A DNA stretch of 36,412 nt from an uncultured Pseudomonadota bacterium (lineage in GTDB: Bacteria; Myxococcota_A; UBA796; SXON01): assembly GCA_903921785.1 (NCBI GenBank), contig CAIXRH010000214.1:1-36412 (forward strand), read 5' to 3'. Positions within the stretch are counted from its first letter, which is position 1. Every line of letters begins with the position of its first letter. Under the pieces are notes generated by a model. It ran no database searches, was not told the origin of the DNA, and worked only from the letters and a program-made list of their open reading frames with translations. The translations under genes and the position numbers were made by a program. This document shows positions 1 through 36,412 of this stretch, one piece after another.

Positions 1-2
1 CG

Positions 3-629
3 CGTCATCCGCCCGCCCTCGCTGCGGCCCCGCGTCCCGGCGCGGGCAGCGATCAGCCCCCGACCGATCTCCCCGCCTTCGACCCGACGCCCCCGCCGAC
101 CCCTCGGCCGATCCTGCTCGCGCCGATGGTCCCCGGGGGGGCCGAAGCACCGCGTCGGGCGACCCCGCCCTCGATCACGCCGCTCGGGCCGCGGACGCTT
201 CCTACCCCCGCGGCCAGCATGGCCCGGTCAGCAGCGGCGCCGGGTGCGTCACCCACCCCCGCATCCGCGAGCACGCTCGCCGACGAGCCCACGCCGGTGG
301 GACTCCCTCGCATCCCCCTCCGCCGCCCCGGCGGAGGGGACGCCCCGCCCACGGAGCTCGTGGGTGCTGAGGATCCATCCCCGGCCCCGATGCTGCGACC
401 GCCGGCCCGGGCGTTCACCCCCACGGTCTCCGATCTGGTGGAGGCCGTGCAGGACGAGTCCGCCCCCCCCGAGACGCCCGACGTCGTTCGGAGCCTGTCG
501 CCCTCCCCGAGCGGCGCTCCGGAGTCGCCCGCAGCGAACCCGAGGTTGATCCCTGACTGGTTCGCGGCCTTCGCGCTGGTCTTGCTGCTGGCGGTGGGGC
601 TCTGGGCCGTGGTCTCGCGGTTCTTCTGA
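3..629 (+). CDS. C-terminal part of a proline-rich, tail-anchored protein (partial)
   Basis: The reading frame is open from the left edge, so the true start lies outside the window; 208 residues are visible. Nearly all of it is low-complexity sequence rich in Pro, Ala, Ser and Thr, with no recognisable domain. The last 25 residues form one hydrophobic helix (roughly FAAFALVLLLAVGLWAVV) followed by SRFF and the stop, which would make a C-terminal membrane anchor with the body of the protein in the cytoplasm. The stop codon overlaps the ATG of the next gene by one base (TGATG), so the two are probably cotranslated. The missing N-terminal part could hold a kinase or other domain, but nothing visible tells which. 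Function unknown. Confidence 0.55.
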   Translation, partial: RHPPALAAAPRPGAGSDQPPTDLPAFDPTPPPTPRPILLAPMVPGGAEAPRRATPPSITPLGPRTLPTPAASMARSAAAPGASPTPASASTLADEPTPVGLPRIPLRRPGGGDAPPTELVGAEDPSPAPMLRPPARAFTPTVSDLVEAVQDESAPPETPDVVRSLSPSPSGAPESPAANPRLIPDWFAAFALVLLLAVGLWAVVSRFF

Positions 630-1381
630 TGTTCTCGGTCCTCGCGGTCCGCACGCCCACGCTCCCGCCCGCGACCCACACCAACTGCTACCGCCTCGGG
701 GACACCGTGGTCGACCCCGCGTCGCCCGAGCCGGAGGAGCAGGAGCGCCTCGCGGCGTGGGCGGGCCCGATTCGGCGGATCGTGCTGACCCACGCTCATG
801 GGGACCACGTAGGCGGAGCGCTCGACCTCGCCGCGCGCACCGGCGCCGGAATCTACGCCCACGCCGATGCCCCCGTGCCCTTCCCGCTCACCGGCACCCT
901 CGCCGATGGCGAACGAATCGACACCGGAGCCGGAACGCTCGTCGCCTGGCACACCCCCGGCCACGCCGACGGGCACCTCGCGTTTGCGCTCGATGGCACC
1001 GGCGAGGTGATCTGCGGGGACCTCGTGGCCGGCGAGGGCACAATCGTCTTGGTTCCCCCGGAGGGAAGCCTCGCGGCGTACCTGACCAGCCTCGCCCGCG
1101 TACGCGCCTTCGCCACCACCCTCTGGCCGGCCCACGGCGGCCCGCAGCCCGCGGCGCTGGCCGACCACTACGTCGCCCACCGCCACCGGCGCACCGAGCA
1201 GTTCCTGGCGGTGCTCCGAGAGGGCGGCCCGGCCTCGCCGGAGACGATCGCCGCGACGGTCTACGCGGGAGTACCCGGGGCAAACCTGCAGATCGCCACC
1301 ATGCAGGTGCTCACCCACCTCGCCTGGCTGCACGCCCACGGGCGAGTCCGCCCCCACGGTGACGCCTGGATGCTCACGTGA
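629..1381 (+). CDS. MBL-fold metallo-hydrolase
   Basis: 250-residue metallo-beta-lactamase-fold protein. The metal-binding signature H55-A-H57-G-D59-H60 is intact, followed by the HTPGH motif ending at H112 and by a Gly-Asp at 130-131 that would bridge two metals. A further PAHGG near residue 172 fits the last histidine ligand. The 60-70 residues after that look like the small helical C-terminal domain of the LACTB2 / glyoxalase-II-like group, which act as hydrolases or single-strand endoribonucleases. No signal peptide, so cytoplasmic. It starts one base inside the stop of the upstream gene and ends 13 bases before bioD. The fold is sure; the substrate cannot be told from sequence. Confidence 0.85.
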   Translation: MFSVLAVRTPTLPPATHTNCYRLGDTVVDPASPEPEEQERLAAWAGPIRRIVLTHAHGDHVGGALDLAARTGAGIYAHADAPVPFPLTGTLADGERIDTGAGTLVAWHTPGHADGHLAFALDGTGEVICGDLVAGEGTIVLVPPEGSLAAYLTSLARVRAFATTLWPAHGGPQPAALADHYVAHRHRRTEQFLAVLREGGPASPETIAATVYAGVPGANLQIATMQVLTHLAWLHAHGRVRPHGDAWMLT

Positions 1382-1394
1382 GCGGGGAGCGCCG

Positions 1395-2075
1395 ATGAGG
1401 CTTGGACCGACGTGTTTCATCACCGGCACCGACACGGGCGTGGGCAAGAGCGTGACCACCGCCGCGCTCGCCGCCGCCCTGGCCGCCGCGGGGGTGGCGG
1501 TACGCGCGCTCAAGCCGGTGGCCTCCGGCGTCTCGCCCGGGACCGCAGGGGAGGACGCCGAGCTCCTCGCGTTCGGCGCCGGACACGCCGCGGAGGTCGC
1601 CTACGCCTTCGAAGCGCCGGTCTCCCCTCACCTCGCCGCCGAGGGGGAAAGTCGGCGGATCGACGACACGGTGATCGCCGAGTGGATCGCGGCGCGTCGG
1701 GCCGCCGTGACGCTCATCGAGGGCGTCGGCGGCTGGGAAGTGCCGCTCCGCCGCGATTGGCGGGTCTCGGACTGGGCCGCGCGACTCGGCGCCCCGGTGA
1801 TCGTCGTCGCGCGCAACCGGCTTGGGGTGCTCAACCACACGCTGCTCACGGTGGAGGCGGTGCGGCGGCGGGGGCTCCTGGTCGCTGGAGTGGTGCTCAC
1901 GCCGCCCACGGAGTCCGACGCCTCGATCGCGCACAATGCGGCGGAGCTCCGCGCGCTGCTGCCCGATGTGGCCGTGCGCCCGATGCCCTGGGTCCCACCC
2001 GGCGATCGCGCGGCCCTCACCGCGGCCGGCCGCGCGCTCCTGGTCACGACGCCCGGCACCCCGCCCGGTCAGTAG
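1395..2075 (+). CDS. bioD: ATP-dependent dethiobiotin synthetase BioD
   Basis: 226-residue enzyme that closes the ureido ring of 7,8-diaminopelargonic acid with CO2 and ATP, the next-to-last step of biotin synthesis. The N-terminus carries the BioD P-loop G11-T-D-T-G-V-G-K18-S19, and the motif EGVGGWEVPL near residue 110 matches the EGAGG..VPL loop of the family. The frame is open 36 bases further upstream, but the ATG at 1395 is preceded by GGGGAG at a good distance and gives the normal BioD N-terminus. No other biotin gene is in view. The 3' end overlaps the convergent lipoprotein gene by 7 bases. Confidence 0.9.
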   Translation: MRLGPTCFITGTDTGVGKSVTTAALAAALAAAGVAVRALKPVASGVSPGTAGEDAELLAFGAGHAAEVAYAFEAPVSPHLAAEGESRRIDDTVIAEWIAARRAAVTLIEGVGGWEVPLRRDWRVSDWAARLGAPVIVVARNRLGVLNHTLLTVEAVRRRGLLVAGVVLTPPTESDASIAHNAAELRALLPDVAVRPMPWVPPGDRAALTAAGRALLVTTPGTPPGQ

Positions 2076-3547
2076 TACCGGTAGTTCGTGTGGTACGCGC
2101 TGATGGTGAGGTTGCCCGACGCGTCGAGCCCCTGCACGACCGAGTAGTACTCGCCCTCGTAGTACCCGTAGTAGCCCCAGCTGTACCCGCCGCTGCCGGT
2201 GACATCCATCTCCAGCCCGACGGTGGAGTAGTAGGGGGAGGCGGTGTACCCGGGGTCGTCGAGCTGGGCGATGAACCGCCCCATACGCGAGTCGTAGGCG
2301 GCCCCGCCGGTGCTGTCCTTGCTCATGTCGGCGCAGCCGGTGACCGTGGTCGACGCCGCGGCGTCGTAGGTGTAGTCGGCGTCGAAGGAATAGTCGCAGC
2401 CGCGGCAGACGGTCTTGTCTTCCGTCGCGACGAGGCTCCAGTAGATGTCGCACTGGTTGCTGGCGCTCCCAGTGTTGGAGAACAGCACCCACTCCGCGGT
2501 GCCGGTGCCAGCGTGGACCCCGGCGCTGTCCGTCGTCACCGTCATGTCCACGCGGGACGTGACCCGGAAGCCGCTGGGCGCGGAAATCTCCACCGCGGCC
2601 GACATCGCGGTGGTGCTCGTCGTCCCGTCGCTCACCGTGGCTTCGCACTCCCACTGCTCGCCCACCGTCGTGAAGTCGGCGGTGACGGTGTCGGTGTCCC
2701 CAACCTCGGTCGCGGCCACGCCGTCGCGATACCAGAGGTACGACTTGGTGACCTTGCCGCCGTCCGGGTCCTTGGCGGTGACCTTGCAGGTGAGGTCGTT
2801 GTTGTCCTTCGGGGTCGTCGGGCTGATCTCCACCGCGGTGATCTCCGGCGCGCTGTTCGGCACGGTGACCGAGGCCTCCACCGAGATCGGCTCGCTGTCG
2901 TTGTCGGTGACGGTGACCACGACCTGGAAGGTGTCCCCCCCGTCCACGTACATCCCGTCGATCGTGGTGCGGCCGTCCCAGCTCGAATTGTGGGTGCCGT
3001 TCTCGGACCAGACGATGGTCTGGTCGAGCGTGTCGCCGTTGGGATCGCTCGCGGGCGTGTCGAAGACCAGGGTGAGGCCGTCCCCACTCACGGGCGCGAC
3101 GGGGTCCAGGTGGATCGTCGGCGCCACCGGGGGGAGGTCCGCGATCGTGGCCGAGGCCGTTCCCGCCGGCCCCTCCAGCTCGCGGTCGGAGGCGTAGACG
3201 TTGAGCGTCCAGACGTCCCCGAGGGTGGTGATCTCGGAGAGCACGAAGTCGTTGGTCTCCCCCGCGACGACGGCGCCGTTCTGGAGCCACTCGTAGCGGT
3301 AGGTGAGCGCGTCGCCGTCGGGGTCGACCGCCCCGACGTCCATCGAAGCGCGGAGCGTGGTGTCGTCGCCCGGGGTGGCCGGGGTGATGGAGACGGTGGG
3401 GGCGCCGGGCGCGCCGTTGAGGGCGGCGCTGTCGCCGGTGTCGGCGCTGGTGTCGCCACCGCTGGTGTCGAGGTCCGTGTCGGTGGAGGTGCCGGTGTCG
3501 GTCGCGACGGGGCATCCCAGGAGCAGCAACAGAGGGAGGTGGCGCAT
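2069..3547 (-). CDS. Lipoprotein with PKD/Ig-like repeats
   Basis: 492 residues. A very short lipoprotein signal (MRHLPLLLLLGC) puts the lipid-attached cysteine at position 12. It is followed by an Asp/Thr/Ser/Gly-rich linker of about 30 residues, a style common in myxobacterial surface lipoproteins. Three tandem beta-sandwich repeats of about 90-100 residues follow, each with DPDGD-like or DPNGD-like calcium or turn motifs and tyrosine-rich strands, as in PKD or Ig-like domains. The last 150 residues are a Tyr/Ser/Gly-rich domain with several cysteines. Probable surface-exposed adhesion or binding protein. It is the last gene of a minus-strand operon, 32 bases after the DUF1207-like gene. 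Its 3' end overlaps bioD by 7 bases. The exact binding partner is unknown. Confidence 0.75.
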   Translation of the reverse strand: MRHLPLLLLLGCPVATDTGTSTDTDLDTSGGDTSADTGDSAALNGAPGAPTVSITPATPGDDTTLRASMDVGAVDPDGDALTYRYEWLQNGAVVAGETNDFVLSEITTLGDVWTLNVYASDRELEGPAGTASATIADLPPVAPTIHLDPVAPVSGDGLTLVFDTPASDPNGDTLDQTIVWSENGTHNSSWDGRTTIDGMYVDGGDTFQVVVTVTDNDSEPISVEASVTVPNSAPEITAVEISPTTPKDNNDLTCKVTAKDPDGGKVTKSYLWYRDGVAATEVGDTDTVTADFTTVGEQWECEATVSDGTTSTTAMSAAVEISAPSGFRVTSRVDMTVTTDSAGVHAGTGTAEWVLFSNTGSASNQCDIYWSLVATEDKTVCRGCDYSFDADYTYDAAASTTVTGCADMSKDSTGGAAYDSRMGRFIAQLDDPGYTASPYYSTVGLEMDVTGSGGYSWGYYGYYEGEYYSVVQGLDASGNLTISAYHTNYRYY

Positions 3548-3579
3548 GGCCGTGGTGTACCCGAGGACCGGGCGGGCGT

Positions 3580-4353
3580 CTACGGCGGATTCACGCCGCC
3601 GGGGATCGTCACCCGCCCGTTGACGTCGAAGCCGAAGCTCACCCCCAACCAGTCGTCGTTCCCCACGAGTTTTCCGGTGTCGTCGGGGCCGTGGTGACCG
3701 GCCACGGCGACGCGGAGCCGCTGGCCGTCCCGGAACACGAGCCGCACGCCCGCCTGACCGGCGACGGCCGGCGTCCAGGCGAATTCGTCGGCGACCTGGA
3801 GGTCTACCGCCGCGTAGGGAGCGACCCTCCAGGGCCCTTCCACCTCGCCGCCCAGCTGCACGCCGAACGGCGGTGCGCCCCGCTGGTCGTGGATCAGCGC
3901 GTGTCCACCCACGTAGAGCCGCGCCGGGCCGAGCTGCCGGCTGCCGATCACGCTCAGCCACTCCCGGCTGTATCCATCCGGGGAACCAGGTAGGGTGGCC
4001 CCGCCCCGCACGCCGTCGGCGAAGTGGGCGCTGGTGTGGGCAAGCTCGAGGCGGCCCGACCACGGGCCGGACTGGACGGCGAGCGGGATGCCGAACGTGC
4101 CATCCACCGTGACCAGGTCGAAGCGGAGGTTGTCCTCGGGGTCAAAACCCATCCACACCCCGGCTTCGATGCCGAGGTCCGCGTGGAGCTCGCCGAGGGT
4201 GAGCGCGAGGAGGGGGAAGTTCTCGGCGATCGCGGCGTCGACCTTGAAGTGATCGTCCCAGCGGAGGGTCACGGACGAGAGCGCGGCCCGCGGGTCGGCC
4301 ACGGGGAGCACGAACACGCCGGTCGCAGGGAGGAGGACCCAGGCGGCGGGCAT
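3580..4353 (-). CDS. DUF1207-like outer-membrane protein
   Basis: 257 residues starting at the ATG at 4353; the frame is open further upstream but overlaps the response regulator. The N-terminal hydrophobic stretch looks like a weak export signal. The body has the alternating pattern of a beta-barrel, with phrases resembling DUF1207 proteins: LGIEAGVWMGFD, then IPLAVQSGPWSGRLELAHTSAHF, YSREWLSVI, and RLYVGGHALIHD. DUF1207 proteins are uncharacterised, probably outer-membrane barrels. It starts 4 bases after the regulator stop and ends 32 bases before the lipoprotein, so the three form an operon. Family assignment is from remembered pattern only. Confidence 0.6.
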   Translation of the reverse strand: MPAAWVLLPATGVFVLPVADPRAALSSVTLRWDDHFKVDAAIAENFPLLALTLGELHADLGIEAGVWMGFDPEDNLRFDLVTVDGTFGIPLAVQSGPWSGRLELAHTSAHFADGVRGGATLPGSPDGYSREWLSVIGSRQLGPARLYVGGHALIHDQRGAPPFGVQLGGEVEGPWRVAPYAAVDLQVADEFAWTPAVAGQAGVRLVFRDGQRLRVAVAGHHGPDDTGKLVGNDDWLGVSFGFDVNGRVTIPGGVNPP

Positions 4354-4357
4354 CGCC

Positions 4358-5032
4358 TCAGAAGCCGCCGCGCCGGAGGGCACGTTCCGTGGCCAGCACG
4401 TAGGGCGTGACCCGGGGCACCGGCGGCTGCACCCGGAGCAGATGGTCGCCGGGGAGGCGCCATTCTTGGACTTCCCCGCTCCGGGTGCCGAGCTGCACCA
4501 GGGGCGTGCCGCCCCGGGAGATCTCCACGTAGGAGACGCCCTCCATCGCCGCCACCGTGTCAACCAGGACACCGGTGAGCGCCAGGGCGGTGGCACGATC
4601 GTTCGCCACCTCGGCCGCTTCGAAGAACTCCACCGCACGGGCGATGGCCGCCGTGTCCCGCTGCTGCTGCGCCCGGGTGACCGCGCCTTCCAGGAGGGTG
4701 TAGAGGTCCCGCAGCTTGAACGGCTTGAGCACGAAGTCGGCCGCCCCGAGGCGGAGGGCGCGCACGACACCCTCCACGGTGGCGTAGCCGGTCATCACCA
4801 CGCCCGGCACCGCGGGGAGGCGCCGCGCAGCGTGGCGGACCAGCTCGAGGCCCTCCACGTCGGGCAGCTTCAGATCGGTGAGCATCACGTCGTAGCGGCC
4901 CGCCGCGAGCAGGGCGCGGGCCTCGCGGCCGTCTCGCGCGACATCGACCGACCAGCCCCGCCCGCGGAGGTATTCGGCGACCAGCTCGTGGATGGAGACC
5001 TCGTCGTCGACGACGAGGATGTGCGTGGGCAT
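4358..5032 (-). CDS. Response regulator with receiver domain and unknown output region
   Basis: 224 residues. Residues 1-120 are a CheY-like receiver: acidic pocket D9-D10, phospho-acceptor D53 in the phrase MLTDLKLPD, Thr in VVMTGYAT, and the conserved lysine in VLKPFK. After an alpha-helical linker (about 115-140) the last 85 residues show neither a DNA-binding helix-turn-helix nor GGDEF, EAL or AAA motifs. They look like a small alpha/beta module or degenerate GAF-like fold. It is the first gene of the minus-strand operon with the DUF1207-like and PKD lipoproteins. Its start is 45 bases from the divergent coiled-coil gene. No partner histidine kinase is nearby. Confidence 0.8.
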   Translation of the reverse strand: MPTHILVVDDEVSIHELVAEYLRGRGWSVDVARDGREARALLAAGRYDVMLTDLKLPDVEGLELVRHAARRLPAVPGVVMTGYATVEGVVRALRLGAADFVLKPFKLRDLYTLLEGAVTRAQQQRDTAAIARAVEFFEAAEVANDRATALALTGVLVDTVAAMEGVSYVEISRGGTPLVQLGTRSGEVQEWRLPGDHLLRVQPPVPRVTPYVLATERALRRGGF

Positions 5033-5077
5033 CGCGGCGGCCTCTGCCGCATGGTATTCCTTGGCGCGGGAGTCGGC

Positions 5078-5701
5078 ATGGCGCGCATCGAACGGATGGA
5101 CCAGGGCCTCCGAGGTCGGCTCGACGAGCTGGAGCAGAAGATGTTCCTGCTCAAGATCAACTACGAGAAGTACTTCTCGGGGATCGACCGGGTGGAACCG
5201 TATCGGGACCGGGAGGAGGTCAAGCGCATGGTGCGCGACCTCGCCGAGGAAGGGATCAAGAACGCCACCCAGGCCTTCAAGTTCCAAGGACTCAAGGCGA
5301 GGTTCCAGACCTACGAGCTCTACTGGACGCGCAACCAGAAGATGATGGAAGAGGGCACTCACCCGAAGCTGCGGGCGCGCGTGGATCGAAAAGTTGCCGC
5401 CACGGCCGCGGCCGCCCCGCCGATCGATCCCCGCGAAGCCGAGCAGCAGAAGGTGCTCGAAGAGCGCGCCGCGCGGATGGAGCGCGAAGAGCGCGCGTAC
5501 AAGTTGGTGTACGACAAGTACATGGAAGCGCGCGGCAAGTGCGGCCAGTCCACCGACATCAGCTTCGACGCGGTGCGGGAGGCGCTCACCAAGCAGGTGC
5601 GGCAGATCAAGAGCACCTTCAACGTGGAGAGCGTGAAGTTCCGCATCGTGGTGGAAGATGGCAAGGCCAAGGTGAAGGCGGTCCCTCAAGCCGCCACGTA
5701 G
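5078..5701 (+). CDS. Conserved hypothetical coiled-coil protein
   Basis: 207 residues, highly charged, no signal or membrane segment. Residues 5-95 and 110-150 are helical with heptad-like spacing (DELEQKMFLLKINYEKYF; REAEQQKVLEERAARMEREE), interrupted by an Ala/Pro linker near residue 105. The C-terminal 60 residues (from CGQSTDISFDA to the end) look like a compact alpha/beta module ending in an amphipathic strand VKFRIVVEDGKAKVKAVP. The ATG at 5078 was chosen because GGGAG lies 6 bases upstream; another ATG at 5051 would add 9 residues with poor ribosome binding. Function unknown; I recognise the style as a cytoplasmic protein of myxobacteria-like genomes but no named family. Confidence 0.65.
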   Translation: MARIERMDQGLRGRLDELEQKMFLLKINYEKYFSGIDRVEPYRDREEVKRMVRDLAEEGIKNATQAFKFQGLKARFQTYELYWTRNQKMMEEGTHPKLRARVDRKVAATAAAAPPIDPREAEQQKVLEERAARMEREERAYKLVYDKYMEARGKCGQSTDISFDAVREALTKQVRQIKSTFNVESVKFRIVVEDGKAKVKAVPQAAT

Positions 5702-5716
5702 CGGCCGAGGAGGCGG

Positions 5717-6151
5717 GTGTTCGCGCTTCCGTGCGCCCGCCCGGGTTATCTGGGGGTGGTGCTGCTGACGCTCCTCTCCCTCGCCCTCGCCCAGGAGGCC
5801 CCCACGCCGGACGACGGGGCCCTCGCCGTCGTCCCGTTCGGCGTGGCCCACTACGCGTGGAATCGCCCCGTTCGCGGGGTGGTGTACTCGGTCACCCAGG
5901 CCGCCGGGATCGGCGTGGGCATCTACAGCACCGTGGTGGCCGACGCCGCGTTGGCGAACGGCGATTCGTCCACCGCCGAGCAGTGGCAGGCGGTCACGGG
6001 CGCGGCGATCGGCGTCGCCGCGCTGTCGTACGCCGTGCAGGTGCTCGACGGTTCGCGCCTCGCGCAGCTCCGGGCCACCGACGCACACGCGCGCCGCGAG
6101 GCGGTCGAGGCGTTCGATGCCGGGCTCGCCCTCGCGGGGTCCCGTCGGTGA
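5717..6151 (+). CDS. Small exported or membrane protein, DUF5683-like
   Basis: 144 residues from a GTG start preceded by a GGAGG-type site. Residues 1-26 form a hydrophobic signal or anchor ending near ALA-QEA. Two further hydrophobic segments (about 52-75 and 92-112) flank the phrase VVPFGVAHYAWNRPVRGVVYS. This resembles the PFG.gQf.NG.....G.l motif of small membrane proteins annotated DUF5683 in this group of bacteria. The tail is charged. It lies 15 bases after the coiled-coil gene, and its stop overlaps the next GTG start by 3 bases (GTGA), so the three genes look like one operon. No function known. Confidence 0.6.
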   Translation: MFALPCARPGYLGVVLLTLLSLALAQEAPTPDDGALAVVPFGVAHYAWNRPVRGVVYSVTQAAGIGVGIYSTVVADAALANGDSSTAEQWQAVTGAAIGVAALSYAVQVLDGSRLAQLRATDAHARREAVEAFDAGLALAGSRR

Positions 6152-7137
6152 GCGACCAGCGGCTCTTCGAACGCAGCGGCCTGTTCCATGGCCTCTCCGA
6201 CATCGATCGGGACGAAGCGTTCAGCGCCTTCCGCTCCTACGACCTCGGCCCGGGCGAAGAGCTCCTGGTGGAGGGCGAGTCCGACCGCAGCCTCTGCTAC
6301 ATCGTCGAGGGCAACCTCGTCGCCACGCTCAACGGCGCGAAGATCGGCCGGATCGCCCCCGGGGAGACCGTCGGCGAGATGGCGATGTTCGGCTCGCTCG
6401 ACCGCCGCGCCGCCACCGTGCTCAGCGAGAGCTCGGTGCGGATGCTGCTGCTCGACGACGACGGCCTGCGCTTCCTGCGCATGCGCGACAACCCCGTCGT
6501 GCAACGCCTGGAGTCCCAGGCGATGCGCACCATCGCCCACCGCCTCCGCCAGGCCGACCTGCGGATCGGCTCCCTGGCCGAGGGCGAGCCCCTCCGCGAG
6601 CGCAGCGGCAAGGGGCTCCTGTCAAAGCTGGCGTCCTCCCTCGGCCTAGGCGGCGCCCGCCCGCGCACCCCCACCCCCCGCATCACCACCGTGCTGCGCA
6701 ACACGCCGGGCTTCGGCACCCGAGACGACTCGGTGATCGATCGGCTCGCCGCGCGCTTCGAGGTGGTCGCCGTGGCCCAGGGCGAGGCGGTGGTCAACGA
6801 AGGGGAGTACGGCGAAGAGGCGTTCATCGTCGCCGAGGGGCGAGTGGCGGTGTACCGGTCGATCGACCGCGACCGGGTGGAGCGCATCGCCCACCTCGGG
6901 CCGGGCCACGTCGTCGGCGCGGTCGCGCTGGCAGACCGGGGTGGGCGCTCCGCCACCGTGCGTGCCATCGAGCCCACGTGGCTCCTCCGCATCACCCACG
7001 AGACCTACCGCGAGCTGGAGGCCGACCTCGGCGCCGAGGGTCGGGCGTTCCGTCGCGGGATGATCGACGCGTTGGCGGCCCAGCTCCGGCTCGCGAACGA
7101 GCACGTCGTGCGGCTCAGCGGGCGCTGGGGCGTCTAG
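6148..7137 (+). CDS. Protein with two cyclic-nucleotide-binding domains
   Basis: 329 residues, starting at the GTG that overlaps the previous stop (GTGA). Two cNMP-binding beta-roll domains are joined by a 60-70 residue charged linker. The first (about 10-130) has a complete phosphate-binding cassette: G76-E77-M-A ... R86-R87-A-A-T-V, where the Glu and Arg normally hold the ribose and phosphate. The second (about 195-310) has GAVAL at 257-261, so the key Glu is Ala258, although Arg267 remains. The first site should bind cAMP or cGMP, and the second is probably degenerate. There is no DNA-binding or catalytic domain, so it resembles a free regulatory subunit. Partner unknown; the upstream membrane protein is a candidate. 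Confidence 0.8.
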   Translation: MSDQRLFERSGLFHGLSDIDRDEAFSAFRSYDLGPGEELLVEGESDRSLCYIVEGNLVATLNGAKIGRIAPGETVGEMAMFGSLDRRAATVLSESSVRMLLLDDDGLRFLRMRDNPVVQRLESQAMRTIAHRLRQADLRIGSLAEGEPLRERSGKGLLSKLASSLGLGGARPRTPTPRITTVLRNTPGFGTRDDSVIDRLAARFEVVAVAQGEAVVNEGEYGEEAFIVAEGRVAVYRSIDRDRVERIAHLGPGHVVGAVALADRGGRSATVRAIEPTWLLRITHETYRELEADLGAEGRAFRRGMIDALAAQLRLANEHVVRLSGRWGV

Positions 7138-7174
7138 CCGCGCGGGGCGTCCGGCGCGGCCAGCTGAGGCCCTC

Positions 7175-7202
7175 GCCATTCTCGCCCCGGCGGCTCCTCG
7201 AC
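7175..7202. repeat. 28-nt dispersed repeat, copy 1
   Basis: This 28-base stretch (beginning GCCATTCTCGCCCC) is identical to the last 28 bases of the window. It sits between the convergent cNMP-binding and asparagine-synthetase-like genes. The second copy also lies just after a gene stop, in the same orientation. Copy number in the genome cannot be seen from here. Confidence 0.7.
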
Positions 7203-7285
7203 CACCGACGTCGCCGGCCGGCAAGCCGATGTGGCGCCACCCGCCCCTCGACGTCGTCGTCCCGACCCGTTGGCCGCGGGGCCGC

Positions 7286-9046
7286 TCAGGTCGCGCCGAT
7301 GTCCCGGATCCAGGCGTCGAGGAAGATCAAGGTCCAAAGCCGCTCGGCCACGCCCGGGCGCTCCAGCTGTGGGACCAGCGCCTCGACCGCGCCGGGCATG
7401 AACAGCCGCAGCGGGTCCTCGGCGAGGCGGCCCACGCGCTCGTGGAGGAAGCTGGTGAGCGGGCCCTCGAACCACCGCCGCCATGGTCCCGGCAAGACCC
7501 GCTTCGGGCGGGACACCAGCGGCCGCGTGAGCACCGGCCGGAGCAGCTCGCGCAGCGGCCACTTGGTGACCGACCCCGAGAAGCCAGGGCGAACCTTCCA
7601 CGGACCGGGGATGCTCGCGCAGTAGCCGACGAGGTCGCGGTCGAGAAGCGGAGCACGCAGGCCGATGTCCGCGAGCTGGGCGACCATGCCGGTGCGCGCC
7701 AGGGCGTCCTCCGGCATGCGGCCGCGGAGGTAGGCGTGGAGGATCTCGTTGACCGGATCGCTCACCACTTCCCGGTAGAACGGCTCGAGGCAGGCGCGAC
7801 GGATGCCACCGCGGACCCAGCCTGGATCGCGCATGAGGTTGCCGCGGGCCAGGGCATCGAACGCCACCACACCGCCGACCACGCGGGCGAGGCCGAACGG
7901 AGAGCCATCGTCCTCGATCTCAGGGCGTTTGTCGCCGAAGGCCATCGACGCGAGGCGGCGGCCTGCACCGGGGAGGCGCCGGAGCCAGGCGCTCACCCGC
8001 ATCTGCGATGCGAGGAGGCCGACCATACGGCCGCCGAAGATTTCGTCGCCCCCATCGCCGCAGAGCACGACGTCCACGCTCTCGCGGGCCGCGCGCGCCA
8101 GGAGGTACTGGGGGATGGCCGCGGGATCGGTGACCGGGGCGTCGGCGGTGTGGACCACGGGGTCGACCGCGGCGAGCATCGCTTCGGGGGTTACCCGGAG
8201 GACCTCATGCTTCGAGCGGAGGATGGTGGCGACGCGTCCGGCGTAGGGCGTCTCGTCGTCTTCCCCGTCCTGCACGCCCACGGTGAAGGTGTGCACCGGG
8301 CCGAGGCGGGAGGCCACCCAGCTGATGGCGCTGGAGTCGAGCCCGCCGGAGAGGAAGACGCCCACGCGCTCCTTGCCGCTCGCGCGCGCCGCGACGGAGC
8401 GGAACAGGCGCCGCTCGATCTCCGCGAGCGTCTCTTCGTCGCGCGGCATCGGGCTGTAGGGCGGGGCGTGGCGGATGCGGAACCAGGGCTCCACCCGGGG
8501 TGCCTTGCCGGCTTCGGCGACGAGCACGTGGCCGGGGGGGAGCGCGCGCACCTCGCGCAAGAGCGTGCGCGGGGCGTGGACGTAGCGGAAGGAGAGGAAC
8601 TCCGCGAGGTTCTCGCGGGAGAGCTCCCGGCTGGTGCCGGGGATGTCGAGCAGGGGACGGAGCGCGGAGGCGAAGGACAGGCGGCCGTCCTTGGTCGTCC
8701 AGAAGCCGCGGCGGACGCCGAAAGGATCGCGCACCAGGTGCAGCCTGCGCGGGCCGCTCTCCCAGATGGCCGCGAGCCAGGCGCCCTCCACCTGGGAGAA
8801 GACCCCGATGCCGAGGCGCTTCCAGCCATCGAGCACGATCTCCGCCGCGCTCTGCCCGGTGACCGGCGCGCGGTCGAAGTGACCGGCGACCGCGACCACG
8901 AGCCCATCTCGCCGCGCCAGCGTGCTTCGCGAGCGCGCCACGATCGCCGCGCCCCGCTCGGTGTACCGTTCTTCGCCGACCAACGCCGCGACGAGCGCCT
9001 CGTGGAGGTCGCCGTCCGGAGAGATGATGCCGCTGATCCCGCCCAT
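7286..9046 (-). CDS. Asparagine synthetase homologue lacking the glutaminase cysteine
   Basis: 586 residues. Residues 1-200 are a class II glutamine-amidotransferase-like domain and 215-580 an AsnB-type synthetase domain with the pyrophosphatase loop S233-G-G-L-D-S-S239. In glutamine-dependent AsnB the mature N-terminus is Cys (MCGI). Here the gene encodes MGGISG, so the nucleophile is Gly, and the start is fixed by the GGISG motif itself. It would have to use free ammonia, or do another ATP-dependent amide-forming reaction as beta-lactam synthetases and lasso-peptide cyclases do; both are AsnB homologues without this Cys. It stands alone, convergent with the cNMP gene and divergent from pilT (97 bases apart). 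Fold assignment is firm, substrate open. Confidence 0.85.
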   Translation of the reverse strand: MGGISGIISPDGDLHEALVAALVGEERYTERGAAIVARSRSTLARRDGLVVAVAGHFDRAPVTGQSAAEIVLDGWKRLGIGVFSQVEGAWLAAIWESGPRRLHLVRDPFGVRRGFWTTKDGRLSFASALRPLLDIPGTSRELSRENLAEFLSFRYVHAPRTLLREVRALPPGHVLVAEAGKAPRVEPWFRIRHAPPYSPMPRDEETLAEIERRLFRSVAARASGKERVGVFLSGGLDSSAISWVASRLGPVHTFTVGVQDGEDDETPYAGRVATILRSKHEVLRVTPEAMLAAVDPVVHTADAPVTDPAAIPQYLLARAARESVDVVLCGDGGDEIFGGRMVGLLASQMRVSAWLRRLPGAGRRLASMAFGDKRPEIEDDGSPFGLARVVGGVVAFDALARGNLMRDPGWVRGGIRRACLEPFYREVVSDPVNEILHAYLRGRMPEDALARTGMVAQLADIGLRAPLLDRDLVGYCASIPGPWKVRPGFSGSVTKWPLRELLRPVLTRPLVSRPKRVLPGPWRRWFEGPLTSFLHERVGRLAEDPLRLFMPGAVEALVPQLERPGVAERLWTLIFLDAWIRDIGAT

Positions 9047-9143
9047 GGTGGGCCCGGGTAACCGTGACGGGGTCGCCGTGCCGTCCCGCAGGCACCTTCC
9101 CGCGGGGGCGCCACCCGTGCCATACTCCCACCCCCGGAGCCCC

Positions 9144-10235
9144 ATGTCGCTGCGCATCCACGAGCTGCTGAAGTTTGCCATCGAGCGCGGGGCGAGCGAC
9201 ATCCACGTCGCCGCCGGCGAGAAGCCCGCGGTGCGGAGGGACGGCGAGATCATCCGGTTGGACGTGCCTCCGCTCACGCCAGACGACGCCAAGCGCCTCG
9301 CCTGGTCGATGATGCCCGAGAAGCAGCGGGTCGCGTTCGAGAACAACCTCGAGACCGACTTCGCCATCGCCTTCAAGGGCCTCGCCCGCTTCCGCGTGAA
9401 CGTCTTCACCCAGACGCGGGGCATCGGCGTGGCGATGCGGCAGATCCCCACCCGCATCCTCTCCATGGACGAGCTCGGGCTCCCGCCCGTCTTCCACCGG
9501 ATGGCGAGCTTCAAGCGGGGGCTGGTGCTGCTCACCGGGCCCACCGGCTCGGGAAAGTCCACCACGCTGGCCGCGATCATCGACTGGATCAACCGCAACC
9601 GCGCCGAGCACATCCTCACGATCGAGGACCCCATCGAGTTCGTGCACCCGCCGCAGCGGTGCCTGGTGAACCAGCGGGAGGTCGGCACGGACACCAAGAG
9701 CTTCTCGGCGGCGCTCCGCAGCGCGCTCCGCGAGGACCCCGACGTGATCCTGGTCGGCGAGATGCGCGACCTGGAGACGATCAGCCTCGCCATCTCCGCC
9801 GCGGAGACCGGTCACCTGGTCTTCGGGACGCTCCACACCAACTCCGCTCCCGAGACGGTGGACCGGCTCATCGACGCGTTCCCCCACGAAGCCCAGCAGC
9901 AGATCCGCACGATGCTCTCGAGCTCGCTGATGGCGGTGGTCACCCAGGCGCTCATCAAGAAGGCGTTCGAGCCCGGCCGAGTGGCGGCGCAGGAGATCAT
10001 GATCGTCAACGCGGCGATCCGAAACCTGATCCGCGAGAACAAGCTGTACCAGATTCCCAGCATGCTCCAGGCGGGGCGCTCGGAGGGGCAGCAGACGATG
10101 GGGATGGCGGTGAAGGACCTCGCGCTCAAGAAGAAGATCACCCGCGAACACGCGATGCAGATCGCCAACGACCCCAAGCTGTTCGACGACGTCGTGGCGG
10201 GCGCCATGCCGCCGCGACCCGGGGCGCCGCGATGA
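9144..10235 (+). CDS. pilT: Twitching-motility retraction ATPase PilT
   Basis: 363-residue hexameric ATPase of the type II/IV secretion ATPase family that powers depolymerisation of type IV pili at the inner membrane. Walker A is G132-P-T-G-S-G-K138-S-T, and the Asp and His boxes (TIEDPIEF; GHLVFGTLHTN) are present. The phrase AAIRNLIRENK is the AIRNLIRE signature that separates PilT from assembly ATPases such as PilB. Length is normal for PilT. A GGAG lies 7 bases before the ATG. The gene opens the long plus-strand run that continues into the Tad cluster, and its last 4 bases overlap thiS (ATGA). This retraction motor is next to Tad genes rather than pilB or pilC. Confidence 0.92.
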   Translation: MSLRIHELLKFAIERGASDIHVAAGEKPAVRRDGEIIRLDVPPLTPDDAKRLAWSMMPEKQRVAFENNLETDFAIAFKGLARFRVNVFTQTRGIGVAMRQIPTRILSMDELGLPPVFHRMASFKRGLVLLTGPTGSGKSTTLAAIIDWINRNRAEHILTIEDPIEFVHPPQRCLVNQREVGTDTKSFSAALRSALREDPDVILVGEMRDLETISLAISAAETGHLVFGTLHTNSAPETVDRLIDAFPHEAQQQIRTMLSSSLMAVVTQALIKKAFEPGRVAAQEIMIVNAAIRNLIRENKLYQIPSMLQAGRSEGQQTMGMAVKDLALKKKITREHAMQIANDPKLFDDVVAGAMPPRPGAPR

Positions 10236-10432
10236 AGGCGACGGTCAACGGCGAGGCCCGGCAGGTCGAGGAAGGGACGACGCTCCGCGCGCTGGTCGAG
10301 GCCCTCGGGCTGCACCCCGGCGCCGTGGCGGTGGCCGTGAACGGGGAAGTTGTGCCGCGAGCGGAGCACGCGGGCCGGACCGTGGGGGAGGGGGACCGGG
10401 TCGAGGTGATCCGCGCCGTAGGCGGCGGGTGA
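10232..10432 (+). CDS. thiS: ThiS-like sulfur-carrier protein
   Basis: 66 residues with a ubiquitin-like beta-grasp pattern: MKATVNGEARQVEEGTTLRA at the start, internal VAVAVNGEVVPR, and the obligatory C-terminal Gly-Gly, which is adenylated and turned into a thiocarboxylate to deliver sulfur to the thiazole of thiamine. Size is that of ThiS; MoaD is longer. No thiG, thiF or thiH is in the window. The start codon lies inside the pilT stop (ATGA) and the Tad pilins follow 25 bases later, an unusual place for a thiamine gene. Confidence 0.8.
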   Translation: MKATVNGEARQVEEGTTLRALVEALGLHPGAVAVAVNGEVVPRAEHAGRTVGEGDRVEVIRAVGGG

Positions 10433-10457
10433 GCGACGCCCGGTTAGACCCGGGGAT

Positions 10458-10643
10458 GTGCGCCACGGCCAGTCCACCGTCGAGACCATGCTGGCGATCA
10501 CCGCCGTGGTGTTCGGGCTGCTCTGCGTATGCTGGTTCGAGATGGAGCCGCTGCTCGCCCTCGTCAACGTCGTCGCGGAGCAGATCCAGGCCTCCTCGTG
10601 GTTCGATCGGGTCGCGGCCTTCCTCTCCGGCTCCGATGTCTAG
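10458..10643 (+). CDS. Flp-type mini-pilin 1
   Basis: 61 residues from a GTG start. The leader is only MRHG, followed by QSTVETMLAITAVVFGLLCVCWFEME. The Gly before the cut, Glu at mature position 5 and a hydrophobic helix of about 18 residues are the hallmarks of a class III (Flp/Tad) prepilin processed by a CpaA/TadV peptidase. Two cysteines (LLCVCW) lie inside the helix, a feature the other two pilins lack. The ribosome-binding site is weak. It overlaps the next pilin gene by 8 bases. Could be the major pilin or a minor one; sequence alone does not decide. Confidence 0.7.
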   Translation: MRHGQSTVETMLAITAVVFGLLCVCWFEMEPLLALVNVVAEQIQASSWFDRVAAFLSGSDV

Positions 10644-10788
10644 CCGTCGTGGCCAGTCCATCGTCGAGTACGTGCTCGCGGTGAGCGTACTGGTGATCGG
10701 CCTCGCGGCGGCGTGGACGATGTTCGCCGAGGGCGTCGCCGGCGGGTTCGACACGGTGCGGCGCACCGTTCAGATGCCCTACCCGTAG
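10636..10788 (+). CDS. Flp-type mini-pilin 2
   Basis: 50 residues starting at the ATG at 10636, inside the end of the previous pilin gene. The leader MSSRRG is followed by QSIVEYVLAVSVLVIGLAAAW: cleavage after Gly, Glu at mature position 5 and Tyr at 6, the classic Flp E-Y pair. The mature protein would be only 44 residues, extremely short, with a 20-residue tail after the helix ending in TVQMPYP. Closest of the three to the canonical Flp motif, so it may be the main subunit. The cpaA peptidase gene begins 4 bases after its stop. Confidence 0.7.
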   Translation: MSSRRGQSIVEYVLAVSVLVIGLAAAWTMFAEGVAGGFDTVRRTVQMPYP

Positions 10789-10792
10789 GCCC

Positions 10793-11290
10793 ATGAGCTG
10801 GGACGCCCGCGATCTCGTGCTCGCCGCGCTTTGCGCCGTCGCGGTGTACACCGACCTGCGTACCGGGAAGATCAAGAACTGGCTCACCTTCCCGGTGATG
10901 GTGGCGGGCATCGCGCTCGCCCCGGTGTGCCCCGGGCCGTGGTGGGGTGGCCTCGCCGGGCTCGGCGCCGCCTTCCTTGGCGGCGTGGTGTTCTGGAAGG
11001 TCATCCCCGCGCTCAAGCCGGGGGACGTGAAGATGCTCATGGCGGCGGGCGCGCTCATGGGCCCGCAAGGTGCGTTGCGCGCGATCCTGCTCTCGGCCAT
11101 CCTGTTCTTTCCGGTGGGCCTCGCGGTGCTCATCCTCCGCGGGCGGCTCGGCAACTTCTTCCGCATCGCCCGCGGCTACTTCCGCGACCCCACCAAGCAG
11201 GATCCGAACGCGACGCTGATCGTACACGCCCCGGTGATCGCCGCAGCAATTGTGGTGGCGCGACTACAATCCTGGCCGAAACTCTGGTAG
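10793..11290 (+). CDS. cpaA: Prepilin peptidase CpaA/TadV
   Basis: 165-residue membrane aspartic protease (A24 family) that removes the leader peptides of Flp pilins. It has several membrane segments and the two catalytic aspartates in their proper settings: D21 in VYTDLRTGKIKN and D78 in KPGDVKML (the GxGD-type loop). It lacks the N-terminal methyltransferase domain of PilD/GspO peptidases, as is usual for TadV/CpaA, so any N-methylation of pilins needs another enzyme. It sits between pilin 2 and pilin 3, which are its likely substrates. Confidence 0.85.
   Translation: MSWDARDLVLAALCAVAVYTDLRTGKIKNWLTFPVMVAGIALAPVCPGPWWGGLAGLGAAFLGGVVFWKVIPALKPGDVKMLMAAGALMGPQGALRAILLSAILFFPVGLAVLILRGRLGNFFRIARGYFRDPTKQDPNATLIVHAPVIAAAIVVARLQSWPKLW
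11265..11270 (+). promoter_or_regulatory. Possible -10 element before pilin 3
   Basis: TACAAT near the end of cpaA, 21 bases before the ATG of the third pilin, in a locally AT-richer patch. No convincing -35 hexamer lies 16-18 bases upstream. Flp pilin genes often have their own promoter, but this is only a candidate. Confidence 0.25.
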
Positions 11291-11291
11291 A

Positions 11292-11480
11292 ATGCCTCAG
11301 GTGAGGCGAGGCCAGTCCAACACCGAGTGGATGCTGCTCACCGCGGTGCTCGCGGTCGGGCTCGCGCTCGCGGCCTACGCGTTCGTCCCCGGCTTTCGCG
11401 ACGGGGTGAAGGGCCTCGCGGCCGACGCCACCGGGCTGTTCGAAGAGGGCACGCGGAACGGCACCGCCAACATGAGGTAG
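11292..11480 (+). CDS. Flp-type mini-pilin 3
   Basis: 62 residues with leader MPQVRRG, then QSNTEWMLLTAVLAVGLALAAYAFV. It shares with pilins 1 and 2 the R-x-G-Q-S..E processing motif (Gly before the cut, Glu at mature 5) and a single N-terminal helix, followed by a soluble tail of about 30 residues ending GTRNGTANMR. The gene begins 1 base after cpaA stops and ends 12 bases before cpaB. With three related but different pilin-like genes, at least one could be a minor pilin or tip protein. Confidence 0.7.
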   Translation: MPQVRRGQSNTEWMLLTAVLAVGLALAAYAFVPGFRDGVKGLAADATGLFEEGTRNGTANMR

Positions 11481-11492
11481 ACTGGCCCGCGC

Positions 11493-12326
11493 ATGAAGAA
11501 CGTCCGCGGACTGGTCCTCTCCCTGCTGGTGGCGCTGGTCGCCACCTTCGCCCAGTGCCGCTACGTGGCGTCGCGAGAGCAAGCGCTCTTGTACGACTCG
11601 GAGCCACTCACCACCCTGGTCGCCAACCGGGACATCGCCGCGCACGTGCGTCTCGACGAGACGATGGTCGACGAGGTGGAGGTGCCGCGCAAGTGGCAGC
11701 AACCCCACGCGCTGGTGCAGAAGGACGAGGTGATCGGGCAGATCGCCTCGGTGCCAATCTTCGCGGGCGAGCAGGTGGTGCAGACCAAGCTCGTCACCGC
11801 CGACGACGCGGGGCTCGCCTTCTACGTGCCGAAGGGCCAACGGGCGCTCGCCCTGGCGGTCGACGTGTTCAACGCCGTCGGTGGGCACATCAAGGCCGGA
11901 AACCACGTAGACATCCTCGGCAGCTTCGACTTCGGCACGGGAGAGAAGTCCGACCTGCGCACCATGACCGTCCTCCAGGACGTGCGCGTGCTCAGCGTGG
12001 TGGACGACATGGGCACCATCCGGGAGCGCGAAGTGCGCCCGGCGCCGGCCGCGGGCGAGCCGCCCAACCCCGACGACGCGCCGCCCACCCCGTCGGAGAC
12101 GCTCGCGTCGCAGGCCACGCTGACGGTGGCGGTCACGCCAGAGCAGGCGCAGCGGCTCACGATGGCGCAGGAGCTCGGGCACCTCACGTTCGTGCTGCGG
12201 CGGCTGTCGGAGTCGGAGGGCGAGGTCGAGCTCCAGCCCGCCACCATGCAGAGCACGCTCGGGATTCCGGAGCAGGTCCGTTACCGCAGCCGGCCGCAGT
12301 ACCGGCTCATCGAGGGGGGACAGTGA
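11493..12326 (+). CDS. cpaB: Flp pilus assembly protein CpaB/RcpC
   Basis: 277 residues: an N-terminal membrane segment (about 8-22), then a SAF-like domain (VANRDIAAHVRLDETMVDEVEVP, about 45-115) that in this family may touch peptidoglycan or the secretin. A C-terminal beta-rich region (about 120-250) contains a proline-rich insert at about 180-205. CpaB is a periplasmic protein needed for secretin gating and pilus assembly in Tad systems. It lies 12 bases after pilin 3, and its stop overlaps the GTG start of the secretin gene (GTGA). Confidence 0.85.
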   Translation: MKNVRGLVLSLLVALVATFAQCRYVASREQALLYDSEPLTTLVANRDIAAHVRLDETMVDEVEVPRKWQQPHALVQKDEVIGQIASVPIFAGEQVVQTKLVTADDAGLAFYVPKGQRALALAVDVFNAVGGHIKAGNHVDILGSFDFGTGEKSDLRTMTVLQDVRVLSVVDDMGTIREREVRPAPAAGEPPNPDDAPPTPSETLASQATLTVAVTPEQAQRLTMAQELGHLTFVLRRLSESEGEVELQPATMQSTLGIPEQVRYRSRPQYRLIEGGQ

Positions 12327-13741
12327 CCGTTCGCCGCGCCGTCGCCGCCTCCGCCTTCGTCTGCGCCGCGCTCATCGCCGCCCCGGTCTTCGCGGGAGAG
12401 GGCATCGGCGACCAGGTGGTGGTGATCAACAACCAGGTCGCGGTGGACGTGCCCTACGAATTCGGGGACGTGAGCGTCGGCAGCAGCGAGATCCTCAAGG
12501 TGGTGCCGATGCGGGAGGAGAAGCAGCTCCTCCTCGCCGGGCGGGACCTCGGCACGACCAACGTGATCGTCTACGACACCAAGGGCACCCGGCGGGACGA
12601 ATTCGAGATCACGGTCATCCCCGCCAACCTCGCGAAGGTGATGAAGAGCGTGCAGGTGCTGCTCGACGACATTGAGGGCCTGTCGTTCAAGATCATCAAC
12701 GATCACGTGTACATCCAGGGCGAGGTGAGCCTCGACGAGGAGCTGCGGCGGGTGCAGGACCTCGACGAGAAGGAGCCGCTCGTGGAGTCGATGGTCACCC
12801 TGTCCCCGGTGTCGCAGCGCCTGTTGGCCTCGATGATCGAGAAGGAGATCGCCACCCCCGGGGTGGACGTGCGGCTCATCGGCCGGAAGATCATGCTCGA
12901 AGGCGTGGTCCACAGCGACACGGCGAGCAAACGCGCCGAGGAGATCGCGAAGGCGTACTACCCCGACGTGGTCAACGTGCTCGAGGTGCGGCAGGTCGAC
13001 CGCGTACCCGGGGAAGCCCAGACCATCGTGCTCGTGGTCCACTTCGTGGAGCTCACCAAGTCGCTTGAGGACACCTGGGGCATCGAGTGGACGCCGCTCG
13101 CGGGTCCCGGCGTCACCTTCGAGCTCGGCTCCACCAACGACGGCTCCGGCTGGAGCGACGTCACCGGCGCGGCCACCGCCGAGATCAACGGACTGCTCCC
13201 CAAGCTCCAGGAGGCGCGCTCCACCGGGTACGTGCGCGTGCTGGAGAACCCCACCGTCTCCGTGAAGAGCGGCGAGACCGCCCACATCTTCTCGGGCACC
13301 AAGGTGCCGTTCGTCTTCAACGACAACGGGCAGAAGTCGGTCGACTTCGTGGACGTGGGCATCAAGCTCGACGTGACGCCCTACGCCGCCGGCTCCAACG
13401 TGGACATGCAGATGAAGGTGGAGGTCAGCTCGCTCGGGGAGGTGTCGTCCAGCGGCTACCAGAGCATCGACCAGTCGGAGATCAGCACGGCGCAGTTCTG
13501 CCGCGCCGGCGAGAGCATCGTCATCGGTGGGCTGGAGCGGGTGAGCGACCGGGTGAACTACAACAAGCTCCCCGACGGCGCGTCGTTGCCGGACGCGCTG
13601 TTCACCCTGTACCGATCCAAGGACTACAAGAAGTCCAAGTCCCAGTTCCTGGTCTTCGTGACGCCGCAGATCCACGAGTCGAGCACCACGGCGAACAAGG
13701 AGATCCAGGAGAAGTTCAACCTCACCGAGGTGCGGCAGTAG
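12323..13741 (+). CDS. cpaC: Tad secretin CpaC/RcpA
   Basis: 472 residues from a GTG start overlapping cpaB. A signal peptide is cut near PVFA-GEG. Residues 30-110 are the secretin N-terminal pilus-assembly domain (VVVINNQVAVDVPYEF... RDLGTTNVIVYD). A BON-like region (about 165-225) contains MLEGVVHSD, and the secretin beta domain fills 230-455 with VLENPTVSVKSGETA, VPFVF and the conserved end FLVFVTPQI. It forms the outer-membrane channel through which the Flp pilus leaves. Length is normal for CpaC. The next gene begins 1 base after the stop. Confidence 0.9.
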   Translation: MTVRRAVAASAFVCAALIAAPVFAGEGIGDQVVVINNQVAVDVPYEFGDVSVGSSEILKVVPMREEKQLLLAGRDLGTTNVIVYDTKGTRRDEFEITVIPANLAKVMKSVQVLLDDIEGLSFKIINDHVYIQGEVSLDEELRRVQDLDEKEPLVESMVTLSPVSQRLLASMIEKEIATPGVDVRLIGRKIMLEGVVHSDTASKRAEEIAKAYYPDVVNVLEVRQVDRVPGEAQTIVLVVHFVELTKSLEDTWGIEWTPLAGPGVTFELGSTNDGSGWSDVTGAATAEINGLLPKLQEARSTGYVRVLENPTVSVKSGETAHIFSGTKVPFVFNDNGQKSVDFVDVGIKLDVTPYAAGSNVDMQMKVEVSSLGEVSSSGYQSIDQSEISTAQFCRAGESIVIGGLERVSDRVNYNKLPDGASLPDALFTLYRSKDYKKSKSQFLVFVTPQIHESSTTANKEIQEKFNLTEVRQ

Positions 13742-13742
13742 C

Positions 13743-15938
13743 ATGGCCGCCCAGGTGCTCGTGGTCGGCGCGGCGCGCGACGGGGTGGGGAAGACCACCT
13801 TCGCGGTGAACGTGGCGTTGTCCCTCCTCAAGGAGACCCGGAAGCGGGTCCTGGTGGTGGACCTCGACGTCAACGGGGTGGGCGACGTGGCCACGCTCCT
13901 CGGCGTCACCGAAGCGAGGAGCATCGCCGACTTCATCCCGTACGTCGCGCAGCTCTCCGCGGAGACCATCGGGCCGTACATCCAGGCGCACGGCACCGGG
14001 ATCGGCGTGCTTCCGCTCGCCGCCACGCCCCAGGCCGCCGCCCGGATCGCGCCCGACGGGGTGGCGAAGGTGCTCGACCTCGTGGCGCCGCTCTGCGACT
14101 ACCTGGTGGTGGACGTGGGCGCGGGCGTGGACCCCGTGAGCGTCGTGGCCATGGAGCGCGCTGCGGGCATCTTCCTGCTCGTGGAGCCTTCGCCGACCGG
14201 CCTCGGCGCCGCCCGCCGCTTCAGCGACCACCTCCAGACGCTGCACTTCCCCCAGGCGCTGGTGAAGTTCGTGGTCAACGCCCACGACGCCGCGAGCGTG
14301 CTCACCCGCGAGGCCATCGCCGCTCGCCTCGGCCGCCCCGCGCTGGTGATCTTCCCCAAGGACGACACCCTCGCGCTCGACGCCGCGATCAAGGCCGCCC
14401 CCTTCGTGATGGACCAGCCGCGCGCCGCGCTCTCGCGGCTCTACGACGAGCTGGTGCGGCAGTTGGTGGAGAAGGGCGTGCTCGACCAGCTCGCCGCCGT
14501 GGAGCGCGGGCGGAACGTGGCGGTGGACGGGCGGCGGGTCGTGGAGGTCACTGAGGAGCAGGCCAAGGCGATCGAGGGCTACATGAAGTCCCGCGGCGGC
14601 GCGCGGGGCAAGGGCGGCCGCGAGCTCGACGCGCGGACGCGCCTGAAGATGCTCATCCACAAGCGGCTGCCCGAGGTGCTCGATCTCAAGCGCCTCGACC
14701 GGGAGATCGGCAGCAAGCCCGACAAGGACAAGCAGCTCCGCGAGCGGGCGGAGGTGGCGGTCGCCCGGGTGCTCGACGAAGAGGGCGCCAGCGTCACCGA
14801 CCGCGCCGAGCGCCGGCGGATCGTGAAGGAGGTCTGCGACGAAGCGCTCGGCCTCGGCCCCCTGGAGGACCTGCTGGCGGACGACCGGGTCACCGAGATC
14901 ATGGTGAACGGGCGGGACAACGTCTTCGCCGAGATCAGCGGGAAGCTCCGGCGCACCGAGTACAGCTTCACCGACGACGCGCAGCTCCTCGCGGTGATCG
15001 AGCGCATCGTCACCCCGCTCGGGCGGCGCATCGATGAGAAGTCCCCGATGGTCGACGCCCGCCTGCCCGACGGCAGCCGCGTCAACGCGATCATCCCGCC
15101 GCTGGCGATCGACGGCCCCTCCATCACCATCCGGAAGTTCGCCCGGGAGCCCCTCGGCGTCGCCGACCTCGTGCGGTTCGGCAGCCTCACCCCCGAGCTC
15201 GCGGACCTGCTGCGCGCCTGCGTTCAGGCCCGCCTCAACATCGTGATCTCCGGCGGCACCGGCTCCGGCAAGACCACGCTGCTCAACGTGCTCTCCAGCT
15301 TCATCCCGGAAGACGATCGCATCGTCACCATCGAGGACGCGGCCGAGCTCCAGCTCCGCCAACCGCACATCGTGCGGCTGGAGTCTCGTCCGGCGAACAT
15401 CGAGGGCGTGGGCGAGGTCAAGATCCGCGACCTGGTGAAGAACTCCCTGCGCATGCGGCCCGACCGCATCGTCGTCGGGGAGTGTCGCGGGGCCGAGGCG
15501 GTGGACATGCTCCAGGCGATGAACACCGGTCACGACGGCTCGCTCACCACGGTGCACGCCAACTCCGCACGCGACGCGCTCGCCCGACTGGAGACCTTGG
15601 TGATGTTCGCCGGTCTCGACCTGCCTTCCCGAGCCATTCGCGAGCAGATCGCCAGCGCCATCCACATCCTGGTGCAGGTCACCCGGCTCACGGACGGCAG
15701 CCGGCGCATCATCAGCGTGTGCGAAGTCTCGGGGATGGAAGCGCAGACCATCACCCTGCAGGAGGTCTTCGCGTTCAAGCAGACGGGCGTCGACGCGAAC
15801 CGGAAGGTGCTCGGCACCTTCGGCCCCACCGGGTTCATCCCCAAGTTCGTGTCGAAGCTCGGGGAGATGGGCATCGAGGTTCCTCGCGGGATGTTCGCGG
15901 CGCCGGGGCAGGGCACCATCCCCCGCGGGCGCGCCTGA
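13743..15938 (+). CDS. Fused TadZ/CpaE-like and TadA/CpaF ATPase
   Basis: 731 residues holding two machines normally made as separate proteins. Residues 1-260 are a MinD/ParA-like domain of the CpaE/TadZ type. Its P-loop is [11 protein letters not shown], with Arg where the signature lysine of deviant Walker A motifs usually sits, followed by [10 protein letters not shown]. CpaE localises the Tad machine to a cell site. Residues 300-690 are a complete TadA/CpaF secretion ATPase, with [19 protein letters not shown], Walker A G504-G-T-G-S-G-K510-[12 protein letters not shown] and TTVHANS. There is no internal stop, and the linker at 260-300 is Gly/Arg-rich. It is preceded by cpaC and overlaps tadB by one base. 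The fusion would tie positioning to the motor one-to-one. Confidence 0.9.
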
Positions 15939-16873
15939 TGGAGTTCTTCCCCGCCTGGTGGGACGGCCTCACCCTGCTGCGGCTCGGCGCGCTCGGCGTC
16001 GCGGTCGTCGCATGGCTCGCGGTCGGATGGTTCGCCGCGCCGCGGCTCTGGGCGTTCTTCGATGAGATCACCCTCGGCTACGTCCGCTGGATGCAGGCCG
16101 AGTTCGACCGGATGTACCTGGAGGTCTCCACGCAGCTCTGCCTCGCGAGCATCGTGAGCAGCGTGGTCGTCTTCGCTGCCCTGGGCTTCTTCCTCACCAG
16201 CGGGCTGCCCTGGGAGGGCGGCTACCACCTCATCCGGGCGCTGGTCGTGGGCGTGCTGGTGGCGGGTCCCTTCGGCCTGCCCACCGGCTACCGGCTCCCC
16301 CGCGCGGTGGTGGAGTGGATGTGGCGGCGGCGCATCGAGAAGTTCGAGGACCAGCTCCTCGACGCCCTGGCGTTCATGTCCAACGGGCTGAAGTCCGGGT
16401 TGTCCCTGCTTCAGAGCATGGACATGGTGCGGCAGGAGCTGCCGAACCCCATCGCCGAGGAGTTCGCCCTCACGCTGAACCAGCAGCGCCTCGGGATGCC
16501 CCTGGAAGATGCGCTGCTCGGCCTGGAGAAGCGGATCGGCACGGAGGACGTGCAGATCATCGTCACCAGCATCAACATCCTCCGGCAGTCGGGCGGCAAC
16601 CTCGCCGAGACGTTCGACACGGTCGCCCACACCATCCGGGAACGGAAAAAGGTCTCGGGGAAGGTGAAGTCGTTGACCGCGCAGGGCGAGGCGCAGGGGC
16701 TCATCATCACCGTGATGCCGTTCGTGCTCGCGGCGGCGTTGTGGGTCATCGACCCCGTGCTCATCTCGCGGCTGTGGACCACGGCCCTGGGATGGGGGCT
16801 GATCTTCTTCATGCTCACCTTGCAGGTGATCGGCGGGATGATGATCCGGCGGATCGTGAAGGTGGAGGTCTGA
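15938..16873 (+). CDS. tadB: Tad inner-membrane platform protein TadB
   Basis: 311 residues of the type II secretion F-domain family. Two membrane segments lie near 15-35 and 70-90, and another close pair near 95-115. The F domain at about 130-270 contains FEDQLLDALAFMSNGLKSGLSLLQSM and GGNLAETFDTVAHTIRER, both typical of TadB/GspF proteins, and final membrane helices lie at about 255-305. It works with TadA to move pilin subunits. The start overlaps the ATPase stop (TGATG), and its stop overlaps the following methyltransferase-like gene the same way. The usual partner TadC does not follow. Confidence 0.88.
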   Translation: MEFFPAWWDGLTLLRLGALGVAVVAWLAVGWFAAPRLWAFFDEITLGYVRWMQAEFDRMYLEVSTQLCLASIVSSVVVFAALGFFLTSGLPWEGGYHLIRALVVGVLVAGPFGLPTGYRLPRAVVEWMWRRRIEKFEDQLLDALAFMSNGLKSGLSLLQSMDMVRQELPNPIAEEFALTLNQQRLGMPLEDALLGLEKRIGTEDVQIIVTSINILRQSGGNLAETFDTVAHTIRERKKVSGKVKSLTAQGEAQGLIITVMPFVLAAALWVIDPVLISRLWTTALGWGLIFFMLTLQVIGGMMIRRIVKVEV

Positions 16874-17445
16874 TGGCCTGGTTGGTGTACGGGTTGCACG
16901 CGCTTTTCTGGGCGCCATTCCTCGTCCGGGGCCAGCTCGACAAACGCTCGGGCACCGCGCAGACCGGCCCCGAGGCGCACCGGAGCCCGGGAGCCACCGC
17001 GCTGGTCTGGGCCCACTCCCTGGCGTTCGGCGTGACCTACTTCGGCATCGGCTGGGGCGCCTTCGGCGGTCCGCTCTGGCCACTTCCCATGCCCGTCCGG
17101 CTCCTCGGCGTCCCGATCGTTATCGGCACAACCTGGATGATCATCCGGGTGATGATGGTCTTCCGGAGCTGGCGCCTGCGGGCGGCGCTCCAGTCCGACC
17201 ACCAGCTCTGCACCGAGGGGCCGTTCCGCGTGGTGCGCCACCCGATCTACACCGGCCTGGTACTGCTCACCTTCGCGAGCTTCCTCCTGGTCCCCAACGT
17301 GCTCACCGCGATCGGGGTGATCACCAATTTCCTGGCCGGAGATGTCCGTGCGCGCACGGAGGAGAAGCTGTTGGCCGGGGTGTTTGGGGACCGGTATACC
17401 GCGTATATGGCCCGAACGAAGCGGTTCCTGCCCGGCGTGTACTGA
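16873..17445 (+). CDS. Isoprenylcysteine carboxyl methyltransferase-like membrane protein
   Basis: 190 residues with about four membrane helices and the C-terminal signature of the ICMT/PEMT methyltransferase family: GPFRVVRHPIYTG (about 117-129), then R-x-EEKLLAGVFGDRYTAYMARTKRFLPG at the end. Such proteins bind S-adenosylmethionine at the membrane and methylate a C-terminal carboxylate, a lipid or other small group. It overlaps tadB by one base, so it is surely coexpressed with the Tad genes and occupies the place where tadC is normally found. Possible targets are the Flp pilins or a lipid; this is inference. Confidence 0.75.
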   Translation: MAWLVYGLHALFWAPFLVRGQLDKRSGTAQTGPEAHRSPGATALVWAHSLAFGVTYFGIGWGAFGGPLWPLPMPVRLLGVPIVIGTTWMIIRVMMVFRSWRLRAALQSDHQLCTEGPFRVVRHPIYTGLVLLTFASFLLVPNVLTAIGVITNFLAGDVRARTEEKLLAGVFGDRYTAYMARTKRFLPGVY

Positions 17446-17593
17446 TCAGGGCGCCATACAGCGGGGGTGCCGGTGCCACCCGGGTCAGGCGCAACGACCG
17501 TCCGCGCTCCACTTCCATCGCTGGCCGCGGGGGCCGCGTCCGGAGGGGGGCGGGTGTGGCCGCGGGGGCGCTGTCGGGGTAGTGCGCCTGCGT
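17446..17593. other. Spacer between Tad run and tRNA-Pro
   Basis: 148 bases with no coding region. A short GC hairpin (GGTG...CACC near 17465-17479) follows the methyltransferase stop, without a T-run; it may help end the Tad transcript. The tRNA promoter must lie here or upstream, but I see no clear hexamers. Confidence 0.4.
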
Positions 17594-17670
17594 CGGGGCG
17601 TAGCTCAGCCTGGTAGAGCGTCTGCCTTGGGCGCAGAAGGTCGTCAGTTCGAATCTGGCCGCCCCGACCA
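17594..17670 (+). tRNA. tRNA-Pro (anticodon TGG)
   Basis: 77 bases folding into a full cloverleaf. The acceptor stem is CGGGGCG/CGCCCCG and the anticodon stem TCTGC/GCAGA with loop CTTGGGC, giving anticodon TGG at 17628-17630 (tRNA position 35-37). The T-loop is TTCGAAT and the 3' CCA is encoded. Sequences after it have accessory character, and bacterial tRNA 3' ends are common integration sites. Confidence 0.95.
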
Positions 17671-17687
17671 CAATAAGGATGCAGGCA

Positions 17688-17726
17688 GAACGCCCGCTTT
17701 CGGTTGATGCCCCGAAGCGGGCGTTC
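17688..17726. terminator. Hairpin after tRNA-Pro
   Basis: An inverted repeat of 12-13 base pairs, GAACGCCCGCTTT with GAAGCGGGCGTTC, lies 17 bases after the tRNA and is followed on the plus strand by GAGTTTC. It could end the tRNA transcript and, from the other side, the minus-strand toxin-antitoxin operon that stops at 17768. The T-run is short, so termination strength is uncertain. Confidence 0.65.
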
Positions 17727-17767
17727 GAGTTTCTGCCCCCGTTGAACCGTGGTTTTTTGGTTCGAAT

Positions 17768-18028
17768 CTACTCGGGGTTCGCGAGCCCTGCGGCCGACCG
17801 GGCAGAGCCGGGGAGGAGCACGCGAACCTGTTCGGGTGCGAAGCGAGCGAGGTCCGACGCATCGCGGAGCACCAGCGCGAACCGGGCGGCGATTTGCTGT
17901 CCGTTGTCATCGAGCGCCCGCGGCTGGTCGAGCCACGGCTCGAGGGGGCAGCCGTCCAAGTCGCGGCGGACCGCGTCTACCCCGCCATCCTGGAGGGCGC
18001 GGACCACATCGTCCAGGATGTCCGCCAT
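17768..18028 (-). CDS. Small protein coupled to PIN toxin, unknown
   Basis: 86 residues, starting MADILDDVVRALQDGGVDAVRRD and rich in Asp, Ala, Leu and Arg. It is mainly helical by composition, without membrane segments or any motif I recognise. Its ATG overlaps the stop of the PIN toxin gene by one base (TGATG), so it should be translated with it. Third genes in toxin-antitoxin operons may be chaperones, extra antitoxins or unrelated passengers; nothing here decides which. The reading frame extends upstream, but only as a shadow of the toxin gene. It could also be a chance frame, although length and coupling argue for a gene. Confidence 0.5.
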   Translation of the reverse strand: MADILDDVVRALQDGGVDAVRRDLDGCPLEPWLDQPRALDDNGQQIAARFALVLRDASDLARFAPEQVRVLLPGSARSAAGLANPE

Positions 18029-18426
18029 CACCGGGGCCCGAGATCGTCCAGGGTCCGAATCCTCCCGACCCCTGGCGCGTGGGCCGCCAGCGCCCGAAGG
18101 CCCCCCGGATCGCTGGTGAGCACGTCCTCCTTGTGGTCCGCCGCACTCCGGACGACGAACGCATCCACCACGTCGGCGGTCCCCGCGCGGGCGCACAGCT
18201 CCCCGGTGCGCCTCGAGGCGGTTCCGTCGAGTGGAACCTCGCGACACCCCCCGAGGACGATCGCCACGCGCGCGTCGCGCGGACCCCGCCAGGCCTCCGC
18301 CACGACGGGCGAGGGCACCGACGCGACCAGGCCCTTCAGGGTCAACCACTTCCACCAGACCCAGAACCGACGGTCATCCCGGCCGGCCGCGATGAGCGCG
18401 CCGGTGTCGAGGGTCACTCCTGCCAC
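18028..18426 (-). CDS. PIN-domain toxin, VapC-like
   Basis: 132 residues from a GTG start. It opens with MAGVTLDTGALIAA, the usual first strand of PIN ribonucleases with acidic D7. E44 (SPVVAEAW), D88 (ADVVDAF) and D106 (LTSDPGGL) complete the acidic quartet that holds the metal. PIN toxins of TA systems cut RNA, often tRNA or rRNA, when their antitoxin is lost. The start lies 13 bases inside the antitoxin gene, the normal coupling for such pairs, and its stop overlaps the third gene. The FWVWWKW stretch at 21-27 is unusually rich in tryptophan. Confidence 0.8.
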   Translation of the reverse strand: MAGVTLDTGALIAAGRDDRRFWVWWKWLTLKGLVASVPSPVVAEAWRGPRDARVAIVLGGCREVPLDGTASRRTGELCARAGTADVVDAFVVRSAADHKEDVLTSDPGGLRALAAHAPGVGRIRTLDDLGPR

Positions 18427-18632
18427 GCGCGCTCCACCGCAGCGAGCTCGTCGCTGCTGATCTCCCCGTGCTCACGTTCCCAGGCCGCGATGGCCAGAGA
18501 TGCGTTGCGGAGGAGCAGGCGCGACTCGGCAGCCCGCGCGAGCCACGCCGAGAGGGTAGACCCGTCGGCGAGAGCGGCGTCGCGGATGCGGGCGGCGAGG
18601 TCTTCCGGGAGGGAGAGCGAGAGGCGTTCCAT
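18414..18632 (-). CDS. Ribbon-helix-helix antitoxin
   Basis: 72 residues starting MERLSLSLPEDLAARIRDAALADG, the beta-strand and helix of a ribbon-helix-helix DNA-binding antitoxin, followed by a second helix TLSAWLARAAESRLLL and an acidic tail that would wrap the PIN toxin. The frame is open to an ATG at 18668, but the start at 18632 is preferred because it gives the family's normal N-terminus and leaves the palindrome 18642-18653 outside the gene. No Shine-Dalgarno sequence precedes it. A TATGAT sequence ends 6 bases before the ATG, which would make the transcript leaderless. Autoregulation through the palindrome is expected. Confidence 0.8.
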   Translation of the reverse strand: MERLSLSLPEDLAARIRDAALADGSTLSAWLARAAESRLLLRNASLAIAAWEREHGEISSDELAAVERAWQE

Positions 18633-18641
18633 GCGGTCATC

Positions 18642-18653
18642 ATACGATCGTAT
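18642..18653. promoter_or_regulatory. Perfect palindrome, likely operator of the TA operon
   Basis: ATACGATCGTAT is a perfect 12-base palindrome, 9 bases before the antitoxin ATG and overlapping the likely -10 box (TATGAT on the minus strand). RHH antitoxins typically bind such short palindromes and repress their own operon. It stands out from its GC-rich surroundings. Confidence 0.65.
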
Positions 18654-19150
18654 TACGCCGACATCCACACCCGATTTCCGGCGTGGTTGTCAACAAAACA
18701 CAGCCTCGAAGGCGAGTACACGCTCACTCTCCCAGCCCCTCGGATCGAGCCACCAAGGTCGATAGGCATTCGCCCATCCCGACCACGGATGTGAAGGCCC
18801 GCCGAAGTGAGGAACTTCTACGGTCCATCTTGAGTTTTCGGCCCGAAAGGCTGTCGAACTCGCTCCCGCCGGACCGCCGGTACGGGGGCCAGCCCGGGCG
18901 CTGCGCAAACACGCGTCGCCCAAGTGGCTGAAATCGCTTCCAGGCCGCCGGGCTGGCCCACCCCGCGTCGCCGGTTGTACGGCTGACCGAGGGGGCGGGT
19001 TACCAACCCGCCCCCGACCGAAGCCGAACTACAACCGGCAGAAAAGTGAGCCGAGCCGAGCGCGAGCGTTAGCGTAGCGCTCGCATCGGCGGGGATGGGC
19101 AGTTAGTACCGCCTCCCCCCGGACGACACCTGCCTTCCCTCCGCCTGCTC
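18654..19150. other. Non-coding stretch with three inverted repeats
   Basis: About 500 bases without a convincing gene. The part near 18660-18870 is clearly less GC-rich than its neighbours. It contains a 12-bp inverted repeat (GGGCCAGCCCGG at 18886-18897 and its complement at 18948-18959). A hairpin at 18972-19037 has an outer stem CGGTTGTA/TACAACCG and an inner 11-bp stem GGGGGCGGGTT/AACCCGCCCCC. A third hairpin at 19055-19090 is built on GCGAGCG/CGCTCGC. It could encode a structured RNA or be the remains of a mobile element. Confidence 0.5.
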
Positions 19151-19774
19151 GTGGTCGGTGCCTCGCAGGGCACCGGTGCGCTCACGGTCTCGGCCGCTCT
19201 GGCACGCGGCCACCAGGTCACCGCGTTCTCCCGTAGCCCCCAGAAGCTCACGATCGAGCACGCGTCCCTCACGAGGCGCGCGGGGAGCTTCCACGACGCC
19301 GCCGCCGTGGATGCCGCGGTGATGGGGCACGACGCCGTGATCATCACCGCGGCGCCCTCGTCGCTCGCGGGGTTCAAGGAGAACCCGACGTACTTCTCGG
19401 CGGGCACCGCGCTCGTTGTCGAAGCGATGAAGCGCCACGGGGTGCGGCGGTTGGTGGTGCTGAGCTCGCTAGGGACAGGGGAAAGTCGGGCTCTGCAGGG
19501 CTGGTTCATCCGGACCGTGATGATCGACGGCCTCCTGAAGCTGCCGTCTCAGGATCACGAGCGGCAGGAGGCCCTGACGCGGGCATCCGACCTGGAGTGG
19601 GTCATCGCGCGCCCCGGGCGCCTCACGAACGGGCCGGCGCGCGGCCGCTACGTCAAGCGGGCGGAGATCGCCCCCGTCCCCGGCTCGATCGCCCGGGCGG
19701 ACGTGGCGGATTTCCTGGTCACCGCCGCCGACTCGGACGCCTGGGTGGGCAAGGCCGTGCAGATCGGCGGATGA
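19151..19774 (+). CDS. NAD(P)-binding oxidoreductase (atypical SDR), start uncertain
   Basis: 207 residues from the GTG at 19151, a Rossmann-fold protein of the atypical SDR / NmrA-like group. VGASQGTGALTVSAALARGHQVTAFSR is the dinucleotide-binding loop, RLVVLSSLGTGES a middle strand, and VIARPGRLTNGP the usual active-site-region strand. The GTG start cuts the first beta strand: the codons before it read RLL, which belongs to the fold (RLLVVGA). No ATG, GTG or TTG occurs there in frame; only CTG at 19130 or 19145 could restore it. So the start is either CTG or a damaged codon. Substrate unknown; the gene stands alone. Confidence 0.75.
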   Translation: MVGASQGTGALTVSAALARGHQVTAFSRSPQKLTIEHASLTRRAGSFHDAAAVDAAVMGHDAVIITAAPSSLAGFKENPTYFSAGTALVVEAMKRHGVRRLVVLSSLGTGESRALQGWFIRTVMIDGLLKLPSQDHERQEALTRASDLEWVIARPGRLTNGPARGRYVKRAEIAPVPGSIARADVADFLVTAADSDAWVGKAVQIGG

Positions 19775-20050
19775 GCGCGGAGGCCGGCGAGCGGCTGGGT
19801 GCCTGGCCAGCGGAGCTACGGAGCTCCGCGCGGGGACGCGGAACGTGGTGCCGCTGGGGGGAGGTGGGAGTGGAGACGGCCTGGCAGGGCACCGGAGCTA
19901 AACTCGCAGCCTAAAACGCCAATACCAGCGCGCTCGACCACGCCTGCGGATCGAGCCAGCACGTTCGACCCGCATTCGGCCGCCCCGACCCCCCTGCGAA
20001 AGCCCGCCAGCGAGGCGCTCGGATCGGCCCGGAGCACGCCTCCGATGCGG
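19775..20050. other. Spacer with tRNA-Pro 3'-end-like fragment
   Basis: 276 bases between convergent genes, no gene seen. At 19978-19990 it carries 13 bases identical to the end of tRNA-Pro (GGCCGCCCCGACC), with GTTCGA 15 bases earlier, as in a T-loop. It may be an old attachment site, or chance. Confidence 0.3.
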
Positions 20051-21763
20051 TCAAGGCGCTCGGAGCCGGAACGCGTCGACCCAAGGCATGCCGTTCACGC
20101 TCGTGGCGGCGACCGTCAACGTGCCGGCGGCCACGATCGGCACGTCCAGGACGTGCGCCTCCCACACGCCCGCCGCCGAGGGGGTGCTTCCGGTCCACGC
20201 TGCGACCTCGACGCCGTCCAGCGCGGCGGAGACGCGGACATCGCCGGGTACATCGCCGGGATAGGTCCCGGTCAGCAGGCTGAACTCGAGGGCGTAGGTG
20301 CCCGGGACGTCGACGGCGAGGGACTGTGAGACGGTGCCGGCGCTGGCGAGGAGGAGCGCCTGCGCGCCGCTTGCGGCCGCCGGGAAATGCGCCGCCACCG
20401 AGGTCGCGAGGAGGTAGTTGCCGGGCGCAGCGGGAGTCGTCCACCCGAAGTTCGCGCCCATCCCGCCGGACGGCACGACGTACCAGCCGTACTCCGCGAC
20501 CGGCAACTCCATGTCGCCGTTGTCCAGCGTCGGCGCGGACACATGCGCCGCGAGCGCCTCCGCCACGGCGTCCAGGTGGGAGGTGTCGGGCCCCGCTGCG
20601 GTCCAGGTCGGCGCGATCCAGCCGCCCTCGTCGTGCTCGTTCCAGGCGTAGAGCACCACGACGTCGGCCGGAGCGGAGGCGGCGTGGGCGTCCACCCACG
20701 TCAGCCCCTCCTCCACGTGGGCCGTCAACTCCTCCGGCGTGGGGGCTTCGAAGTGGATGTCCGCGTAGGTCGACCAGGGGGTGGGCGTCTCGATGCGCGG
20801 GCGGGGGTCCCACCCGGCGCCCAGCCCGGGGACCACGCCCAGCCCGGTCGAGGCCTCCGCGGCCCAGGTGGCGCGGGCCGTCGCCCCGAGCTCGCTGTAG
20901 GGCGCCCCGGCCTCACTTCCACCGTACACTGCGTAGGTCGAGAGGGCGTCGAAGCCGAGGGATCGCGCGGTGGCCGCGTCGCCGACCGGGTCCCAGCCCA
21001 TCAGCACCAGGTAGGGGTCCCCCTGGCCGGCGGCGACGCAGGCCTCGCGCAGGTCCGCGAAGGCCCGCGCCGCGTCGTCGATGGCCGGGAAGCGGGCGGT
21101 GCCCCACAGGCTCGGCGCGTCGAAGAGGAAGAGGAGCGGCCGCTCGCCGTCCACGCGGACATAGCTTGGGTCGGCGAGCAGCTCGACGTACCGGTCCACC
21201 TGCTCGGACCAAGACACTTCGCTGTCGAGGGAGAGCCAGCCACCCTGGAGGATGAGCGCGAAGTCCAGGCCCGTATGGGGACTGTCCAGGTACAGGTGGA
21301 GCCCGTTGCTCATCCCGATGTCCGGCGGGTAGGCGACGAACGCCCAGTAGTCCACCCCGGCCGCCTGGGCCCAGGCGATCTCTTCCGCCATGATCCTGGG
21401 ATCGTTCCCGCGGATGGACACGCTGTCGGGGCCGAGCTCCTCCCCGAAGCTGGGCATCCGGTCGTGCCAATGCGCCGGCGAGAGCGTGCTCTCCACCGTG
21501 GCGTTCACGCTGTCGTCCTCCTGCCAGGCGTCCCAGCGGATCGCGCCGAGACGGGGCCGGTGACGCACGACCGAGCCGGAGTCGGTGTCCGCGCCGGTGT
21601 CGCTGTCCTGGCCGGTGTCCGCGCCGCTGTCGCTGTCCTGGCCGGTGTCCGCGCCCGTGTCCGTGTCCGCCCCGCTGTCCCCGGTCGTCGGCGTTTCGAG
21701 CGCCGTATCGCCCGACTCGGAGTCCTGGCACGCGAGGAGGAGGAGGAGCAGGTGCGGCGTCAT
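20051..21763 (-). CDS. Lipoprotein with GH99/WbsX-like glycoside hydrolase domain
   Basis: 570 residues. The short lipoprotein signal MTPHLLLLLLAC has Cys12 as the lipid site. An Asp/Ser/Thr/Gly repeat linker (about 13-65) follows. Residues 70-400 resemble the GH99-like/WbsX TIM-barrel group: IMAEEIAWAQAAGVDYWAFVAYP, YVELLADPSYVRVDGERPLLFLFD and VVLYAWNEHDEGGWIAPTW. Residues 410-570 form a beta-sandwich resembling a carbohydrate-binding module. GH99 enzymes cleave alpha-mannosides, and WbsX-like proteins occur in polysaccharide clusters. It probably acts on glycans at the outer surface. It stands alone on the minus strand. Substrate unknown. Confidence 0.7.
   Translation of the reverse strand: MTPHLLLLLLACQDSESGDTALETPTTGDSGADTDTGADTGQDSDSGADTGQDSDTGADTDSGSVVRHRPRLGAIRWDAWQEDDSVNATVESTLSPAHWHDRMPSFGEELGPDSVSIRGNDPRIMAEEIAWAQAAGVDYWAFVAYPPDIGMSNGLHLYLDSPHTGLDFALILQGGWLSLDSEVSWSEQVDRYVELLADPSYVRVDGERPLLFLFDAPSLWGTARFPAIDDAARAFADLREACVAAGQGDPYLVLMGWDPVGDAATARSLGFDALSTYAVYGGSEAGAPYSELGATARATWAAEASTGLGVVPGLGAGWDPRPRIETPTPWSTYADIHFEAPTPEELTAHVEEGLTWVDAHAASAPADVVVLYAWNEHDEGGWIAPTWTAAGPDTSHLDAVAEALAAHVSAPTLDNGDMELPVAEYGWYVVPSGGMGANFGWTTPAAPGNYLLATSVAAHFPAAASGAQALLLASAGTVSQSLAVDVPGTYALEFSLLTGTYPGDVPGDVRVSAALDGVEVAAWTGSTPSAAGVWEAHVLDVPIVAAGTLTVAATSVNGMPWVDAFRLRAP
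21585..21674. repeat. 30-bp tandem repeat in lipoprotein linker
   Basis: Two near-identical 30-base units (21585-21614 and 21615-21644, differing at one base) and a partial third encode the ten-residue period GADTGQDSD(S/T) in the linker of the GH99-like lipoprotein. Such in-frame minisatellites change length easily and would vary the distance between membrane and enzyme domain. Confidence 0.75.
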
Positions 21764-21915
21764 GCAGTCCGAATCTACCCCCAGTCCGCGAAGGGTGGTG
21801 AGCGCTTACGACCGGGTCCCTCCGCGCGCACCAGGCTCACGGCGTCGATGCCAGTCCCGGATCGCCAAGGTTGACGACCCGCGGGGCCGGCCAGGCGCGT
21901 CGTGCACCCCACCGC

Positions 21916-22833
21916 TCACCGCGTCGGCGCCTCCAGCAGGGTCGCAAGCCTGGGCCGCACAAAGTCGATGAAGGCGCGCGTTCGGGGCGTGACGTAGCGG
22001 CCACCCAGATGGACGAGGCTCAACGGCGTTGCCGCCGGGGCGAACGCCTTCAGCACCCTGACCAGGTCACCGCGCCGCAGCTCGTCCCCCATCAGCGCGT
22101 CGGGCACGCGGGCGATGCCCAGGCCACGCACGGCCGCGTGGAGCAGGACCCGCCAGTCGTCGGCGACCAGCCGCCCCGACACGGCGATCTCCCGGAGCTC
22201 CTTGCCATGACCCAGGGTCCAGACGCGGCGCGGCTGGCCGCCCGCGCCCGCGTACACCAGGCAGTCGTGGCCTTCGAGGTCGGCCGGCTCCCGCGGCGCC
22301 CCCCGGGCCGCCAGGTAGCCCGGGCTCGCGACGAAGCTGACGCCCCCCGAAGCCACGCGGTGCGCGACGAGCGACGAGTCCGGCAAGGGACCGGCGCGCA
22401 AGGCGACGTCGAAGCGCTCGGCGAGCAGGTCGACGTGACGATCGGTGAGGTGCAACGACACCTGCACCGCCGGGTACGCCTCCAGGAATTCGAGGACCAG
22501 CGGGGCCAGGAACCACTGCCCCATCTGGGGCGTCGCGGTGACCCGCAGCCGCCCCCGGGGCTCACGCTGCAGCGCCGACACGGCCAACTGGGCCGCTTCG
22601 ATGGTGGCGAGGGCGTGCTCCGCCTGTTCGACGAAGGCCGCGCCGGCGTCGGTGAGCGCGAGCTTCCGCGTGCTCCGCTCGAGGAGCTGCGTGCCGAGGC
22701 TCTCCTCGAGCTCGGCGACCTTCCGACTCACGGTGGACTTGGGCATGTCGAGCCGAGCCGCGGCGCCGCGGAAGCTCCCCGCCTCGACCACACGCACGAG
22801 CACGGTGACGGCGTTGAGGTCCAGTTGTCCCAT
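21916..22833 (-). CDS. LysR-family transcriptional regulator
   Basis: 305 residues. The N-terminal winged helix-turn-helix (about 5-62) contains FRGAAARLDMPKSTVSRKVAELEESLGTQLLERSTRKLALTDAG in the usual LysR arrangement. Residues 90-295 are the substrate-binding domain of the group typified by RLRVTATPQMG and HLTDRHVDLLAERFDVALRAG. It is divergent from the membrane protein-SDR-pirin operon with 119 bases between starts, so it very likely controls that operon in response to a small effector. LysR proteins next to pirin or oxidoreductase genes often sense redox-active or aromatic compounds; the ligand here is unknown. Confidence 0.9.
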   Translation of the reverse strand: MGQLDLNAVTVLVRVVEAGSFRGAAARLDMPKSTVSRKVAELEESLGTQLLERSTRKLALTDAGAAFVEQAEHALATIEAAQLAVSALQREPRGRLRVTATPQMGQWFLAPLVLEFLEAYPAVQVSLHLTDRHVDLLAERFDVALRAGPLPDSSLVAHRVASGGVSFVASPGYLAARGAPREPADLEGHDCLVYAGAGGQPRRVWTLGHGKELREIAVSGRLVADDWRVLLHAAVRGLGIARVPDALMGDELRRGDLVRVLKAFAPAATPLSLVHLGGRYVTPRTRAFIDFVRPRLATLLEAPTR

Positions 22834-22952
22834 GAATGGAACAGTCTATCCAAATCTCCACGGCTTGTCCCGAATCGACCCGGTCATACCCTTGGCTTCC
22901 GCAGCGCAGATCGCGGTGCGCACCGACCGCCGTGACCCGGCAGGAGTGGACC

Positions 22953-23441
22953 ATGAACAACGAATCGGCCAGGACCCCCGGCCTCGCAGCCAGGATCGGC
23001 ACCGCCCTCATCGTGCTTTGGAGCGTGCTTCACCTGTGGGTGTGCGCCGACGGGCTCGTGAAGTTCTTCGCCGGCGACGTGAAGGCGCAGTGGCTCGGGC
23101 TCCTCGGCGGCACCCACGCCCCGACGGACGCGTTCGTGCACACCGCCGACGCGGTGACCGCGAACGTGCAGGCGCACCTGCTCGCGAACTTCTGCGTCGA
23201 CGTCGGCGGCTATGGCGTGCTCGGTCTGTTCGCGGCGTGGCTGATCTGGAAGCAGGCCTCCTGGCTCGGCTACGTGCTTTTCCTGGTGCTCGTCGGCATC
23301 GCGGACCTCGCCTTCACCTTCTCGTTCGTGACCTCCGGCATCATCACCTTGAACGCCGGCACGCTCGGCGGTCCGGTGCTGTGGGTGCTCGCCTGCGCGA
23401 TCACGCCCTTCGGACTTCCTCGGCGGGGGGTGTCCCGATGA
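22953..23441 (+). CDS. Four-helix membrane protein, unknown
   Basis: 162 residues with four hydrophobic helices (roughly 17-39, 77-102, 107-130 and 138-157). They are joined by a loop with FFAGDVKAQWLGLLGG and HTADAVTANVQAHL. The ATG at 22953 follows AGGAG at the right distance; a frame open 39 codons further upstream is not used. No recognised family. Its stop overlaps the start of the SDR gene by 4 bases (ATGA), so it is the first gene of the LysR-controlled operon. Possibly a DoxX-like or other small inner-membrane protein, unsure. Confidence 0.7.
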   Translation: MNNESARTPGLAARIGTALIVLWSVLHLWVCADGLVKFFAGDVKAQWLGLLGGTHAPTDAFVHTADAVTANVQAHLLANFCVDVGGYGVLGLFAAWLIWKQASWLGYVLFLVLVGIADLAFTFSFVTSGIITLNAGTLGGPVLWVLACAITPFGLPRRGVSR

Positions 23442-24142
23442 CCCCCAAGCGGGTCTGTGCGGTGGTCGGCGTCGGCCCGGGGAACGCCGCCGCGTTTGCC
23501 CGTCGGTTCGCCAGTGAGGGCTACGCGGTCGCGCTCCTCGCGCGGTCGACCTCGACGAGCGAGGCGCTCGCCGCCGAGCTCGGTGACGCCCGAGCGTACG
23601 CGTGCGACGTCACGGACGCGGCCTCGGTCGAACGGGCGTTCGTTGCGATCGCGGCGGACCTCGGGCCGGTCCACACGATCGTCTACAACGCCGGCTCCGG
23701 CACCTGGGGCACCGTAGAAGAGATCACCCCCGACGTGCTGGAAGGCGCGTTTCGGGTGAACACCCTCGGGCTCTTGCTCTGCGCGCAGCAGGCCATCCCC
23801 GCCATGAAGGCGCAGGGCGCAGGCAACATCGTCGTCGTGGGGTCCACCGCCTCGCGCCGAGGTGTGGCCCGCACGGCCGCCTTCGCGCCGGCAAAGGCGG
23901 CCCAACGCAGCCTCGCCGAGTCGATGGCGCGCCACCTGTGGCCGCAGGGCATCCACGTGGCGCTCATCATCGTGGATGGCGTGGTCGACGCCCCTCGTTC
24001 CCGAGCGCTGATGGTCGGAAAGGCCGCAGACTCCTTCCTCTCGCCGGACGCCCTGGCCCACACCGCGTTCCATCTGGCAACACAGCACCCCTCGGCGTGG
24101 TCCTTCGAGGTAGAAGCCCGCCCGTTCAACGAACCCTGGTAG
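23438..24142 (+). CDS. Short-chain dehydrogenase/reductase with Tyr to Phe change
   Basis: 234 residues with the classical SDR fold: dinucleotide loop G11-V-G-P-G15-N, NAG at 84-86, catalytic Ser136 in VVVGSTAS and Lys153. The residue four positions before this lysine, normally the catalytic tyrosine of Y-x-x-x-K, is Phe149 (AAFAPAKAA). Without it standard ketone or alcohol chemistry would be impaired, unless this subfamily uses another acid. Related sequences of this GPGN type may share the change, but I cannot confirm it. It is cotranslated with the membrane protein and lies 9 bases before pirin. Confidence 0.85.
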   Translation: MTPKRVCAVVGVGPGNAAAFARRFASEGYAVALLARSTSTSEALAAELGDARAYACDVTDAASVERAFVAIAADLGPVHTIVYNAGSGTWGTVEEITPDVLEGAFRVNTLGLLLCAQQAIPAMKAQGAGNIVVVGSTASRRGVARTAAFAPAKAAQRSLAESMARHLWPQGIHVALIIVDGVVDAPRSRALMVGKAADSFLSPDALAHTAFHLATQHPSAWSFEVEARPFNEPW

Positions 24143-24151
24143 GAGCCCCCG

Positions 24152-24973
24152 ATGGCCAACGAACGCAGGATCGACCTCCGCACCCGAGGTACCCAGCACG
24201 GGTTCATCCGTCGCATGGTGAGCCCCGGCGACCTCGGCGAACGACTCAAGCCGTTCATCTTCCTCGACTACGTCGGGGGGCGGGTGGCGCCCGGCACCGG
24301 GTTCGGCTTTCACCCCCACTCCGGGATCGCCACGCTCACCTACCAGGTGAACGCGGACGTCGCGTACGAGGACACCGCCGGGCAGAAGGGAGTCGTCCAG
24401 GCCACGGGGCTCGAGTGGATGCGCGCCGGCGGCGGCACGTGGCACCAGGGGACCCTTCACCCGCGGGCCGAGAGCGTCATGGGGTTCCAGCTCTGGCTGT
24501 CCTTGCCGCCTCCGCTCGAGGACGGCCCCCCGGAGGGCCTCTACGTCGCGCCGGAGCAGGTGCCGCAGGTCGGAAACGTCCGCGTGCTGCTCGGTTCCTG
24601 GGGCGGCGCGACCAACCCGATCCCCACCCCGTCGCCCGCCGTCTACCTCGACGTGGTGCTTGAAGCCGGCGAGTCCTGGCGCTTCGAACCTCCCGACGGC
24701 CACACGGTGGGCTGGGCGATGGTGTACGCGGGTCGCGCCCGGATCTGTGGCGAGGAGCTCGAGGGGGAGCTCGTCGTGCTCGACGAGTCGGACGGCGCGT
24801 TCACGGTGGAGGCGGTGCAGTCGTGCCGCGTGCTCGTCGGCTGCGCGGCGAAGCACCCCCACGCGCTGGTCCTGGGCCGGTACTCGGTCCACTCCAGCGC
24901 GGCGTCCCTGGCGAAGGGCGAGGCCAACATCCGGGCGATCGGGCAGCAGTTGCGGCAGCAGGGGCGCATGTAG
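24152..24973 (+). CDS. Pirin family protein
   Basis: 273 residues of two cupin barrels. The N-terminal barrel has the pirin metal-binding phrases: FHPHSGIATLTY with H54 and H56, EDTAGQKGVVQATGLEWMRAGGGTWHQ with H98. The fourth ligand, Glu two residues after the last His in known pirins, is Gly100 here, so metal binding may be changed. Pirins act as quercetinases or redox-linked cofactors. It is the last gene of the operon controlled by the divergent LysR regulator. The next sequence, 58 bases on, is a dispersed repeat. Confidence 0.88.
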   Translation: MANERRIDLRTRGTQHGFIRRMVSPGDLGERLKPFIFLDYVGGRVAPGTGFGFHPHSGIATLTYQVNADVAYEDTAGQKGVVQATGLEWMRAGGGTWHQGTLHPRAESVMGFQLWLSLPPPLEDGPPEGLYVAPEQVPQVGNVRVLLGSWGGATNPIPTPSPAVYLDVVLEAGESWRFEPPDGHTVGWAMVYAGRARICGEELEGELVVLDESDGAFTVEAVQSCRVLVGCAAKHPHALVLGRYSVHSSAASLAKGEANIRAIGQQLRQQGRM

Positions 24974-25030
24974 GCATGGGGGCTCCGACCCCGCCGAGGC
25001 CTGACCGAAGCGCAACGAGGGCCGAACCGG

Positions 25031-25070
25031 GTCCCACCTCCCAGCCCTCCCCCACCCTCGCGAGCCAGGA
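25031..25070. repeat. Dispersed 40-nt GC-rich repeat, copy 1
   Basis: Forty bases matching 35439-35478 with one difference. One strand is C-rich (CCCACCTCCC, CTCCCCCACCCTCGCGAGCC). It lies between convergent genes. Confidence 0.7.
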
Positions 25071-25109
25071 AAAGCGTCAGAGACGAGCCGCGCAGGATCG
25101 CGGCGTCCC

Positions 25110-25146
25110 AAAAAACGGCCCGGCGGGTCGCGCGGGTTCGCCGGGC
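25110..25146 (-). terminator. Rho-independent terminator of the kinase gene
   Basis: On the minus strand, 17 bases after the kinase stop, GCCCGGCG pairs with CGCCGGGC around a 13-base loop and is followed by CCG and six T. This is a textbook intrinsic terminator, rare to see so clearly in this GC-rich window. Confidence 0.85.
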
Positions 25147-25162
25147 GGTGGAAGCGGCCGGG

Positions 25163-28100
25163 TCAGGACTCGGTGGCTCCCCGCGGCGGCCTCGCAAGGT
25201 ACAAGGCGAACCACCGCGACGGGTTGGCCACCCCGCACACGGCGGTGCGGGTACCGAGGGACCATTCACAGGCCGCGGCGTGCATCGTGAGGCCGGAGGC
25301 TTCTGCCGCGGACCGCGCCTCCTCGAGGTGCTCCGCCGAGGCGAGACACTTCAGCACACTCGCGGCGAGCGCGTGGGTGTCCGCCGGGGGCCAGCGGGGC
25401 GAAGCGGCCAGCCAGCCCGGCGCACCCGGCGGCTCGAGCAGCCACTCCAATCGGCGCACCTGCGCGGCGACGAAGGGTATCCCCGACATCCGCGAGCTCT
25501 TCAGCGGCCGGCGGTCCCCATCGAAGGCGACACGGGCGGCGTCGAGGCGGCCAGCGTACACGAGCGCCAGCACACGGTTGCGCAGCGCAAGCCAGTGCTG
25601 GAAGGTGAAGCGGGAGACCGGCCATCGGTTGAGCGCGGCGTCGACCCGAGCGAGGGACCGGTCAGGATCGTCAGCGGCGAGGTCGAGCATCGCCCGGTAG
25701 AGCTCCACGGTCACCTCGGCGCAACGGTCACCGACCGATCGTCCTCGACGCTCGGCGTCATCGGCGCGACGGGCCAGGTCCGGCAGATCGCCGAGCGCCT
25801 CCGCGGCGAACAGGCCCAGGTTGCGAGTGACGCTGGGCATCAGCGTGGACTCACAATGGGCCTCCGCGGCGAGCCCAGCCGCGGCGTCCGCCTGTACCCG
25901 CGCATCCCGAAGGTCGCCCACCATCAGGGACAGCTTCGCCCGGTTGACCAGGATCTTGAGAGCGAACTCCGGCTCCAATCGTTGCAGATCGGCCTCGGCC
26001 TCGCGCTGAAGCGCCCGAGTGCGATCGTTGAGCCTCCCGAGGCTCGCCAGGAGTATTGCAAGGCGGCTCCTGCACAGGGCGAGCTCCGCACCCTCCGCGT
26101 CCCGCAGGCGCCCGGGCACGGTGTCCAGCGCGAGCAACGCCGCGCGCATCGGCTCCAGGGAGACCAACCCCTCCTCGACGGACAGGGCAAGCGCGGCGGT
26201 CTCCGGAGAATGGCGGCTGGGGATGCCAAGCAGCAGCCGCGCGACGCCCAACATCAGCCGCGCTTGGAGCTGTCCGTTCGCCTCGGGTATCTCGAGCCCC
26301 GCATCCTGGAGCAGTGGCGCCGAGGCGGCCAGCCCGCGGTCCAGGTCGCCCGCGAAGAAGTACATCCGCGCGGCTCGGAGGCGGGTACCCGGGATCGCCG
26401 ACGCCGCGCTCTCGAAGCACACGGCGGCCTCCGCGCACCGCCCCGCGCCTTCGAGCGCCCTCCCCAGCAGCTCATCGAGCTCGGGATCCGGTCGGGTGGA
26501 GGCCGTGGCGGCGATGCGCAGCAGCTCCACGGCGCGCGCAAAGGCGAGGCCCGCGAGCGCCTGGGTGCCCGCGATCCGGGCAGCGAGCGCCGCGGCGCGG
26601 ACGTCTCCGGCGCCGAGCAGGTGTTGGCATCGGGCGAAAGGATCGCCATCAGGTCCGAGCACTTCGACGAGTGCGCGGTGCGCGTCGGTCGCCTCCTCGG
26701 GGGTCAGCAGCGCGAGGAGCCCAGTCCGCACCTGCTCATGGTAAACCTCGAGCCGGGCATCATCCCCGACCCCCCACTCGCGGGCCAACCGCAGGACGCG
26801 GAGCCCGTCCAGCATCGGGTCGGCGCCATCCTCCTGTTCGGCCACCTGCCCCAGGGTCAGCGGGAAGGACGCGAGCGCCACCATCGCCAACGCGCGTCGG
26901 GAGTGCTCCGGGAGGCTGCGAATGGCGCTGACGACGGCGGAGCGCACGTCGCCCACTCGGTCACGGGAATCAGACAGGAGGGCGAGGAGGAACGGCTGAC
27001 CGCCAGACTGCTCGACGACAGCCGCGACGTCGGCGTCGGGCATCGTAAGCCTCGCGAACTCAGCGACCTCACCGGGGTTGAGCGGTCCGAGCCGGATCGC
27101 GGTTCGTGTGGGGAGCACGCGGTCGAGGACGGCGGACGCCGCGTCCGCGTCATCGCGCACCGCCAGGACCACGAGCACGGGGGCCGTCCTGGCCTCGGCG
27201 AGGCCGTCCTCCAACAAGGAGACGCTGTCTGTGTCGGACCACTGGGCGTCATCGAGGATGATCACCAGCGGCGCGTCGGCAGCGAGGCGGCGCAGGAGCG
27301 CTGCGAACGCGCGAACAAGCGCCTCTCGAGCCACCGGGGCTCCGGCGTCGGGTTGCCTTCCCCAGCGCATCCCGGGGAAGGCCGTGCCGAGCGGATGGAA
27401 CTCCGGGGCCACACCCCTCTCGCCGCTCGCGACGCCGTCGAGTCGCGAGCGCGCGGCTTCGAGGATCGGGTCCAGCGCCTTGAACGGCAGGGCGTCCCGC
27501 GGCGAGACGCGAGAGAAGAGGGTGACGCACCGCCCCTGACAGCGCCGCGCAAAGGCATCCACCAAGGCCGATTTACCGGACCCGGAACCGCCACGCACCC
27601 AGGCGACCTCCGGCAGTCGGTGGGCTCGGACGGAGTCCAGGGCGGACTCCAGGGCCGCGAGCTCGTCCCCGCGCCCCACAAAAGGGCGCGCAGGGGTCCG
27701 CATCGGCGCAATTCCGAGTCGCGCGAGCACCTCTTCTCCCGAGGGGCGTCGCTCTGGCACGGGATCCAGCAACTCGTACGCCAACGCGGCCAGCAGCGGG
27801 TCCCTCTCCCATCTTAGCGCGCCCAATTCCGGGCGGGGGGCCCGCGGCGTGGGGGGCGCGCCCGTGAGCCCCTGTGCGAGGATCACCCCGAACGCGTACC
27901 AATCGCTCGCAGCCAGCGCCGGCCCCGAGTTCACCTGTTCGGGGGCCATGTAGCCGGGCGTCCCGCTCGGCGAGTGCCGGGCCTCGCCGCGGCGCATGGC
28001 GAGCCCGTAGTCGATCACAACCGCCCGCCCGTCGGGTTGGACGAGGACATTGTCGGGCTTCAGGTCCAGGTGGAGGAGCCCGCCGGTGTGGAGCGCAGCC

Positions 28101-28537
28101 ACGCCCGCGGCGATCTGGACCACGGCCGCCCGGAGCATCTCGCTGTCGGCGGGCGCAGGGTCACGCATTCGCACCGGGTCGCGGCGGAGGCCGAGCCACT
28201 CGTCGAGCGGCGTCTGGACCAACCGCTCCATGACGAGCAGCGTCTCGCCACGCAGGGAGATCAACTCGTGGTGGCGGACGAGATTCGGATGCCAGAGCTC
28301 CTCGGCCAGGCGGAACTCGCGACGCAGCAGCAGCTCAACCTCCGGGCTCTTCCAGCGTGCGGCTTTGATCGCGACGGCATTCCCGCGGCGAGTGTCCGTG
28401 GCTTCCCAGACATCCCCCATCCCACCGCTTGCGATGCGCACCTCGATGCGGTACTTTCCGACAAGCCGCCCGGGACCGAGCGGTGCCGCCTCCGGATCAG
28501 GAGGCGTCGGGGCCGAGAACGAGGTTGGAGTGCGCAT
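25163..28537 (-). CDS. Ser/Thr protein kinase fused to AAA-type ATPase and TPR-like region
   Basis: 1124 residues. Kinase domain about 28-275: glycine loop SGGMGDVW, Lys58 in VAIK, catalytic loop H156-L-D158-L-K-P-D-N163, D176-Y-G in place of DFG, and APE at 198-200. The second domain, about 285-560, starts FVGRGDELAAL with Walker A G-G-S-G-S-G-K322-S and Walker B VIILDD430. It is the predicted-ATPase type of signalling hubs such as PknK-like kinases. From about 600 to the end the protein is Ala/Leu/Arg helical and TPR-like, for partner binding. No membrane segment. The start at 28537 shares CATG with the divergent oxidase and has no Shine-Dalgarno. It is likely a cytoplasmic sensor-integrator. 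Confidence 0.88.
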   Translation of the reverse strand: MRTPTSFSAPTPPDPEAAPLGPGRLVGKYRIEVRIASGGMGDVWEATDTRRGNAVAIKAARWKSPEVELLLRREFRLAEELWHPNLVRHHELISLRGETLLVMERLVQTPLDEWLGLRRDPVRMRDPAPADSEMLRAAVVQIAAGVAALHTGGLLHLDLKPDNVLVQPDGRAVVIDYGLAMRRGEARHSPSGTPGYMAPEQVNSGPALAASDWYAFGVILAQGLTGAPPTPRAPRPELGALRWERDPLLAALAYELLDPVPERRPSGEEVLARLGIAPMRTPARPFVGRGDELAALESALDSVRAHRLPEVAWVRGGSGSGKSALVDAFARRCQGRCVTLFSRVSPRDALPFKALDPILEAARSRLDGVASGERGVAPEFHPLGTAFPGMRWGRQPDAGAPVAREALVRAFAALLRRLAADAPLVIILDDAQWSDTDSVSLLEDGLAEARTAPVLVVLAVRDDADAASAVLDRVLPTRTAIRLGPLNPGEVAEFARLTMPDADVAAVVEQSGGQPFLLALLSDSRDRVGDVRSAVVSAIRSLPEHSRRALAMVALASFPLTLGQVAEQEDGADPMLDGLRVLRLAREWGVGDDARLEVYHEQVRTGLLALLTPEEATDAHRALVEVLGPDGDPFARCQHLLGAGDVRAAALAARIAGTQALAGLAFARAVELLRIAATASTRPDPELDELLGRALEGAGRCAEAAVCFESAASAIPGTRLRAARMYFFAGDLDRGLAASAPLLQDAGLEIPEANGQLQARLMLGVARLLLGIPSRHSPETAALALSVEEGLVSLEPMRAALLALDTVPGRLRDAEGAELALCRSRLAILLASLGRLNDRTRALQREAEADLQRLEPEFALKILVNRAKLSLMVGDLRDARVQADAAAGLAAEAHCESTLMPSVTRNLGLFAAEALGDLPDLARRADDAERRGRSVGDRCAEVTVELYRAMLDLAADDPDRSLARVDAALNRWPVSRFTFQHWLALRNRVLALVYAGRLDAARVAFDGDRRPLKSSRMSGIPFVAAQVRRLEWLLEPPGAPGWLAASPRWPPADTHALAASVLKCLASAEHLEEARSAAEASGLTMHAAACEWSLGTRTAVCGVANPSRWFALYLARPPRGATES

Positions 28538-30161
28538 GGATGAGATGAACGCCGATATTATCATCGTGGGAACTGGAGCAGCCGGGCTCGCGACGGCCCT
28601 GGAGCTCGTCGACCAGCTCAAGGCTGCCTGCCCGAGCATCCTGTTTTTGGAACGCGAGAAGGAGCGCCTCGGAGGACGGGTCCACAATGAGGAGAAGCTG
28701 TTCGACTTCGGAGCTGCATATCTGGGCCCGGCGCAGACGTGCATCTGGAGCATGGTAGAGCGGTTCACCGGGGCGAAGCTGTCGGGCGAGGAGGGCGATC
28801 CGGACACGGAGCGGTTCCTGTACCGCAACTATTGGCCCCCCGAGTCCGTTTCGTTCTACCAGGGGCCGGGGAGGCCCGTGCAGTGGGTCACGGGGAACTA
28901 CCCCCTCCCCGAGGACGCCGAGGCCTTCGTCACCCGGCTGGAGGTGCTCGCCCGGGCCGCTGCGCTGTGGATCTTCAAGTTCGGGCGGCCCATCTGGTCC
29001 ATGCCTGGCGCGCAAGGCTTGGACAAGCTCAATTGCCGCGAGCTCCCCTCGCTGCTCCTGGACACGCCGCCGACCGCCGAGCTCCTCGAACTCGTAGACA
29101 TCGCGGTGCGGTCCGCGTTCTCGGTGGAGGCCACCGCGATGTCCGCGCTCTACCTCGTCGAGTACTCCGCACGGTGCGGCGGGTTCCAGACCTTCGAGAA
29201 CGTAAACGGCACAGGGGACTCACACCGAATTCGCGAGGGGATGGGCTGGCTTCTGGGGCAGATCTGGGGCGTCCTCAAGGCGAATGGCAAGGTGAATCTG
29301 GTGCAGGGCGACGCCGCGCGCGTGCGGAGCATCGAGCAGAACGACCAGGGCGTCGTGGTAACCGCAGCGTCGGGCACGACGTATCGGGCGCCGCACCTCG
29401 TCCTCGCCCTCTCCCCGTTTGTCCACCAAGCGACGGCCCATCACGGAAACTTCGCGATCGGAGGGAACTTCGTCGTCGGCGCGCAGAAGGCCCTGGCCGC
29501 CGCGATGATCCCAGGGCTCACCCGGAAGCTGTTCGTGAAGTACGATCGGGCGTTTTGGCGCGAGCGCGGGCAGAACGGGTATGGCCTGAGCCATGGCGGT
29601 CCGATCGACTGGGTGATGGACAACTGCGCCGACCATCGGGACGAGGATGGGCGGTGGATCGTGGACACGGCGGCGCTGATGGTCTTCATCGTGGCCGACC
29701 AGGTCATCCCGTTCATGCAGAAAGCGCTCGCGGATCAGGACGCGGCCATCCTCGGCCAGCTGGCCGTGATCTTCGGCCCCGAGGCGCTCAACGGGAACGT
29801 CATTCACAGCGACTCCCCCAACATGTTCTGTCCGGCCGGAGTGCACCCGCCTGGTGCCCTCACCACCCACAAGGTGGCGCTGCGTGAGCCTAACGACCGG
29901 GTCTACTTCGCGGCGTCGGAGCTGGGCATCAACTGGCCCGGCGGGTACGTGAACGGCGCGCTCGAATCCGGACGCTGGGCCGCCCGCCGGTACCTCAACG
30001 ACGTTCGCCAGATGGGCCTCCCCCTGGAGGACGAAGCCACGATCGCGGGCCTGATGCTGCCCCCGTTGGCCCCCGCGCAATTCGGCACCGCCTCGCCCAC
30101 CGACGCCGCAGCGGCGGACGCCTTCCTTGCCAACCTCATCGCGGCTCCGCTGCCGCGTTGA
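28536..30161 (+). CDS. Flavin-containing amine oxidase
   Basis: 541 residues of the FAD-dependent amine oxidase / protoporphyrinogen-oxidase-like fold. FAD-binding dinucleotide loop IIIVGTGAAGLATA (about 8-21), then LEREKERLGGRVHNEEKLFDFGAAYLG (about 38-64), and a C-terminal FAD strand VYFAASELGINWPGGYVNGALESGRWAA (about 455-482). This matches the aGe...w.Gy..GA..SG end of the family. No signal peptide. The ATG at 28536 has GGAG 5 bases upstream; a second ATG at 28545 would drop three residues. It is divergent from the kinase with both start codons in one CATG, and convergent with the ceramidase-like gene (51 bases apart). Substrate unknown. Confidence 0.88.
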   Translation: MDEMNADIIIVGTGAAGLATALELVDQLKAACPSILFLEREKERLGGRVHNEEKLFDFGAAYLGPAQTCIWSMVERFTGAKLSGEEGDPDTERFLYRNYWPPESVSFYQGPGRPVQWVTGNYPLPEDAEAFVTRLEVLARAAALWIFKFGRPIWSMPGAQGLDKLNCRELPSLLLDTPPTAELLELVDIAVRSAFSVEATAMSALYLVEYSARCGGFQTFENVNGTGDSHRIREGMGWLLGQIWGVLKANGKVNLVQGDAARVRSIEQNDQGVVVTAASGTTYRAPHLVLALSPFVHQATAHHGNFAIGGNFVVGAQKALAAAMIPGLTRKLFVKYDRAFWRERGQNGYGLSHGGPIDWVMDNCADHRDEDGRWIVDTAALMVFIVADQVIPFMQKALADQDAAILGQLAVIFGPEALNGNVIHSDSPNMFCPAGVHPPGALTTHKVALREPNDRVYFAASELGINWPGGYVNGALESGRWAARRYLNDVRQMGLPLEDEATIAGLMLPPLAPAQFGTASPTDAAAADAFLANLIAAPLPR

Positions 30162-30212
30162 GACGGTGAACGCTCCGGCGCGACCGGGGTCGGCAACCCG
30201 AGGTTCGCCCGC

Positions 30213-31730
30213 TCAATCGGCGGCGGAATCGGGCTCCGCAGGCGCGCCGGCGAGCGGCCAGGGCGTGGTCGGGTGGAGGACGGCCGCCAGCTCCGTGATG
30301 GAACGCGACCCATAAACGGTCATCGCGCCCTCGTAATGCTGGCACGCGAACTCAGCCGACGTCGTGAGATAGCCGATGTACTCGCCGGCGTATCCGATCC
30401 CGAGCACCTCGCACCCCGGCGCCGGGGCGAACTGGCGCTCCAACTCCGCCAGCGCCCAGCCCGTGGGTTCGCCGGGGCAGGTGAAGATCACATGGCCCGC
30501 GAGGCGGATGCGCCGCAGCGGCACCGCGGTGGGGCCGGCCTTGGCGTTGACCTGACTCAAGGCAATCGCGGTGATCGGGTCGTGGGAACCCCACTTCGCC
30601 GCCTGGTCGGGGGGAGCGGGCACCGGCGGCCCCGCCTTGCTGCCCTCGCGGCAGGCCAGGTCCTGGGTCCAGAGTGGGCTCCGATAGTCTTCCGCGCCTC
30701 CCAGCGCGGGGGCACCGAGGAGCGGACGGGGCAGGGAGGAGCCCGGGTTCCAGCAGGTGGACTCCCACTCGAAGTCAGCGCGCGGAGGCCCCGAGGGCAG
30801 CGCAGCCAGCGTCAACATCTCCGCGCTGACCTCCTGCGCCGCCTGGCGGGCGAGCGCGATCCCCTGACAACGGCTTGGGTCGGCCGGGAGGTAGCCTCCC
30901 GAGGGCGGCAGCGGGGACACATCGCCAGCCGCCCCCTGGGCCAGCGCCACGACGACGGGCGGGCCGACTCCGGAGAGCTGCCTCTCGACGTTCGTCGTCG
31001 CGATCCCGGGCCAATCCGCGGAGTAGCTGCTCCACGCCTGCCCCAGCGCGGTGGCGTGGCAGGCGTAGACGCCGAAGAGCGCCCGGAGCGAGCCGTCGGC
31101 GCGTCTGGCGCGCAGGGCCCGCAGCCGCGGGTCCACCATGGTGTGGAGGACATCCCGTTGTAGACCGGGTCGGGTTCGGAACCGCGCCACCCACGCCGCC
31201 GCCGTGCCTCCGGCGAGGAACGCGGCTTCGCTCCGCTGAGCTCCGACACCCCAGAGCTCGTCGCCGACCAGGTCGACGCTGCCGGGCGCGAGGTCCGCCA
31301 CCGCGGCGTCGAGGCCCTCGCGCAGCCGACGTAGAAGCAGCTTGACGAGCGGGTCGTTCGCCCCCGCGTCGAGCGTAAGGGTCGGAGCGTAGTTCCAGAG
31401 CTTGTTGTTGAAATACCGACTCGGGCCGGTGTGGGTGTGGGTGGTGGCGAACAGCAGGTGGGACTCCGGGAGACGGAGGTCCGCGGCGGCGGCGCGCCCG
31501 AGCTGAGCCGCCAGTCCCGCGCTCGGACCCCAGAGGTCCGCGAAAATGAACGCGAACCGCTCTCCGGTTGCGACCTCGATCACCAAGGTCCGTGCATGCA
31601 GCTCCTGCTCGTCCCCCGCGGCGGGACTCCCGTTGGCCACCTTACTCGCCACCGAGTAGCCACACATATGGTGGCGGCCGAGTTCCCTCGACAGCGCGAC
31701 CTTCGACGCCCCCACCCTCACGATCTCCAT
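30213..31730 (-). CDS. Neutral/alkaline ceramidase-like hydrolase without signal peptide
   Basis: 505 residues matching the N-terminal catalytic domain of neutral ceramidase, which splits ceramide to sphingosine and fatty acid. Zinc histidines are seen in THTHTGPS (H98 or H100) and ACHAT (H225). AAGDVSP at about 268-273 fits the GDVSPN motif, making Ser272 the candidate nucleophile. The late motif GYAGEYIGYLTTSAEFACQHYEGA carries the Glu and Tyr zinc ligands. The start at 31730 follows AGGAG and gives MEIVRVGASK, with no signal peptide, unlike secreted bacterial ceramidases. The C-terminal Ig-like domain of known ceramidases appears to be missing or very short. Ceramide specificity is inferred from the family. 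Confidence 0.82.
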   Translation of the reverse strand: MEIVRVGASKVALSRELGRHHMCGYSVASKVANGSPAAGDEQELHARTLVIEVATGERFAFIFADLWGPSAGLAAQLGRAAAADLRLPESHLLFATTHTHTGPSRYFNNKLWNYAPTLTLDAGANDPLVKLLLRRLREGLDAAVADLAPGSVDLVGDELWGVGAQRSEAAFLAGGTAAAWVARFRTRPGLQRDVLHTMVDPRLRALRARRADGSLRALFGVYACHATALGQAWSSYSADWPGIATTNVERQLSGVGPPVVVALAQGAAGDVSPLPPSGGYLPADPSRCQGIALARQAAQEVSAEMLTLAALPSGPPRADFEWESTCWNPGSSLPRPLLGAPALGGAEDYRSPLWTQDLACREGSKAGPPVPAPPDQAAKWGSHDPITAIALSQVNAKAGPTAVPLRRIRLAGHVIFTCPGEPTGWALAELERQFAPAPGCEVLGIGYAGEYIGYLTTSAEFACQHYEGAMTVYGSRSITELAAVLHPTTPWPLAGAPAEPDSAAD

Positions 31731-32376
31731 GTTTTGGCTCCTCGGTGTTCGCGGGGAGGTTCTCACAGTCGTCGTGAACTCACAAGCGCTCGCGCGGAGA
31801 TTCGTACCGCCTCCGCCCTCGCGCGCCGGACCCATCAAGGGAGGCCCGACTGCGACGAGCGACGGCGCCCGGTCCGCCCGGGGGTGGACCCAAGCTGGCT
31901 CCTGCCGCAGGGCAGGCCCGGAGGGCGATCGTGCCCCGACCGGTCAACCCGGCGGTTCGCATCCCGTCCGGCCGCCCCGATCCACATCCGACACGAGGCC
32001 GAGGGCCCAACCACCGCCGCCACCTGGGCATGCTCGCCGCCGCTCGTCGCGGCCGCCCGAAGTCAAACCCAGAGCACGCTGTCCGCGCGCCCGCCCCGGT
32101 CCAGGCGCCCACGCCAGTCATGGCTCGCGACGGTCCTGCCGAGGTGGGAGGGGGAACCAATGTTCTCCCCGGACCTGAGCCGCCGCGACCCGGGAGCTCC
32201 TGGCGTCCACAGCGATGATCGGGGAGGAGCGGGGGAACCGCGTGTCCCGATGCACCGCCGCGCCCATCGAATCATGGTGGAAAACATAGGACTTACCTCG
32301 GTCCTCGCCCTCGAAACGAGCACCACACTGTCAACCGTCCCGCTCGCGGGCCGTCAAGACGGCCCCGCGCCGATCG
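31731..32376. other. Long non-coding spacer with degenerate repeats
   Basis: 646 bases without a credible gene. Near 32108-32160 a plus-strand stretch containing TGGCTCGCGA resembles the inverted form of the 40-nt repeat at 25031 and 35439, with many changes. At 31970-31980 it has 11 bases like the end of tRNA-Pro. The stretch 32270-32345 is AT-richer than its surroundings. Confidence 0.4.
32348..32365. terminator. Perfect hairpin after the M4 protease gene
   Basis: GGGCCGTC-AA-GACGGCCC lies 11 bases beyond the minus-strand stop at 32377. It lacks a T-run, so it may slow or protect the transcript rather than end it alone. Confidence 0.45.
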
Positions 32377-34248
32377 TCACTTACACCACGTGAGCGAGTA
32401 CGCCCCGGTGCCCGACTTCGAGTACACCCGGGTCCGGTAGGTGCCCGCCGTGCCCGAGTAGCTCAGCGACTCGGTGGAGGTGGCGCCCTTGGAGCTGGCG
32501 ACGTTGGTCCAGGCGGTACCGTACTTGTCCACGTAGATGTCGAAGTTCGTGCCGGCGGCGGCGGTGAGGGAGAAGGTCTGCTTGGTGGCGGTGACCGCCA
32601 CGCCCTTGGTCGAGGGCACATACGCGGACGTGCCCGCCTTGGTGACCGAGCCGGTGTAGGTGGTGCTGGTGCAGCTCGCGGCCGCCGCCGAGCCCACGCC
32701 CACCGCGGCCCAAGCGTTCTGGACCTGGCTGTACTCGGTGCTCGTGGAGCCGTAGAGGGCCGAAGCGGCGCTCAGCGTGGCGGTGCGCGCGCCCGAGTAC
32801 GTCGTGCTCGACGTCATGTACGACGTGAGCGCGAGGTACCAGATCTGCGACGCTTCGTCGGCGCCGATGCCGGTCACCGCGGTGGTGGACTTGCCGCTCG
32901 GGTGGGTGCCGCCCTCGCTCAGGAGGTAGAAGGCGAGGTTTCCGATGCCTGATGCGTAGTGCGGGTCGTCGCTCGGGGTGACGGTCGAGGAGTAGTAATC
33001 TTCGCTGTAGCCGTCGGCCGCGGGGTCATCGAGGTAGCGGAGGCCGTCGCCTGCGACCGTCGGGGTCCAGGTCTCTTCGCCCATGATCCAGGTGTTGGCG
33101 GACTCGCCCTCCACCGAGCGCTCCACCATCGCCCCGAAGATGTCGGAGATCGACTCATCCAACGCACCGGATTCGCCGGAATACGTGAGGTTGGCTTCGT
33201 ACTGGGTGACGCCGTGGGTCGTCTCGTGGCCGCCGATGTCCAGCGTGGTGAGCGACTTGCTGTTCACCCCGTCCCCCGCGCCGTAGACCATGTAGAGGGC
33301 GGTGGGGTCCCAGTACGCGTTGACGTAGTTGCGGGAGTAGTTCGCCGTCGTGGTGATGAGGTTGTAGCCGTGAGAGGTGACCGCGGCGGGGCCCCCGGCG
33401 CCGTCGATGCCGTTACGGCCGAACGCGGTCTTGTAGTAGTCGTAGACCTTCTGCTCCACGTAGTAGGCTTCCACCGTGTTCTTCGTGGCGGTGGTGGTGC
33501 CGAAGGTCGTGGACGTGCTCGACACGTAGGAGACCGACGAGGTGCCGCTGCCCCACGAGTAGGCCCCGAGGAGATCGGTAGAATCTTCCGGGTAGTACGA
33601 GGAGCCGGACTTCAGGCAGTCCACGCTCACGGCGCCGTAGAAGTTGGTGGTTCCGGAGCAGGTGGCGCGCTGGAGGTTGTCGTAGCCCCAAAGCACGGCG
33701 CCGTCGTGCGCATCCACGAAGAGGACGGGGAGGGCCTCGGCCGCGCCGCCATCGAGCTGGTGGAGCTGCACCCGCCAGGTGAGGTGATCGGCGCCATCGA
33801 GGCGGTAGACCCAGAGGTCGGCCGAAGGGTCTCCCGTCTCCCGCTCCCAGCCGCCCGCCGCCATGACCGCGACCTCCGCGGCCTCGTCCGCCGTGAGGGC
33901 GGGCGTGGGGTTCACCACCACGTTGGGCACGAGGTCGTCGGTGACGCCGGCGAGGGCGCCGTCCTGCCCGAGGTGCACGATCGCCTCGCCGCCCCAGACC
34001 GGCACCCCGCCCGCGAGCTGCTGCACCCGGGTGTGGGCCATCGCCGTCTCGTCCACCGTGACCTTCAGCGTACGCAGCGCCTCGACCTTCTTGAAGGTGG
34101 CCTCGCCGTCTTCGGCGTAGAGCTTCGCGTACGCGCTCGCTTCCGCCACCGCGAGCTCGGCCGGCGAGCCCTCGGAGAACCCCTCGAACGAGGAAGAGTC
34201 AACGTTTTCGCCGCAGGCGGACAGGGCGAGGATCAGCGACACGATCAT
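32377..34248 (-). CDS. Thermolysin-like M4 metalloprotease lipoprotein
   Basis: 623 residues. The short lipoprotein signal MIVSLILALSAC gives Cys12. An FTP/PepSY-type propeptide (about 40-190) precedes the M4 catalytic domain (about 195-520), with zinc motif H341-E-T-T-H345 and third ligand E365 in GALDESISDIFG. DDPHYASGIGN fits the catalytic histidine region, with Ala replacing the usual Asn. Residues 535-623 are a pre-peptidase C-terminal (PPC) beta domain, often removed during maturation. A zinc endopeptidase anchored to the membrane or released at the surface, probably for degrading external protein. Divergent from the glycosyltransferase gene, 71 bases apart. Confidence 0.92.
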   Translation of the reverse strand: MIVSLILALSACGENVDSSSFEGFSEGSPAELAVAEASAYAKLYAEDGEATFKKVEALRTLKVTVDETAMAHTRVQQLAGGVPVWGGEAIVHLGQDGALAGVTDDLVPNVVVNPTPALTADEAAEVAVMAAGGWERETGDPSADLWVYRLDGADHLTWRVQLHQLDGGAAEALPVLFVDAHDGAVLWGYDNLQRATCSGTTNFYGAVSVDCLKSGSSYYPEDSTDLLGAYSWGSGTSSVSYVSSTSTTFGTTTATKNTVEAYYVEQKVYDYYKTAFGRNGIDGAGGPAAVTSHGYNLITTTANYSRNYVNAYWDPTALYMVYGAGDGVNSKSLTTLDIGGHETTHGVTQYEANLTYSGESGALDESISDIFGAMVERSVEGESANTWIMGEETWTPTVAGDGLRYLDDPAADGYSEDYYSSTVTPSDDPHYASGIGNLAFYLLSEGGTHPSGKSTTAVTGIGADEASQIWYLALTSYMTSSTTYSGARTATLSAASALYGSTSTEYSQVQNAWAAVGVGSAAAASCTSTTYTGSVTKAGTSAYVPSTKGVAVTATKQTFSLTAAAGTNFDIYVDKYGTAWTNVASSKGATSTESLSYSGTAGTYRTRVYSKSGTGAYSLTWCK

Positions 34249-34319
34249 GGTGCGGGACTCCCGAGGGCCCCGGCAATGTAGCCGTGGCGCGCGCGAGATC
34301 GGTAATCGGAGTGTGAAAC

Positions 34320-35408
34320 ATGACCCCGACCCGGGTACGGCGGCGGGGCGTGTCCTTCCGTCGACCGCTCGTGCTCTCCGCGTCCCCGGGAATCCCGGCG
34401 CTCGGGCCGTCGGGCGCCTCCGCCCACCTCCGGGGCGTGGCCGAGGCGCTTCGAGCGCCCATCGTCTGCCCTCGCGCGGTGGACGGGCGGGGCCTGGCCG
34501 CCGACACCAGCGTTCCGATCCTCGCCGCCGGGCTCGCGGGCTGGCCCACCTGGGCGCCGCGTCAGGGCCTCCGGGAGGTGCGCACGGCCCGCCGTTGTGC
34601 CGCCCTCGCCCTGGACTACGCGCCCGATCTCCTCTGGGAGCGCCACAGCCTCTACTCGGACGCCGGCTGGAAGGTGCACGCCGCCACCGGCGCGCGGTGG
34701 ATCCTCGAGGTGAACGCCCCGCTCGCGGCCGAACGTGCGCGCTACGAGACGCTCCCCGACGCCGACTTCGCCCGCGGCTGGGAGCGGGAGGTGCTGCTGG
34801 CGGCGCCGGAGATCGTCGCGGTGAGCGGGTGGCTCGTGCAGTGGCTCCGGTCGCTCGGCTGCCGGTCGGTGCGCCACCTCCCCAACGGCGTCGAGCCCCA
34901 CGCGGGCGACCGGGAGGGCACCCGCGCGCGCCTCGGCCTGGGCGACCGCTTTGTCCTCGGCTTCGTCGGCTCGTTCAAGCCCTGGCACGGCGTGGAGCGG
35001 CTCCCCGCGCTGCTCGACGCGCTCCCGGACGCCGTCGGGCTGCTCGTCGGCGATGGTCAGGTGAAGGTGGTGCACCCCCGGCTCCGGAACCTCGGCCACC
35101 TCGACGAACGCGGGGTGGCGGACGCCGTGGCCGCCATGGACGTCGCGCTCGCCCCCTACGGCGCCGACGCTCCGCCGTGGTTCTGCCCGCTCAAGGTGCT
35201 CGCCTACCGGGCCCAGGGCACGCCGATCGTGGCCACGGACATCGGGGATTGCCGCGCACTGGTCGGCGACGCCGGCACGGTCGTCCCGGTGGCCGCGGAC
35301 GTGGCGACGATGGCGGAGGCCGCCCGGAGCTGGGCCGGGCGTCGGGTGGAGCCGTGGGTGCGGAGCTGGGCGGACGTGGTCGCGGAGGCGATGGGCGGCG
35401 CGGGGTGA
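34320..35408 (+). CDS. GT4-like glycosyltransferase
   Basis: 362 residues with a GT-B fold. The N-terminal domain is about 15-195 and contains APEIVAVSGWLVQWL. The C-terminal donor domain, about 200-345, has VLGFVGSFKPWHGVERL (the GS.K.WKG-type strand) and PLKVLAYRAQGTPIVATDIGDCRALV. In GT4 enzymes this last region holds two glutamates (E-x7-E) that grip the nucleotide sugar; here both positions are Ala. Activity may thus be altered, or the motif shifted. The ATG at 34320 follows GGAG. It would transfer a sugar in envelope or exopolysaccharide synthesis; acceptor unknown. Confidence 0.8.
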   Translation: MTPTRVRRRGVSFRRPLVLSASPGIPALGPSGASAHLRGVAEALRAPIVCPRAVDGRGLAADTSVPILAAGLAGWPTWAPRQGLREVRTARRCAALALDYAPDLLWERHSLYSDAGWKVHAATGARWILEVNAPLAAERARYETLPDADFARGWEREVLLAAPEIVAVSGWLVQWLRSLGCRSVRHLPNGVEPHAGDREGTRARLGLGDRFVLGFVGSFKPWHGVERLPALLDALPDAVGLLVGDGQVKVVHPRLRNLGHLDERGVADAVAAMDVALAPYGADAPPWFCPLKVLAYRAQGTPIVATDIGDCRALVGDAGTVVPVAADVATMAEAARSWAGRRVEPWVRSWADVVAEAMGGAG

Positions 35409-35438
35409 GCGGGGGTGCCGGCTCCAACGGTACGAGTT

Positions 35439-35478
35439 GTCCCACCTCCCGGCCCTCCCCCACCCTCGCGAGCCAGGA
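35439..35478. repeat. Dispersed 40-nt GC-rich repeat, copy 2
   Basis: Matches 25031-25070 at 39 of 40 bases and some bases beyond. It lies 32 bases before the OmpA-like gene, in its leader region. Confidence 0.7.
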
Positions 35479-35510
35479 CAGGCGTCGGCGCCCGGTGATA
35501 CGCCTGCCCG

Positions 35511-36347
35511 ATGCTGCTGCTCGCCCTCACCCTCGCCTGCGTGCCGAAGAAAGACTTCGACGCGCTCTCCGCCGATCTCGCCGCCGAGAAGGCCGCCCAC
35601 GCCTCGACGAAGGCCACGCTCGCCCAGCGGGAGACCACGCTGGGGGAAGCCGAAGCCGAGGTGGCGCGGCTCAAGGCGGAGGAGGCGCAGCTCCAGGCCG
35701 ACCTCGCGGCGGCCAAGGCGGCGATGGCCGCGGCGGAAGCGGCGTGGGACGGGGAGAAGGCCGCGCTCGTCAGCGACCGCAGCCAGCTCAAGGCGAGCGT
35801 GGCGGAGATGGAGGGCGCGCTGCGGGAGGCGGCGGAGCGCCGGGCCGAGGCCGAGAAGCGGGTCGCCGAGTTCCGCGACCTCCTCGGGCGCTTCAAGAAG
35901 CTCATCGACGCCGGGCAGCTCAAGGTGCAGATCGTCGACGGCCGCATGGTCGTCGTGCTCGCCACCGACATCCTCTTCGCCTCGGGGAAAGCCGAGCTCT
36001 CCGACGGCGGCAAGGCCTCGCTCACCGAGGTCGGCGCGGTGCTGGCGAGCCTCGGGGACCGCAGCTTCCAGGTGGAGGGCCACACCGACGACGTGCCCAT
36101 CGCCACGGAGCGGTTCCCGTCGAACTGGGAGCTGGCGAGCGCCCGGTCGATCCTGGTGGTCAAGACGCTCATCGGCGCCGGGGTCAAGGCCCAGCACGTC
36201 TCCGCCGCCAGCTTCGCCGAGACCCACCCGATCGGCGACAACACCAGCCCCGAAGGCCGCAAGGCCAACCGACGCATCGAGATCGTGGTGGTCCCGGACC
36301 TCAGCACCCTCCCCGGGTTCGACGAGCTGCAGAAGGTCGGGGGGTAG
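35511..36347 (+). CDS. OmpA-family lipoprotein with coiled coil
   Basis: 278 residues. MLLLALTLAC is the whole signal, with the lipobox cysteine at position 10, extremely short and without a basic residue. Residues 15-120 form a long coiled coil rich in Ala, Glu, Lys and Arg. Residues 140-270 are an OmpA/MotB-like peptidoglycan-binding domain: VEGHTDDVPI, FPSNWELASARSILVVKTLI and NTSPEGRKANRRIEIVV. It would link the membrane to the cell wall through a rod-like spacer. The ATG is the only sensible start. The gene stands alone, downstream of a dispersed repeat. Confidence 0.88.
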   Translation: MLLLALTLACVPKKDFDALSADLAAEKAAHASTKATLAQRETTLGEAEAEVARLKAEEAQLQADLAAAKAAMAAAEAAWDGEKAALVSDRSQLKASVAEMEGALREAAERRAEAEKRVAEFRDLLGRFKKLIDAGQLKVQIVDGRMVVVLATDILFASGKAELSDGGKASLTEVGAVLASLGDRSFQVEGHTDDVPIATERFPSNWELASARSILVVKTLIGAGVKAQHVSAASFAETHPIGDNTSPEGRKANRRIEIVVVPDLSTLPGFDELQKVGG

Positions 36348-36384
36348 GGCCGCGGCGGCCCCCCGGGCGCTGACGCCGAGACGA

Positions 36385-36412
36385 GCCATTCTCGCCCCGG
36401 CGGCTCCTCGAC
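36385..36412. repeat. 28-nt dispersed repeat, copy 2 (at window end)
   Basis: Identical to 7175-7202 and in the same orientation, 38 bases after the OmpA-like stop. It may continue past the window edge; in copy 1 the next base is C. Confidence 0.7.

Follow-up and report, generated by a model that had tools for sequence, protein, structure and literature searches.

In the well-studied Tad systems of Caulobacter and Aggregatibacter, the ATPases CpaE/TadZ and CpaF/TadA are separate proteins. The archaellum likewise combines a motor with a second ATPase; its hexameric motor FlaI, a member of the same superfamily, works with FlaH, a separate RecA-like protein that is neither MinD-like nor fused to the motor. 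In Caulobacter crescentus, where both Tad ATPases belong to the Tad operon, CpaE carries a receiver (REC) domain, and six CpaE dimers have been fitted around the CpaF hexamer, with the receiver domains proposed as the likely contact between dimers (PMC13170226). What is understood of TadZ/CpaE action on the Tad motor, and of the ratio between the two, rests mainly on that one cryo-tomography fit. Yen et al. (2025) divided 292 CpaF orthologues into three classes, with no extension, a disordered extension, or an FHA domain plus a disordered region, all of which share a three-helix bundle, an N-terminal domain and the ATPase core (PMC12019362). KilF of Myxococcus xanthus, an FHA–CpaF fusion, falls in the FHA type (PMC8460266).

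The window analyzed here (36,412 nucleotides) is contig C214 of a 7.5 Mb genome in 362 contigs, and it contains a 731-aa frame at 13743-15938 on the plus strand, running uninterrupted from ATG to TGA with no internal stop. A first-pass annotation had read this frame as a MinD-like ATPase coupled to a secretion ATPase, two proteins that Caulobacter and Aggregatibacter keep separate, and both parts of that reading were borne out. Residues 3-243 matched MinD/ParA models (TIGR01969, E 2.5e-16; PF01656, E 5e-9), and residues 333-666 matched TadA/VirB11-like motors; within them, 333-660 gave 223 bits for T2SSE (PF00437) and 358 bits for TIGR03819 (TadA), the latter slightly below the curated cut-off of 373.15. 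In a phmmer search of the PDB, the ParA-family ATPase 3ea0 aligned to residues 9-233 and CpaF to residues 330-712 (E 1e-123). The AlphaFold2 model, a monomer built on 64 alignment rows, had a mean pLDDT of 88 and a pTM of 0.70, with pLDDT below 50 confined to residues 256-265 and the C-terminus. By fold comparison, its TadZ half matched 3ea0 (Z 30), FleN and MinD (Z 30 to 25), and its TadA half matched CpaF (8rjf/9e24; Z 36, 48% identity over residues 296-722); archaellum FlaI was also among the matches.

The head (residues 1-240; 13743-14462) is a TadZ/CpaE ATPase, with a MinD/ParA fold and a deviant Walker A, that lacks the N-terminal receiver region of ordinary TadZ. It is followed by a linker (residues 241-296; 14463-14630) that in the model comprises the end of the TadZ C-terminal helix, the disordered stretch at 256-265 and a helix at 271-283. 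Helix 229-243, assessed as a candidate for the TadZ C-terminal amphipathic membrane helix, had a moderate predicted hydrophobic moment of ca. 0.5. The remainder (residues 297-731; 14631-15935) holds the three-helix bundle, N-terminal domain and ATPase domain that correspond to CpaF; its T2SSE core with Walker A and its TadA-type sequence identify it as the TadA/CpaF motor, and almost all positions of the Walker motif (residues 504-512; 15252-15278) were invariant across the fused family. None of the three published CpaF classes has an N-terminal TadZ, and judged by domain content the TadZ-headed motor represents a fourth N-terminal CpaF architecture beside them (PMC12019362). No report of such a motor was found in the open-access literature searched, a body that leaves most subscription papers outside.

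The genes around the fusion lie on the same strand. Upstream are a tadV/cpaA prepilin peptidase (10793-11290; PF01478), cpaB/rcpC (11493-12326; PF16976) and a cpaC/rcpA secretin (12323-13741; PF00263 and PF13629), and downstream is tadB with one T2SSF domain (15938-16873; PF00482). The co-occurrence of prepilin peptidase, CpaB, secretin, motor and TadB marks the operon, by family assignment, as a Tad locus. Three short pilin-like ORFs carrying GQSxxE were recognized by motif, A (10458-10643, GQSTVE), B (10636-10788, GQSIVEY, the best conserved of the three) and C (11292-11480, GQSNTEW), and none of them matched a Pfam family above cut-off. In some members of the genus, a ThiS-family sulfur-carrier gene (10232-10432; TIGR01683, 74 bits) separates pilT from the pilin-like genes. 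PilT and ThiS were rejected as parts of the system, being neighbors in part of the genus alone; because PilT orthologues sit elsewhere in other fused genomes, PilT is a mere neighbor. An ICMT-like methyltransferase gene (16873-17445), which shares one base with the end of tadB, was likewise rejected, as it was not found at the aligned position in relatives.

TadC was missing from the operon on C214. The TadC of the fused system was found instead on a second contig of the same genome (locus G000:C94), beside an FHA/transmembrane protein, and TadE was found on neither C214 nor C94. An extra single-T2SSF gene was present elsewhere in 9 of the 10 fused genomes inventoried, the exception being G014, a genome 89% complete in which no TadC was found. 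Overall, a remote TadC occurred in 20/21 fused genomes versus 1/72 without the fusion (Fisher p 4e-18 when counted by genome; counted by genus it is 4e-8, the fairer figure because related genomes are not independent). The TadC platform protein of the fused Tad system is thus remotely encoded and co-inherited with the fusion. In the Acidobacteriota fused loci L067 and L069, tadC adjoins tadB, and L067 additionally carries an FHA/transmembrane homologue.

Unfused TadZ proteins are about 400 aa long and mostly have ca. 130-190 residues (around 140) ahead of the ATPase domain. The fused TadZ starts at the ATPase domain with residue 1, and an N-terminal atypical receiver domain was not found in it. 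The missing stretch would be the receiver domain, as indicated by its length, the start of the family match and the published TadZ/CpaE architecture (PMC13170226). Short separate TadZ frames were also seen at L158 and L162 (256 and 289 aa), indicating that the N-terminal loss also happens without fusion.

The deviant Walker motif of the head (residues 9-19; 13767-13799) contains RDGVGKTT, in which Arg12 stands where the signature lysine is expected. The first-pass annotation had given this P-loop correctly and had taken it as a hint that this half might lack the MinD-type switch. That suggestion found no support in sequence, because the arginine is specific to one lineage and the Walker-A Lys/Arg is kept. 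Of the 18 fused Myxococcota sequences, 17 had arginine at the signature position, and lysine occupied it in the Acidobacteriota and Desulfobulbus-labeled ones; by this distribution, the loss of the signature lysine is a change of the Myxococcota lineage, not a property of the fusion as such. Across ordinary TadZ, the signature lysine is mostly kept and the Walker-A lysine mostly lost. The Walker-A position of fused TadZ keeps Lys or Arg, mostly Lys.

Every one of the 11 genomes of the genus has the fusion, as do several other genera within the same family, order and class, but others lack it. The reading that it is the standard form of every Tad locus in the clade was rejected on evidence from the host genome itself, in which contig C243 carries separate, adjacent tadZ and tadA genes and contig C106 a further Tad locus with a TadZ-like match ahead of TadA. 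The phylum names used for relatives are taken from the titles of public records, and some of these titles are plainly wrong; for example, MAGs titled Klebsiella pneumoniae (L049, L056 and L060) carry a Myxococcota-type locus. On one Acidobacteria MAG contig (L068), tadZ-tadA fusion genes occur twice, about 9 kb from each other (3514-5658 and 12541-14646).

Trees of both halves, a check that the first-pass annotation had proposed, fitted one ancient fusion. In the TadZ tree, one side of a branch with support of 99/98 consisted of 23 fused sequences (Myxococcota, Acidobacteriota and one Desulfobulbus-labeled contig), and a fused Bacillota MAG fell outside that grouping. The TadA tree was compatible and recovered the same fused grouping, weakly supported at 55/86. 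Forcing the Bacillota MAG into one clade with every other fused form gave p-AU 0.041; this arrangement was rejected, with a caution about long branches, and the Bacillota fusion is therefore probably separate. One ancient fusion with a likely second in the Bacillota MAG is the simplest reading of these trees.

We consider it likely that this gene product is the only motor of a Tad (type IVc) pilus, and that in it a receiver-less TadZ is tethered to TadA with six TadZ per hexamer and the tether replaces the receiver contacts. The TadZ head, stripped of the receiver region, would be tied through the short linker to TadA's three-helix bundle, and the TadA part would assemble, as usual, into a hexameric rotary motor that extends and retracts the pilus. 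With TadA as a hexamer and both domains on one chain, each motor would carry six TadZ domains (the predicted model itself being a monomer), and these probably pair in an ATP-dependent manner as three dimers. The tether would take the place of the receiver-domain contacts proposed to join the separate CpaE ring, so that positioning and motor assembly would become one step. The 1:1 hexameric TadZ:TadA complex suggested in the first-pass annotation is a reasonable expectation from this arrangement. Compared with Caulobacter, where separate proteins are modeled as six dimers per hexamer (PMC13170226), the fusion is one chain without the N-terminal region and 1:1 by construction. Twelve TadZ per hexamer would be impossible for such a chain unless free TadZ joins, and TadZ from the other Tad loci of the genome may add to the fused motor. 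More tentatively, the fusion could mark a deep-branching Tad subtype common to Myxococcota and Acidobacteriota, in which TadZ is fixed at six copies per hexamer and the receiver is unneeded, so that the six-dimer CpaE ring would not be universal; this is possible, although we would not lean on it. The natural fusion sets a 1:1 ratio and drops the receiver-bearing N-terminal region, so what ratio, receiver domain and ATP cycling each contribute could be tested separately in one protein.

An assembly or sequencing error that merged two neighboring genes could in principle produce such a frame, as tadZ and tadA are neighbors in ordinary loci, separated at the junction by one to three in-frame stops. 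The unbroken frame, however, recurred in 21 of 93 related genomes (3 of the 21 ending at a contig edge), in MAGs of Acidobacteriota and on two isolated MAG contigs; the MAGs that share it are independent, come from many studies and span at least two phyla. In a second collection of 79 loci, it was unbroken in 25, including a few cut by contig ends, while 51 had one to three junction stops and 3 had a match to the TadA half only. The N-terminal region was gone from every fused form. Between close relatives, dN/dS of the TadA half was 0.08-0.24; that of the TadZ half, which evolves faster, was about 0.17-0.42 in 6 of 7 close-relative pairs and 0.65 in the most distant pair. Both halves are under purifying selection. 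Given the recurrence in independent assemblies and dN/dS below 1, an origin by sequencing error, which the first-pass annotation had raised against its own reading, was rejected as vanishingly improbable. The join is a genuine inherited trait in a lineage of mostly uncultured bacteria, and it makes the published structural model directly testable. A single frame could still yield products that work as separate proteins, through internal initiation or proteolysis of the linker, in which case the join would be neutral. The linker is short and predicted to be disordered at 256-265, and in the window ATG281, with a GAGG-like site, would yield a product of 451 aa, an ordinary size for TadA. Many relatives, though, have CTC, CTG or CAG/CAA at that codon. 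The internal start is thus not conserved, and a conserved start yielding free TadA was rejected; with the frame also maintained over a deep phylogeny, separate action of the two halves seems improbable.

The tethered motor would work differently if the TadZ half had degenerated into a structural or membrane adaptor and ceased to cycle on ATP, leaving positioning to the FHA/transmembrane partner. The arginine in place of the signature lysine in nearly all Myxococcota members, the faster evolution of the TadZ half, and the FHA/transmembrane gene lying close to tadC in most second loci examined would all fit such a role. We nevertheless find it doubtful, as the Walker-A Lys/Arg, Walker-B Asp124, Gly16 and Asn23 are conserved throughout the fused set, and the change from lysine to arginine is conservative and lineage-specific. 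The same FHA/transmembrane partner, together with the split locus and its remote TadC, recalls the Kil apparatus of M. xanthus, which is encoded in two gene clusters with many FHA proteins and has a motor with an extra N-terminal domain (PMC8460266), and in the TadA tree the fused motors grouped with FHA-headed motors (83/93). By analogy, these traits are at most suggestive of a Kil-type apparatus that would kill prey on contact, a predatory role that the first-pass annotation had thought possible. The head domain of KilF is FHA, and that FHA–CpaF architecture was not found here, where TadZ takes its place; the KilC secretin is reported to be short and without N0, whereas the secretin of this locus has a pilus-N-terminal domain. 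The organisms with the fused system are uncultured, and a killing role has been demonstrated for Kil only, and we regard a predatory function of this kind as quite unlikely for the tethered motor. Several Myxococcota loci (L127, 2526-3722; L128, 2712-3902; L130, L134 and L138) have a second, divergent TadA-like ATPase of about 400 aa near an FHA-headed motor, in contrast to Kil, which has been described with a single ATPase.
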